IMG/VR virus record: IMGVR_UViG_3300035074_000089
Location: 1-41,704 of that record
Strand: one strand, 5' to 3'
DNA length: 41,704 bases
Source of the DNA: a virus
Notes under the pieces: model-generated
What the model saw: only the letters and a program-made list of their open reading frames with translations
Told to the model about the DNA's origin: nothing
The model's database searches: none
Shown: positions 1 through 41,704 of the stretch, in pieces
Numbering within the stretch: position 1 is the first letter of the stretch
Layout: each line of letters begins with the position of its first letter
Translations under genes and position numbers: made by a program

Positions 1-10
1 CCGGAAAGCA

Positions 11-39
11 ATCGGCGCGCGCCGAAGCGCCGATCTTTT
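11..39. terminator. possible hairpin terminator in left flank
   Basis: Perfect 8-bp stem (11-18 with 27-34), 8-nt loop, followed on the plus strand by cTTTT. It could end a plus-strand chromosomal gene outside the window. On the minus strand, downstream of the tRNA, it has only a weak T stretch. Seen by eye; no folding energy was computed. Confidence 0.35.
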
Positions 40-353
40 CTGAGGAAAGGATATTTTTCGAGGGACGGACATTTTGGAGCAGACGACATTTTGGAGACGA
101 CGACTGGCCGGATGCTCCCGCCGCTTCGCGAAGAGCGCGAGGCGAATCGGCGCGCGCGATCTGCGGGCGCTCGCCGCTCTTACGAGAGTCACGAGCGTTT
201 CGAACCGAGACACAGAAGCTGTCGCGCCGAGGGACGTGAATTCGGGAGGCGAGCGGACATCTTCGCAATTGCCGCGATCCGTCGCCGCGCCGTCCCGCGC
301 GGCCGCGTCAATACGCAGAAGAGCGACAAGCCCTTGTCCGGCCAGCGGAAATT
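40..353. other. left chromosomal flank, no gene recognised
   Basis: This stretch lies downstream of the 3' end of the tRNA-Gly gene. Open frames cross it on both strands, but their translations are Arg/Ala-rich, resemble no protein I know and lack ribosome binding sites, as expected of open frames in GC-rich DNA. Two GACATTTTGGAG-like repeats (about 68-79 and 83-94) are the only other pattern noticed. Confidence 0.4.
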
Positions 354-428
354 TGGAGCGGGCGAAGGGAATCGAACCCTCGACATACAGCTTGGGAAGC
401 TGTCGTTCTACCACTGAACTACGCCCGC
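354..428 (-). tRNA. tRNA-Gly (anticodon CCC), intact
   Basis: On the minus strand the sequence folds as a full cloverleaf: acceptor GCGGGCG/CGCCCGC, D stem GTTC/GAAC, anticodon stem ACAGC/GCTGT with loop TTCCCAA (anticodon CCC, reads GGG), T loop TTCGATT, discriminator T and an encoded CCA (354-356). This is the prophage target. The 5' half (391-428) belongs to the repeated att core, so in this lysogen the gene is a hybrid: chromosomal 3' half joined to a 5' half and upstream DNA on the phage side. A partial copy of the 5' half lies at the other end (41558-41595). Confidence 0.93.
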
Positions 429-429
429 G
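391..429. repeat. attL core (5' half of tRNA-Gly)
   Basis: This 39-bp block is repeated directly at 41558-41596 with a single mismatch (A at 410, G at 41577, in the tRNA D loop). Identity runs from the anticodon loop to the tRNA 5' end plus one base and stops sharply on both sides. The pair encloses integrase, excisionase-like gene, repressor and all structural genes, as expected for attL and attR. Which end carries the original chromosomal copy of the mismatched base cannot be told from this window. Confidence 0.85.
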
Positions 430-450
430 GATCGCGTGAACCGCCCAGTT

Positions 451-479
451 CGTATAGGGTTTTTCGCGGTCCAGGGCAA
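451..479 (-). promoter_or_regulatory. putative phage-side promoter of the tRNA
   Basis: On the minus strand, -35 TTGCCC (479-474), a 17-bp spacer and -10 TATACG (456-451) would start transcription about 16 nt before the tRNA 5' end at 428. This DNA is inside the prophage, so the phage appears to bring a promoter that keeps the tRNA expressed after its own promoter has been displaced to the right end. The remaining DNA to 667 shows no gene. Confidence 0.5.
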
Positions 480-667
480 GGCCGCGGACGGCGCGAACGG
501 CAGGGAAGGGAAACGAACGGAGCTTTTTGGAACGAAGAGTCCCGCAAAAATCCCGTGCGCCGTTCTCCTCTCGTTCATCGCGCAGCCGCGCGAAAAGCCC
601 CGTCGGCGGCGACCGGCGTGGCCACAGGTGACGAGACCTCGACACGCTCCGGCAGAGCCCGAATCGA

Positions 668-859
668 TCAGCTTTCGCCGCGCCGATCAGCGCCACTGCG
701 AATGGACTCGACGAGCGTCGCCCGCGCCATTCGCAGGAAATATGCGGCCAGCGGTTCGATCTCGCCGGCCTCCAGGAGCATGTAATCGATCAATCCGATG
801 AGCGATCCTCTCAGATCGGCCGCCGCCTCACAGGGCGTGCCTGTCTCTTCGCGCCGCAT
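668..859 (-). CDS. small helical protein, unknown function
   Basis: 63 aa, start ATG at 859 with a GAGGA ribosome binding site 6-7 nt upstream (sequence GAGGAatgtgATG), which decides this start over a longer open frame reaching 934. The product has a predicted amphipathic helical core (LRGSLIGLIDYMLLEAGEIE) and an Arg-rich C-terminus. I do not recognise a family. It lies beyond the late-operon terminator, next to attL, so it has its own transcription unit and may be expressed in the lysogen. No signal peptide or membrane segment is seen. The region upstream (860-1029) holds the short inverted repeat GCGCAACCTTGCGC and a repeated ATTCACCTA but no clear promoter. Confidence 0.55.
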   Translation of the reverse strand: MRREETGTPCEAAADLRGSLIGLIDYMLLEAGEIEPLAAYFLRMARATLVESIRSGADRRGES

Positions 860-1029
860 CACATTCCTCGAAATTGCAAACTGAAATTTGCGCAACCTTG
901 CGCTTAAGAGAACAGTTCTACCGCGGACGGGCAACGGAATTCACCTACGTAGATTCACCTAGACGGGGGCGGCGAGAATTTGCGGATGTCCGCCGGCTCA
1001 CGACGCTGATCGACGCGCCGTCAGCACGC

Positions 1030-1063
1030 AAAAAAAAAGCCCCGCCGGCGAGACCGGCGGGGC
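1030..1063 (-). terminator. terminator of the late operon
   Basis: A perfect 10-bp GC stem (1039-1048 with 1054-1063) with a 5-nt loop is followed on the minus strand by nine T (A tract 1030-1038). This is a textbook intrinsic terminator, 34 bp after the stop of the last lysis-region gene. Confidence 0.93.
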
Positions 1064-1096
1064 CTGAGAATCGGGCGCGGGAGCGAAATGCATGGC

Positions 1097-1345
1097 TTAT
1101 TCGCGCCGCCGCTCTCCGGCCGCCGTTTTCCAGATTTGCACCCAAGTCAGCACGATCTTCGATCCGACGAAGGCCGCCGCCAGTCCGGGGCCGACGATGG
1201 CGCCGAAATCGGAGACGTTCTTCGCCCAATCATACCAGAGCGGAGCCGAACCGACGACGCCGGCGGCGACAAAGGCGATTCGGTCGCTCGCGCTGGCGAG
1301 CATTCCGGAAACGAGATTTTGAGCGTGGCAGCTCGGCGTCGGCAT
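1097..1345 (-). CDS. small membrane protein, holin candidate
   Basis: 82 aa. Start ATG at 1345 follows a strong GGGGGGAAAGA ribosome binding site; longer in-frame starts lack one. Two hydrophobic stretches are visible: about residues 22-38 (IAFVAAGVVGSAPLW) and 46-72 (FGAIVGPGLAAAFVGSKIVL, ending in WVQIW), followed by a short basic tail (GERRRE). Size, two membrane segments, charged C-terminus and position as last gene of the late operon, close to an endolysin gene, fit a class II holin. No specific holin family is recognised, so the role is inferred from context. The neighbouring 161-aa membrane protein is an alternative holin. Confidence 0.6.
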   Translation of the reverse strand: MPTPSCHAQNLVSGMLASASDRIAFVAAGVVGSAPLWYDWAKNVSDFGAIVGPGLAAAFVGSKIVLTWVQIWKTAAGERRRE

Positions 1346-1402
1346 TCTTTCCCCCCAAATGATCGATGACGGTCGGTTCCGCAGCACACGCGTTACAAAT
1401 TC

Positions 1403-1888
1403 TCACGCCGCCGCCAGGCCGAGGTCGGCCGCGCTGGCCTCGGCGGGGATCATTCCGAGCCGCGACAGCTCGGCGACGATCAGCGGCTCGAGCCGCTCCC
1501 CCGCCCAACGGGCGACGAGAGGTTCGCTCTCGACGAGCCGGTCGGCGATCATCACGATCAGATCATTGGCGACGGGAATCTCGACCGTCTTGCCCTTCAC
1601 CAGCCCGATCTGCGTCGCAATGATGTAATTCGCCGCCTTGCCGATCGCGTCATTGGTGAGATAGGCCCGCAGCGCCGCCGGCGCGCCGCGCAGCGCCCAG
1701 GAGATCGCAGCGACGACGAGGCCGCCCGAGGCCGTGAGCAAGGACGCCAGCCAATCGCCCCAGGGGATCACGACGACATGGGCCGCCGGCGCGGTTGCCT
1801 CGGCCGCGAGCGCGACCGGGACGGCGGAGAGAGCGACGAGGCAGGCGGCGGCGATCGCCGCGCCCGCAAAGCGTGCGTTGCTTTTCAT
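1403..1888 (-). CDS. membrane protein with signal sequence, lysis-region
   Basis: 161 aa. The N-terminus has a signal-peptide-like segment (basic MKSNAR, then hydrophobic A/V-rich stretch, AxA-like site near residue 28). A second hydrophobic stretch is at about 45-68 (WLASLLTASGGLVVAAISWAL). The rest is an amphipathic soluble region with the motif NDLIVMIADRLVESEP. The layout (N-terminal membrane part plus helical cytoplasmic or periplasmic part) is loosely like LL-H-type phage holins, but I cannot confirm homology. It could be the holin, or an accessory protein to the 82-aa protein after it. The 117-bp gap upstream holds a weak hairpin followed by five T (about 1914-1932). Confidence 0.6.
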   Translation of the reverse strand: MKSNARFAGAAIAAACLVALSAVPVALAAEATAPAAHVVVIPWGDWLASLLTASGGLVVAAISWALRGAPAALRAYLTNDAIGKAANYIIATQIGLVKGKTVEIPVANDLIVMIADRLVESEPLVARWAGERLEPLIVAELSRLGMIPAEASAADLGLAAA

Positions 1889-2005
1889 ATGGATATGCCT
1901 TTCGGAGTGGAAAAATGGCCGAGGAAAGCCTCGCGGCGCTTCGGCCGGGCGCCGCGGATTCGAATCACCAACGCTTACGAGAGACGAGAGCGACCAAGGG
2001 GAGCG

Positions 2006-2842
2006 TCAGACGAGCAGCCTGGCGCTCGGCCGCAAATTCGAGACGATGATCTCGCCGGCGGGCTTGCCGCCGTGGCGGCCGCCGGCGGCGGTATAGGTGA
2101 GCTCCACGGCCGAGAGCGCGAAGCCCTGGTAGATTGCGCGGGTGGCCGCGCAATCATTCATCGTGAGGATGAATTGCCCTTGCAGCGCGCGCAGCTGCGC
2201 GGCCAGCGCCTCATGATCCTCTCTCGGGAATGGCGCCCGATAGTAATCCTCGGTCCCGAAATAAGGCGGGTCGAGATAGAACAATGTCTCGGGCCGATCC
2301 CAGCGCTTCAAGAACTCGCGCCAGTCGAGACAATCGATCGTGACGCCAGCGAGCCGCTCATGAATGGCTTTCAAGAGCGGCCCCAGCTTCGTCATATCGA
2401 ATCGCGCGGGACCGGTGGTGTCGATTCCGAACGTCCGGCCCGCGATCTTGCCGCCGAAGCTCAGCTTTTGCAGGTAGAAGAAGCGCGCTGCACGCTCGAG
2501 ATCGGTCAGCAGCGCCGGGTCCTGTCGCGTGAGCCGCTCGAATTCCGCGCGGCTCGTCACCTGCCATTGCAGCATCTCGACGAACGGCTGGTAGTGGCGC
2601 TGCAGAATACGAAAGAAAACCGCCACATCCCCGTCGCGATCATTGATTGCCTCGATTTTCGCGGCAAACCGACGCCGAAGAAAGACGCCGCCCATGCCGA
2701 TGAAAGCCTCGGCATAGATCCTGTGCGGAGCCGATTCGATCAGCTCGCAAATATGAGCCGCGAGCTGCTTCTTTCCGCCGATCCATCCGGCCGCCGGCGC
2801 GGTCGGCTCGACGGGACGCTCACCGAAATCCTTTTCCATCAT
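2006..2842 (-). CDS. Dam-family DNA adenine N6-methyltransferase
   Basis: 278 aa, the usual length of D12 class (Dam) methylases. The AdoMet-binding motif is FIGMGG (residues 48-53), the N-terminal GWIGGKK (19-25) is typical of the family, and the catalytic DPPY is at 191-194. It transfers a methyl group from S-adenosylmethionine to the N6 of adenine in duplex DNA. It is encoded in the late operon between the endolysin and the holin candidates, so progeny DNA would be methylated late, before or during packaging. That fits protection from host restriction endonucleases. No cognate endonuclease is nearby. Target sequence cannot be read from the protein. Start is the first of two consecutive ATG codons. 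Confidence 0.92.
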   Translation of the reverse strand: MMEKDFGERPVEPTAPAAGWIGGKKQLAAHICELIESAPHRIYAEAFIGMGGVFLRRRFAAKIEAINDRDGDVAVFFRILQRHYQPFVEMLQWQVTSRAEFERLTRQDPALLTDLERAARFFYLQKLSFGGKIAGRTFGIDTTGPARFDMTKLGPLLKAIHERLAGVTIDCLDWREFLKRWDRPETLFYLDPPYFGTEDYYRAPFPREDHEALAAQLRALQGQFILTMNDCAATRAIYQGFALSAVELTYTAAGGRHGGKPAGEIIVSNLRPSARLLV

Positions 2843-3017
2843 CTGTTAAGTCCGCATCGCCATCCTCGGTTGGCCGCTTTCGGCGGCCGCGCGGGGAGCG
2901 TTGTCGGTTGCTGCGCTGCGCGGGGTTCGCTTGCCGGCAGTCCCGCGTCCGGGGTCGCGCCCGGCCCCGTTCGCGCCGAAGCGGATCGAGGCCGGCTGCG
3001 AGCGCCGCGCGAATCAC
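2820..3017 (-). CDS. doubtful small basic ORF
   Basis: 65 codons beginning with a GTG that overlaps the endolysin stop (GTGA) and ending 23 nt inside the methylase gene. The overlap is typical of translational coupling, and the position (just after the endolysin) is where Rz/Rz1 spanin genes often lie. However, the product is Arg/Pro-rich with no signal or membrane segment and could be an accident of GC-rich DNA. No other frame in this interval gives a spanin-like protein. Confidence 0.2.
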   Translation of the reverse strand: MIRAALAAGLDPLRRERGRARPRTRDCRQANPAQRSNRQRSPRGRRKRPTEDGDADLTDDGKGFR

Positions 3018-3565
3018 GCCGCGCGCCGCGCGCGGCTCTGCGTCAAGGCGTCGAAGACGAGGTCGGCATAGCCGGCGATCAGCCGCGCCTTATCCGTGCC
3101 GTTGATGATGCGACGCGCGCCGATGTAATCGCGCTTCCGCGCGTTGATGTAATGGGCGAGCTTCCTGCCCGTGAACATGCCGAGGATCATGCCGCGAAAG
3201 GCAATGTCGAGCGCCGCCGGCCATTTCAGCGCATCGTCCGGATTAGTGATTCCGAACTTGCGATAATTGGCCTCCCAGGTGAGCTGGATCGGCCCGCGCC
3301 CATACCAGGGGTAATAGGGCTTGGAGCGCAGATAGGCCTCGCCCCCGCGCTCCTCGATCGGGACCATCTCATGCGCGGTCTCGTGCTTCACGGTCGCGAG
3401 CAGGTAGGCGAGCTCGGCGTCCGGCATGTTGGGATAGATCGCGTCTCGATAATCCAGATAGCGCTCGATCGCGTCGACCTGCGACTGCGTCAGGCGCCCG
3501 CCGAACAGCGAGCGGCGGATGCGATCGAAGAAATATTTGCGGTCGATGGCTTCGGTTTGCTGCAT
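3014..3565 (-). CDS. GH19-type endolysin (chitinase-like muramidase)
   Basis: 183 aa. Start ATG at 3565 has a GGAG site (tggagcgtggtgatcATG). The sequence shows glycoside hydrolase 19 hallmarks: KHETAHE with the likely catalytic Glu at residue 62, a second acidic stretch (IEERGGEAY, 70-78) and the substrate-groove motif YYPWYGRGPIQLTW (84-97). GH19 enzymes in phages cleave peptidoglycan glycan strands for lysis. There is no signal peptide, so export would depend on a holin, and two membrane-protein candidates follow downstream. The frame extends upstream to 3748 but that part is low-complexity Arg-rich and has no ribosome binding site. Confidence 0.88.
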   Translation of the reverse strand: MQQTEAIDRKYFFDRIRRSLFGGRLTQSQVDAIERYLDYRDAIYPNMPDAELAYLLATVKHETAHEMVPIEERGGEAYLRSKPYYPWYGRGPIQLTWEANYRKFGITNPDDALKWPAALDIAFRGMILGMFTGRKLAHYINARKRDYIGARRIINGTDKARLIAGYADLVFDALTQSRARRAA

Positions 3566-3723
3566 GATCACCACGCTCCAAAATGCGCGCACGCGCGCGA
3601 AGCGCCCGCCGGGAGGCAGGCGCGAAAGATCAGTCGTGAAGTTCGAAAAGGCTCGGGACGCGGCGTCCGCTTCGTGAAAGAGGCGCCGTCGAAAAGGTCG
3701 CCGATTTCGGCGCTGTCGGACGG

Positions 3724-5304
3724 TCAGAAATATTCGATGACGACGCATTGGCCGGCACCGCCGGGTCCGCCCGCGCCCGAAGCCGCGCCGTTCTGCGAGG
3801 CGCCGCCGCCGCCACCGCCGGCCCCTACGCCACCTGTCCCGCCGGCGCCGGGAGACGTGGCATGCGCGCCGCCGCCGCCGCCGCCCGTGCCGCCGTCGTC
3901 GATCGGGCCATTCGTGAGCGAGGCGTTGGCTCCATTGCCCCCCGAGACGCCCGCCGCGCCGCCAGGAGTGACGCTTGCTGCGTTGCCCGATCGCAAGGAA
4001 AAATAGGCATTGCCGCCCACTCCAGGGGTTCCGCCGGCCGATATCCCGCCGCCAGCGCCGCCGCCAGATGAGCCGTAGATCGCGGCTCCGCTGCGCCAGC
4101 CGGCGCCGCCGACCGCGCCGCCCCCGCCACCGCTACCGCCGCCCGTGAGCATGTTATCAGCCCCGACCGCAGCCGATCCGCCCGCGGCGCCGCCGACCGG
4201 CGCGGCCCCGCCCGTCGCGCCGGAACCGGCCGCCGCTGGCGTGGTCATGCCAGCGCTCGATCCGCCACCGGATCCGACCCCGAGCCCGCCGCCCGCTCCG
4301 CCGCCACCGCCGCGCGCCTGGAGAAGTGAGCCAAATTGCGAATTGCCGCCATTGCCGCCATTATTGCCGGCGGCGTTGTCCGTGGTCTGAGCCGCGCCGC
4401 CTGCGCCACCGGCAGCGATACTCACCGTCTGCGACGCGCCAAGCTGCGCGGCGGTGAATCGCGCGCGCTGTAGGAAGCCCGCGCCACCACCGCCCCCGCC
4501 CGACGACGCCGACCCGGACACCTGCCGCGCCCCCGACCCGCCGCCGCCTCCCGCGCCCCACAGGATCACATCGGCGAAGACGGTCCGCGCATCGCGTGTC
4601 CATGTTCCGCTCGCGGAAAAGACCGTGATCTTGCAGCCGGCGGTGAATGGCAGGCTCACCTCGCCCGTGCTGCGATCGATGCGGATCGCCTCTTTCCACG
4701 CTGAGCCATCGGGGGAGACCTTGATGCGAAAGTCGTCATCGCCCGTTAGGCCAGTCTCGGCGCGGCCCGACCAGTTCGATTGATAGAGCTGCGAGACGGT
4801 CTTCGCGGCGCTCGCCTTGTTGAGCGTGAAGCGCATGTCGCCTGTGCCGGGCGTGACATCGTCATGCGTGAACAGCGCAGCGTCGGATTTGACTGACAAG
4901 CGGTTGGTCGCATCCGCTGTCGAGAGAATGCCGATTCCGGCGAGACCGGCGAGCGCCCCGATTGCGGAGACGAGCGGCACCCATGTCCCGCTGGCATAGA
5001 GATAGGCGGCTGATCGGCTTGCGATGAAAGCCAGCCACCCGGTCTTGGGCGCAAAGAAGCTCCACGCGCCATCCTGCCATGCGGCGATCTTTCCATCCTT
5101 GCCCGCCCATGCGCCGGTCGCGCTCGCGGCGACGATGTAGCGGTCGCCGTCCGCCGGCGAGCCCGGCGGCGCGGTCAGCGAGTCGTCGAGGACGGAAAGC
5201 TGGACGATCGCGTCGAGCTCGCGTAGCGCCTCATTGTGTGTGATGTGCTTTTGGCTCTGGTTGGCGTCGATGTAGGGCAGCGCCAGATTGGGGCTATTGC
5301 TCAT
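3724..5304 (-). CDS. tail fibre: DUF2793 N-terminus plus Gly-rich adhesin
   Basis: 526 aa. Residues 1-115 match the DUF2793 phage domain (SPNLALPYIDANQSQKHITH, DGDRYIVAASATGAW, GWLAFIASRSAAYLYASGTW). A middle region (about 115-245) follows. The last 280 residues are a glycine-dominated repeat region (runs of GGGGG, GGAGG, GGNGG) ending IEYF, resembling the Gly-rich domains of tail-fibre and adhesin tips that fold as polyglycine-type helical bundles in other phages. The start overlaps the stop of the tail-tip gene (TGATG), so the two are translationally coupled. The protein probably sits at the tail tip and contacts the receptor. The long Gly repeats may recombine in frame, giving host-range variants (inference). 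Confidence 0.85.
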   Translation of the reverse strand: MSNSPNLALPYIDANQSQKHITHNEALRELDAIVQLSVLDDSLTAPPGSPADGDRYIVAASATGAWAGKDGKIAAWQDGAWSFFAPKTGWLAFIASRSAAYLYASGTWVPLVSAIGALAGLAGIGILSTADATNRLSVKSDAALFTHDDVTPGTGDMRFTLNKASAAKTVSQLYQSNWSGRAETGLTGDDDFRIKVSPDGSAWKEAIRIDRSTGEVSLPFTAGCKITVFSASGTWTRDARTVFADVILWGAGGGGGSGARQVSGSASSGGGGGGAGFLQRARFTAAQLGASQTVSIAAGGAGGAAQTTDNAAGNNGGNGGNSQFGSLLQARGGGGGAGGGLGVGSGGGSSAGMTTPAAAGSGATGGAAPVGGAAGGSAAVGADNMLTGGGSGGGGGAVGGAGWRSGAAIYGSSGGGAGGGISAGGTPGVGGNAYFSLRSGNAASVTPGGAAGVSGGNGANASLTNGPIDDGGTGGGGGGAHATSPGAGGTGGVGAGGGGGGASQNGAASGAGGPGGAGQCVVIEYF

Positions 5305-8300
5305 CAGAGTGTCACCGTCTTTGCCGCGACTTGCCCGCGCCCGATCTGCGCCGAGCGCTGATAGACGCGGATCGAATAGCTCGATTGCAGTGAGCCGAAA
5401 TCGGCGCTCTGCGCCGCGGCCGTGTAGAGATAGCTCGGCGAGGAGAGGCCGCTCGCCGTTCGGACGACACTCGATCCGTTCATGACCTCGAGGTCATAGG
5501 ATTCGCTCTCTTCATTGAGCGGAGCGTCGGCCGCCTCCCATGCGTCGCCGCCGTAGCGCGTGCGGCGCGCCCAGGAGAATGTCACATCGCCCGAGCCGAG
5601 ATCGCGCGCGCCGGAGAGCTGTGACGGCGACCATGGCCGCAGCCCGACGCCCTGCGGCGTCACGGCGTAATCGTGATAGGTGGCGTCGCCGGGATCATAG
5701 ATCGCGGGGCCCGCGCGCAGCGTCATGGCTTGGCCGAGCTGGTCGACCGTCATGTCGAGGGTCGCCAGCGTCGCGGCGTTGAGCAGGATGACGCGCGCGC
5801 CGGCGCCGACAGGATCGGCCATGCCGGCCTCGGTTCCGAGCTGCCCGCGAAGAAGCTTCGTCAGCTTGTATCTGTTCACGCCGATCAGCTCGGCCGTCGC
5901 GAATTGAATGACCTCCCACTGGCCGCTCGACGCGTTCTTGACCGCGATCACATTGGCGCCAGCGAAGACTTGCGACTCTGAGGCGGAGAGCAATGTCGTC
6001 GCGCCATAGAACTCGACGTAGACGGCGTTGCCCATATCCCACACGGAGCGCGGCCCGCTGTAGAGGTCTTCGGTCAGCTCGCCCATGGGCGTCGGCACGC
6101 CGATCGAGGCAACGAGCGTGTTTGAATCGCCGCTCGACCGATAGACGGCGACCGGCGTCCAAGGTGACGAGAAGGCCGCGGCGCGCAGCGCATAGGGGCT
6201 CGGCTCTTCGCCCGTCGAGATCGGAATATCGAGCAGCTCGACAATCGGCGCGCCGCTCGCCGAGGGCGGCAGCTTGTTGCGCCCGGCCTCGCCGACATCC
6301 GGAAAGACGCGCGCGAGCGACGGATCAAAGCCGGTGAGGCCGAGGGTGCGAAAGGCGCCGATGTCGATGCTGTCGATGCGCATCGTCAGAGCGACGCCGT
6401 CGACGGTGAGCGCGATGCAATCGCTCGGATCGAGCGCCGCCTTCGACGGCGGCAGCTTGATCGTTCCCGTCTCGCGCCCGGCCCATGCCTGTTGCAGGAG
6501 CGAGCGCGCGATCGAGGCGGCGCGCGGCGGCTCGAGCACCGCCGGCGTCGAGACGGACTGCGCATTGGCGGAATTGCCGATGTCCTTGCGCTCGGTGACC
6601 CGGCCCGTCGCATAATTCGCATAGGCGTCGACGAAGGAGAGGCTGAGGGCGCCTGGAAGATCGGTCTCTTGCGCGCGGGTGAACGCATAGCCCACATCGT
6701 CCGCTTGCTCCATCACCAGATCGTCGGCGGTGATCACCGCGCTCTCGGCAGCGATGCGCGAGGCGAAGACGAGCTTGCCGCCACTCTCATGCGCGCCGAA
6801 CTGGAATGCGTCGTCGAGGCCCTCGAGGATTTCACGCGGCGAGACGACGCCATCGGCCGCGGCGCCGAGCACGAGGGAATCGGGGCCGATCAGCCGCGTC
6901 GTGTCGAGGTCGGAGACGCCGACCGCATCGCACAGCTCGGCGATGATCCATTGCAGCGGCACTTCGGTAAGGCGGCCGGTGAGCCAATGGCCGAGCTCGT
7001 AGTTATAGCCGTCGCGCCAAGTGCCGCCCTGCGCGGGAAAGTCCGGGAAAGGCCGCGCGTCCCACGCCCAGGCGAACATGTTCTTCGTCTCCACCATCTT
7101 GATGGAGCCGACCGTGGGCGCGTGGTCACGCCAATAGGACAGCATCGCCTCGAGATAGGCGCGCTGCACAGCGTCGTCGCGCGCGCCAGTCGAAAAATAG
7201 GGCGCGAAGGACTCGGATGATTTCGGATCGACGAAGACGTTGGGCTGGTTCGGGCCCTTATCGATCGCCGCGCAGCCGAATTCGGTGAACCATATGGGCT
7301 TCGCGCCGGCGGTCCAGGCCGTTGGCGAGGCGTTCTCGACACCGCCCGGCCGGTTCTGGTGGCTATTGCTCCACCAAGACCGAATATCCTTCTGACGGAA
7401 GCACCAATGCTTGCCATTGGCGCTATCGACGATCGGCGTGCGCGTTTGCGCAACGCGATCGGAATCGCTGGCGTAATACCAATCGAACCACTCGCCCGCC
7501 TCGACGTTGCTCCGCAGATAGTCGCGATCATAGATCGAGCGCCACATCGCGCCGTCTGCGTTGGGCTCCTCGTCGCGCCAATCGGAGAGCGGAAGGTAAT
7601 TGTCGATTCCGACGAAATCGATGTTCGAATCCGCCCAGAGCGGATCGAGGTTGAAGATCACATCGTTCGAGCCGTCGCTCGGGCGATGCGAGTGATATTC
7701 CGACCAATCCGCCGCATAGCCGAGCTTGGTCCCGGCGCCGACGATCGCGCGCACGCTCGCGGCGAGCGCCTTCAGCCGATCGACTGCCGGATAGGTTCCG
7801 TCGCCGGGAGCAGAGCGCACGCTGGTCAGCCCGACCAGCTCGGAGCCGATGACGAAGCCGTCGACGCCGCCGGCGTCGACGCAGAGCTGCGCATAATGCT
7901 CGACCATCGCGCCATATTGGTCGAACCATGCGTTCACTTGCGTCTCGGCTGCCGCGGTCTTGTCGACCGTGCCCGCGAAGCCCGGCGCCGGCGAGCAGGT
8001 GATGCGGCCGCGCCAGGGAAAGGGCGGCTGTCCGATGCTCGCGGCATTGTCGCTGTAGGGATTCGGCAGCGTGTTCTCGGCCGTGATGTCCATCATCACG
8101 AAGGGATAGAAGACGACGCGCAGGCCGCGCCGCTTGATTTCGACGATCGCTTCCTTGACGACATGGTCGGAAGGCGTGCCGCCATAGGCGGGCGCGGGGT
8201 CGCCGCTCGCATTCGGGTCGAGCACGGACGGATCGACATGGGAGACGACTTGCGCGGCCGTCCCCCAGGGCAGTTCGAAGGCGCCTGGCGTGCCATAGGG

Positions 8301-9410
8301 CACGGGGCCATAGACGTAAGGCCATGTCGAGATCGAGATGAACCATGCGGTTCCGCGCCGGGTGTATCCCGCGACCGCCCAGTCCGCCGGCGCGACGTTC
8401 TTGTCGGCCGTCTCGACCTTCGGGACGATCTGGCACACGCCTGCGCGCAGATCGTCGCCGAACCATGAGACGACGAGCAGGATCGCATCCGGGTCCTCGA
8501 GCGCGCCTTTCGCGGCGCTCCAATTGCCGCCTGTCGGCGGATCGGGATCGCCCGACCACGGCAGGCCGAGCGGCGGCACATCGGGAAATTCGCCCGCTGT
8601 CTCGACGCCGCCGACGAGCTGGTCGAGCGAGATGAGGAGGTCCGGACGCGCGCCGTCGACATAGGCGTTTTCCGGCTTCCATGTCGCGGCTCCGACCGCG
8701 GCCTTGTAAACTTGCGTGCCGTAGATGAACTCGCCCGATCCCGGAATCAGGCAGACGGAACGCAGGCAATTGTTGAGGTCGTCGGGATCGGCGACGATCG
8801 GCCGGCGGATGATCTCCGCCGAAATCTGCGGCATGCGGTTGCCGAAGGTCGACACGTCCATGCCCTCGAAGACGAGGTAGCAGATGCCGCGATAGGCCGG
8901 GACATTGCCGACGCCCTCGATCGACTCGATATGCGTGTCGGGAAGCTGTTGGTCGCTGCCGTCATAGAAGCGCCACGTATAGTCCGAGAGGTCGAGCTCC
9001 TTGCCGTCCGCCCAGACGCGGCCGAGCGCGGTTCCCGAGCCGCCTTCACAAAAGGCGACGGCGAAGGAGATGTCATAGTGATAGTTGACCGTCCATTGCA
9101 CGGATGTGCCGGAGCCGCCTCCGCCGCCGCCCTTGCCGGCGCTCGCGTTGAGCTGAAAGGACGGGTCGACCGATGTCCATTCCGTGAAGTTGCTGCACCA
9201 GATCACATTGCCGCCGAGGCGCATGCGGCCCCAGAGCTCGCGGATCGACGCGCCTTCCGACGAGCCGGTCAGATAAACGTCGTCGACGCGCTGGCCGAAG
9301 GTGACGTTCGGCGCGCTGCTCTTTCCGCCGCCGGCGAGCAGCCGCCCGGCATAGCCGAGCCCCGTGCCGACAACCGCGCTCACGGCGCTGCCGATCAGCA
9401 TCTCAGCCAT
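5304..9410 (-). CDS. tail-tip host-specificity protein, RcGTA gp15-like
   Basis: 1368 aa. Start ATG at 9410 overlaps the NlpC/P60 stop (TAATG); 132 codons of open frame upstream are the antisense of that gene's region and are not used. The N-terminus (MAEMLIGSAVSAVVGTGLGY) is a hydrophobic segment. A TIM-barrel-like domain of the GTA_TIM type spans about 420-740 (VVFYPFVMMDI, GFVIGSELVGLT, DFVGIDNYLPLSDW, WFTEFGCAAIDKG), followed by phage-tail_3-type hub repeats to the C-terminus. Orthologues (RcGTA gp15) form the tail fibre-bearing tip below the hub. It lies between the NlpC/P60 gene and the DUF2793 fibre, as in related phages. Confidence 0.93.
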   Translation of the reverse strand: MAEMLIGSAVSAVVGTGLGYAGRLLAGGGKSSAPNVTFGQRVDDVYLTGSSEGASIRELWGRMRLGGNVIWCSNFTEWTSVDPSFQLNASAGKGGGGGGSGTSVQWTVNYHYDISFAVAFCEGGSGTALGRVWADGKELDLSDYTWRFYDGSDQQLPDTHIESIEGVGNVPAYRGICYLVFEGMDVSTFGNRMPQISAEIIRRPIVADPDDLNNCLRSVCLIPGSGEFIYGTQVYKAAVGAATWKPENAYVDGARPDLLISLDQLVGGVETAGEFPDVPPLGLPWSGDPDPPTGGNWSAAKGALEDPDAILLVVSWFGDDLRAGVCQIVPKVETADKNVAPADWAVAGYTRRGTAWFISISTWPYVYGPVPYGTPGAFELPWGTAAQVVSHVDPSVLDPNASGDPAPAYGGTPSDHVVKEAIVEIKRRGLRVVFYPFVMMDITAENTLPNPYSDNAASIGQPPFPWRGRITCSPAPGFAGTVDKTAAAETQVNAWFDQYGAMVEHYAQLCVDAGGVDGFVIGSELVGLTSVRSAPGDGTYPAVDRLKALAASVRAIVGAGTKLGYAADWSEYHSHRPSDGSNDVIFNLDPLWADSNIDFVGIDNYLPLSDWRDEEPNADGAMWRSIYDRDYLRSNVEAGEWFDWYYASDSDRVAQTRTPIVDSANGKHWCFRQKDIRSWWSNSHQNRPGGVENASPTAWTAGAKPIWFTEFGCAAIDKGPNQPNVFVDPKSSESFAPYFSTGARDDAVQRAYLEAMLSYWRDHAPTVGSIKMVETKNMFAWAWDARPFPDFPAQGGTWRDGYNYELGHWLTGRLTEVPLQWIIAELCDAVGVSDLDTTRLIGPDSLVLGAAADGVVSPREILEGLDDAFQFGAHESGGKLVFASRIAAESAVITADDLVMEQADDVGYAFTRAQETDLPGALSLSFVDAYANYATGRVTERKDIGNSANAQSVSTPAVLEPPRAASIARSLLQQAWAGRETGTIKLPPSKAALDPSDCIALTVDGVALTMRIDSIDIGAFRTLGLTGFDPSLARVFPDVGEAGRNKLPPSASGAPIVELLDIPISTGEEPSPYALRAAAFSSPWTPVAVYRSSGDSNTLVASIGVPTPMGELTEDLYSGPRSVWDMGNAVYVEFYGATTLLSASESQVFAGANVIAVKNASSGQWEVIQFATAELIGVNRYKLTKLLRGQLGTEAGMADPVGAGARVILLNAATLATLDMTVDQLGQAMTLRAGPAIYDPGDATYHDYAVTPQGVGLRPWSPSQLSGARDLGSGDVTFSWARRTRYGGDAWEAADAPLNEESESYDLEVMNGSSVVRTASGLSSPSYLYTAAAQSADFGSLQSSYSIRVYQRSAQIGRGQVAAKTVTL

Positions 9411-9856
9411 TAGTCCGAGACTCCGGGAAAGGCGAAAGCGGCGACGATGTGGCGGCGCCAATAGGGTGTGAGCGCGACCTCGCGCACGCTGTCGCGGACC
9501 TGCGCGTGGATCATGGTCGACGGGCCGGACAAGATCGCCATATGCTTGGCGATGCGTCCCTCGCGCATACGAAAAACCAGCGCGTCGCCGGCGCGCATGT
9601 CGGCGAGCAGGATCTCGGTCATGTTGCGGCGCGCCGCCTCGAGGATATGCTCGACCGCGCCCGCCTCGCCCCAGTCCGGGGAATAGGGCGGCGGCGTCTC
9701 CGGCTCCGCGCCATAGAGCTCGCGCCACACGCCGCGCACGAGGCCGAGGCAATCGCAGCCGGCGCCGCGGCATGAGGCTTGGTGGCGATAAGGCGTGCCG
9801 ATCCACGCGCGCGCGGCGGCGACGATCGCCGTCCTCGTAACGACCGGCTTGCTCAC
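9410..9856 (-). CDS. NlpC/P60 tail peptidase, RcGTA gp14-like
   Basis: 148 aa. GTG start at 9856 overlaps the previous stop (GTGA). The NlpC/P60 triad is visible: Cys36 in GCDCLGL, His105 in KHMAIL and a further polar residue, probably His117 (MIHAQV). The family cleaves D-Glu to diaminopimelate bonds in peptidoglycan stem peptides. In RcGTA and lambda-like tails it is a tip component that opens the cell wall during DNA entry. The order hub, peptidase, gp15 is conserved in this class of phages. A longer reading frame upstream is ignored because it only mirrors the hub gene. Confidence 0.93.
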   Translation of the reverse strand: MSKPVVTRTAIVAAARAWIGTPYRHQASCRGAGCDCLGLVRGVWRELYGAEPETPPPYSPDWGEAGAVEHILEAARRNMTEILLADMRAGDALVFRMREGRIAKHMAILSGPSTMIHAQVRDSVREVALTPYWRRHIVAAFAFPGVSD

Positions 9857-10746
9857 CCGAAGATCGACCCGCCGCTCTGATTGGTCGCGCCGCGCTTCGC
9901 TGCGGCCATCACGTGATCGCTGCCCGGAATGTGAGGGAAGCCGCGAAAATTCGCCTGATTGGCGAATTTGTTCCGGCAGGCCGCGAAGCTCTTCGCGCAG
10001 CCGGCGGTGACGGTCGCCGCATCGCCGATCGCGAAGGCGAAAGGCGGCGCGTTCCAGAGCTCGAGCACGTCTTGCCCCGCCGAGCGCATGTGCTTTTTGA
10101 CCTCCATCGAGATCCCGGCGTTCGCGCCAGTCGCGAAGGTCGCCTTGCCATGCGTGAACCAATCGGCTGCATAGGCGCCAAGCCCGGTGACGACGATGCG
10201 TCGCGCGAGGCCTTCCGTCTGCACGGTCGCCGTGGCGCGCAGCTCCGAGCGCGTGAGATCAATGCGGCATTTCGAATCGCCCAGCGTGGCGCTGCATGTG
10301 CGCTGATACGTTCCGCCGATCTTTTGCCCGAGCCGAGCGGCAAGCGATCGAAATTCCGCCGTGAAGGCGAGGCCTGCGCGCTTGGTCTCGCCGAGATGGC
10401 CGCTCGACACGACAATGAACTGCGTCGGATCGGCCCAATTGACCCAGAGCAATTCGAGCGCGGCGTCGTCGTAGCGGCCGGCGAGAATGTCCGTTTCGCT
10501 GATCGCGGCCGATGAGAGCGCGCCGGCGGCGGTGAAATTATCGACCGCAAGGCCGAGGCCCTTCTGAATCTGCGAGGCCGTGAAGCCGCTCGCGGCGAGA
10601 AAATTCGTTCCATCGCAGACGATGTCTTCGTCGTGCTCCGTGAAGCCGAGCACCTGCCCATCGCGTCGCGTCACGCGCCAGCAATAGGCCATCGTCGTCG
10701 CGCCGCTTGCGAGATGCGCGGCGAGCGCAGGCGAAAGAGTCTTCAC
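9853..10746 (-). CDS. tail hub protein DUF2163, RcGTA gp13-like
   Basis: 297 aa. N-terminal DUF2163 region (YCWRVTRRDGQVLGFTEHD, residues 21-39) and a C-terminal domain of the BR0599 type. Four cysteines in the C-terminal half (RTCSATLGDSKCR and GCAKSFAACRNKF) are spaced as in lambda gpL-type hub proteins that bind a [4Fe-4S] cluster, so a cluster is likely here too (inference). The protein joins the distal tail ring to the tip. ATG start at 10746, 4 nt after the DUF2460 stop. Confidence 0.9.
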   Translation of the reverse strand: MKTLSPALAAHLASGATTMAYCWRVTRRDGQVLGFTEHDEDIVCDGTNFLAASGFTASQIQKGLGLAVDNFTAAGALSSAAISETDILAGRYDDAALELLWVNWADPTQFIVVSSGHLGETKRAGLAFTAEFRSLAARLGQKIGGTYQRTCSATLGDSKCRIDLTRSELRATATVQTEGLARRIVVTGLGAYAADWFTHGKATFATGANAGISMEVKKHMRSAGQDVLELWNAPPFAFAIGDAATVTAGCAKSFAACRNKFANQANFRGFPHIPGSDHVMAAAKRGATNQSGGSIFG

Positions 10747-10750
10747 CGCG

Positions 10751-11389
10751 CTAGACCCTGATCTCGACGACTGGAATGTTCGGAATCTGCCCGGCCTTCC
10801 ATGTCGTGTAGTCGATTTCCAGATAATCGATATCGAAGCGGACCGGCACGTCGAATTGATAGCCGGCCTTCACGATTGCGCCGCTCGCCGGCGCGGCGGC
10901 GAATGTGACGATCCCCGTCGTCGTGTCGACGGTCCATCCACTCGCCTGCGTCACGCCATTCAGGGCGACGACGACGCTTCCCGCGACCGGCTTGCGGATC
11001 GGCCGCGCATAAGGCGCGAAGCTCGCGCCATAGGTCTTGACGAGTTGAAAGCTGGTGACGACGCCGTTGCCGGTTCCGATCTGCTGATCGAGCGGCGTGA
11101 CGGCGACGCCGGGAGTCGCCGCCGAGGACATATCGAAACGGTCGCGCCATCGAAAGCCATAGAGCCGCCCGCGCCGCTCCTCGAAAAAATGCACCACGGC
11201 GGCGAGCTTCGCGTCGTCTCGATCGCGCAGGCCATAGCCGGCATTGTAGCGGCGCCGCGAATGCGCCCAGATCGAATTGCGCTCCTCATAGCCCGAGCGC
11301 AGATTGACGATATCCGTGCGACGCTCCGGACCGCCGCGGCTCCCGAGAGCGATGTCGTAGGGAAAGAGCACTTCGTGAAAGCCGGTCAT
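10751..11389 (-). CDS. distal tail protein DUF2460, RcGTA gp12-like
   Basis: 212 aa, the typical length of DUF2460 (TIGR02217) proteins. Hallmarks are FHEVLFPYDIALGSRGGPER near the N-terminus, SIWAHSRRRYNAGYG at about 39-53, and GFRWRDRFD at 78-86. In RcGTA this protein forms the ring capping the tail tube and connects it to the hub. It lies directly between tape measure and hub genes. The middle GTGNGVVTSFQLVKTYG segment is common to phage tail proteins with a carbohydrate-fold insertion. Confidence 0.92.
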   Translation of the reverse strand: MTGFHEVLFPYDIALGSRGGPERRTDIVNLRSGYEERNSIWAHSRRRYNAGYGLRDRDDAKLAAVVHFFEERRGRLYGFRWRDRFDMSSAATPGVAVTPLDQQIGTGNGVVTSFQLVKTYGASFAPYARPIRKPVAGSVVVALNGVTQASGWTVDTTTGIVTFAAAPASGAIVKAGYQFDVPVRFDIDYLEIDYTTWKAGQIPNIPVVEIRV

Positions 11390-11407
11390 CCGCTCTCGCG
11401 CAATCGG

Positions 11408-13555
11408 TCACAGGTTGCGCTGACCGCGCGCCAGCACGCGGCCGAGCAGAGCGCCGATCTGGCCTTCGGAGCGCTGGAATGAAGCCGCGTCGGGCGTCGT
11501 GACACTGAGATTGACGTAATTATGCGTCGTCGACGACGCTCCGCCGCCGCGCGCGGCCGGCGCGGCCCCGAGGACCGAGCGCGCCAGAGCATTGGGCATG
11601 ATCGACACCGGCATATTGCCCGCAAAGATCGGCTCGGGCCCGCGCTCGCCGACGATGCCCCAACGCCCCGCGGGGATCGTTCCGCCCTCGGCGAAGCCGC
11701 CCGAGAAGAGCTTGGTGAAGAAGCCGCCGATCGCCGAGCCGGCCGAGCCACCCGACCCGCCCCCGAACACCGAGCCGATGAGGCCCCCGATATTGCCGCC
11801 CTGCCCCGCCGTTCCGAACAGCGAGGCGAGCGGCCCCTCGCCGAGCAGCGCGGCTTTCAGCGCGGCTTGCTCGAGCGAGACGATGATCGAGCGCAGCACA
11901 TCGTTGAATTTCGCGCCGGGCTGCGACAGGCGCGTCAATGCGTCGATCGCCGTGTTGCCGAAGAACTGCATCTGTTCCTTCGCCGCCGCCTCGGCCTTGG
12001 TGGTGTCGTCGATTCGCTTGCGCAGATTGGCATGGGCGTCGGCGAGGCGCTCGACCTCGGCCCGCTCCTTTTGCGTAAGCGGCGTTCCGCGCTCGCGCGC
12101 CGCGGCCTCGGCCTTGGCGAGATCGATCGCGCGCTCTTTCTCGCCGCTCGCCTTGCCTTGCGCATCGGCCTCGGCCTGCAGCACCTCGATGCTCTTGCGG
12201 AGCTGGGTCAGATAGGTCTCGACCTGATCCGTCCCCGCGCTCGAGGAGGATGCGCGCCCGGCATGCAGCGTCGCGGCGGCGGGCGCCTCGAGGAAGGACA
12301 ACGCCGGCCTCCGCGGCGGCAGCGGCGCGTTGCGCACGGCGTCCAGAGCCTCGGCGGTCGGCGTCAGATCGCCGGCATTCATGATGCTGCGGCGCGGGTT
12401 GATGAGCGCCAGCGCCGCGTCTCGCTCCGCATCCGTCATCTGGCCGCCGAAGGCGCCGGGATGGGCGAGGCCGGCGCGGGCGATGTCCCGCCCGCGCGAC
12501 GCACGGTCGCCGACGAGGCCCGCGCGCTCGAGCTGCGGAACGATGAAATCGCCGAATCGCTCGAGGCCCTTGCCGACATCCGGCACGAGGTCGGCGAGCG
12601 ACTTAATGGCCGAATAGAGCTTGCCGGCGAGCACGACGAGACGCGCGAGCACTTCCTCGACGCCGACCCAGCCGTCGCGAATATCGAGGCCGAGGCCGGC
12701 GAGATCGCGCAGCACGGGCATCATGCCCTCGGCCATGGTCGCGCGCGCCTTGCGGAGACGCTCGTCGAGATCATCGGCGCGCTTGACCAGATCCGCGTCG
12801 AAGACGCTTCCGCTGCGCTGCGCCTCGGCGATCAGCTCGCCCATGTTCAACTTGCCGGCCTTGACGGCCTCGGCGAGCTTCTCGGCCAGCTCCGGCGCGC
12901 CGGTCAGCATCTCGGCGAGATGCAGCGCCTCGATCTCGCGGCCGCGCGCCTGCAGCTCGCGCATCGCCTCGAGCACGGCGTTGATCTTTTGCTCATTGGT
13001 GTCGGCGGCGAGAAAATCGCCGAGGCCCCGACCCCCGACGCGGCCGCCGCGATAGAGCTCGTCGAGGAAGCGGCCGATCTGGTTGACGCGATCCCTGCCG
13101 CTGTCGTCCACCGTCTCGCGCACGGCCTGCTTGGCGTGCGCGAGCGCTTGCTCGAGCGTGCGGACCTCGACATTGAGCGCGGCGGCCTGATTGCGCCAGA
13201 CCTGGAAGAAGGTCGAGGAGACGCCCGCCTCCTCGGCGCCGCGGGCGATATGCTGCAGCTTCTCGACCTGATCCGCTGCGGCGTCCAGCGCGGAGCCGAA
13301 GGCGGCGATTCCCGCCGTCGCGCCGAGCATGGCGATCTTATAGGCCGCGAAGAACTGCAGCGCCGAGGACAATGCGCCGGAGACCGCCCCGACGCTCTCG
13401 CTGGTGGCGTTGAGCGTGCGCGCCGCGCCGATCGCCGAGGTCGACACGAGCGCGAGCTGCGTCCCCGCGGTCGCCGCGAGATCGGCGAGGCCGCGCTTGG
13501 CGGGCTCGAGATCGGTCGAGAAGCGGAGGCGTAGGGCCTGGCTCGGCGACGCCAT
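11408..13555 (-). CDS. tail tape measure protein
   Basis: 715 aa, with a good ribosome binding site (gagaggagcgaccATG). The N-terminal 40 residues resemble RcGTA gp11-type proteins (LRLRFSTDLEPAKRGL). Residues about 40-80 are hydrophobic and long helical/coiled-coil segments fill the middle (KAEAAARERGTPLTQKER, VERLADAHANLRKR). The C-terminus holds the typical FAEGGTIPAGRWGIVGERGPEP motif. At roughly 0.15 nm per residue it would set a tail of about 100 nm, consistent with a siphovirus. It sits directly after the tail chaperone pair, as in most siphoviruses. Confidence 0.92.
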   Translation of the reverse strand: MASPSQALRLRFSTDLEPAKRGLADLAATAGTQLALVSTSAIGAARTLNATSESVGAVSGALSSALQFFAAYKIAMLGATAGIAAFGSALDAAADQVEKLQHIARGAEEAGVSSTFFQVWRNQAAALNVEVRTLEQALAHAKQAVRETVDDSGRDRVNQIGRFLDELYRGGRVGGRGLGDFLAADTNEQKINAVLEAMRELQARGREIEALHLAEMLTGAPELAEKLAEAVKAGKLNMGELIAEAQRSGSVFDADLVKRADDLDERLRKARATMAEGMMPVLRDLAGLGLDIRDGWVGVEEVLARLVVLAGKLYSAIKSLADLVPDVGKGLERFGDFIVPQLERAGLVGDRASRGRDIARAGLAHPGAFGGQMTDAERDAALALINPRRSIMNAGDLTPTAEALDAVRNAPLPPRRPALSFLEAPAAATLHAGRASSSSAGTDQVETYLTQLRKSIEVLQAEADAQGKASGEKERAIDLAKAEAAARERGTPLTQKERAEVERLADAHANLRKRIDDTTKAEAAAKEQMQFFGNTAIDALTRLSQPGAKFNDVLRSIIVSLEQAALKAALLGEGPLASLFGTAGQGGNIGGLIGSVFGGGSGGSAGSAIGGFFTKLFSGGFAEGGTIPAGRWGIVGERGPEPIFAGNMPVSIMPNALARSVLGAAPAARGGGASSTTHNYVNLSVTTPDAASFQRSEGQIGALLGRVLARGQRNL

Positions 13556-13566
13556 GGTCGCTCCTC

Positions 13567-13722
13567 TCAGGCGAGGCCGGCGGCTTGGAACGCCGCCAGG
13601 GCCTCGAGATATTCATCATCCGAGGGCGCGTCGCCGATCGCGACGCCGCGCGAGCGCGCGAAGCCGCGCATCATCGCGTCGAATTCGGCGAGCGTTAACA
13701 AATCCACCTCGCGCGGACTCAT
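13567..13722 (-). CDS. tail assembly chaperone second part (rcc01693-like)
   Basis: 51 aa if started at ATG 13722, which overlaps the stop of the upstream chaperone (ATGA). It has the features of the small rcc01693/TIGR02216 family: MSPREVDLLTLAEFDAMMRG followed by an acidic DDEYLEAL segment. The family's characteristic motif begins before this ATG (LSPFYELAGALR), and those residues are encoded in the same frame upstream. They would be made only by a -1 frameshift from the upstream gene, giving a fusion of about 185 aa covering 13567-14123. Both a free form and a fusion may exist. Confidence 0.75.
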   Translation of the reverse strand: MSPREVDLLTLAEFDAMMRGFARSRGVAIGDAPSDDEYLEALAAFQAAGLA

Positions 13723-14123
13723 GCGCAGGGCGCCGGCGAGCTCATAGAAGGGGGAGAGGTCGCCGGCGCGGCGCTCGCTGCCCCCTCCCCCTCGTCTTTT
13801 CCCGGCGCGACGCCCATGACGCAGGCGTTCACGACGTCCGCGGCGAGCTGCAGATGCGCGCCCTTGGGCGCCGGATCGAGCGCGCGCATGACGATGGCGG
13901 TCGCCTCGGGCTCGCTGGCGCCGCCGCCCATCAGGCCGAGCCGGACGGTCTCGCGAATATCGTCGTATCGCCACTGCATGGTGGAGAGACGCACGAGAAC
14001 CGCGGCGATCCCCGCACCGCAAAGGCGCTCCAATTCGGCGATCTCGCCGAGCCGCAGCTCGAGCTTGCGGCGGCGGCCGGCGAGATCGCGATAGACCGCG
14101 GTGTGAAGCTGCGGCTCGCTCAT
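13719..14123 (-). CDS. tail assembly chaperone, GTA gp10-like
   Basis: 134 aa. The N-terminus (LHTAVYRDLAGRRRKLELRLGEIAELERLCGAGI, residues 6-39, key pattern LxLGEIAELE) matches the gene transfer agent gp10 family (PF11836). It lies between major tail protein and tape measure, the fixed place of G-type tail chaperones, which coat the tape measure during tube polymerisation. Its start overlaps the major tail protein stop by 4 nt. The last 25 residues, after VAPGK, are low-complexity (Ala/Ser/Pro), as expected if the functional alternative is the frameshifted product. Confidence 0.85.
   Translation of the reverse strand: MSEPQLHTAVYRDLAGRRRKLELRLGEIAELERLCGAGIAAVLVRLSTMQWRYDDIRETVRLGLMGGGASEPEATAIVMRALDPAPKGAHLQLAADVVNACVMGVAPGKDEGEGAASAAPATSPPSMSSPAPCA
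13797..13803 (-). other. predicted -1 ribosomal frameshift site GGGAAAA
   Basis: On the minus strand the upstream gene reads CCG GGA AAA GAC, so the heptamer G GGA AAA is in the X XXY YYZ register needed for tandem slippage. A -1 shift enters exactly the frame of the downstream chaperone ORF, which is open from here to 13567. Lambda G/GT uses GGGAAAG at the same place in its tail operon. Downstream GC-rich sequence could provide a stimulatory structure; this was not folded. Confidence 0.75.
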
Positions 14124-14581
14124 GCGTTGGCCGTGATCGTCGAGGCGCCCTGGCCGCGGAAGCTGCAGCTGAAGGCGACCGTGCTATTGTCGGATTTGGT
14201 CTCACTCCAATCGGCGACGAGAAACGCGCCTTGCTCGACATTGCCGCCGCTGGCGCCGGGAAGATCGCGCATCAGCTGCAGATTGATCTTGGCTCCGGCG
14301 CGAAAGGCGGTGATGACGCGCTGATAGGGGAGCTTGGCCGGATCTGCTTTTCCGGACGCGGTCAAATCCCAGGTGAGGCCTTTGACCTGACTCGCGCGCG
14401 TCGGCAATGCGGTCGGATCATTGCAGTCCGGAACCCAGGCGTCCTCGATCTCCGCGGCGTGCTTCGACTCGACCGAGACAGCGACGCAGAAGAAGGTGAA
14501 GGCTTCCGTCGGAGAGGCGCCGTCGCCGACGAGGATATAGAATTTCTGCCCGGCGAGCAGGTTCACGGGATTGGCCGTCAT
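14120..14581 (-). CDS. major tail tube protein, TP901-1/RcGTA gp9-like
   Basis: 153 aa. ATG at 14581 with an AAGGAC site. Family features include NLLAGQKFYILVGDG near the N-terminus, a Cys-Asn-Asp segment (VPDCNDP), VKGLTWDLTASGKAD (67-81) and a C-terminal FSCSFRGQG strand. These match phage major tail proteins of the TP901-1 type. Hexameric rings of it build the non-contractile tube. Position after the tail terminator and before the chaperones is standard. Confidence 0.88.
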   Translation of the reverse strand: MTANPVNLLAGQKFYILVGDGASPTEAFTFFCVAVSVESKHAAEIEDAWVPDCNDPTALPTRASQVKGLTWDLTASGKADPAKLPYQRVITAFRAGAKINLQLMRDLPGASGGNVEQGAFLVADWSETKSDNSTVAFSCSFRGQGASTITANA

Positions 14582-14602
14582 CGCCTTGTCCTTTCGAGGG
14601 GA

Positions 14603-15037
14603 TCACAGATAGGGAGTCGCGTCGGAAATCTCGGTTCGCAGATCGAGGAAGCATTCCTTCGGCGCGAGCGGCGAGATCACATCGCCGCCCGCCGTGCAGC
14701 GGAAGGGCGTCATCACATGGCCGCCGGCGAGGGTCAGCTCGGCGAGATCGAGAGCGACGCGCATCGCCTCATGCAGATCCCAGACTTGCTCGCGGCCGAA
14801 TTTCGTCGAAACGGCATAGAGCCGCAGCGCCACGTCATAGCCGGGATTGCAGCCTAGCTCGATCCGGCGCCAGCCGAGCGGGCCGAGATAGACGAAGGGC
14901 GCTTCCGCGTCGGAGGGATTGCCGCGATTGTCGCGCGGAACCTCGTCATAGATTTTCTTGCCGGCGATCGCGGCGACGCCGGCATTGGTCCTGAGCGCCT
15001 CGACGGTCGCGATCTTGAGCGCCTTGAGCGGCGTCAT
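14603..15037 (-). CDS. tail terminator, DUF3168 / RcGTA gp8-like
   Basis: 144 aa. DUF3168 features: MTPLKALKIATVEALRTNAG, IAGKKIYDEVPRDN (25-38), PFVYLGPLGWRRIE, and a conserved WDLHEAMRVAL segment. The family caps the tail tube and interfaces with the head connector. The start overlaps the stop of the preceding 75-aa gene (ATGA). Confidence 0.88.
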   Translation of the reverse strand: MTPLKALKIATVEALRTNAGVAAIAGKKIYDEVPRDNRGNPSDAEAPFVYLGPLGWRRIELGCNPGYDVALRLYAVSTKFGREQVWDLHEAMRVALDLAELTLAGGHVMTPFRCTAGGDVISPLAPKECFLDLRTEISDATPYL

Positions 15038-15261
15038 CGCGTCTCGCCCGTCCTCGCCGCGGGAGCGGCCCCACCCGGCGCTTTCGTATCCCGCGCTTTG
15101 GCCCGGCCCTCGCCTCGCATGGTGAGGCGCAAGCCGCGACCCTGCCGCTCCACATCGACGATATGCGCATCCGGCGCGAGATGCTTGCCGGGCGAATAGG
15201 TGACATGCACGCCGGGGCGCGCGACGACGATCGCGGTCTCATGAATTTCGACCTTGGGCAT
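15034..15261 (-). CDS. small conserved-position protein, unknown
   Basis: 75 aa, 3 nt after the HK97 gp10-like stop and overlapping the tail terminator start by 4 nt, so it is part of a tightly packed morphogenesis operon. The N-terminal half looks like a beta-rich domain (MPKVEIHETAIVVARPGVHV); the C-terminus is a basic tail (GEGRAKARDTKAPG). I do not recognise the family. Location suggests a head-tail joining accessory protein. Confidence 0.65.
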   Translation of the reverse strand: MPKVEIHETAIVVARPGVHVTYSPGKHLAPDAHIVDVERQGRGLRLTMRGEGRAKARDTKAPGGAAPAARTGETR

Positions 15262-15264
15262 GGC

Positions 15265-15837
15265 TCACTCCAATTCCCAGCCGCCCTCACGGGCGGCGTC
15301 CGGGATCACATCGTCCATCTCGCGACCGCGGCGGGCGAGCGCTTCGTCGACCGCCGGATAAAAGAAGGGCTGCGCCTCCGTGCCCGGATGGCCGCGATAT
15401 TGGCGGCGCTGGCGCCGGCCGGTCACGAAGGCGCTCGAACGGGTTCCGCTGAACATATCGGCGCGCTCGTCGATGGCCGCGCTCTGGCCGCGCTGACCGG
15501 GGGCCGTGCCGAACTCCACGAAATGGGCATAATCCTCTTGATCCTTCCCGCTCGACGACACGCGATAGGCCGAGGCGCGAAACTCGAAATAGGCATCGGT
15601 TTCCTCGCCCTCGATTCCGACGCGCAAGCGCCCGGTATCGACGGGAGCGCTCTCTTGCGCGAGGGAGACCATCTCGTCGAGCGCGCTGCGATCGATGCGC
15701 CGCGCGTTGAGCTCCATGCGCAGGCCGATCTTGCCCAGCTCGGCGAGGACATCCGGCACGCCGATGACGCCGGTCGCCTCATTGAGCTGATAGAGCGAGA
15801 AGGCGCTACGCGCGATGGTGAAGAGCGGGAGCGACAT
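15265..15837 (-). CDS. HK97 gp10-family head-tail protein
   Basis: 190 aa. The HK97 gp10 pattern is evident: APVDTGRLRVGIEGEE (residues 64-79), DYAHFVEFGTAPG (97-109) and a C-terminal AQPFFYPAVDEAL motif. The family takes part in head-tail joining and tail completion. It lies between the head-tail adaptor gene and the terminator, the usual order. The N-terminal 40 residues are a less conserved extension. Confidence 0.86.
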   Translation of the reverse strand: MSLPLFTIARSAFSLYQLNEATGVIGVPDVLAELGKIGLRMELNARRIDRSALDEMVSLAQESAPVDTGRLRVGIEGEETDAYFEFRASAYRVSSSGKDQEDYAHFVEFGTAPGQRGQSAAIDERADMFSGTRSSAFVTGRRQRRQYRGHPGTEAQPFFYPAVDEALARRGREMDDVIPDAAREGGWELE

Positions 15838-15846
15838 GATCGAAGC

Positions 15847-16182
15847 CTATCCGCCGATCTTGCGCGTGACGCCGATCATGATCCAGCGGCGCGCCTTGTC
15901 CGGCACGGCGACGGATTCGATCGACCACTCGGCGCCAGAGAGCCGCAGGCGGTCGGCGACGGTGATCGTTCTGTTTTGGGCGCAGTCATAGATGGTGAGC
16001 TGGCCGTGCTCTTGGTCTTCCGCGAGGCCTGCCTCCGCGGCCTTGACCGCAGAGATTTGCGCAAAGCCCGCGCGAGTCGTGAAGGCGTCGACAAAGTCGC
16101 CGCGCGGCACGCCGCCGGGATCGTCCGCAAGCACCTCTCGGCGCCGGATGGTGACGGCATAGCGCATGCGTCCGGCGAGCAT
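15847..16182 (-). CDS. head-tail adaptor, RcGTA gp7-like
   Basis: 111 aa, the typical length of the phage_H_T_join family (PF05521). Motifs: RMRYAVTIRRREVLADDPGG at the N-terminus, FTTRAGFAQISAVKAAE in the middle, LTIYDCAQNRTITVADRLRL and a C-terminal RRWIMIGVTRKI strand. It forms the stopper/adaptor ring under the connector. Confidence 0.88.
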   Translation of the reverse strand: MLAGRMRYAVTIRRREVLADDPGGVPRGDFVDAFTTRAGFAQISAVKAAEAGLAEDQEHGQLTIYDCAQNRTITVADRLRLSGAEWSIESVAVPDKARRWIMIGVTRKIGG

Positions 16183-16192
16183 CGCCCTGCCC

Positions 16193-16834
16193 TCACGTGT
16201 TCGGCGCGCGGAACGGGCCGACGAGCGCCTCGACGCCGAGCGGCACCTCCTGCAGCGCGGCGCCGAAGCCCGACACCGCCTCGCGGTTCTGGTAGAGATG
16301 CGAGATCATCAGCAGCGCAGCCTGACGGATCGGCGCCGGCACGAAATCGGGCGTCGCGCCATAGCCCAGCGTCATGGTGATCTTCCACGCCTCCTCATCC
16401 GTATCGACCCGCGGCCAAGCGACGCCGGTCGCGAGACGCACGAAGGTCAGCTCTTTCGAGATGCGGCGCTTGACCCATTGCCCGGTCGCGAGCGTCTGAT
16501 AGGCGCCATCCAGCAAATATTCGACGCTGTCGATCGAGACGAGCGGCGCGCGATCGAGCAGAAAACCGGTCATGGGTGGGAAGCCGCGCAAGCGCGGATC
16601 GAAAGGCGGCGCTGATTGCGTCGGCCCCGGCGCCGCATATTCCCAAACCTGATTGAGCAGCGGCCGGCCGATGATCCCATGCTCGAGATCGAGATGCGCG
16701 GTCGCCACATCGAGCAATGCGGTCAGCAACGCATCATCGTCGCCGAAATCGACCGTGTTCGTCTGCGCCTTCGCCTGGCCGAGCGAGACGATCGGCGTCG
16801 ACGAGCGCGAGACGAGGCTATAGACGCCGGTCAT
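16193..16834 (-). CDS. head-tail connector, phiE125 gp8 / RcGTA gp6-like
   Basis: 213 aa. The N-terminal ISLGQAK-type motif is here VSLGQAKAQTNTVDFGDDDALL (residues 17-38), the helical connector region typical of the family. HPRLRGF-like DPRLRGFPPMTGFLLDRAPLVS and a C-terminal QAALLMISHLYQNREAV helix follow. The protein builds the ring between portal and adaptor. Start ATG 16834 lies 3 nt after the coiled-coil gene stop. Confidence 0.87.
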   Translation of the reverse strand: MTGVYSLVSRSSTPIVSLGQAKAQTNTVDFGDDDALLTALLDVATAHLDLEHGIIGRPLLNQVWEYAAPGPTQSAPPFDPRLRGFPPMTGFLLDRAPLVSIDSVEYLLDGAYQTLATGQWVKRRISKELTFVRLATGVAWPRVDTDEEAWKITMTLGYGATPDFVPAPIRQAALLMISHLYQNREAVSGFGAALQEVPLGVEALVGPFRAPNT

Positions 16835-16837
16835 GGG

Positions 16838-17305
16838 TCAGGGCGCCGGAACGGCGGGTTTGGCCACGAGCTGCTCGGCGAGCGCCTCGGCCTGGCGCTT
16901 GAACTCGTCGCGCTCATCCTCGACGGCTTTCATCCGCATCGCCGTCGCGACCTTGTATTTTTCGAAGGTCTCGACGACGGCGTTCGTCTGCGTGCGCGCC
17001 GCCTCGGCGGCCTTGCGATGGACGTCGGCCTCCGCGGTCGCGCCCTGCTTCTCCTTGGCCGCCGCCGCGAGCTTGCCCGAAAGCTCGGTGACCTGTTTGG
17101 CGAGGCCGTCGCGCTCCGCCGACGCGCCGGCGAGGGCCTCGGAAAGCTCGGCGACGCGCGCCGCGGCGAGATCCGCCTCCGGCGCTTCGATCGCGAGCCC
17201 GGCCGCGATCCATTCGCGCGCAACATTTTCCGGGCGATCGACGAGATCGCCCGGAAGATGCGATTCATTTTCGCCGGCGACGCCGGTCAGCAGCTTGATT
17301 CTCAT
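16838..17305 (-). CDS. coiled-coil protein after capsid gene, unknown
   Basis: 155 aa. Start ATG at 17305 with AGGA at suitable distance; a longer frame to 17359 lacks a site. The first 40 residues (MRIKLLTGVAGENESHLPG, LVDRPENVAREWIAAGLA) are a compact domain found next to capsid genes in related phages. From about 45 to 145 a long Ala/Glu/Lys heptad-rich coiled coil follows (KQVTELSGKLAAAAKEKQG). The N-terminal motif may bind the head surface, as in head-fibre base domains, with the coiled coil as a stalk. This is inference; no function is known to me. Confidence 0.75.
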   Translation of the reverse strand: MRIKLLTGVAGENESHLPGDLVDRPENVAREWIAAGLAIEAPEADLAAARVAELSEALAGASAERDGLAKQVTELSGKLAAAAKEKQGATAEADVHRKAAEAARTQTNAVVETFEKYKVATAMRMKAVEDERDEFKRQAEALAEQLVAKPAVPAP

Positions 17306-17378
17306 TCGCGTGATTCCTGCGAAGATGGTTGCGCACGGACAATTCGCGCTCGCCCGCACCCGCGCGAGCGCCTGGCCG

Positions 17379-18668
17379 TCAGGTCGCTGATTGCTGCAGC
17401 ACGCGGATCGATTCCCACGCCGAGGTGGTGGCGTTCTTGGCGTCGATCATGCGGCCGTCCGCGCGCGCCCAGGCGAGGAAGCCGACCTGCGCCTTCTTCG
17501 CATAGACGGAGTCAGTGAAGCGCAGGATGAGCACGTCCATCACGTCGCGGATCATATATTTGCTGAAATCTCCGAAGGCCACGCTCTTCGAATTGGCGGC
17601 TAGATCGGCCATGTGCTGATTGATGACGATCGGCTTTCCCTCGATCATATAGCCGGTCGCATTGCCGCCGCTGAAGGCAGATTCGAGCGAGGGCAGGAAC
17701 AGTGGCCGGTTGTTCGCGTCCTTGAGCTTCTTGATCACTTTCCAGGTCTTGTCGTTCATCATCCATGCGCAGCTCGCCGACGCACGATAGGCCGGATCGA
17801 CGGAATGATAGAGCTCCTGGAAGAAGTCGTAGGAAAGCGACGTGGTGTTGCCCGTCGGCGCCGTGTAGCCAACTGAGGCCGCAGTGATGACGCCCTGCGG
17901 CTGTCCCGTGCCCGTGCCGGTCGTGAACTTGCGATTCTGACCGCGGGCAATGCGGGTCGCCAAGGCCCGCAGCACGATCGATTCCACATCGACCGCCGCA
18001 TCCTGCAGGATCTCCATCGAGACCGGAATCGTCTTCGACGAGAATTTGTGGGCGCCGATGCTGACCGAATCGAAGGCCAGATCGTCATCGCTCGCCGTAA
18101 CGCCCTCGGCGACCATCTCGCCTTCGGCGGTCGTGTCGTCGATCGTGCCCCAGGTGAACGGCTGGCCGCCCGCGGTGGGGAAAATCCAGGCGACCTGGCG
18201 CATGCCGCCATAGGCCTTGAGGAACTCCAGCACGGTCGGCATGACGAGGGTCGGAACGAGCACGCCGCCGGTCGCGGAGGAGCCTTCCGCGACGTTCATG
18301 ATGCGATGGCGATTCCCCGGATCGGCGGCAGAGACGAGGGCCGCCTCCTCCGGGTTGAGCGCGGCGACGCCGCGCGCCAGCGCCTTCACGAAGGCGGCCC
18401 GCGCCTGTTTGACGAGATGCGTATTCTCGTCGACGCTCTTGCCGTTCTCGTTCGCCGCAGCGCGGGCGTTGAATTCGGTCACCTCGTCGGCGGTGAGCCT
18501 GGTGAGATTCTGTATTCGGATGATCTGTCCATCGATAAGCTCTATCTCCTTCAGAACATCATCCGCCTTGGCCTCGACCTCCTTGGTGTAGCTCGCAGAT
18601 TCGATGAGCCCCTTATATTCGGTGACCTTGCGGGCGCGATCCTCGCGCAGTTTGTTCAATGCGGCCAT
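17379..18668 (-). CDS. major capsid protein, HK97 fold
   Basis: 429 aa, strong ribosome binding site (gaggagctgacaATG). Residues 1 to about 100 form a helical, charged delta/scaffold domain, expected to be removed by the adjacent protease. The HK97 core follows: GGVLVPTLVMPTVLEFLKAYGGMRQVA (residues about 139-165, key pattern GG-LVP), KFSSKTIPVSMEILQDA, ARGQNRKFTTGTGTGQPQG and MMNDKTWKVIKKLKD with the G-loop and P-domain patterns. The lysine/asparagine pair needed for HK97-type cross-linking cannot be assigned by eye. Forms the T-number shell; gene order matches RcGTA g4-g5. Confidence 0.95.
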   Translation of the reverse strand: MAALNKLREDRARKVTEYKGLIESASYTKEVEAKADDVLKEIELIDGQIIRIQNLTRLTADEVTEFNARAAANENGKSVDENTHLVKQARAAFVKALARGVAALNPEEAALVSAADPGNRHRIMNVAEGSSATGGVLVPTLVMPTVLEFLKAYGGMRQVAWIFPTAGGQPFTWGTIDDTTAEGEMVAEGVTASDDDLAFDSVSIGAHKFSSKTIPVSMEILQDAAVDVESIVLRALATRIARGQNRKFTTGTGTGQPQGVITAASVGYTAPTGNTTSLSYDFFQELYHSVDPAYRASASCAWMMNDKTWKVIKKLKDANNRPLFLPSLESAFSGGNATGYMIEGKPIVINQHMADLAANSKSVAFGDFSKYMIRDVMDVLILRFTDSVYAKKAQVGFLAWARADGRMIDAKNATTSAWESIRVLQQSAT

Positions 18669-18737
18669 TGTCAGCTCCTCTTGGGGAGAGTGAACCCCGT
18701 GAAGGGGCGAGTTCCCCGAACGGGGAAGGGCGGGAAA

Positions 18738-19535
18738 TCAGGCGCCGAGCTGGAAGAGCTTCAGCATGCGGGCGTGGCGCTCGCGAGAGGCCTGCAGGGC
18801 CTCGGCGAAGGGATCGGATTTCGGAGGCTCTGGCTTTTGCGGCGCGAGCAGCGCTTGCGGCGGATGCTTATAGGCGGAGAGATCGAAGCGCTTGAGATTC
18901 TGCGGCTGCGGCGCGCGCGCGGCGAGGCGGTCGCAGAACTTCATCTCGACGCATTTCTCGGCGTTGAGCCAGGTCTCCGCGGCCATCATGGCGAGCAGCT
19001 CATCGACCGCCACGCCCGTCCGCGACGAATATTGCGCGGCGATGGAATCGCGGATGGCGCGCAGCATCTCGGCCGTGCGCTCCATCTCCTCATCGTCGCC
19101 CCAGGCGAGCGTCGTCGGATTGTGGATCATCGCGAAGCCGCCGGGCGCGATCTCGATCTCGTCTCCGGCGAGCATCAGGACCGATGCGGCCGAGCAGGCC
19201 TGGCCGTCGACATGGGCGATGACGCGGGCCGGATGTTGCTCGAGCGCCGTCTTGATCGCCTGCGCCTCGAACACCATGCCGCCAGGCGAATGAATGCGCA
19301 GGTGAATCGTGCCGACATTCAGCGCGGCGATCCCGCGCACGATGTCCTCGGTCTCCGGCTGATCCCATCCGCCGATGACGCCATAGACATAGATCGTCGC
19401 CTCCTCGCCGTCGCGATCGGGATCGAAACGCGGGTCGCTGTCGTCGTCGCCATCCCAATCGGGATCGAAGCCCCGGATGATCTTCGGCTTGCGGCCGGGG
19501 CCATTGGCGGCGAGCAGTCTCAACAGGCGGCGCAT
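18738..19535 (-). CDS. ClpP-type prohead protease
   Basis: 265 aa from ATG 19535; an alternative GTG at 19544 would overlap the portal stop (GTGA). ClpP fold signatures: IYVYGVIGGWD strand, IHLRIHSPGGMVFEA (77-91), catalytic Ser115 in GQACSAASVLML and His138 in MIHNP. Such proteases mature the prohead by cutting the scaffold domain of the capsid protein, whose gene is next. The N-terminal acidic Asp-rich stretch (DPDWDGDDDSDP) and the Pro/Lys C-terminus are extra to the ClpP core. Confidence 0.92.
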   Translation of the reverse strand: MRRLLRLLAANGPGRKPKIIRGFDPDWDGDDDSDPRFDPDRDGEEATIYVYGVIGGWDQPETEDIVRGIAALNVGTIHLRIHSPGGMVFEAQAIKTALEQHPARVIAHVDGQACSAASVLMLAGDEIEIAPGGFAMIHNPTTLAWGDDEEMERTAEMLRAIRDSIAAQYSSRTGVAVDELLAMMAAETWLNAEKCVEMKFCDRLAARAPQPQNLKRFDLSAYKHPPQALLAPQKPEPPKSDPFAEALQASRERHARMLKLFQLGA

Positions 19536-19540
19536 GGGCG

Positions 19541-20941
19541 TCACGTCCTCGGCTTGCGTTGACGGGAGGGTTTTGCGGCCTTCGCGTTCTCGGGCCGCGT
19601 GTTCTCGGGCTGAGGCTCGGGAGGCGCACCATCCTCCTGCGGCGGCCCGCCACTCTGGCCAATCAGCGCGGCGCCGCCGTTCCAACCGACGAGTTCGTCC
19701 GCCTTCGGATCGGATGACGGACCCATATTGAGCTTTTGCCTCACCTCATTCGGCGTCATGACGCCGGGGCCGTTGTTTCCGCCGAGCGCGAAGCGAAAGG
19801 CCTGCATGCGCGTCGTCAGATCGCCGCGCACGAATCCTTCACGGTCGAACTCGGCGACCTGGCCGTCTCGGATCAGCTTGTGATTGACCTCGTCCTCGAT
19901 CGCGCAGAGATGCGGTCCGAGCGTCATGTCGACGAACGCCTGGGTCTGTTCCTCGAGGCCCTTGCCGAAGCTCGTCGCCTTTTCGGTGAGGCCGACGAGA
20001 TGCGCCGGCACGCCGAAGACGCGCGTCGCAATGTCCTCGACCGAGAAGCGGCGCGTGTCGAGCAGCTGCGCGTCGGCGGCATTGATGCGGATCGATTCGA
20101 ACTTGCCGCCATTGGTGAACACAGCGGGGCCCGCGAAGCGATTCTCGCCGCCATGCTTCGCCATCCAATGATTGCGGATTTCGTCGGCCGTGTCCTTGCC
20201 CGCGCCGTTCGGAAAAGTGAGATAGCCGTCCGGCGTCGAGCCATTGTCGAAATAGGACTTCGCGAAGGCGTCGGCCGAAATGCCGATGCCGACGCTCATC
20301 GCATAGGCTGTGAGCGGCGACATGGCGCGGAAAATCTGCCAGATCGGGCTACCTGGAATATGCAGCACGTCATCCTGCGGCGCGACGACGAGGCGCCCAT
20401 CGTCGAGCGTCATCGTGTAGATTTGCATCGCGCGGCCGTCGACGCGATCGAGCCGGATTCCCGTCCTGGCCCAAGGCACATAATGCAGCTCGACCACCTC
20501 CAGCGAGCGGAAGGAGCGGCGCTCGATCCACGCGATTCCATTGCCGTTAAGCAGCATGTCCGACACGATCGAGCGCCAGAACATCGACGCGGAGAGCCGC
20601 GCGTTCGGCCGCCTGTCGATCATGACCGCGAGCGGCGATTTGCGGTCGCGCACGCGATGGCCGTCGGGCTGCTCATCGAAGAGCAGGAACGGCAGCATCG
20701 AGATGCAGCCGCCGATGAGACGGACGCAGCCATAGACGGCGCTGTGTGTGAGCGCCTTGTCGGCCGAGACGGCGTTCGGCGCCGTCCCGAACAGCTTTTC
20801 GAAGGCTAGCGGATCGGACAGCGGATAGGTCGCCGTCGTTCCCGCATTCTCGACCGCCCCGCGCAGCTCCCGCACCTCCTTCTCGAGGCGCAAGGTCTCG
20901 ATCTCACGCTTGAGCTGCGCGCGCTTTCCAAAGCCGAACAT
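19541..20941 (-). CDS. portal protein, HK97 family
   Basis: 466 aa from ATG 20941; open frame upstream mirrors the terminase end. Portal signatures: ALTHSAVYGCVRLIGGCIS (65-83), NARLSASMFWRSIVSDMLLNGN, IWQIFRAMSPLTAYAMSVG, FGVPAHLVGLTEKATSFG with the following EEQTQAFVDMTLGP. The N-terminus has a coiled coil (LKREIETLRLEKEVRELRG) and the C-terminus is a Pro/Lys-rich tail. Twelve copies form the ring through which DNA is packaged. Confidence 0.95.
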   Translation of the reverse strand: MFGFGKRAQLKREIETLRLEKEVRELRGAVENAGTTATYPLSDPLAFEKLFGTAPNAVSADKALTHSAVYGCVRLIGGCISMLPFLLFDEQPDGHRVRDRKSPLAVMIDRRPNARLSASMFWRSIVSDMLLNGNGIAWIERRSFRSLEVVELHYVPWARTGIRLDRVDGRAMQIYTMTLDDGRLVVAPQDDVLHIPGSPIWQIFRAMSPLTAYAMSVGIGISADAFAKSYFDNGSTPDGYLTFPNGAGKDTADEIRNHWMAKHGGENRFAGPAVFTNGGKFESIRINAADAQLLDTRRFSVEDIATRVFGVPAHLVGLTEKATSFGKGLEEQTQAFVDMTLGPHLCAIEDEVNHKLIRDGQVAEFDREGFVRGDLTTRMQAFRFALGGNNGPGVMTPNEVRQKLNMGPSSDPKADELVGWNGGAALIGQSGGPPQEDGAPPEPQPENTRPENAKAAKPSRQRKPRT

Positions 20942-20949
20942 CGAGGCCT

Positions 20950-22734
20950 TCAATAGTCGAGGAAGCCGGAGCCGGCGGGTTCGGCGGTGAGAACGGCCAC
21001 ATTGGTGGTGATCGCGGCGGCTATGCCGTCGATCTTCTCGCGCGAGGCCGCCTTGTCGGGCGCGAAATTCATGTTGCGGTCGAAACGCACCAGCGCGTTT
21101 TGCGCCATCCAACGCAGCACTGGGTGGCCGCCGTGATCGAGCAGGCCGGCGAAGACGAGGCGCTCGAAATCCTTCGACGATTCGCCGAGCGACGGAATGC
21201 CCTGGCGGACCTTGAGGAAGAGCTCGGCGGAGACGCCGTCCTTCTGCAGATCAGTGTAGAGCTTGGTCGCGTTCCACGGGTCATAGCCGATCGCCTGCAC
21301 GTCATAGAGCTCGAGGCCTTCGAGAATGGCCGCCTGCACATAGGACTGATCGACATAATCGCCGGGTGTCGCTTCGATCGCGCCCATTTTCAGCCAACGG
21401 TCATAGGCCACTCGGTCGCGCTTCGACCTGGCCTCGATATTGTCCGCCGGCACCCAGAAGCGCGCGACAAGGCGAGTTTTGTCGCCGGGCTCCTGCGGCG
21501 GGAACCACCAGATGAGCGCGGTGATGTCGATCGTCGACGAGATGTCGAAGCCGCCGAAGCATCGCCGGCCGCGCAGCTCTTTCGGAAAGGTCCGCCAGCC
21601 GTCCTTTGTGCCACAGGCGTCCCATTTCTTGATCGGGAGCCACCGCGAGACCGCCTCCACCCATTGGTTGAGGTGGTATCTGCGGAATGCGCTCTCGGCG
21701 CGGGGATTACCCTTCGCTGATCGCGCCTCGAGCCGCAGATAATGCAGCGTCGGCGAGAGGCCGAGATTGGGATTAGCCCGGCGCCAGACCTCCTCGTCTT
21801 GCCAGTCGTCATCCTCGCCAGCGGCGAACATGACGACGAGGGTCGAGGGCTCATAGAGGCCTTCGCCTTCATCCTCTCCGGCGATCGGCGGCGCGATCGG
21901 GCCGGCGAGGATCTTCTGGCTTTCATCGAACAGCTCCCAGCCGGTCGCTGCGCTCTTGAGCCCCGCCGTGCTTGCGAACAGCTCGATCGGCTGCAGGCGC
22001 GCGCCCATACCCTGGCGCAAAGTGTTGGCGAGCTCGCGCGAAATCCATTCGTGCATCTCGTCGCCGACGGTAACTGTCGGCGAGCGGCCGTGCTTGCCCT
22101 CCGCCTTGCCGGAGAGCAGCTCGAATTTGGCGCGGCGCTCCGGGATCCACAGGCTCTTGCCGAAGGTGACGACGCCGCCCTTCAGCTGGTCGCTCTGCGC
22201 GATGATCGCCTTCTGCTTGTCGAAGACGATCTTCGCCTGTTTCTCGTCGCGGGCGAAGACGAAGCCCTGTCCGCCGACGACGCCCTCGAGCGCCCAGAAC
22301 AGCAGCGCGAGAGCGGCGAGAAATTCGGATTTGCCGTTCTTTCTCGGGATCCAGAGCATGAGGCGGCGAAACAGCCGGACATGCTCGAAGCGCTTCGTGC
22401 GCGTTTGCGGGTCGACAACCTCGACCGGGATCTTCCAGCCGACGAGGAGACGGACCGTCACCTCCTCCCAGAAGGCGAGATAGAAGGGCGCGCCGGCGAA
22501 GCGGTCCTCGGTGAGGCGAAATACCTTCGGCCAGAGGTCGACGATCGCGTCGGCCTTGGTCGCGTCGAACCATGCGCCGGGGACGCGGGCGGCGCGGCGC
22601 CAGGCGATGCTCGGCCATTCCCAGCCGAGCGCGCTCGCCTTGGCGATCCACTCCGGCTCCGGCGCGAAGCGCTCGCCGGCGAGGCGCTGCAGCGTTGCCG
22701 CGCTGGCCTCTCCGGCCGGAAGCGCGAGGTCCAT
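20950..22734 (-). CDS. terL: terminase large subunit
   Basis: 594 aa. ATPase part: Walker A PRKNGKSE (residues 130-137) and Walker B VTVGDEMH (221-228). Nuclease part begins with FGGFDISSTIDITAL, where Asp397 is a likely metal ligand, and another acidic motif is in IGYDPWNATKL. This is the Terminase_1 (HK97/phiC31-like) type that pumps DNA into the prohead and cuts it. The stop is 8 nt before the portal start; the small subunit gene ends 6 nt upstream. Confidence 0.96.
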   Translation of the reverse strand: MDLALPAGEASAATLQRLAGERFAPEPEWIAKASALGWEWPSIAWRRAARVPGAWFDATKADAIVDLWPKVFRLTEDRFAGAPFYLAFWEEVTVRLLVGWKIPVEVVDPQTRTKRFEHVRLFRRLMLWIPRKNGKSEFLAALALLFWALEGVVGGQGFVFARDEKQAKIVFDKQKAIIAQSDQLKGGVVTFGKSLWIPERRAKFELLSGKAEGKHGRSPTVTVGDEMHEWISRELANTLRQGMGARLQPIELFASTAGLKSAATGWELFDESQKILAGPIAPPIAGEDEGEGLYEPSTLVVMFAAGEDDDWQDEEVWRRANPNLGLSPTLHYLRLEARSAKGNPRAESAFRRYHLNQWVEAVSRWLPIKKWDACGTKDGWRTFPKELRGRRCFGGFDISSTIDITALIWWFPPQEPGDKTRLVARFWVPADNIEARSKRDRVAYDRWLKMGAIEATPGDYVDQSYVQAAILEGLELYDVQAIGYDPWNATKLYTDLQKDGVSAELFLKVRQGIPSLGESSKDFERLVFAGLLDHGGHPVLRWMAQNALVRFDRNMNFAPDKAASREKIDGIAAAITTNVAVLTAEPAGSGFLDY

Positions 22735-22740
22735 GCACGA

Positions 22741-23364
22741 TCACTGATAGGTGCCGGGCGGAGGCGAGTCGAAGCGGTTGGCGATTCCGATGACGCTGTC
22801 GTCTTTGCCGGCCGGATCTTTGGCGGGTTCGCCGGTCTCGGGGCCGGGGCGGTCCGGAAAGAGGCCGCCGTTGAAGCCGCCGGCCTGCTTGCCGATGAGG
22901 TCGAGGCGATCGAGAGGAGTGAGCCCGAAGCGCTTGCTGAACTCGAGGATGAATTTGACCGCCGTGTCGCGGCGATCGACGGCTGGATTGTTCCGCGGCA
23001 TGCGGTCGCCGGAGACGGTTTTGACGAGGCGGCTGAAGCCGTTCTTGTTGATGTCCGCCTGCGCGGCGACGAAGTCCGCGTAATAGACGCAGAAGATCGC
23101 GAAGGAATGGCGATCGAGCGCGGCGAAGAGGTTCAGTTTCTGGAGGCGCGGAGCGTAGTCGCGCCAGATGGTGAGCGCCGGGAGGAGTCGGGCGTCGTTC
23201 AGCAGCGCGGGCGGCCCGAGGGCGTCGTCGGACTCGGCGGGGGCGGCGGCGAGCAGCTCGGCGAGAGCCTCGGCCTCGGCGATCTGGCGATCGGTCTTCG
23301 ACCGCCGCTTGCCGGGATAGCCCTTCGCCGCCTGCATCTCGGCCGGGTCGCGTCTCCGTCCCAT
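22741..23364 (-). CDS. terS: terminase small subunit, P27 family
   Basis: 207 aa. Start ATG 23364 after GGAGGGTAGAGAAAGAGTT. The N-terminal AAKGYPGKRRSKTDRQ motif and the central ALDRHSFAIFCVYYADFVAAQADI match phage terminase small subunits of the P27 family (PF05119). The C-terminal part includes FGLTPLDRLDLIGKQ. It recognises the packaging site and recruits TerL. Confidence 0.9.
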   Translation of the reverse strand: MGRRRDPAEMQAAKGYPGKRRSKTDRQIAEAEALAELLAAAPAESDDALGPPALLNDARLLPALTIWRDYAPRLQKLNLFAALDRHSFAIFCVYYADFVAAQADINKNGFSRLVKTVSGDRMPRNNPAVDRRDTAVKFILEFSKRFGLTPLDRLDLIGKQAGGFNGGLFPDRPGPETGEPAKDPAGKDDSVIGIANRFDSPPPGTYQ

Positions 23365-23494
23365 AACTCTTTCTCTACCCTCCAAAAAAAACTTTCCGCG
23401 AATTTCGCGGCGATTCACGCTGGCTTGAGCGACCGGTCGCGGCGGGATTCCGGTGAAGATTTGCCGCCCCCTGGGGGGCCGGGCTGCGGCGGCG

Positions 23495-23845
23495 TCAGGG
23501 GCGGCGCGCGGCGGCTTCCTCGCGCTGTTTGGCGCGGTTGTGGTGCCACTCGCACAGGCTCTGCAGCGCGCCGTTCCAGAACTTCTCCGGGTCGCCGCGA
23601 TGCGGTTCGATGTGATCGGCGACCGTCGCCGCCGTCACCACGCCCTCGGCCTGGCACATCCGGCATAACGGCTCGGCAGCGAGCTGTGCCTTGCTCTTGG
23701 CGCGCCATCGGCGCAGCCCATACCAGGAGCGCCAGCGTGCGGCGTCACGGCGGCGGCGCTCATAGTCCGCGTCACTCTGCGGCCGCGCGCCCTCGGCGAT
23801 CGGCGGCGCGCCCGGACGACGGGCGAGCTTGGGGGCTTTGGGCAA
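23495..23845 (-). CDS. HNH endonuclease beside terminase
   Basis: 116 aa. A complete HNH/zinc motif is present: CRMC (61-64), VADHIEPH (75-82, catalytic His78), FWN (89-91) and LCEWHHNRAK (97-106). Such HNH proteins next to TerS/TerL genes are needed for specific DNA cleavage in HK97-like packaging. The only start reaching a sensible N-terminus (MPKAPKL) is a TTG at 23845 without a clear ribosome binding site. An ATG at 23876 is in another frame, so the exact start is uncertain. Confidence 0.88.
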   Translation of the reverse strand: MPKAPKLARRPGAPPIAEGARPQSDADYERRRRDAARWRSWYGLRRWRAKSKAQLAAEPLCRMCQAEGVVTAATVADHIEPHRGDPEKFWNGALQSLCEWHHNRAKQREEAAARRP

Positions 23846-23907
23846 AGGAGTCGAGCGCCTGTCGCTGGAGGCTCATAGCTTCGCACTTCTCGTCTTTGAC
23901 GGGTCCG

Positions 23908-24543
23908 TCACGCTTGCCCCTCGGACGCCTGCGGCATAGCACCAGGGCTCGCGTCTCCGGCTTTCGTGCGCATGGGCGCCGGAGAACCATCTCGTTCGGA
24001 TCGTGTCTCTCGCCCCATCGGACGCACGTCGCTCATCGCGCAGCGTTGCACCAGGGGATCGAGATAGCTCGACTCGATTGCCAAGCATCCGAATGAATCG
24101 AGTCCTATCTTCACGACGCGCCCGTCGTCAACCGACTTCACGACGCCTTCGCGTCCGGCGAGCGGACCCGCATTGACGCGAACGCGCATGCCGCTCTCGA
24201 ACGCGAGCCCGCGCCGATCGACGATCGGCTTGCCGAACATCAGGAAATCCATCCATTCGTCAGGCACGATCGCCGGCTCGTCATCGCCCGCGCGCTTCAG
24301 AAATCCACGCACGCCGGTCTCTGTGGATATCGTGAAACGCATGCTCGCCGTGAGCTCGACGCGCAGAAACAGGTAGCGCCCGAATCGCGGGACGGATCGA
24401 CAGCGTCGCCCGCGCAGCCCGCCATCGCGCAGCGTCGTCGTCACCTTCCGCATCGGCCGCCACACGTCATAGCCGACATGGGCGAGCTTGCGGCAAACAT
24501 CGAAGTCCTTCCCCGGATAGCATTCCACGACATACCAGCTCAT
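23908..24543 (-). CDS. NusG-like transcription elongation factor
   Basis: 211 aa. Start ATG 24543 follows GGAGAG (gggcggagagacgATG). Residues 1-80 match the NusG N-terminal (NGN) domain: WYVVECYPGKDFDV at the start and RFGRYLFLRVEL at 53-64. A KOW domain is at about 117-150 (GMRVRVNAGPLAGREGVVKSV). A 40-residue unstructured tail follows. NusG/RfaH/UpxY-type proteins bind RNA polymerase and suppress or modulate termination. The gene is the last before HNH and terminase, the place where lambdoid phages carry the late antiterminator, so it probably lets polymerase run into the 22-kb late operon (inference). It does not resemble the host's full-length NusG closely enough to be a simple copy. Confidence 0.87.
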   Translation of the reverse strand: MSWYVVECYPGKDFDVCRKLAHVGYDVWRPMRKVTTTLRDGGLRGRRCRSVPRFGRYLFLRVELTASMRFTISTETGVRGFLKRAGDDEPAIVPDEWMDFLMFGKPIVDRRGLAFESGMRVRVNAGPLAGREGVVKSVDDGRVVKIGLDSFGCLAIESSYLDPLVQRCAMSDVRPMGRETRSERDGSPAPMRTKAGDASPGAMPQASEGQA

Positions 24544-24594
24544 CGTCTCTCCGCCCGTCCGAGCCCCGCCGATCGCCCTCACGCAACGCACTCC

Positions 24595-25626
24595 TCACGC
24601 CGCCCCAGGCCCGTCGCGCGCCGCCTTGCCGCCGCTCGCCGGCGGCCATTCCCCGCGCATCGTGCGCCCCCATTTTCCGGAGTGCCGCGATTGCATCGCG
24701 ACGAGCTGGCCATTGCGCAGCGCCGAGGGTTCATGGGTGGCATACCAAGCCTGCCAGGCCATCCATTGCGGCGAGCCGCGTTCGACGAAGACGCAAGCCG
24801 CGCTCGGCGGCTCGGCAGGCTTGTTCTGAAACGCCTGCCAGCCCTTCTTCTTCAGCCAATCCTCGGCCTTCATGCGGCAATGCGCCGGCCCACGATGCGC
24901 GGAGAGAAAGCTGGGCGCAAAGCGCACGGCGAGCGCCTGCTCGTCATCGGAAAGCGCGAGGAACCGCTTGCGCGCCGGCTCGACGAGGTCGCGATGATCC
25001 CACGGCCAGATCGGTCTGAATTCCAGATCGAAGCGCGAAGCGCGCCCCACGCCCCCCGTGGGGGGAGGGGGGGTAATGGTTCCAGGTTTGGGTTCAAGCT
25101 TTATAGGATAACCCGCGCCAGAGCGGGTTAAGGGGGGCGCCGCTTGCGGGTTAACCTCCCCAAGGTTAACCCGCAGATCGCGGGTTAACCCCTCGCTCTC
25201 CACAGGCTTGTCCATAGTCGCGGCGAACGCCGCCTCCCCTGCCCCGTCGCCCTCCCCGCAGACCTCCTCCTCCGCCGCCTCGCGATCGGCGAGCGCGTCG
25301 GCGCAAGCCAGCTCCTCCCAGCCGAGCGAGCGCGCATAGCCGCGCGCCGCCTCATCGTGGAGCACGACATATTCATTCGTGCGCCGGCCGCCTCTCTCGC
25401 CGGTCGAATAGCGCCGCGTGCGGAAGATGAGCCCCGCGCGCGCAAGATCGGCGAGCCTCTTCGCGATCACATCCTCGGATTGCTCGGTCTCGGCGGCGAG
25501 CCTCTTGTGCGACGGGAAGGCCGCACCACGCGCATCGGCGTAATTCGCGAGCGTGAGAAGAACAATCTTCGCAGAGGGCGAGCCGGTCTCGCGCGCGAGC
25601 GCCCATGTCATGGCCTGCAGGCTCAT
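24595..25626 (-). CDS. replication-initiator-like HTH protein with in-gene iterons
   Basis: 343 aa; ATG 25626 overlaps the previous stop (ATGA). Residues 1-100 form a winged-helix domain of the HTH_36 type (ALARETGSPSAKIVLLTLANYAD, FPSHKRLAAETEQSEDVIAKRL) as in phage and plasmid initiators. Residues about 100-195 are low-complexity. They are encoded by DNA that contains five GCGGGTTAA-type repeats. A C-terminal domain (FRPIWPWDHRDLVEPARKRF, GPAHCRMKAEDWLKKKGW) follows. An origin inside the initiator gene between its DNA-binding and interaction domains is how lambda O is organised, so initiator function is likely (inference). Confidence 0.75.
   Translation of the reverse strand: MSLQAMTWALARETGSPSAKIVLLTLANYADARGAAFPSHKRLAAETEQSEDVIAKRLADLARAGLIFRTRRYSTGERGGRRTNEYVVLHDEAARGYARSLGWEELACADALADREAAEEEVCGEGDGAGEAAFAATMDKPVESEGLTRDLRVNLGEVNPQAAPPLTRSGAGYPIKLEPKPGTITPPPPTGGVGRASRFDLEFRPIWPWDHRDLVEPARKRFLALSDDEQALAVRFAPSFLSAHRGPAHCRMKAEDWLKKKGWQAFQNKPAEPPSAACVFVERGSPQWMAWQAWYATHEPSALRNGQLVAMQSRHSGKWGRTMRGEWPPASGGKAARDGPGAA
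25109..25188. repeat. iteron cluster, putative replication origin
   Basis: Five copies of GCGGGTTAA within 80 bp: direct at 25123-25131, 25146-25154 and 25180-25188; inverted at 25109-25116 (8 of 9 bases) and 25166-25174. Copies three and four extend into a perfect 12-bp inverted repeat, GCGGGTTAACCT, with a 5-bp spacer (25146-25174). AT-richer DNA (AAGCTTTATAGGATAA, 25096-25111) adjoins. The cluster is inside the coding region of the HTH protein. Alternative: binding sites for the ParB-like protein or for a regulator. Confidence 0.65.
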
Positions 25627-26111
25627 GCCGCGGGCCTCGCATCGCCATCGTCCACACAGCGCAGCCATGCGCGGAACTCCCCCTCGAGATCGCGCCATCG
25701 CACCCGCGCCGCGGCGTCGCGGTCGAAATCCTTGCGGCTCGAGACGCCGCAACGGCGGCGCAGCGCGTCCGCCGCGCCCTCGGCCGTCTCGACGCCGAGG
25801 AATTTCTGAAACGCGCCCTCGGCGCAGCGCATCGCCGCGGAGCGCGCGAGCGGAAACTCGCAAGGCTTGCCCCGCTCGACCGCGGGCGCGGGCGCGGGCG
25901 CGGGCGCGCTGCCCGCGACGGCCGCGCGTATCTCGCCCTCATGCTCGCGCACCCAGCGCAGCGTGCGTAAGGCGGCGGCGAGAATATCGCCCGCATATTC
26001 GCGCTCGACCGCCCGCGCCGGCGGACGCTCGCGCCCCGTCGCCACGCGCGCCGCCGCCTCGACGCCCCTGATCTGCTCGGCGAGCGAAAAGAGCCGCACC
26101 CGATCGCTCAC
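25623..26111 (-). CDS. unknown protein upstream of replication gene
   Basis: 162 aa from GTG 26111, which overlaps the methyltransferase stop (GTGA); a longer frame to 26483 only mirrors that gene. The N-terminal third is helical (VRLFSLAEQIRGVEAAARVA, EREYAGDILAAALRTLRWVRE). A run of APAPAPAP (about residues 70-77) links it to a C-terminal helical domain with CEFPLARSAAMRCAEGAFQKFLG. I do not recognise the family. Coupling to the initiator-like gene at its 3' end suggests a replication accessory role, for example helicase loading, but no motif supports it. Confidence 0.6.
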   Translation of the reverse strand: MSDRVRLFSLAEQIRGVEAAARVATGRERPPARAVEREYAGDILAAALRTLRWVREHEGEIRAAVAGSAPAPAPAPAVERGKPCEFPLARSAAMRCAEGAFQKFLGVETAEGAADALRRRCGVSSRKDFDRDAAARVRWRDLEGEFRAWLRCVDDGDARPAA

Positions 26112-27124
26112 AGCGCGCCCTCCGCCTCGGCCTCGTTCCCCCAAGCGTCCCAGCCAGTCCGCGGCGGCCCGCGGCGATTGAGCTCGATTTTCGGCAGCGA
26201 CGGGAACATCGCTTCGATCATCGTCGCGAAATAGTCCGGCTTGGCGCTGTGCCGCGCTTTGATCTCCTCGTGCAGCGCGCGAAATTGCGTGCCCGGCGCG
26301 GGACAGGGAATCGAGCCACGCACGCCGACGAGCAGCTCTTCGGCATCGTCGCGGTTCCAATAGCCATTTCCGGCAATGACCTTCGACCAGACGAAGCGCG
26401 CCTTGTATTCGAAGCCCCACCCTTCCATGATCGGAAAGGCCGCGCGCAGGAACGGCCCCGTCACCCACATGAACAGCACGCAATCATCGGCGGCGATTCC
26501 CTGCACATCGAGCGCCGCGATCTCTTCGAGAGTCTGCGTCGGATAATGATTGTCGGCGGCGCGATCGAGCCCGGTCTCGCTCGAATAGGTCACGAATTTC
26601 CACGCCGGATCACAATAGATGACGCCATACCGGCGCGTCGGCCACGCGCAGAGCTTCGCGCCGAGTTCCCGTTCCCGCTCGGCGCGACGCTCCCTCTTTT
26701 CGACCTGGCGCTCTTCCCGCGTCGCGATCAGCGAGCGCTTCGCCTCGCCGATGGTCGCGGCGAGCTTCTCGCCGAACTCTTCCTCGCCGAGCCGCGCCAC
26801 ACGCTGCCATGCCGCCGATTCCGATTTCGTCACGCCGAGCTCGGCCAGCGTTTTCACGGTCGCATCGCGCGACCGTGATCTTCGATCGCCGCCCGCGCCT
26901 TTGTCGCGCTCGCCGCTTTCGGCCATTGCGATCAGCAGCTCGCCAGCGCGCCGCTCGGCGATCAAGCTGAGTTCGAGCGCCCGCGCCATCAGCTCGCAAT
27001 CCTTCGCCTCGCGCGCATAGGCTTCGAACGCCTTGGCGCTGTCGCGAATTTTCCGCACTTGGTCGATGTGGCAGGCCTCGGCGAGCGCCTTGCGCGCGGC
27101 GTCGTAATGAATGAGCGCGGTCAT
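26108..27124 (-). CDS. MT-A70-type DNA adenine methyltransferase
   Basis: 338 aa, ATG 27124. The N-terminal 150 residues are a helical, charged domain (AERRAGELLIAMAESGERDKG, LAELGVTKSESAAWQRVARL) often fused to phage MT-A70 enzymes. The catalytic domain starts at YGVIYCDPAWKF (166-177), where DPAW stands for the usual DPPW. It also contains DCVLFMWVTGPFL, KARFVWSKVIAGNGYW and the C-terminal RRGPPRTGWDAWGNE motif. Predicted to methylate adenine N6 in DNA. Together with the late Dam-type enzyme the phage has two unrelated adenine methylases, an early and a late one. Confidence 0.9.
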   Translation of the reverse strand: MTALIHYDAARKALAEACHIDQVRKIRDSAKAFEAYAREAKDCELMARALELSLIAERRAGELLIAMAESGERDKGAGGDRRSRSRDATVKTLAELGVTKSESAAWQRVARLGEEEFGEKLAATIGEAKRSLIATREERQVEKRERRAERERELGAKLCAWPTRRYGVIYCDPAWKFVTYSSETGLDRAADNHYPTQTLEEIAALDVQGIAADDCVLFMWVTGPFLRAAFPIMEGWGFEYKARFVWSKVIAGNGYWNRDDAEELLVGVRGSIPCPAPGTQFRALHEEIKARHSAKPDYFATMIEAMFPSLPKIELNRRGPPRTGWDAWGNEAEAEGAL

Positions 27125-27137
27125 GGCTCGGCGTCCC

Positions 27138-27701
27138 TCATCGCCGCTCCCATGCGAGCCGGTGAAATTCGTCGAGAAATTCACGCTCGGCGCGCGCCGG
27201 CGACAGGCCGGTCACGATGACGCCGAGCGGCTCGGCGTCCGTCGCCCAGCGCAGGGGCGGCTCCGCCATCAGCGCCGTGCGCTCATCAGTGAGGATTCGA
27301 CGATCGAGCGATTTGACGAGTTCCGGAATCTCGGCCGTCATGGCGAAGCGGACCGCGATCGCCGAGAGCACTCGGCCTTCGATCGCGCGATATTCCGACA
27401 GCATGCCCTTCACGGGCCGAGGCAGATCGACGAGATAAGCCTCGGATGCATCATGGAGCAGAGCCCAGAGCGCGAATGCGCTCATGTCGCCATGCTTCAG
27501 ATCGGGCGAGGCCTGGACGTAGCGCGAGAGCAGAATGCAATGCTCGGCGACGCTGTAGAAATGGCGCGTATGGCCGCCATAGCGGCACAGATTCGCCAGC
27601 GCATGCGCAATATCTTCGACGCAGATGTCTCGAGGATCCGGATCGAGCGGATAGAACGCTCGCCCGGTGAAGGTCTGAATCCAATCGCCCCGATCGCTCA
27701 T
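27138..27701 (-). CDS. HD-domain phosphohydrolase, YfbR-like
   Basis: 187 aa, ATG 27701 with GGAGAG upstream. HD-family metal ligands: His44 and His47 (GGHTRHFYSVAEHC), His54, and the HD pair His83-Asp84 in LLHDASEAYLVDLPRPVK. This arrangement is that of YfbR-type 5'-deoxynucleotidases, which hydrolyse deoxynucleoside monophosphates. In a phage it may adjust nucleotide pools during replication or counter nucleotide-based defence signals. Cytoplasmic. Next to the MT-A70 gene in the early operon. Confidence 0.85.
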   Translation of the reverse strand: MSDRGDWIQTFTGRAFYPLDPDPRDICVEDIAHALANLCRYGGHTRHFYSVAEHCILLSRYVQASPDLKHGDMSAFALWALLHDASEAYLVDLPRPVKGMLSEYRAIEGRVLSAIAVRFAMTAEIPELVKSLDRRILTDERTALMAEPPLRWATDAEPLGVIVTGLSPARAEREFLDEFHRLAWERR

Positions 27702-27714
27702 GACAGCTCTCCGC

Positions 27715-27918
27715 TCACAGGGTCCCGGCGAGCTTGCGCAGCCGCCACGCCAGCGAGGTCGGGTCGCGCCCCATGATCTTGCCGATGGCGCCCAGCCCGC
27801 CGGCATTCGCGCAATGGACGCCCTTCTCCGGCTTGCAGCCCGGATATCGTCGGCGCAGCTCGAGCAGCCGCGCATCCTCTTCCGGCGTGAATCTGCGTTG
27901 CGTTCGTGGCTTTCGCAT
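27715..27918 (-). CDS. small Myb/GcrA-like DNA-binding protein
   Basis: 67 aa, ATG 27918. The sequence RRFTPEEDARLLELRRRYPG followed by IGKIMGRDPTSLAWRLRKLAG looks like a three-helix Myb/SANT-type or GcrA-like DNA-binding unit: an acidic first helix, then a recognition helix with SLAWRLRKL. No other domain is present. Probably an early transcriptional regulator (inference). Confidence 0.65.
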   Translation of the reverse strand: MRKPRTQRRFTPEEDARLLELRRRYPGCKPEKGVHCANAGGLGAIGKIMGRDPTSLAWRLRKLAGTL

Positions 27919-27920
27919 CG

Positions 27921-28169
27921 TCACATCAGCTCCTCGAAATGCGTGTTGCACGCGAAAACGATTTTTCCGCCGCGTAGCAGCGATCCGAAGGCGAGGCCCG
28001 TCGAGACCTCGCAGCGAAAGCATTTGTGCGCGCGCGGCGATTTGAGATCGGCGACGCCGAAGCGCGCGACGATTTCCGCGCGCGTCATCGGCGGCGATAA
28101 TTTTTCGGCCCGCGTTCGAGGCGGAGAAAATTGTCGTGGCGCAGGCTCCGCGCCGAAGAGATCAGTCAT
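27921..28169 (-). CDS. small protein with Cys/His motif, unknown
   Basis: 82 aa, ATG 28169, overlapping the GapR-like stop by 8 nt and ending 2 nt before the next gene. The C-terminal half has HKCFRCEV and FACNTHFEE, a CxxC plus CxxH pattern that could bind zinc. N-terminal part is Pro/Arg-rich. No family recognised; plausible small DNA-binding or adaptor protein. Confidence 0.6.
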   Translation of the reverse strand: MTDLFGAEPAPRQFSPPRTRAEKLSPPMTRAEIVARFGVADLKSPRAHKCFRCEVSTGLAFGSLLRGGKIVFACNTHFEELM

Positions 28170-28449
28170 CGCCGCGCTCTGCCGCCGCGCCGAGCGGCGT
28201 GTCGAAGAAGTCGCCGATCGCGTCGACATAGCGGGCGAGCAGCTCGGCCTCTTCCTCGCGCTTCTTCTTGTCCTGGCGACGCAGCGCGACGATCTTGCGC
28301 ATGATCTTCGGATCGAAGCCTCGCGCCTTGGCCTCGCCATAGACGTCCTTGATATCGTCGCCGATCGCGCCGCGCTCTTCCGTGAGCCGCTCGATGCGCT
28401 CGATGAAAGCGCGCAACGCGTCGCCGTCGACGGTGAGCAGCGCGCTCAT
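28162..28449 (-). CDS. GapR-like (DUF2312) DNA-binding protein
   Basis: 95 aa, ATG 28449. The sequence fits the DUF2312/GapR family: LRAFIERIERLTEERGAIGDDI (residues 9-30), KDVYGEAKARGFDPKIMRKI (31-50), then a Lys/Glu-rich helix to LARYVDAIGDFF. GapR is an alphaproteobacterial nucleoid-associated protein that clamps overtwisted DNA ahead of replication and transcription forks. A phage copy in the early operon could support phage replication or compete with the host protein. The start of the frame at 28560 is not used; 28449 is the first codon of the family's normal N-terminus and overlaps the previous stop (ATGA). Confidence 0.92.
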   Translation of the reverse strand: MSALLTVDGDALRAFIERIERLTEERGAIGDDIKDVYGEAKARGFDPKIMRKIVALRRQDKKKREEEAELLARYVDAIGDFFDTPLGAAAERGDD

Positions 28450-28976
28450 TTTTGCGCAGCCCGATCGAGGCGCTCGATCTCGGCTTGGATCAGCGCCCCC
28501 GCGCGAACGAGATCGTAGCGGCGGCTCTTGGGCTTCCACCAATGTGCGGCGAACGGCCATATGCGCGAGACGAAAGGCTTGCCGTTGCCGTTCATCACCG
28601 CGCTGCCGCGATGCACGAGCGGAATCTCGATCATCGAGCCGATCGCGTAACAGGCGGCCGCGCTGGCGAGCGCGCCAGCGGCGTGTGAATCGTCATGTTC
28701 GGGCGTCCAGCCCTCGACCTCGATCTGTCGACGCCTTTCGGCCAGCACGTCGCGCGCTGCGGCGCTCATGGAAAGCGGCGTTTCGCGCGCTGCGCCCCGA
28801 CGGCGCCGCGGGAAATCCCACCACGGCCACACCGCGTTGCGGGGAAACGCCTGCGCCAGCGCGTCGCATCGGCGAGCGGCCCAGAGGAAAGGCCACGCCA
28901 CGCCAGCGCCACAGGCGAGAAAAAGGTCGCGCAAAAGCGACGCGGCGAGCGCCGCGCGCAGCCAGAACTTGCGCAT
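28446..28976 (-). CDS. membrane segment fused to conserved phage domain
   Basis: 176 aa as one frame. Residues 5-35 are hydrophobic (LRAALAASLLRDLFLACGAGVAWPFLW), a likely membrane segment. From residue 70 a domain common in proteobacterial phages follows (LAERRRQIEVEGWTPEHDD, ASAAACYA, HWWKPKSRRYDLVRAGALI, AEIERLDRA). That domain is usually a free protein of about 100 aa. An internal ATG at 28769 would produce the free form but lacks a ribosome binding site, so a fusion is favoured. Function unknown. Confidence 0.7.
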   Translation of the reverse strand: MRKFWLRAALAASLLRDLFLACGAGVAWPFLWAARRCDALAQAFPRNAVWPWWDFPRRRRGAARETPLSMSAAARDVLAERRRQIEVEGWTPEHDDSHAAGALASAAACYAIGSMIEIPLVHRGSAVMNGNGKPFVSRIWPFAAHWWKPKSRRYDLVRAGALIQAEIERLDRAAQK

Positions 28977-29009
28977 AGAAATCTCGCGCGTTCGAGTGTC
29001 GGAACTCGG

Positions 29010-29393
29010 CTACCGACTGGACAGAGACTCGAACTCTTCCTCGAGCTTTCGAACATTCTCGAGGTAACGCGCACGCCGCTCGGCGAGCGCGGCCTCGAGC
29101 AAGCTCTCGGGCGCGTCGCCGCCAATGACGAAGACGAGGAAATCCGCGCCATAGGCGCGGATCAGATGAAGCAAGGCGAAGAAGTCGGGCGCCGCGGCGC
29201 CGGCGAGCCATTTGCGGACGCGCATGGCGGAGACGGCGCCGCCCGTGCGATCCTCGACCCATTCTCCGGTTTTCGACGGATGCGCCCGGCGCAGGAAATC
29301 GCTGACGCGGTCGCGCGCGGCGGAATCGAGCGCGCGGGAAAAGCGGCGCGCGTCACGCGAAAACTTTCCACCCCTCGACGAATCTCTTCTCAC
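29010..29393 (-). CDS. HTH regulator-like phage protein
   Basis: 127 aa from GTG 29393, which follows GGGGGAG. ATG at 29417 or 29459 are alternatives without a site. Residues about 35-80 (SKTGEWVEDRTGGAVSAMRVRKWL, FFALLHLIRAYGADFLVFVIGG) form a lambda-repressor-like helix-turn-helix typical of small alphaproteobacterial phage regulators. A charged C-terminal helix (ERRARYLENVRKLEEEFE) may dimerise. First gene after an internal terminator, so likely expressed by read-through or a weak promoter not seen. Confidence 0.65.
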   Translation of the reverse strand: MRRDSSRGGKFSRDARRFSRALDSAARDRVSDFLRRAHPSKTGEWVEDRTGGAVSAMRVRKWLAGAAAPDFFALLHLIRAYGADFLVFVIGGDAPESLLEAALAERRARYLENVRKLEEEFESLSSR

Positions 29394-29586
29394 AGGCTCC
29401 CCCGATGCTGCATGCATCGAAGGGCCCGCGGAGAGTGTGAAGTCGTCGACGAGACGCATTCGCGGCAAAGACCTCAGATCGTCGACGCGGCGTTGGCGCG
29501 CCGCATCGGCATCGATTCGAACCGGCAAAAGGCGTAACGGCGCGTTGGCGCGCGCCGAGAGAACGCGATGAATGCGAACGCAAAGA

Positions 29587-29621
29587 AAAACGCAAAAGGC
29601 CCCGAGGCCGAAGCCTCGGGG
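29587..29621 (-). terminator. intrinsic terminator in early-left operon
   Basis: A perfect 9-bp stem, CCCCGAGGC/GCCTCGGGG (29600-29608 with 29613-29621), with a CGAA loop. It is followed on the minus strand by CCTTTTGCGTTTTTC. It lies 131 bp after the 68-aa gene and before the rest of the early genes. It would split the left operon unless read through. The interval 29394-29751 otherwise holds no gene I can support. Confidence 0.8.
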
Positions 29622-29751
29622 AGGTTTGGGAGGAAACGCCCAAGGAGGGCTAAGCAGCCGCTTACGGCGGCTAGTCGCATCGCGCGGCGAAAAGCAGGGA
29701 AGCCGCGCGAAGAGGCGAGCGCCGAGGCGCGAAAGTCTTTGCGAGCGAGAC

Positions 29752-29958
29752 TCACGCGGCCCCGCCCTCGCGTTTCGGAACCGAACGGGCCGCGCCGCCG
29801 TAGACGGCCGAAACCGCTTCGACGAGGGCGAGGGCGTCGTAGCGGGAAACGCGCAGCAGCAACGGATTGCCCTCGATCTGGAAGGCCAGAGCCACCGACC
29901 CGCGCTCCCCGCGCCACGCCTCATCGAAGCCACTGAGGAATTCGGAGTAATCGTCCAT
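29752..29958 (-). CDS. small acidic protein, unknown
   Basis: 68 aa, ATG 29958 behind a purine-rich GGGGAGAGGGGGG site. The sequence MDDYSEFLSGFDEAWRGERG and VALAFQIEGNPLLLRVSRYDALALVEAV suggests a compact alpha/beta protein. Second gene of the cro-like transcription unit and the last before the terminator, hence among the first proteins made after induction. Small acidic immediate-early proteins often inhibit host functions; nothing specific supports that here. Confidence 0.65.
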   Translation of the reverse strand: MDDYSEFLSGFDEAWRGERGSVALAFQIEGNPLLLRVSRYDALALVEAVSAVYGGAARSVPKREGGAA

Positions 29959-29998
29959 GCCCCCCTCTCCCCTCCCCGCACGCCGCCGCGCGGCCCCG

Positions 29999-30247
29999 TC
30001 AATGCACGCGCGCCGCGGCGATCCGCAGCGGCGAAAGCGCGGAGATCGCCTCGGCCGTGGACATGCCCGCCGACACGATCCCCGATCCGATCCCGATCTC
30101 GAGCTGATCGAGCAGCCGCGAGACCGGCCCGGATTCGGGCGCCCCGGCCTCGCAGCGCGCCACGGCGGGCTGCGAGAGGCCGAGGAACTCGGCCAGCTGC
30201 GCTTGGCTCCAATCGAGCTGATCGCGGATCGTCTTCGTTCTCACCAT
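29999..30247 (-). CDS. Cro-like HTH regulator
   Basis: 82 aa. HTH of the XRE/Cro type at residues 6-40 (IRDQLDWSQAQLAEFLGLSQPAVARCEAG, key pattern QLAEFLGLSQPAVAR). C-terminal part includes a helical LLDQLEIG. It is divergent from the CI-like repressor gene and shares its operator. The predicted -10 box (30259-30254) ends only 7 nt before the ATG at 30247, so the mRNA would be nearly leaderless. Role by position: switching to lytic growth by repressing the repressor promoter. Confidence 0.85.
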   Translation of the reverse strand: MVRTKTIRDQLDWSQAQLAEFLGLSQPAVARCEAGAPESGPVSRLLDQLEIGIGSGIVSAGMSTAEAISALSPLRIAAARVH

Positions 30248-30253
30248 GCCACC

Positions 30254-30281
30254 ATGATACGAAACTGATTATCGGAGTCAA
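30254..30281 (-). promoter_or_regulatory. leftward early promoter (cro side)
   Basis: Minus-strand -35 TTGACT (30281-30276), 16-bp spacer, -10 TATCAT (30259-30254). Start would be at about 30247, the first base of the cro-like gene. Lies within the palindromic operator. Confidence 0.7.
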
Positions 30282-30293
30282 TCAGTTTCGTAT
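30257..30293. promoter_or_regulatory. operator O1, 14-bp inverted repeat
   Basis: Perfect inverted repeat: ATACGAAACTGATT (30257-30270), 9-bp spacer, AATCAGTTTCGTAT (30280-30293). It covers -35 and -10 elements of both divergent promoters, so binding by the CI-like or Cro-like protein would block both. The right arm recurs exactly at 31355-31368. Confidence 0.85.
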
Positions 30294-30296
30294 GAT
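30269..30296 (+). promoter_or_regulatory. rightward promoter of the repressor gene
   Basis: Plus-strand -35 TTATCG (30269-30274), 16-bp spacer, -10 TATGAT (30291-30296), 21 bp before the repressor ATG. Weaker -35 than the opposing promoter. No Shine-Dalgarno sequence in the short leader. Confidence 0.6.
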
Positions 30297-30317
30297 CACT
30301 TTTGCGACAATGCCCAA

Positions 30318-30917
30318 ATGAGCGAAGAGCCCCACCACCGCCTGAAGAAAGCCCGGCTCGCCGCCGGCTATGAGACCGCGACCGCGGCCGCCGAGGCCAT
30401 GGGCGTGAAGGTGCCGACCTATATCCATCATGAGAACGGCCGCAGCGGCCTCTCGCGCACGTTGAAGCGCTACGCGGCCTTCTTCCGCGTCTCGGCGGAT
30501 TGGCTCTTGACCGGCAAGGGCGACATGAAAGGCCGCGCCGGCGCGATCCCGGTCATGGGGCGCGTCGCCGAGGGCGTGGTCGAGATGGCCGACGAGATCG
30601 GCGACGCAGATTTGCCGGACAGCGTCGATTTGCCCGGCAATGGCCGCATCGCCGCTTTGCAGGTGGAGGGGGATTCCGAATATCCGCGCTTTTGCGCCGG
30701 CGAGTTCATCCTCTATGACCCCGAGCCGATCCCACCCGCGACGCTGATCGGCCGCTACGCTCTGGTGCAGCTGCGCGACGGCCGGCGCCAGGTCCGCATT
30801 CTGCGGCAGGGCGGCCGGCCGGGAACATGGCGGCTCGAATCGCACAAAGCGCCGCCGCAGGATGACGTGGAATTGCTGGGCGCCTGGCGCTATGTCGGCG
30901 CGCTGCCTCGGCCGTGA
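30318..30917 (+). CDS. CI-like repressor, HTH plus S24-like domain
   Basis: 199 aa. N-terminal XRE HTH (residues 8-62: RLKKARLAAGYETATAAAEAMG, with YIHHENGRSGL). C-terminal S24/LexA-like domain (about 75-195): GRVAEGVVEM, VEGDSEYPRFCAGEFILYDP and YALVQLRDGRRQVRILRQ. The Ser of the GDS motif (Ser120) is kept. The usual Met after it is Glu, the catalytic Lys position near 160 is Arg, and the Ala-Gly cleavage pair at about 84-86 reads Ala-Glu-Gly. Self-cleavage therefore looks impaired. It is the lysogeny repressor by position and operator arrangement. Confidence 0.9.
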   Translation: MSEEPHHRLKKARLAAGYETATAAAEAMGVKVPTYIHHENGRSGLSRTLKRYAAFFRVSADWLLTGKGDMKGRAGAIPVMGRVAEGVVEMADEIGDADLPDSVDLPGNGRIAALQVEGDSEYPRFCAGEFILYDPEPIPPATLIGRYALVQLRDGRRQVRILRQGGRPGTWRLESHKAPPQDDVELLGAWRYVGALPRP

Positions 30918-30926
30918 GGCGCCGGC

Positions 30927-31280
30927 CTATTCGGCCGAATAGCCGGCCCAATCCTTCACGCTCGGGCGCTGGGTAAGACGGCCGATCTCGATCATCACCG
31001 CCGCCCAATGGCGGGGCGGCCCGTTCGCGTCGAGCGCGACGCCGCGCAGCTCGTCGAGATCGCGCATCTTCGCTTCGAAATAGGCCTCGGCGCCATAGCC
31101 GGCGATCAGATCGCATGCGTCCCGATAGACCAGCGCGCGCCGCCCGCCGCGATCGGCGCGCCGCCTCCGCCAGGCGCGCGCCATCCGAATGATCCAGGGA
31201 ACGCGCGAGCCGCCGCGCGAGCGCGGGCGCAAATCGCCAATCGAAGCAGGATCATCGCGGAAATATGGGCCCGAGCTCAT
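30927..31280 (-). CDS. unknown protein convergent to repressor
   Basis: 117 aa, ATG 31280 with AGGG upstream. Basic N-terminus (MARAWRRRRADRGGRR), then DACDLIAGYGAEAYFEAKMRDLDELRG and WAAVMIEIGRLTQR, helical. It ends 9 nt from the repressor stop, reading toward it, and its 5' side faces the second operator, so it may also be under repressor control. No family recognised. Confidence 0.65.
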   Translation of the reverse strand: MSSGPYFRDDPASIGDLRPRSRGGSRVPWIIRMARAWRRRRADRGGRRALVYRDACDLIAGYGAEAYFEAKMRDLDELRGVALDANGPPRHWAAVMIEIGRLTQRPSVKDWAGYSAE

Positions 31281-31331
31281 GACGCCCTGCGCTGGCAGTT
31301 AGTCGCAGGCTCAACCCTAGGCGATGCGTTA

Positions 31332-31368
31332 ATCATAAACTGATTGACGCATATAATCAGTTTCGTAT
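31332..31368. promoter_or_regulatory. operator O2, second copy
   Basis: The right arm AATCAGTTTCGTAT (31355-31368) is identical to O1. The left arm keeps AAACTGATT (31337-31345), and the spacer is again 9 bp. The outer five bases of the left arm differ. It overlaps the promoter of the plus-strand operon, indicating control by the same repressor. Confidence 0.85.
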
Positions 31369-31371
31369 TAT
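31344..31371 (+). promoter_or_regulatory. rightward early promoter of the ParB-int operon
   Basis: -35 TTGACG (31344-31349), 16-bp spacer, -10 TATTAT (31366-31371), 42 bp before the first ATG at 31413. Near-consensus and covered by operator O2. Confidence 0.75.
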
Positions 31372-31412
31372 CGTCTTCAGCGCGGCCGGAAGGCGCGCCG
31401 GAGGACGTTGCC

Positions 31413-31994
31413 ATGAGTGCTTTGACGATTTCACATTTGGACGCCGGGGCCGCCGAGGCTTGCCCCGATTCGAACTTCGACCGGATGGTCGAGGACGCCG
31501 CCGCTCTCCGAAAATCCTGCGGCTATATCGACTTCGCGAACCTGCGCGCGCTCGGCTGGACGAAGGCGCAGCTCGACGCCCATGGCGTGGCCGCCGCGTC
31601 CGAGGCGATTCGCCGCGCGGCCTTCCCCGATGATCTCGCTGTCATCCAATTTCACGCCGCCGCTCTGCCCGCGACCGCCGATCTCGACGACGAGCCGCAT
31701 CTCCTCGAGGAGATCATCCGCGACGGCCTCGCCTGGCGCGAGGCGCTGCGCTTGCTGCCGCGCATCATCGCCGCGGCCCGCGCGCTGCGCGCCGCCGGGC
31801 TCGGCGCGGCGCTGACCTGCGTCGCGAGCGAGACCGCCGCCGCCCACTCCGGCGAGGCCCTCGCGGCTGCGGCCGATGGCGCCGGCCCTTTCGCGCCGCT
31901 CGGCTTCGCCGTGCTGTTCGGCCTCGCCGCGGCCTGCGCCGCGCTCGTCGTCGCGACCATCGCCGACCGGATCGACAGGAGCGGCGGACGATGA
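31413..31994 (+). CDS. C-terminally membrane-anchored protein, unknown
   Basis: 193 aa, ATG 31413 after a strong GGAGGA site; first gene behind the repressor-controlled promoter. Soluble N-terminal region of about 160 residues with FDRMVEDAAALRKSCGYIDF, a helix-turn-helix-like GWTKAQLDAHGVAAASEAIR and many Ala-rich helices. A C-terminal hydrophobic helix (FAPLGFAVLFGLAAACAALVV, about 163-183) is followed by positive residues, so it would be a tail-anchored inner-membrane protein. No family recognised. Could be an early protein acting at the membrane (for example superinfection exclusion). Confidence 0.7.
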   Translation: MSALTISHLDAGAAEACPDSNFDRMVEDAAALRKSCGYIDFANLRALGWTKAQLDAHGVAAASEAIRRAAFPDDLAVIQFHAAALPATADLDDEPHLLEEIIRDGLAWREALRLLPRIIAAARALRAAGLGAALTCVASETAAAHSGEALAAAADGAGPFAPLGFAVLFGLAAACAALVVATIADRIDRSGGR

Positions 31995-32230
31995 AAACGC
32001 GCGACGATTTCACCCGTGCGCCTCGGCGCCAGACACCGCGCGAGCGGCTCGCCCCGAGACTGCTTCGCGGTCGCGAGCGCGAAACCTCTCACGAGCGCCG
32101 CGCCGTCCCGCCGATCGAGTCGCTCCCCGTGCAGCGCATCCATTGCGACTACATGGGAAGCGGCGTCGCGCCGACCCGCGTGACGATCTCCCTTCCCCGC
32201 GTGCGTTTCCTCGAGAGGCCCGAGCTATGA
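31991..32230 (+). CDS. small basic protein, unknown
   Basis: 79 aa; ATG overlaps the previous stop (ATGA) and its own stop overlaps the ParB-like start (ATGA), so it is translationally coupled on both sides. Rich in Arg (RQTPRERLAPRLLRGRERE). The C-terminal part CDYMGSGVAPTRVTISLPRVRF may form strands. Nucleic-acid binding is possible from charge alone. Confidence 0.6.
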   Translation: MKTRDDFTRAPRRQTPRERLAPRLLRGRERETSHERRAVPPIESLPVQRIHCDYMGSGVAPTRVTISLPRVRFLERPEL

Positions 32231-34488
32231 GCAGCATCAAGGACGCAGAAATCGAGCTGTCGCTCATCACCGGGCTGTCGCCGCTCAATCCGCGCCAGGA
32301 CATGACGAGCGATGTGTCCGAGCTTGCGGCATGGATTCTCGCATGCGGCCTCTTGGAGCCGATCCTCGTCATACCCGCTTCGTCCGGCGACGATTATCAC
32401 GTCCTCGCCGGCGGCCGCCGCTGGCGCGCGCTCCGCTCTTTGGGCGACGAGGACCGCGTCGTCGAGGTCCGCATTTTTTCCGGCTCTGAGGCCGAGGCGC
32501 GTGAGGCGGCGCTCGCGGAGAATGTGACGCAACGTCCTCTCCATCCGGTCCAGGAGTTCGAGGCCTTCTCAAAACTCGAGATGGCCGGCCTCGACGTGCC
32601 GACGATCGCGCATCACTCCGGCCTCTCGGAGAAGCATGTGCGGCAACGCCTCGCGCTCGGCCGCCTCTCCCCGCGCGTGCGGGAGATGTGGCGCGAAGGA
32701 AAGATCGGCCGTGAGATCGCCCAGGCTTTCACGGCGGGAACGATCGAGGCGCAGGACGCGCTACTCGACGACTATGGGAAGCGCGGCCTAGGGCCGCCAG
32801 CCTCGCCCTATACGGTCAAGAGATCGCTTCAGCGCGAGGCCGTGGAGGCTCACCACGCGCTCGCGAAATTCATCCTCGCCGATCGCGAGCGGCGCATGGC
32901 CTATGAGGCCGAAGGCGGCCGCATCGAAGAGGACCTCTTTTCCGACGAGACCACCCTTCTCGACCGCGTCGTCGCGCAACGCATCGCCGATCGCCTTTTG
33001 CTCGCCGAGGCCGAGCGCGTCGCCGAGGCCGAGGGCTGGGGCTCGGCGGCAGTCGCCACGGGCGACGAGGAGCCCGATCCGACGATCGAGCCGGACTATA
33101 CGAAGAAGGAGCTACAGCGGCGGGACGCCTCGGACGCGACGCCGCAGGAGCTCGACGAGATCGAGACGCGCGCCCTGCTTCGCGCCGTGCCGAAGAAGCG
33201 CCGCGCGACCCTCGGCGTCTACGTCGGCCTGCTTCACGACGGCAGCACCGAGATCATTCGCGGCGTTCCGCCGGCGGAGCCGGAGCCAGAAGAGGAGCCC
33301 GCGCGCGAGGCCGGCGAGATGCGCGCGGCAGCGAAGAAAGGCGAGCGCGCGGCCGCGACGCCGCGAGAGCAAGAGGAAGGGCCCGCGATCCCGCCGCCGA
33401 CCGGCGGCAAGGACGCGGAGGAAATCCTTGCTCATGCGCTCGGCGACGGGCTCGCCAGCGCGACGGCGCGCAGCGTCAATCTGGCGCTCGCGCTCGCCGT
33501 CGCGACGCTCGGCTGCTCGCACGGCCAGTTCGGCGTGACGCTCGATTGCTCCACCGTCGACAGCGCGGAGCCCCGCTCGGAGCTGGTCGGGCGTATCGCG
33601 CATATGCGCTTCGAGACGGCGCTGGCCATCGTCGCGACCGCGCCGCTCGCCGATCTCACCGCCGCCTTCGCCGAGCTGGTCGGCCGCGCGATCGACCCCG
33701 GCGAGATCACGCCGCGGAGAGCGCAAAATCTCGTCACGCTTGCGGAGCGTCACGCCGATTTGCGCGCGGATATCTGCGCCGCGCTCGACTACAAGGGCTT
33801 CTTCGCCGCCTCGCCGCGCGAGGAGGCGCTCGACGCGATCCGCGCCCTCGACGGCGAGGCCGCGGCGGTCGATGCCGGCAAGCTGCGCAAGCCGAAGATC
33901 GTCGAGCGCGCCGCCTTGCTCGCCAAGAATCGACAATGGCTCCCCAAGACGCTCACGGCCTTGCTCGCGGCGGGATCGAAGGATGAGCGCTCGACCGCGC
34001 AAGCAATGGTCGAGGCGATCGAGCGCGACGAGGAGAGGAGCGCCGAGGATGCGCTGGCGAGGGCCGAGGATCGACCCGAGGACGAAATTGCGGCTGAAAC
34101 AGATGGCGAGGGAATGCCGGGCGACGCGGCCGGCGCTGCGGATGACGCGGCTGTCACGGCTACTTCTAGCAATGAAGAAGCAGACGCCGATCTCGACGAA
34201 TGGGGCGAGGACCTCGCGCGCGTCGGCGCGACGAGCAACCACTCGCATTTCGCCGATTTCCTGCGCGCCCATGCGACGCCGGCGCCCGGCCGTCATGTCG
34301 GCGTCGACGCGCTCGATGCGCGCTTCGAGGCCTATCGCGCGGCCCGCTCGCTGAAGAAGGTCTCGAAGGGCTCGCAAGCGGCGATGCTCACCGAGCTCGG
34401 CTTCACGAAGAAGAAGATCGACGGCGCCCTCAGCTGGCAGGGCCTCGCCCTGCACGCGGACGCCGAGGCGCAGCTGGCGGCGGAGTGA
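32227..34488 (+). CDS. very long ParB-like protein
   Basis: 753 aa from ATG 32227 (overlaps previous stop); the open frame upstream is not used. The ParB/Srx N-terminal domain (about 15-110) has LSPLNPRQDM, LLEPILVI, LAGGRRWRAL (60-69, the CTP/phosphate-binding box) and the ENVTQRPLHPVQE motif. A ParB-type HTH follows (about 122-147, VPTIAHHSGLSEKHVRQRLAL). The next 600 residues include an acidic, Pro/Glu-rich linker (PAEPEPEEE), helical domains, and a conserved-looking C-terminus (VDALDARFEAYRAARSL, LGFTKKKIDGALSWQGL). Chromosomal ParB is about 300 aa. There is no ParA gene in the window. Likely roles are DNA clamp/transcription regulator, replication accessory or partition factor; similar long forms occur on alphaproteobacterial plasmids and phages. 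Confidence 0.85.
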   Translation: MSSIKDAEIELSLITGLSPLNPRQDMTSDVSELAAWILACGLLEPILVIPASSGDDYHVLAGGRRWRALRSLGDEDRVVEVRIFSGSEAEAREAALAENVTQRPLHPVQEFEAFSKLEMAGLDVPTIAHHSGLSEKHVRQRLALGRLSPRVREMWREGKIGREIAQAFTAGTIEAQDALLDDYGKRGLGPPASPYTVKRSLQREAVEAHHALAKFILADRERRMAYEAEGGRIEEDLFSDETTLLDRVVAQRIADRLLLAEAERVAEAEGWGSAAVATGDEEPDPTIEPDYTKKELQRRDASDATPQELDEIETRALLRAVPKKRRATLGVYVGLLHDGSTEIIRGVPPAEPEPEEEPAREAGEMRAAAKKGERAAATPREQEEGPAIPPPTGGKDAEEILAHALGDGLASATARSVNLALALAVATLGCSHGQFGVTLDCSTVDSAEPRSELVGRIAHMRFETALAIVATAPLADLTAAFAELVGRAIDPGEITPRRAQNLVTLAERHADLRADICAALDYKGFFAASPREEALDAIRALDGEAAAVDAGKLRKPKIVERAALLAKNRQWLPKTLTALLAAGSKDERSTAQAMVEAIERDEERSAEDALARAEDRPEDEIAAETDGEGMPGDAAGAADDAAVTATSSNEEADADLDEWGEDLARVGATSNHSHFADFLRAHATPAPGRHVGVDALDARFEAYRAARSLKKVSKGSQAAMLTELGFTKKKIDGALSWQGLALHADAEAQLAAE

Positions 34489-34493
34489 GGGCG

Positions 34494-34979
34494 ATGAACC
34501 ATCTCCCCCTCATCGACACGCCGCCCTTTCATCGACCGATCGCGCCGGGCGAAATCAAAATGATTCTCAAGCGTGGCGCGCCGAAGAGCCCGCCAGCGCA
34601 TGTCTTCGATATCGGCGAAGGATGGGTTCTGTCCTTCGTCTCGACGATGACGGTCGAGGGGCGATTCCCGCGATGGGGCTGGGTCAAGGGCCGATTCGCG
34701 ATCTGCCCGGATCAGTGCGAGACGTTTTTCGTCGCCAAGCTCTATCTGCTTCCCGATGGCGCGCGGCTCGCCTTCTTCGAAACGGCCGGAGACGCCGTCG
34801 CCGGCGCTTATCTCATCTCGCAAGCCATCGATTGGTCGGACCCGTCCCGCGCAGCGTTGAATGCGCAGCAAGATCGCTTGCTCGCAGCGATGCTCTTGAC
34901 CTTCGACGATATCGGTCCGGGCGACGCTCGCATCTGGCGATTGAAGGATACGCGACAGACTGCGAGGGCGCATGGCTGA
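34494..34979 (+). CDS. unknown protein in early-right operon
   Basis: 161 aa, ATG 34494 with GGAGTGAGGG upstream, 5 nt after the ParB-like stop. A beta-rich, aromatic sequence (GWVLSFVSTMTVEGRFPRWGWVKG, FFVAKLYLLPDGARLAFFETAGDAV) followed by a helical end (AGAYLISQAIDWSDPSRAALN). No signal or membrane segment. No family recognised. Confidence 0.7.
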   Translation: MNHLPLIDTPPFHRPIAPGEIKMILKRGAPKSPPAHVFDIGEGWVLSFVSTMTVEGRFPRWGWVKGRFAICPDQCETFFVAKLYLLPDGARLAFFETAGDAVAGAYLISQAIDWSDPSRAALNAQQDRLLAAMLLTFDDIGPGDARIWRLKDTRQTARAHG

Positions 34980-35151
34980 GACGAGCGCGCCCAGCTTCGG
35001 GTTTCGGGCGTTCGTGGCCGCTGCCCACACCCATCATGCGGCCATCTACTTCCGCGGGCGGATGTTGTTTCAGCTGCGCTGCGGCCGCACGGTCGCCTAC
35101 AGATTTTGGCGGTCACAGCGATCCGATCACGAGCCCGCAAATGACCTATGA
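34972..35151 (+). CDS. 59-aa protein between unknown gene and excisionase
   Basis: Short frame starting at ATG 34972, inside the end of the previous gene (8-nt overlap), with a GAGGG site 4-5 nt upstream, and ending 11 nt inside the next gene. Sequence FGFRAFVAAAHTHHAAIYF then FRGRMLFQLRCGRTVAYRFW, aromatic and basic. Both overlaps are typical of this operon, which supports expression. No family recognised. Confidence 0.5.
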   Translation: MAETSAPSFGFRAFVAAAHTHHAAIYFRGRMLFQLRCGRTVAYRFWRSQRSDHEPANDL

Positions 35152-35593
35152 CCCTGGCGCGTCGGACCCTGGCGCTTCGATCGCGCCACTCGGAGCTTCG
35201 TTCAGATCCAATCGTGAGCCGGGGCGCGCCACGACACCGGACGCCCGCCCCTCCTCCGCGCTCCTGTCCACAACCGGAGCCGCCGCGCTGCTCGGCGTGT
35301 CCGAGCGGCAGTTGCGCGAGCTGATTCGGAATGGGAAACTGCCCTTTGTCAATGTCGGCCTCGCCGAACGGCCGGCCTATCGGCTGCGGCCGGCCGACAT
35401 AGAGGCGTTCATTCAGTTGCGGACGGGGATATGTCGAAAGTCCGAGGGCTCTACCAAAGGGGCGGCGCCGGCGAATGGCTCTACGACCTGCAAATCCGAG
35501 GTCATAGATTTTGCGGCTCGACGGGCGCAACGGTCCGCCGCGACGCCGAAAAATGGATCATCGCCTTCCGGAAGGCGAAGGAAGCCGAAGTAG
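35141..35593 (+). CDS. excisionase-like HTH protein
   Basis: 150 aa from ATG 35141. Residues about 46-97 (LLSTTGAAALLGVSERQLRELI, NGKLPFVNVG, YRLRPADIEAFIQ) form an HTH_17/MerR-like winged helix as in phage excisionases and recombination directionality factors. The gene runs 163 nt into the integrase gene in another frame, so its last 54 residues are double-coded (KSEGSTKGAAPANGSTTC, basic end RRRKPK). It probably bends att DNA to favour excision. A shorter protein ending near the HTH might suffice, but no earlier stop exists. Confidence 0.75.
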   Translation: MTYDPGASDPGASIAPLGASFRSNREPGRATTPDARPSSALLSTTGAAALLGVSERQLRELIRNGKLPFVNVGLAERPAYRLRPADIEAFIQLRTGICRKSEGSTKGAAPANGSTTCKSEVIDFAARRAQRSAATPKNGSSPSGRRRKPK

Positions 35594-36573
35594 CGGAGTT
35601 TTCAGGCGAAGGCCCGATGAGCTTCGCCGTCGCCTCCACCCGCTGGTGGAACGAGCGCGGCCAGCATCGCAAGGACAGCCGGGACATCGAGCGCTTCCTC
35701 GCCTGGCTGCAGACGCAGATCGGCCAGCGCACCCGGCTCGACGCGATCGACGACAACATGCTCGCGCGCCTGGTGGCGACCCGCCGCGCCGAGGGCGTCT
35801 CGCCGGCGACGGTCAACCGCTCCGTCACCGAGCCGCTGCGCGCGATCCTCGCCCGCGCCGCGCTCTGGGGCCAGCGCGTCGCCCGGATCGAATGGGGCGC
35901 GCATAAGCTCGCAGAGGCGCAAGAGCGCATCCGGGAGGCGTCGCAAGCGGAAGAAACGGCGCTGTTCGCAGCGCTGCGTGCCGATTTCCGGCCGATCATG
36001 CGCTTCCTGCTCATCACCGGCCTGCGGCGGGCGGAAGCCTGCGGGCTGAAATGGTCGCAAGTCGATTTCGACGGCGCCCGGCTGCTCGTGTACGGCAAGG
36101 GCGGGACGGTCGATTATCTGCCGCTGCCGCTTTCGGCGCTGGCGATCCTGCGCGGCGAGCAAGGCCGGCACTCGACCATGGTCTTCACCTATGAGGCGAC
36201 CGGGAAGCTCAAGGAGCGCCATCCGTCGCTCAGGAAAGGCGAGCGCGTCCCGATAAAGCCGGACACCCTCTCGACCGCCTATTGGCGGGCGAGGAAGGCC
36301 GCGGGGCTCGCGGAGGCCGATCTCAGGCTGCACGATATCCGCCACACCGCCGCGACGCGCCTGACGCGCGACAGCGGCAATCTGAAGCTGACGCAGAAGA
36401 TGCTGCGGCACAAGCGGATCACGACGACGGCGCGCTACGCCCATGCGACCGAGGACGACTTGCGGGCGGCGATGAACCGGGCCGCGCCGATAGCTGGCCC
36501 TGTCGAGCAGCAGGCCGATGGTGAAACGGCTAAGGCGAATAAACAGGCGGTGAACCAATTGGCCAAGAAATAG
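35431..36573 (+). CDS. int: tyrosine integrase
   Basis: 380 aa. Catalytic set complete: Arg199 (TGLRR), Lys223 (YGKGG), His301 and Arg304 (HDIRH), His327 (LRHK), Tyr336 nucleophile (TTARYAHA). N-terminal arm-binding part about 1-60 (LYQRGGAGEWLYDLQIRG), core-binding domain about 61-165, catalytic domain from 170. Predicted to recombine the tRNA-Gly attachment site. It is the last gene of the plus-strand operon driven from the repressor-controlled promoter, with no separate promoter seen. Confidence 0.95.
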   Translation: MSKVRGLYQRGGAGEWLYDLQIRGHRFCGSTGATVRRDAEKWIIAFRKAKEAEVAEFSGEGPMSFAVASTRWWNERGQHRKDSRDIERFLAWLQTQIGQRTRLDAIDDNMLARLVATRRAEGVSPATVNRSVTEPLRAILARAALWGQRVARIEWGAHKLAEAQERIREASQAEETALFAALRADFRPIMRFLLITGLRRAEACGLKWSQVDFDGARLLVYGKGGTVDYLPLPLSALAILRGEQGRHSTMVFTYEATGKLKERHPSLRKGERVPIKPDTLSTAYWRARKAAGLAEADLRLHDIRHTAATRLTRDSGNLKLTQKMLRHKRITTTARYAHATEDDLRAAMNRAAPIAGPVEQQADGETAKANKQAVNQLAKK

Positions 36574-36651
36574 CGCCGCCTCGGAAGCTTTCGTCCATTC
36601 CGAACCAACCCGATCGGCGACGGCGTCGGGCTATTCGCAGAGCTTATCAGC

Positions 36652-36765
36652 GTGAACGCGAAGCGGATCGCGGAGCAGCGGGTGGCGCTCGCAGGGGCCC
36701 GGCTCGCGCAGCTGACGAACAGGGCTGCGGTAGCCGTTCCGTTGCCGAACGGGCGCGGCCGTTGA
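36652..36765 (+). pseudogene. possible S1/P1 nuclease C-terminal fragment
   Basis: The translation VNAKRIAEQRVALAGARLAQL, ending LTNR, resembles the last helix of S1/P1 zinc nucleases (pattern AxxRLAxLLN). Just upstream an AYQ motif fits in a neighbouring frame, suggesting a one-base indel. No start or intact domain is present. It looks like decayed chromosomal DNA carried between integrase and the SIR2 gene. Uncertain because only about 25 residues match. Confidence 0.35.
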
Positions 36766-37001
36766 ATTCCTGCTCTTGACCCGAAGCGGTCCCGTTTTAC
36801 TGCCGGTTCCGACTTCCGCTATGGGTGGAAAGTGGACAATCCTCGTCACCACGGTCAACGCCGCTCCTGACCGGAACTGGCGCTCTGTCTCTTGCTAGCT
36901 TGGCGGGATATCGCTACTTAGTAAATGATCAGCATATACGCGCCATTCACAGAATGGCGTTTTTCGAACAGAACGTTTCCTTGCCCACCTCGAAAGCTTA
37001 C

Positions 37002-40000
37002 ATGCCTTCATCCGCAACCTTGGTCGATCTGCCCGACCACCCGGCGTTGGAGCAGCTTAGTCGGGCGCTATGGTCGCGCGGAAGTTTGCGCGGGGCGGCG
37101 GTTCTTGTCGGTGCTGGCGTGAGCCGCGGAGGGGCACGACTTCTCTCCAACGATGCATCACCTCCGCCGTTATGGTTCGAATTGGCGGACGAGATGGCGC
37201 GAGAACTCTACGGAGCCAAAAGCGCCAATGCTCCAAGGGACCCACTTCGGCTCGCAGAGGAGTTCCGCGCTGGCCTCGGCGACGCGGCACTCACGGATTT
37301 TCTGCGTCGCCGCATCCGCGATGATACATTCGAACCAGGACCAATCCATCGCGACTTGCTGGATCTGCCCTGGGCTGACGTGTTGACGACGAACTATGAC
37401 ACGCTGCTCGAAAGAGCGGCGCAGGATTCTCGGCGCGGCTACGATCTCGTTCTTACTGAGCACGACCTTCCCCACGCTGAAGGCCCGCGAATTATTAAGT
37501 TGCACGGCTCGCTGCGGGATGGCGCGGATGTTGTAATCTCAGAAGAGGACTACCGAACTTACCCGCAGCGCAGAGCGGCATTCGTCAACACGGCCCGCCA
37601 GGTATTCATCGAGAACGAACTTTGCCTGCTCGGCTTCTCGGGCGATGACCCTAACTTCCTGCAATGGGCCGGGTGGGTGCGCGACCAATTGAGCAGCCGC
37701 GCTCGACGGATTTATCTTGTCGGCGCACTCGACTTGCCGCCGGTCAAGCGGCGTTTGCTGGAGACGCGTGGCGTAGCCCCGATCGATCTTGCCCCTGCGG
37801 TCGCGGGCGAGCGCGCCGATCAGCGCCATTCTGCTGCGATTAGTTTGTTTCTCACACACCTCAAGGCAGCTCGGCCTACAGAACCAGACGACTGGGAGCC
37901 AAGATCGTATCACAATTATCCGAATTTACGTAGCGGCGATCATGATGCGTGGTCCCGCAACATTCGAAATCCAGAGAAGGTCGTCGAAACGTTTCGCGCG
38001 GCGTTGGCGATTTGGCGAGAAGATCGACAAACATGCCCAAGATGGCTCGTCTGCCCCCGCGACGTGCGTCGTTCTATCCGGCATAGCACAACTACCGTCG
38101 ACAATCCTGTGCTCGCCCTCGACACCATGCCCGAGAATGAGCGGCGGGATGCCCTGTTGGAGTTGGCCTGGCGCTACGACCGCGGGGCGCAGCCAGTCCC
38201 ACCGTGGCTGGCCGAGCGCATGGATGCGATTTCGACGCCCGCGGCGCTGGCCGAGGTCGATCCGGAGCTCGTGGGCGCACTCGCCCGAGCCGTGCTGGGC
38301 GCAGCACGTTTGTCCGGTGACGAAGCGGTGTTCGCGACCCGAGCAGCGCGCTTCGAATCGCTAGCCGCACCGAGCGATTTGCCTGCCCTCATTGCTCACG
38401 AGCGGTGCCTCTTCGCGCGCGACCGGCTCGATTTCGCCTTCGTGGCGGAAAACACGAGCAAGATTGACGGCGACGATCCCGTTTGGGGTCTACGGCGTGC
38501 GGCAATGCTTTATTGGGTCGGGGAGACGGAGGCGGCCCAACGGACCATCGGCGCGGCGGCCCGGGAGTTGCGAGCGCGAGTTCTGCGTGATCCCGACAGC
38601 GTCGCGCTCCGTTCGCGTTTGGCGTGGGTGAAGATGTTGGCCAGCGCGGTGCGCTGGGAGGATCAGGGAGCCCTGCTTGCCGAAATGGACGGCCTGGATC
38701 GGTTGGCGCTGCGCGATTACGACCCGTGGAAGGAGCTTCGCGCCCTCGACGCGGAGGTCGATGAGGAACTCCGAAAACGCTACGAAGCGAGGGAGATAGA
38801 ACCTGGTTTTGAAGCGGGCACTTACAGGGATAACCGCAACTCCGTTACCTTTGGCACAGCCTCGGAGGTCACGACGCTTGTCGAGTTGCGCCATGTTGGC
38901 GAGCGAGCAGGACTGCCAATCCACACGCAGCATGTGAACGTACTCGGCACTCGCCTTGCGGACGCGCTGCGGCTCGTTTTCGAGCCGACTGCGGCGTGGC
39001 ATGCTGCGTTTCTCTCGACGAAGCCGGATTACTCCAAGGGGCCGATCGATACTCATCTCGGTCGCATAGCCGTCGCCCGTCTTGATGAGAAAACGGTCGC
39101 GGAGCTTCGGAACCGGCTAGAACACGCGATCCCCTATTGGTGCGCCCGCCTGCGCAGCAAAGGCAACGACTACAAAGACGTTGACGTACTACGCCTCTAC
39201 GTCGAGGCGTTGTCCCGAGTGGCGGCGCGCGACGACGCCGACAACGCCAAAGCGCACGTACGCCTTGCGGTAGAATTGGCGACAGACGACGGACTGAAGC
39301 ATTGGCTGATGAACGAACCAATTGGCCACCTGCTAAAGCGCGCCTTCGATGCCGTGCCCACCGATGAGCGGGGTGAATTGTCATCCGAACTGTTGCGCTT
39401 CCCTCTGGCTGTGGAGCGAGGCACCAGCGTTCGGCTGGGTTCGTGGTACGACCCCGGTGGGGACACTTACCGCTTCGTTCGCCGAAGCGGGAATGAAGCC
39501 ATCTTCGACGCTCGCGTGGCCGCGTTCCTTCGCCATCTAGTTGATGGCGGACCCTCTCGGACAGAGGCCGCCGTGCGCCTGCTTTACCTGCACGAAAGAG
39601 AGCAGCTGAAGAGTGATCAGGTTTCCTCGTTCGCCGACGCCCTCTGGAAAGACATCCCACCGGGCAGTAATGATCTGCCCAAGGGCTTGGATCTGCTCTC
39701 GTATGCGTTCCTGATTGCGCCCGCGCCGCCGACCATCGACGCCCGCGCGCGCGTCTACTCGCACCTTTACGGACCCGGCGACGGAGCGGACCCTATCCAC
39801 CTTGTGGCCGCGGCCTCGGGCCGAAAGCCTTACATGCAGCCAACCGAATCGGACGCGGTCCGATTGTTCCGCAATGTGGCTGGCTGGCGTCCAGAAAAGC
39901 CGGGTTCCGGAGTCTTACGCAACGCCCTCGTTCGTCCGGCCCGACAGGAAAACAGCCGGCTGATGGCCTCCGTCCTCGGCATCGTTGCTGCGCCCGCGCT

Positions 40001-40616
40001 TGGCAAGCATGATCGTTCAGTTGAGCAGGCCGAGGCCGCACTGACCTTTTTGCACGAGACCGGCTTGCCGGAAGCGCTCTCCTCTTTGCCCGTGTTCTAC
40101 GGCGTGGACGCGAACATTAATCGCCGGATCGAGGCGGCATTTGTACGGCCACTAGCGATCGGCGACCGCAGGGCCACGCCCGCTGCTGTCGACGCACTTG
40201 ACCGCTGGCTGCGTCTATCCGAAATCGGTCAAGCATCCCCCCTGCCTGATGTCCTGCGCGACAGGGCGCTGCGGGCCTTTGAGCGTGGGCGGATTGGCGG
40301 ACTGGGTAGTCTCATCTATCTCGCGCGTCGCCTGATCGAGGCGGACCGCTGCGGCAGTGCTGAACTCGATCGCATCACCGAAATGCTCGATGAACTCCGC
40401 GAGGCGACAGACTACGGTCCGCCCGATGGCGATGGCCATATTGAGTCCGACAGGGCCGTTTCCTTACCTCTCGCCCGCGCCGAGTGCGTCCGACTTGCAC
40501 GAGCGCTTGAACGAAAAGGAGTGACAACCGAGCCGGTCCATGCGTGGCGCGAACTCGCCGCTCGCGACCCACTTCCCGAAGTTCGTGAAGCCACGCGTGA
40601 CGTGACGGACGAATGA
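37002..40616 (+). CDS. SIR2-domain anti-phage protein, Dsr1-like
   Basis: 1204 aa from ATG 37002; earlier in-frame starts at 36954 (ATG) and 36825 (GTG) also lack good ribosome binding sites, so the start is uncertain. Residues 1-270 form a SIR2_2 domain: GAGVS (37-41) for NAD binding, VLTTNYDTLLERA with Asn131 and Asp133, IIKLHGSL with His168, LCLLGFSGDDPNFLQW (208-222). The remaining 900 residues are helical and repeat-like, fitting the sensor region of defence-associated sirtuins (the DUF4020-containing type). Family members deplete NAD on phage infection, causing abortive infection. Codon use and base composition look less GC-biased than the phage genes, suggesting acquisition as cargo. 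Confidence 0.87.
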   Translation: MPSSATLVDLPDHPALEQLSRALWSRGSLRGAAVLVGAGVSRGGARLLSNDASPPPLWFELADEMARELYGAKSANAPRDPLRLAEEFRAGLGDAALTDFLRRRIRDDTFEPGPIHRDLLDLPWADVLTTNYDTLLERAAQDSRRGYDLVLTEHDLPHAEGPRIIKLHGSLRDGADVVISEEDYRTYPQRRAAFVNTARQVFIENELCLLGFSGDDPNFLQWAGWVRDQLSSRARRIYLVGALDLPPVKRRLLETRGVAPIDLAPAVAGERADQRHSAAISLFLTHLKAARPTEPDDWEPRSYHNYPNLRSGDHDAWSRNIRNPEKVVETFRAALAIWREDRQTCPRWLVCPRDVRRSIRHSTTTVDNPVLALDTMPENERRDALLELAWRYDRGAQPVPPWLAERMDAISTPAALAEVDPELVGALARAVLGAARLSGDEAVFATRAARFESLAAPSDLPALIAHERCLFARDRLDFAFVAENTSKIDGDDPVWGLRRAAMLYWVGETEAAQRTIGAAARELRARVLRDPDSVALRSRLAWVKMLASAVRWEDQGALLAEMDGLDRLALRDYDPWKELRALDAEVDEELRKRYEAREIEPGFEAGTYRDNRNSVTFGTASEVTTLVELRHVGERAGLPIHTQHVNVLGTRLADALRLVFEPTAAWHAAFLSTKPDYSKGPIDTHLGRIAVARLDEKTVAELRNRLEHAIPYWCARLRSKGNDYKDVDVLRLYVEALSRVAARDDADNAKAHVRLAVELATDDGLKHWLMNEPIGHLLKRAFDAVPTDERGELSSELLRFPLAVERGTSVRLGSWYDPGGDTYRFVRRSGNEAIFDARVAAFLRHLVDGGPSRTEAAVRLLYLHEREQLKSDQVSSFADALWKDIPPGSNDLPKGLDLLSYAFLIAPAPPTIDARARVYSHLYGPGDGADPIHLVAAASGRKPYMQPTESDAVRLFRNVAGWRPEKPGSGVLRNALVRPARQENSRLMASVLGIVAAPALGKHDRSVEQAEAALTFLHETGLPEALSSLPVFYGVDANINRRIEAAFVRPLAIGDRRATPAAVDALDRWLRLSEIGQASPLPDVLRDRALRAFERGRIGGLGSLIYLARRLIEADRCGSAELDRITEMLDELREATDYGPPDGDGHIESDRAVSLPLARAECVRLARALERKGVTTEPVHAWRELAARDPLPEVREATRDVTDE

Positions 40617-40795
40617 CACGGGCATAGCGTCTGGGTCGAAAATCAAATTGCCGCTGTAGTGCCATCCCGGCGACAACGCCTTTTGTCGATCAGCCGCCCG
40701 ATTGCGTCAGGTTGCTTTTCGCTTACAATAGCAGCGTTGTGCCCTCGGGTTGGGAGTCCCAGGTAACTGCTATACAGACATCAGCTTGGAGCATA

Positions 40796-40906
40796 ATGGC
40801 TACGGCTATGCCGTGGGCAATTGCTCCGCCGCTCGGGGTGCTTGCTTTGGGTGCAGCACTTTTTTGGGTGTACGCAGGCTTTCGAAACAGCGCCTCGCGC
40901 CCGTAG
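40796..40906 (+). CDS. 36-aa single-pass membrane peptide
   Basis: Candidate small gene: ATG 40796 with GGAG 4 nt upstream. The sequence is one hydrophobic helix (AIAPPLGVLALGAALFWVYAGF) flanked by short polar ends. An in-frame extension to 40712 exists. It lies 180 bp after the SIR2 gene and 19 bp before the next gene. Small membrane peptides of this kind may be toxins or accessory parts of defence cassettes; no homologue recognised. Confidence 0.45.
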   Translation: MATAMPWAIAPPLGVLALGAALFWVYAGFRNSASRP

Positions 40907-40925
40907 GTTATGGAGTCATCACGAT

Positions 40926-41165
40926 ATGAGCTGGCAAGACCAAGTTCCGGGTGCGTTTGGTGTTCAAGATGTGATTTTCGGAGTACATCCGCTTGATGAG
41001 GCCCGCGCCAAGGAAGCCATAGAAGCTGCAAAGGCAGCGGGAGCAGCCTTCAGCGAATTCGAGAAGGAAATCGTTTGGCACTGTTATCAGAAGGTCACCG
41101 CGTCAGGGATGCTTCAAGAGCATATTGAGAAACAGGTGGCTCGCGCAAAGAAGCTTTGGGGATAA
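40926..41165 (+). CDS. 79-aa soluble protein after SIR2 gene
   Basis: ATG 40926 with GGAG at 40912-40915 gives a clear start; a longer frame from 40821 overlaps the membrane peptide. The product begins MSWQDQVPGAFGVQDVIFGV and continues as two or three helices (DEARAKEAIEAAKAAGAAFSEFE, KEIVWHCYQKVTASG, EHIEKQVARAKKLW). Acidic/basic balance and helical heptads suggest a small interaction module. No family recognised. Same strand and cassette as the SIR2 protein. Confidence 0.65.
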   Translation: MSWQDQVPGAFGVQDVIFGVHPLDEARAKEAIEAAKAAGAAFSEFEKEIVWHCYQKVTASGMLQEHIEKQVARAKKLWG

Positions 41166-41197
41166 GCGCGTCAGAAAGCCGCAGAGCCCCATTATGG

Positions 41198-41407
41198 AAC
41201 CTCGCGGGTATGTCCGCTCATGGCGCACTGCGGAATTGCACGCCGGCGGGATTTCGACCCTTGGCTGACGGGCGCGGCGCGGCAGAGGTGTTGCGGCCGG
41301 CTCCGGACGGCGCGCTGCAGGGATGGGCCGTCTCACCGCGCGTGAATCGATCGGGCGCCGCCGACGACGACCCGTCGCTTATTCGAGCGCTCGACGAGAC
41401 AACCTGA
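41198..41407 (+). pseudogene. decayed yedK/SRAP (HMCES-like) C-terminal fragment
   Basis: The end of an SOS response-associated peptidase is recognisable in two frames. RRRDFDPWLTGAA (about 41242-41280) is in one, and EVLRPAPDGAL, WAVSPRVN, DDDPSLIRALDE up to the stop at 41405-41407 in the other. The shift between them and the absence of the catalytic N-terminal Cys region show a truncated, frameshifted pseudogene. Known YedK proteins cap abasic sites in single-stranded DNA. Lies between the SIR2 cassette and attR; the rest of 41166-41557 shows no gene. Confidence 0.7.
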
Positions 41408-41557
41408 GCAGATCGCCGCCCAGCCGCGCACTCATCGCGCGGGGCTCGTCCGGGTTTCGGTCGAGTGCGCAGAGTTCCGCGGAAAATCCCGCTGCGCGGT
41501 GGCAGCATTGCCGCAAGCTTCTGTTATGTCGATTGATTTTGCGGCTCAGAGCAGCGG

Positions 41558-41596
41558 CTTGGGAAGCTGTCGTTCTGCCACTGAACTACGCCCGCG
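41558..41596. repeat. attR core (truncated tRNA-Gly 5' half)
   Basis: Copy of 391-429 with one change (G at 41577). On the minus strand it reads the tRNA 5' end through the anticodon loop, then runs into unrelated phage-side DNA, so no functional tRNA can form here. It marks the right end of the prophage. Confidence 0.85.
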
Positions 41597-41609
41597 CTCG
41601 GCGAGAGAT

Positions 41610-41638
41610 ATTGTGCACGCGTCGAAGCCGGGTGGCAA
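41610..41638 (-). promoter_or_regulatory. putative original tRNA-Gly promoter
   Basis: Minus-strand -35 TTGCCA (41638-41633), 17-bp spacer, -10 CACAAT (41615-41610), about 15 bp before the truncated tRNA 5' end. It lies in the chromosomal right flank and would be the native promoter separated from the tRNA by the prophage. The remaining flank to 41704 is too short to hold a gene. Confidence 0.4.
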
Positions 41639-41704
41639 GCGGCGAAAGCCGACCTTTGCTCGACCTTCGCCGACGCGCTCGCCTCCGCCGCGCTCGCCAT
41701 GGTA

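Follow-up and report, generated by a model that had tools for sequence, protein, structure and literature searches.

The window, by which we mean the whole analyzed stretch of 41,704 nt (a 41.7-kb IMG/VR virus record), very probably carries a programmed -1 frameshift of the lambda G/GT type, by which two tail assembly chaperones would be made from one start. Judging from sequence, we put the probability of this reading at roughly 0.94. Comparative support comes from the frame relation between the two chaperone domains, the slip site, the absence of start codons, covariation in a hairpin, and the gene order. That ribosomes shift here, how often they do so, and what the products bind is inferred.

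Probable slip site and chaperone domains in the window

The features of the locus are listed in Table 1. The 0 frame is read across the heptamer as CCG-GGA-AAA, exactly in the X_XXY_YYZ register, and the -1 frame is open from the heptamer to its stop codon at positions 13569-13567, with a translation that begins KRRGGGGSERRAGDLSPFYELAGALRMSPREV. A -1 shift at the heptamer yields a fusion of 109 + 76 = 185 aa. From the heptamer up to the conserved core of the second domain (domain 2), the -1 frame of the window contains no ATG, GTG, or TTG. The internal ATG of this frame lies 3' of predicted helix 1 of domain 2 (residues 17 to 25, ahead of the internal Met at residue 28) and is probably not the main start of the domain. 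The original prediction had placed an in-register GGGAAAA near the end of the gp10-like gene, a shift from it into an rcc01693-like open reading frame (ORF) giving a fusion of about 185 aa, and the motif of that ORF upstream of its only ATG; the codon reading, the open frame, and the position of the ATG within the domain agree with it on each of these points. The heptamer GGGAAAA occurs three times in the entire window, against 2.7 expected, so its count is uninformative by itself and the case for a frameshift rests on comparison with relatives.

Table 1. Features of the tail chaperone locus (positions in the window)
Feature	Position	Strand	Remarks
Major tail protein (gp9-like)	14581-14120	minus	phrog_1407 + phrog_13196; presumed T-domain partner by lambda analogy
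gp10-like tail assembly chaperone gene	14123-13719	minus	0-frame product, 134 aa, G-like; PF11836, phrog_8985, fold match
Slippery heptamer G_GGA_AAA	13803-13797	minus	in register; conserved in relatives
-1 frame extension, rcc01693/TAC_6-like T domain	13797-13567	minus	76 aa + stop; phrog_18467 E = 3.7e-8
5' arm, stimulator stem	13793-13782	minus	first pair 4 nt past heptamer; fold + covariation
3' arm, stimulator stem	13759-13748	minus	encodes LSPF of -1 frame; fold + covariation
Sole ATG of -1 frame	13722-13720	minus	internal to domain 2; overlaps gp10 stop (ATGA, 13722-13719)
Tape measure protein	13555-11408	minus	phrog_10574 E = 1.4e-18; presumed G-domain partner by lambda analogy

The genes run in the order major tail protein, gp10, T-like domain, and tape measure, followed by DUF2460, gp84-like, and NlpC/P60 genes. 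The short gp10-like gene therefore lies between the major tail protein and tape measure genes, the position of a G/GT-kind gene. Closest to the window are a copy in Methylosinus sp. Sm6 that resembles a prophage (81% identity) and, at 75%, an IMG/VR contig; GGGAAAA is kept in register in both and also in a 41% relative. The Methylosinus copy is a second PF11836 copy, situated beside a separate GTA-type locus.

The gp10-like protein belongs to PF11836 (Phage_TAC_11/GTA-gp10; 72.7 bits against a cut-off of 27.8, E = 3e-20), a name that already puts the family among the TAC families. Its predicted model (pLDDT 87) matches the fold of viral proteins including tail assembly chaperones, with weak matches to N15 GT and to a protein of Caulobacter phage Kronos; comparison with the PDB, by sequence and by fold, gave no match. 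Domain 2 of the window scored 14.2 bits against PF09550, below the cut-off of 23.4 (20.8 bits in the relative L107), and an NCBIfam search with it gave no match, TIGR02216 included. The GTA relatives L062 and L010 pass both PF09550 and TIGR02216 ("rcc01693 family protein"). By its position and a shared motif, domain 2 of the window is probably homologous to rcc01693, at a score below the formal family cut-off, and by analogy it would be a domain that acts like T. In public annotation of named phages, domain 2 appears as a hypothetical protein of ~50 aa that starts from the internal Met (L006:2836-2988 and L009:2842-3006). Because of such calls, family models such as PHROG 18467 are without its N-terminal part.

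Frame, heptamer, and stem across window-type loci

We drew pairs of the two genes from viral contigs and genomes and scored both domains with profiles. Of 100 window-type pairs, 98 had domain 2 in the -1 frame relative to gp10 and two had it in the 0 frame, as a fused ORF; the +1 frame did not occur. This bias is not proof alone, since ATGA and TAATG overlaps also yield it. Start codons were therefore checked separately, and almost no window-type locus has one between the slip site and domain 2. In-frame heptamers in the 100 pairs were GGGAAAN (62), AAAAAAN (25), and CCCAAAN (4), with none in 9. One of these three types was in frame within the overlap of ~19 codons in 87 of 97 loci, against ~0.2 expected, and in the upstream domain of the same 97 pairs they occurred at none of 9,080 codon positions; since the loci are related, these counts cannot be taken as independent events, but the type of heptamer does vary between relatives. 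It is this conservation in register among relatives, and not its presence in the window, that lifts the heptamer above chance. The comparison of homologous pairs proposed as a check with the original prediction, covering both the heptamer and the overlap frame, thus came out in its favor.

Two further arrangements were seen at these junctions. In seven of the nine heptamer-less relatives (gp10 ends of L006, L009, L114, L134, L177, L178, and L182), G_GGG_GAR lies near the corresponding place and is a possible G-rich slip site. Both chaperone domains are fused in frame in one ORF in L007:2432-3004 (phage RHph_X2_26) and L206, and likewise in the GTA loci L051 and L265.

Stimulatory RNA structures are common at -1 frameshifts, without being required. 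The window has a 12-bp stem that begins 4 nt after the heptamer (-32 kcal/mol), and this hairpin taken singly is only moderately unusual given the GC content (z = -1.86). Folds of 65 nt across 89 relatives had a mean z of -1.17, and in 53 non-redundant loci hairpins folded from their own arms were more stable than those with swapped arms (-23.0 versus -20.0 kcal/mol; Wilcoxon p = 3.5e-7). For a covariation test on 52 non-redundant loci, the heptamer served as the anchor of the 5' arm and a conserved protein column as that of the 3' arm. One stem register stood out, that of slip+7..+15 with anchor-2..-10, in which 80% of positions were paired; shuffling gave 65% (sd 1.5), and none of 2000 shuffles reached the observed value. 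Compensatory exchanges included C-G (32) for G-C (9) and A-U (24) for C-G (13). Across window-type loci, the stem starts about 4 to 7 nt downstream of the slip site. An Rfam search returned nothing above chance. RNA folding downstream of the heptamer was another check proposed at the outset; a covarying stimulator stem is present there, and together with the conserved heptamer and frame it supports the proposed parallel with lambda G/GT.

The pair could instead be two separate genes, the second being expressed by re-initiation, coupled to termination of gp10, at the ATG overlapping its stop, with the heptamer incidental. The window does contain the ATGA overlap (13722-13719), and GTA relatives such as L062 combine an ATG overlapping the gp10 stop with an intact domain 2. 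However, 56 of the 97 window-type loci are without a start overlapping the gp10 stop, and the overlapping starts that do exist are mostly located 17 to 28 residues into domain 2; only four have an SD-like motif. Re-initiation at the internal ATG would delete predicted helix 1 of domain 2, and it leaves both the in-frame heptamers and the covarying stem unexplained. Given the loci without a start, the internal position of the others, and a helix that precedes the Met, re-initiation is not the conserved mode, and we consider it very unlikely for the window.

AAAAAAN-type runs can slip during transcription, and such a run is present in 25 of 100 relatives. Transcriptional slippage that adds or removes a base, in place of ribosomal frameshifting, is nevertheless highly improbable here: the window has A4 only, most relatives have GGGAAAN, and a downstream stem at fixed spacing is a feature of ribosomal stimulators. 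Just as improbable is a decayed or mis-sequenced single gene in which a point indel split an earlier fusion ORF, for which the in-frame fusions (L007, L206, and the GTA loci L051 and L265) could be a precedent, as independently assembled sequences agree: 98 of 100 loci show the -1 arrangement, and the heptamer is conserved and the stem covaries.

With a programmed -1 frameshift, the majority of ribosomes would terminate at 13719 and release the short gp10-like protein. A minority would be delayed by the hairpin and move back from GGA-AAA to GGG-AAA at 13803-13797, which would yield the 185-aa fusion with the rcc01693-like domain. If the products act as gpG and gpGT do in lambda, the short one would coat the tape measure protein, and the rare fusions would recruit the major tail protein through their T-like domain.

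GTA loci: separate genes, fusions, and a different, probable slip signal

The original prediction had extended the same mechanism to the GTA gp10 family. This holds in part: many GTA-type loci carry candidate slip signals, but a Rhodobacterales RcGTA-type locus has separate genes. In that locus (L062), gp9 matches Rcc01691 over its full length (E = 9e-73), and the second chaperone gene is complete and separate, its ATG overlapping the gp10 stop. An own ATG for the second chaperone, overlapping the gp10 stop as ATGA or TAATG, was observed in L061, L062, L064, L078, L085, L087, L089, and L091; the mode of expression has thus changed within the family. GGGAAAN is found in some GTA-type loci elsewhere in Alphaproteobacteria.

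The GTA loci of the bacterial family of Methylosinus have another signal at the gp10/rcc01693 junction (set of L010, L012-L057, and L213-L272; gp9 of L010 matches Rcc01691 with E = 1e-46). An NNC codon is followed by a CCN proline codon in 95 of 104 of these loci, and 90 of the 95 use CCT (CCU), a codon that accounts for merely 12 of 118 proline codons in their gp10 domain. A_AAC_CCN is present in 57 loci, nearly all with CCU, so that A_AAC_CCU is the commonest form. At none of the 95 N_NNC_CCN sites is the -1 frame closed by a stop codon, and at 40 of them no start codon precedes the FPW motif. N_NNC_CCU often stands just before the stop. Some GTA loci also contain CCCTTTC, which we discounted as a slip site, since encoding PFPW in the -1 frame dictates these bases.

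Initial 65-nt folds of the GTA junctions gave no signal because the partner arm is farther away; a longer segment revealed the stem. The octamer GCCGCRGG is located 5 nt past the N_NNC_CCU site, and 52 of 94 loci have its reverse complement no more than ~120 nt downstream, whereas none has it upstream. The resulting long-range stem of ~10 bp pairs GCCGCAGGNN with NNCCTGCGGC 74 to 116 nt downstream (arms GCCGCAGG/CCTGCGGC at the L010 junction), and its 3' arm falls where the -1 ORF encodes VLRL. When the partner arm was anchored on the protein, one register alone paired (85% versus 37 to 55%). Watson-Crick pairing of the stem was 72%, compared with 62% (sd 1.4) after shuffling (0 of 2000), with the compensatory pairs GCCGTAAA/TTTACGGC, GCCGCAAG/CTTGCGGC, GCCGCAGAAC/GTTCTGCGGC, and GCCGCAGGCG/CGCCTGCGGC. 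Segments that contain the partner arm had a mean folding z of -4.0, and the stem was part of the minimum-energy structure in 83 of 93.

It is likely that the Methylosinus-family GTAs make their second chaperone by a -1 frameshift at N_NNC_CCU, followed by a 5-nt spacer of constant length and the ~10-bp covarying stem, with other GTA lineages using GGGAAAN, separate genes, or fused genes. We infer this frameshift function from the nucleotide sequences.

Relation to known systems and implications

The lambda G/GT frameshift is established, as is its conservation in phages with long tails, and G_GGA_AAG, C_CCA_AAG, and A_AAA_AAG are highly shift-prone in E. coli (PMC5009743). As predicted for the window, lambda gpG/gpGT and its HK97-like counterparts shift by -1 on a heptamer of the G_GGA_AAR type, close to the end of a short gene that lies between those for the major tail protein and the tape measure, and their longer form adds a second domain. 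The window differs from lambda in its protein families (PF11836 and rcc01693/TAC_6-like) and in its conserved 3' stem. Among alphaproteobacterial phages, the Caulobacter phages phiCbK and Colossus have a chaperone frameshift at AAAAAAC/GGGAAAC (PMC3556154), likewise a shift of -1 ahead of the tape measure gene; the likeness noted here is one of arrangement. A frameshift is also mentioned for Rhodobacter phages (PMC8601537).

The products of RcGTA g10 (Rcc01692) and the rcc01693 gene are called tail chaperones 1 and 2 (PMC11409702), and they share their domain families and gene order with the window. They differ in that the two genes are separate in the RcGTA-type locus L062, where an ATG overlaps the gp10 stop, whereas in the window domain 2 is not preceded by a start codon. 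The same 2024 study handles g10 and the gene of the second chaperone as distinct, and no frameshift was found in its text (PMC11409702). We found no published report of a GTA frameshift in the literature searched, which covered a minority of subscription journals. The probable frameshift of the window is missing from current annotation, and its kind is already known from lambda; the Methylosinus-family GTA signal may be a new variant, apparently unreported.

The gp10/rcc01693 pair is now annotated as two genes, or its second gene is truncated or missed, and the frameshift would correct this in a large phage family and in many GTAs. It would also account for the persistence of an ORF without a start codon and tie the phage family and the GTAs to the tail-length machinery of lambda. 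The GTA variant would be a recoding signal under selection in a domesticated, host-encoded element.
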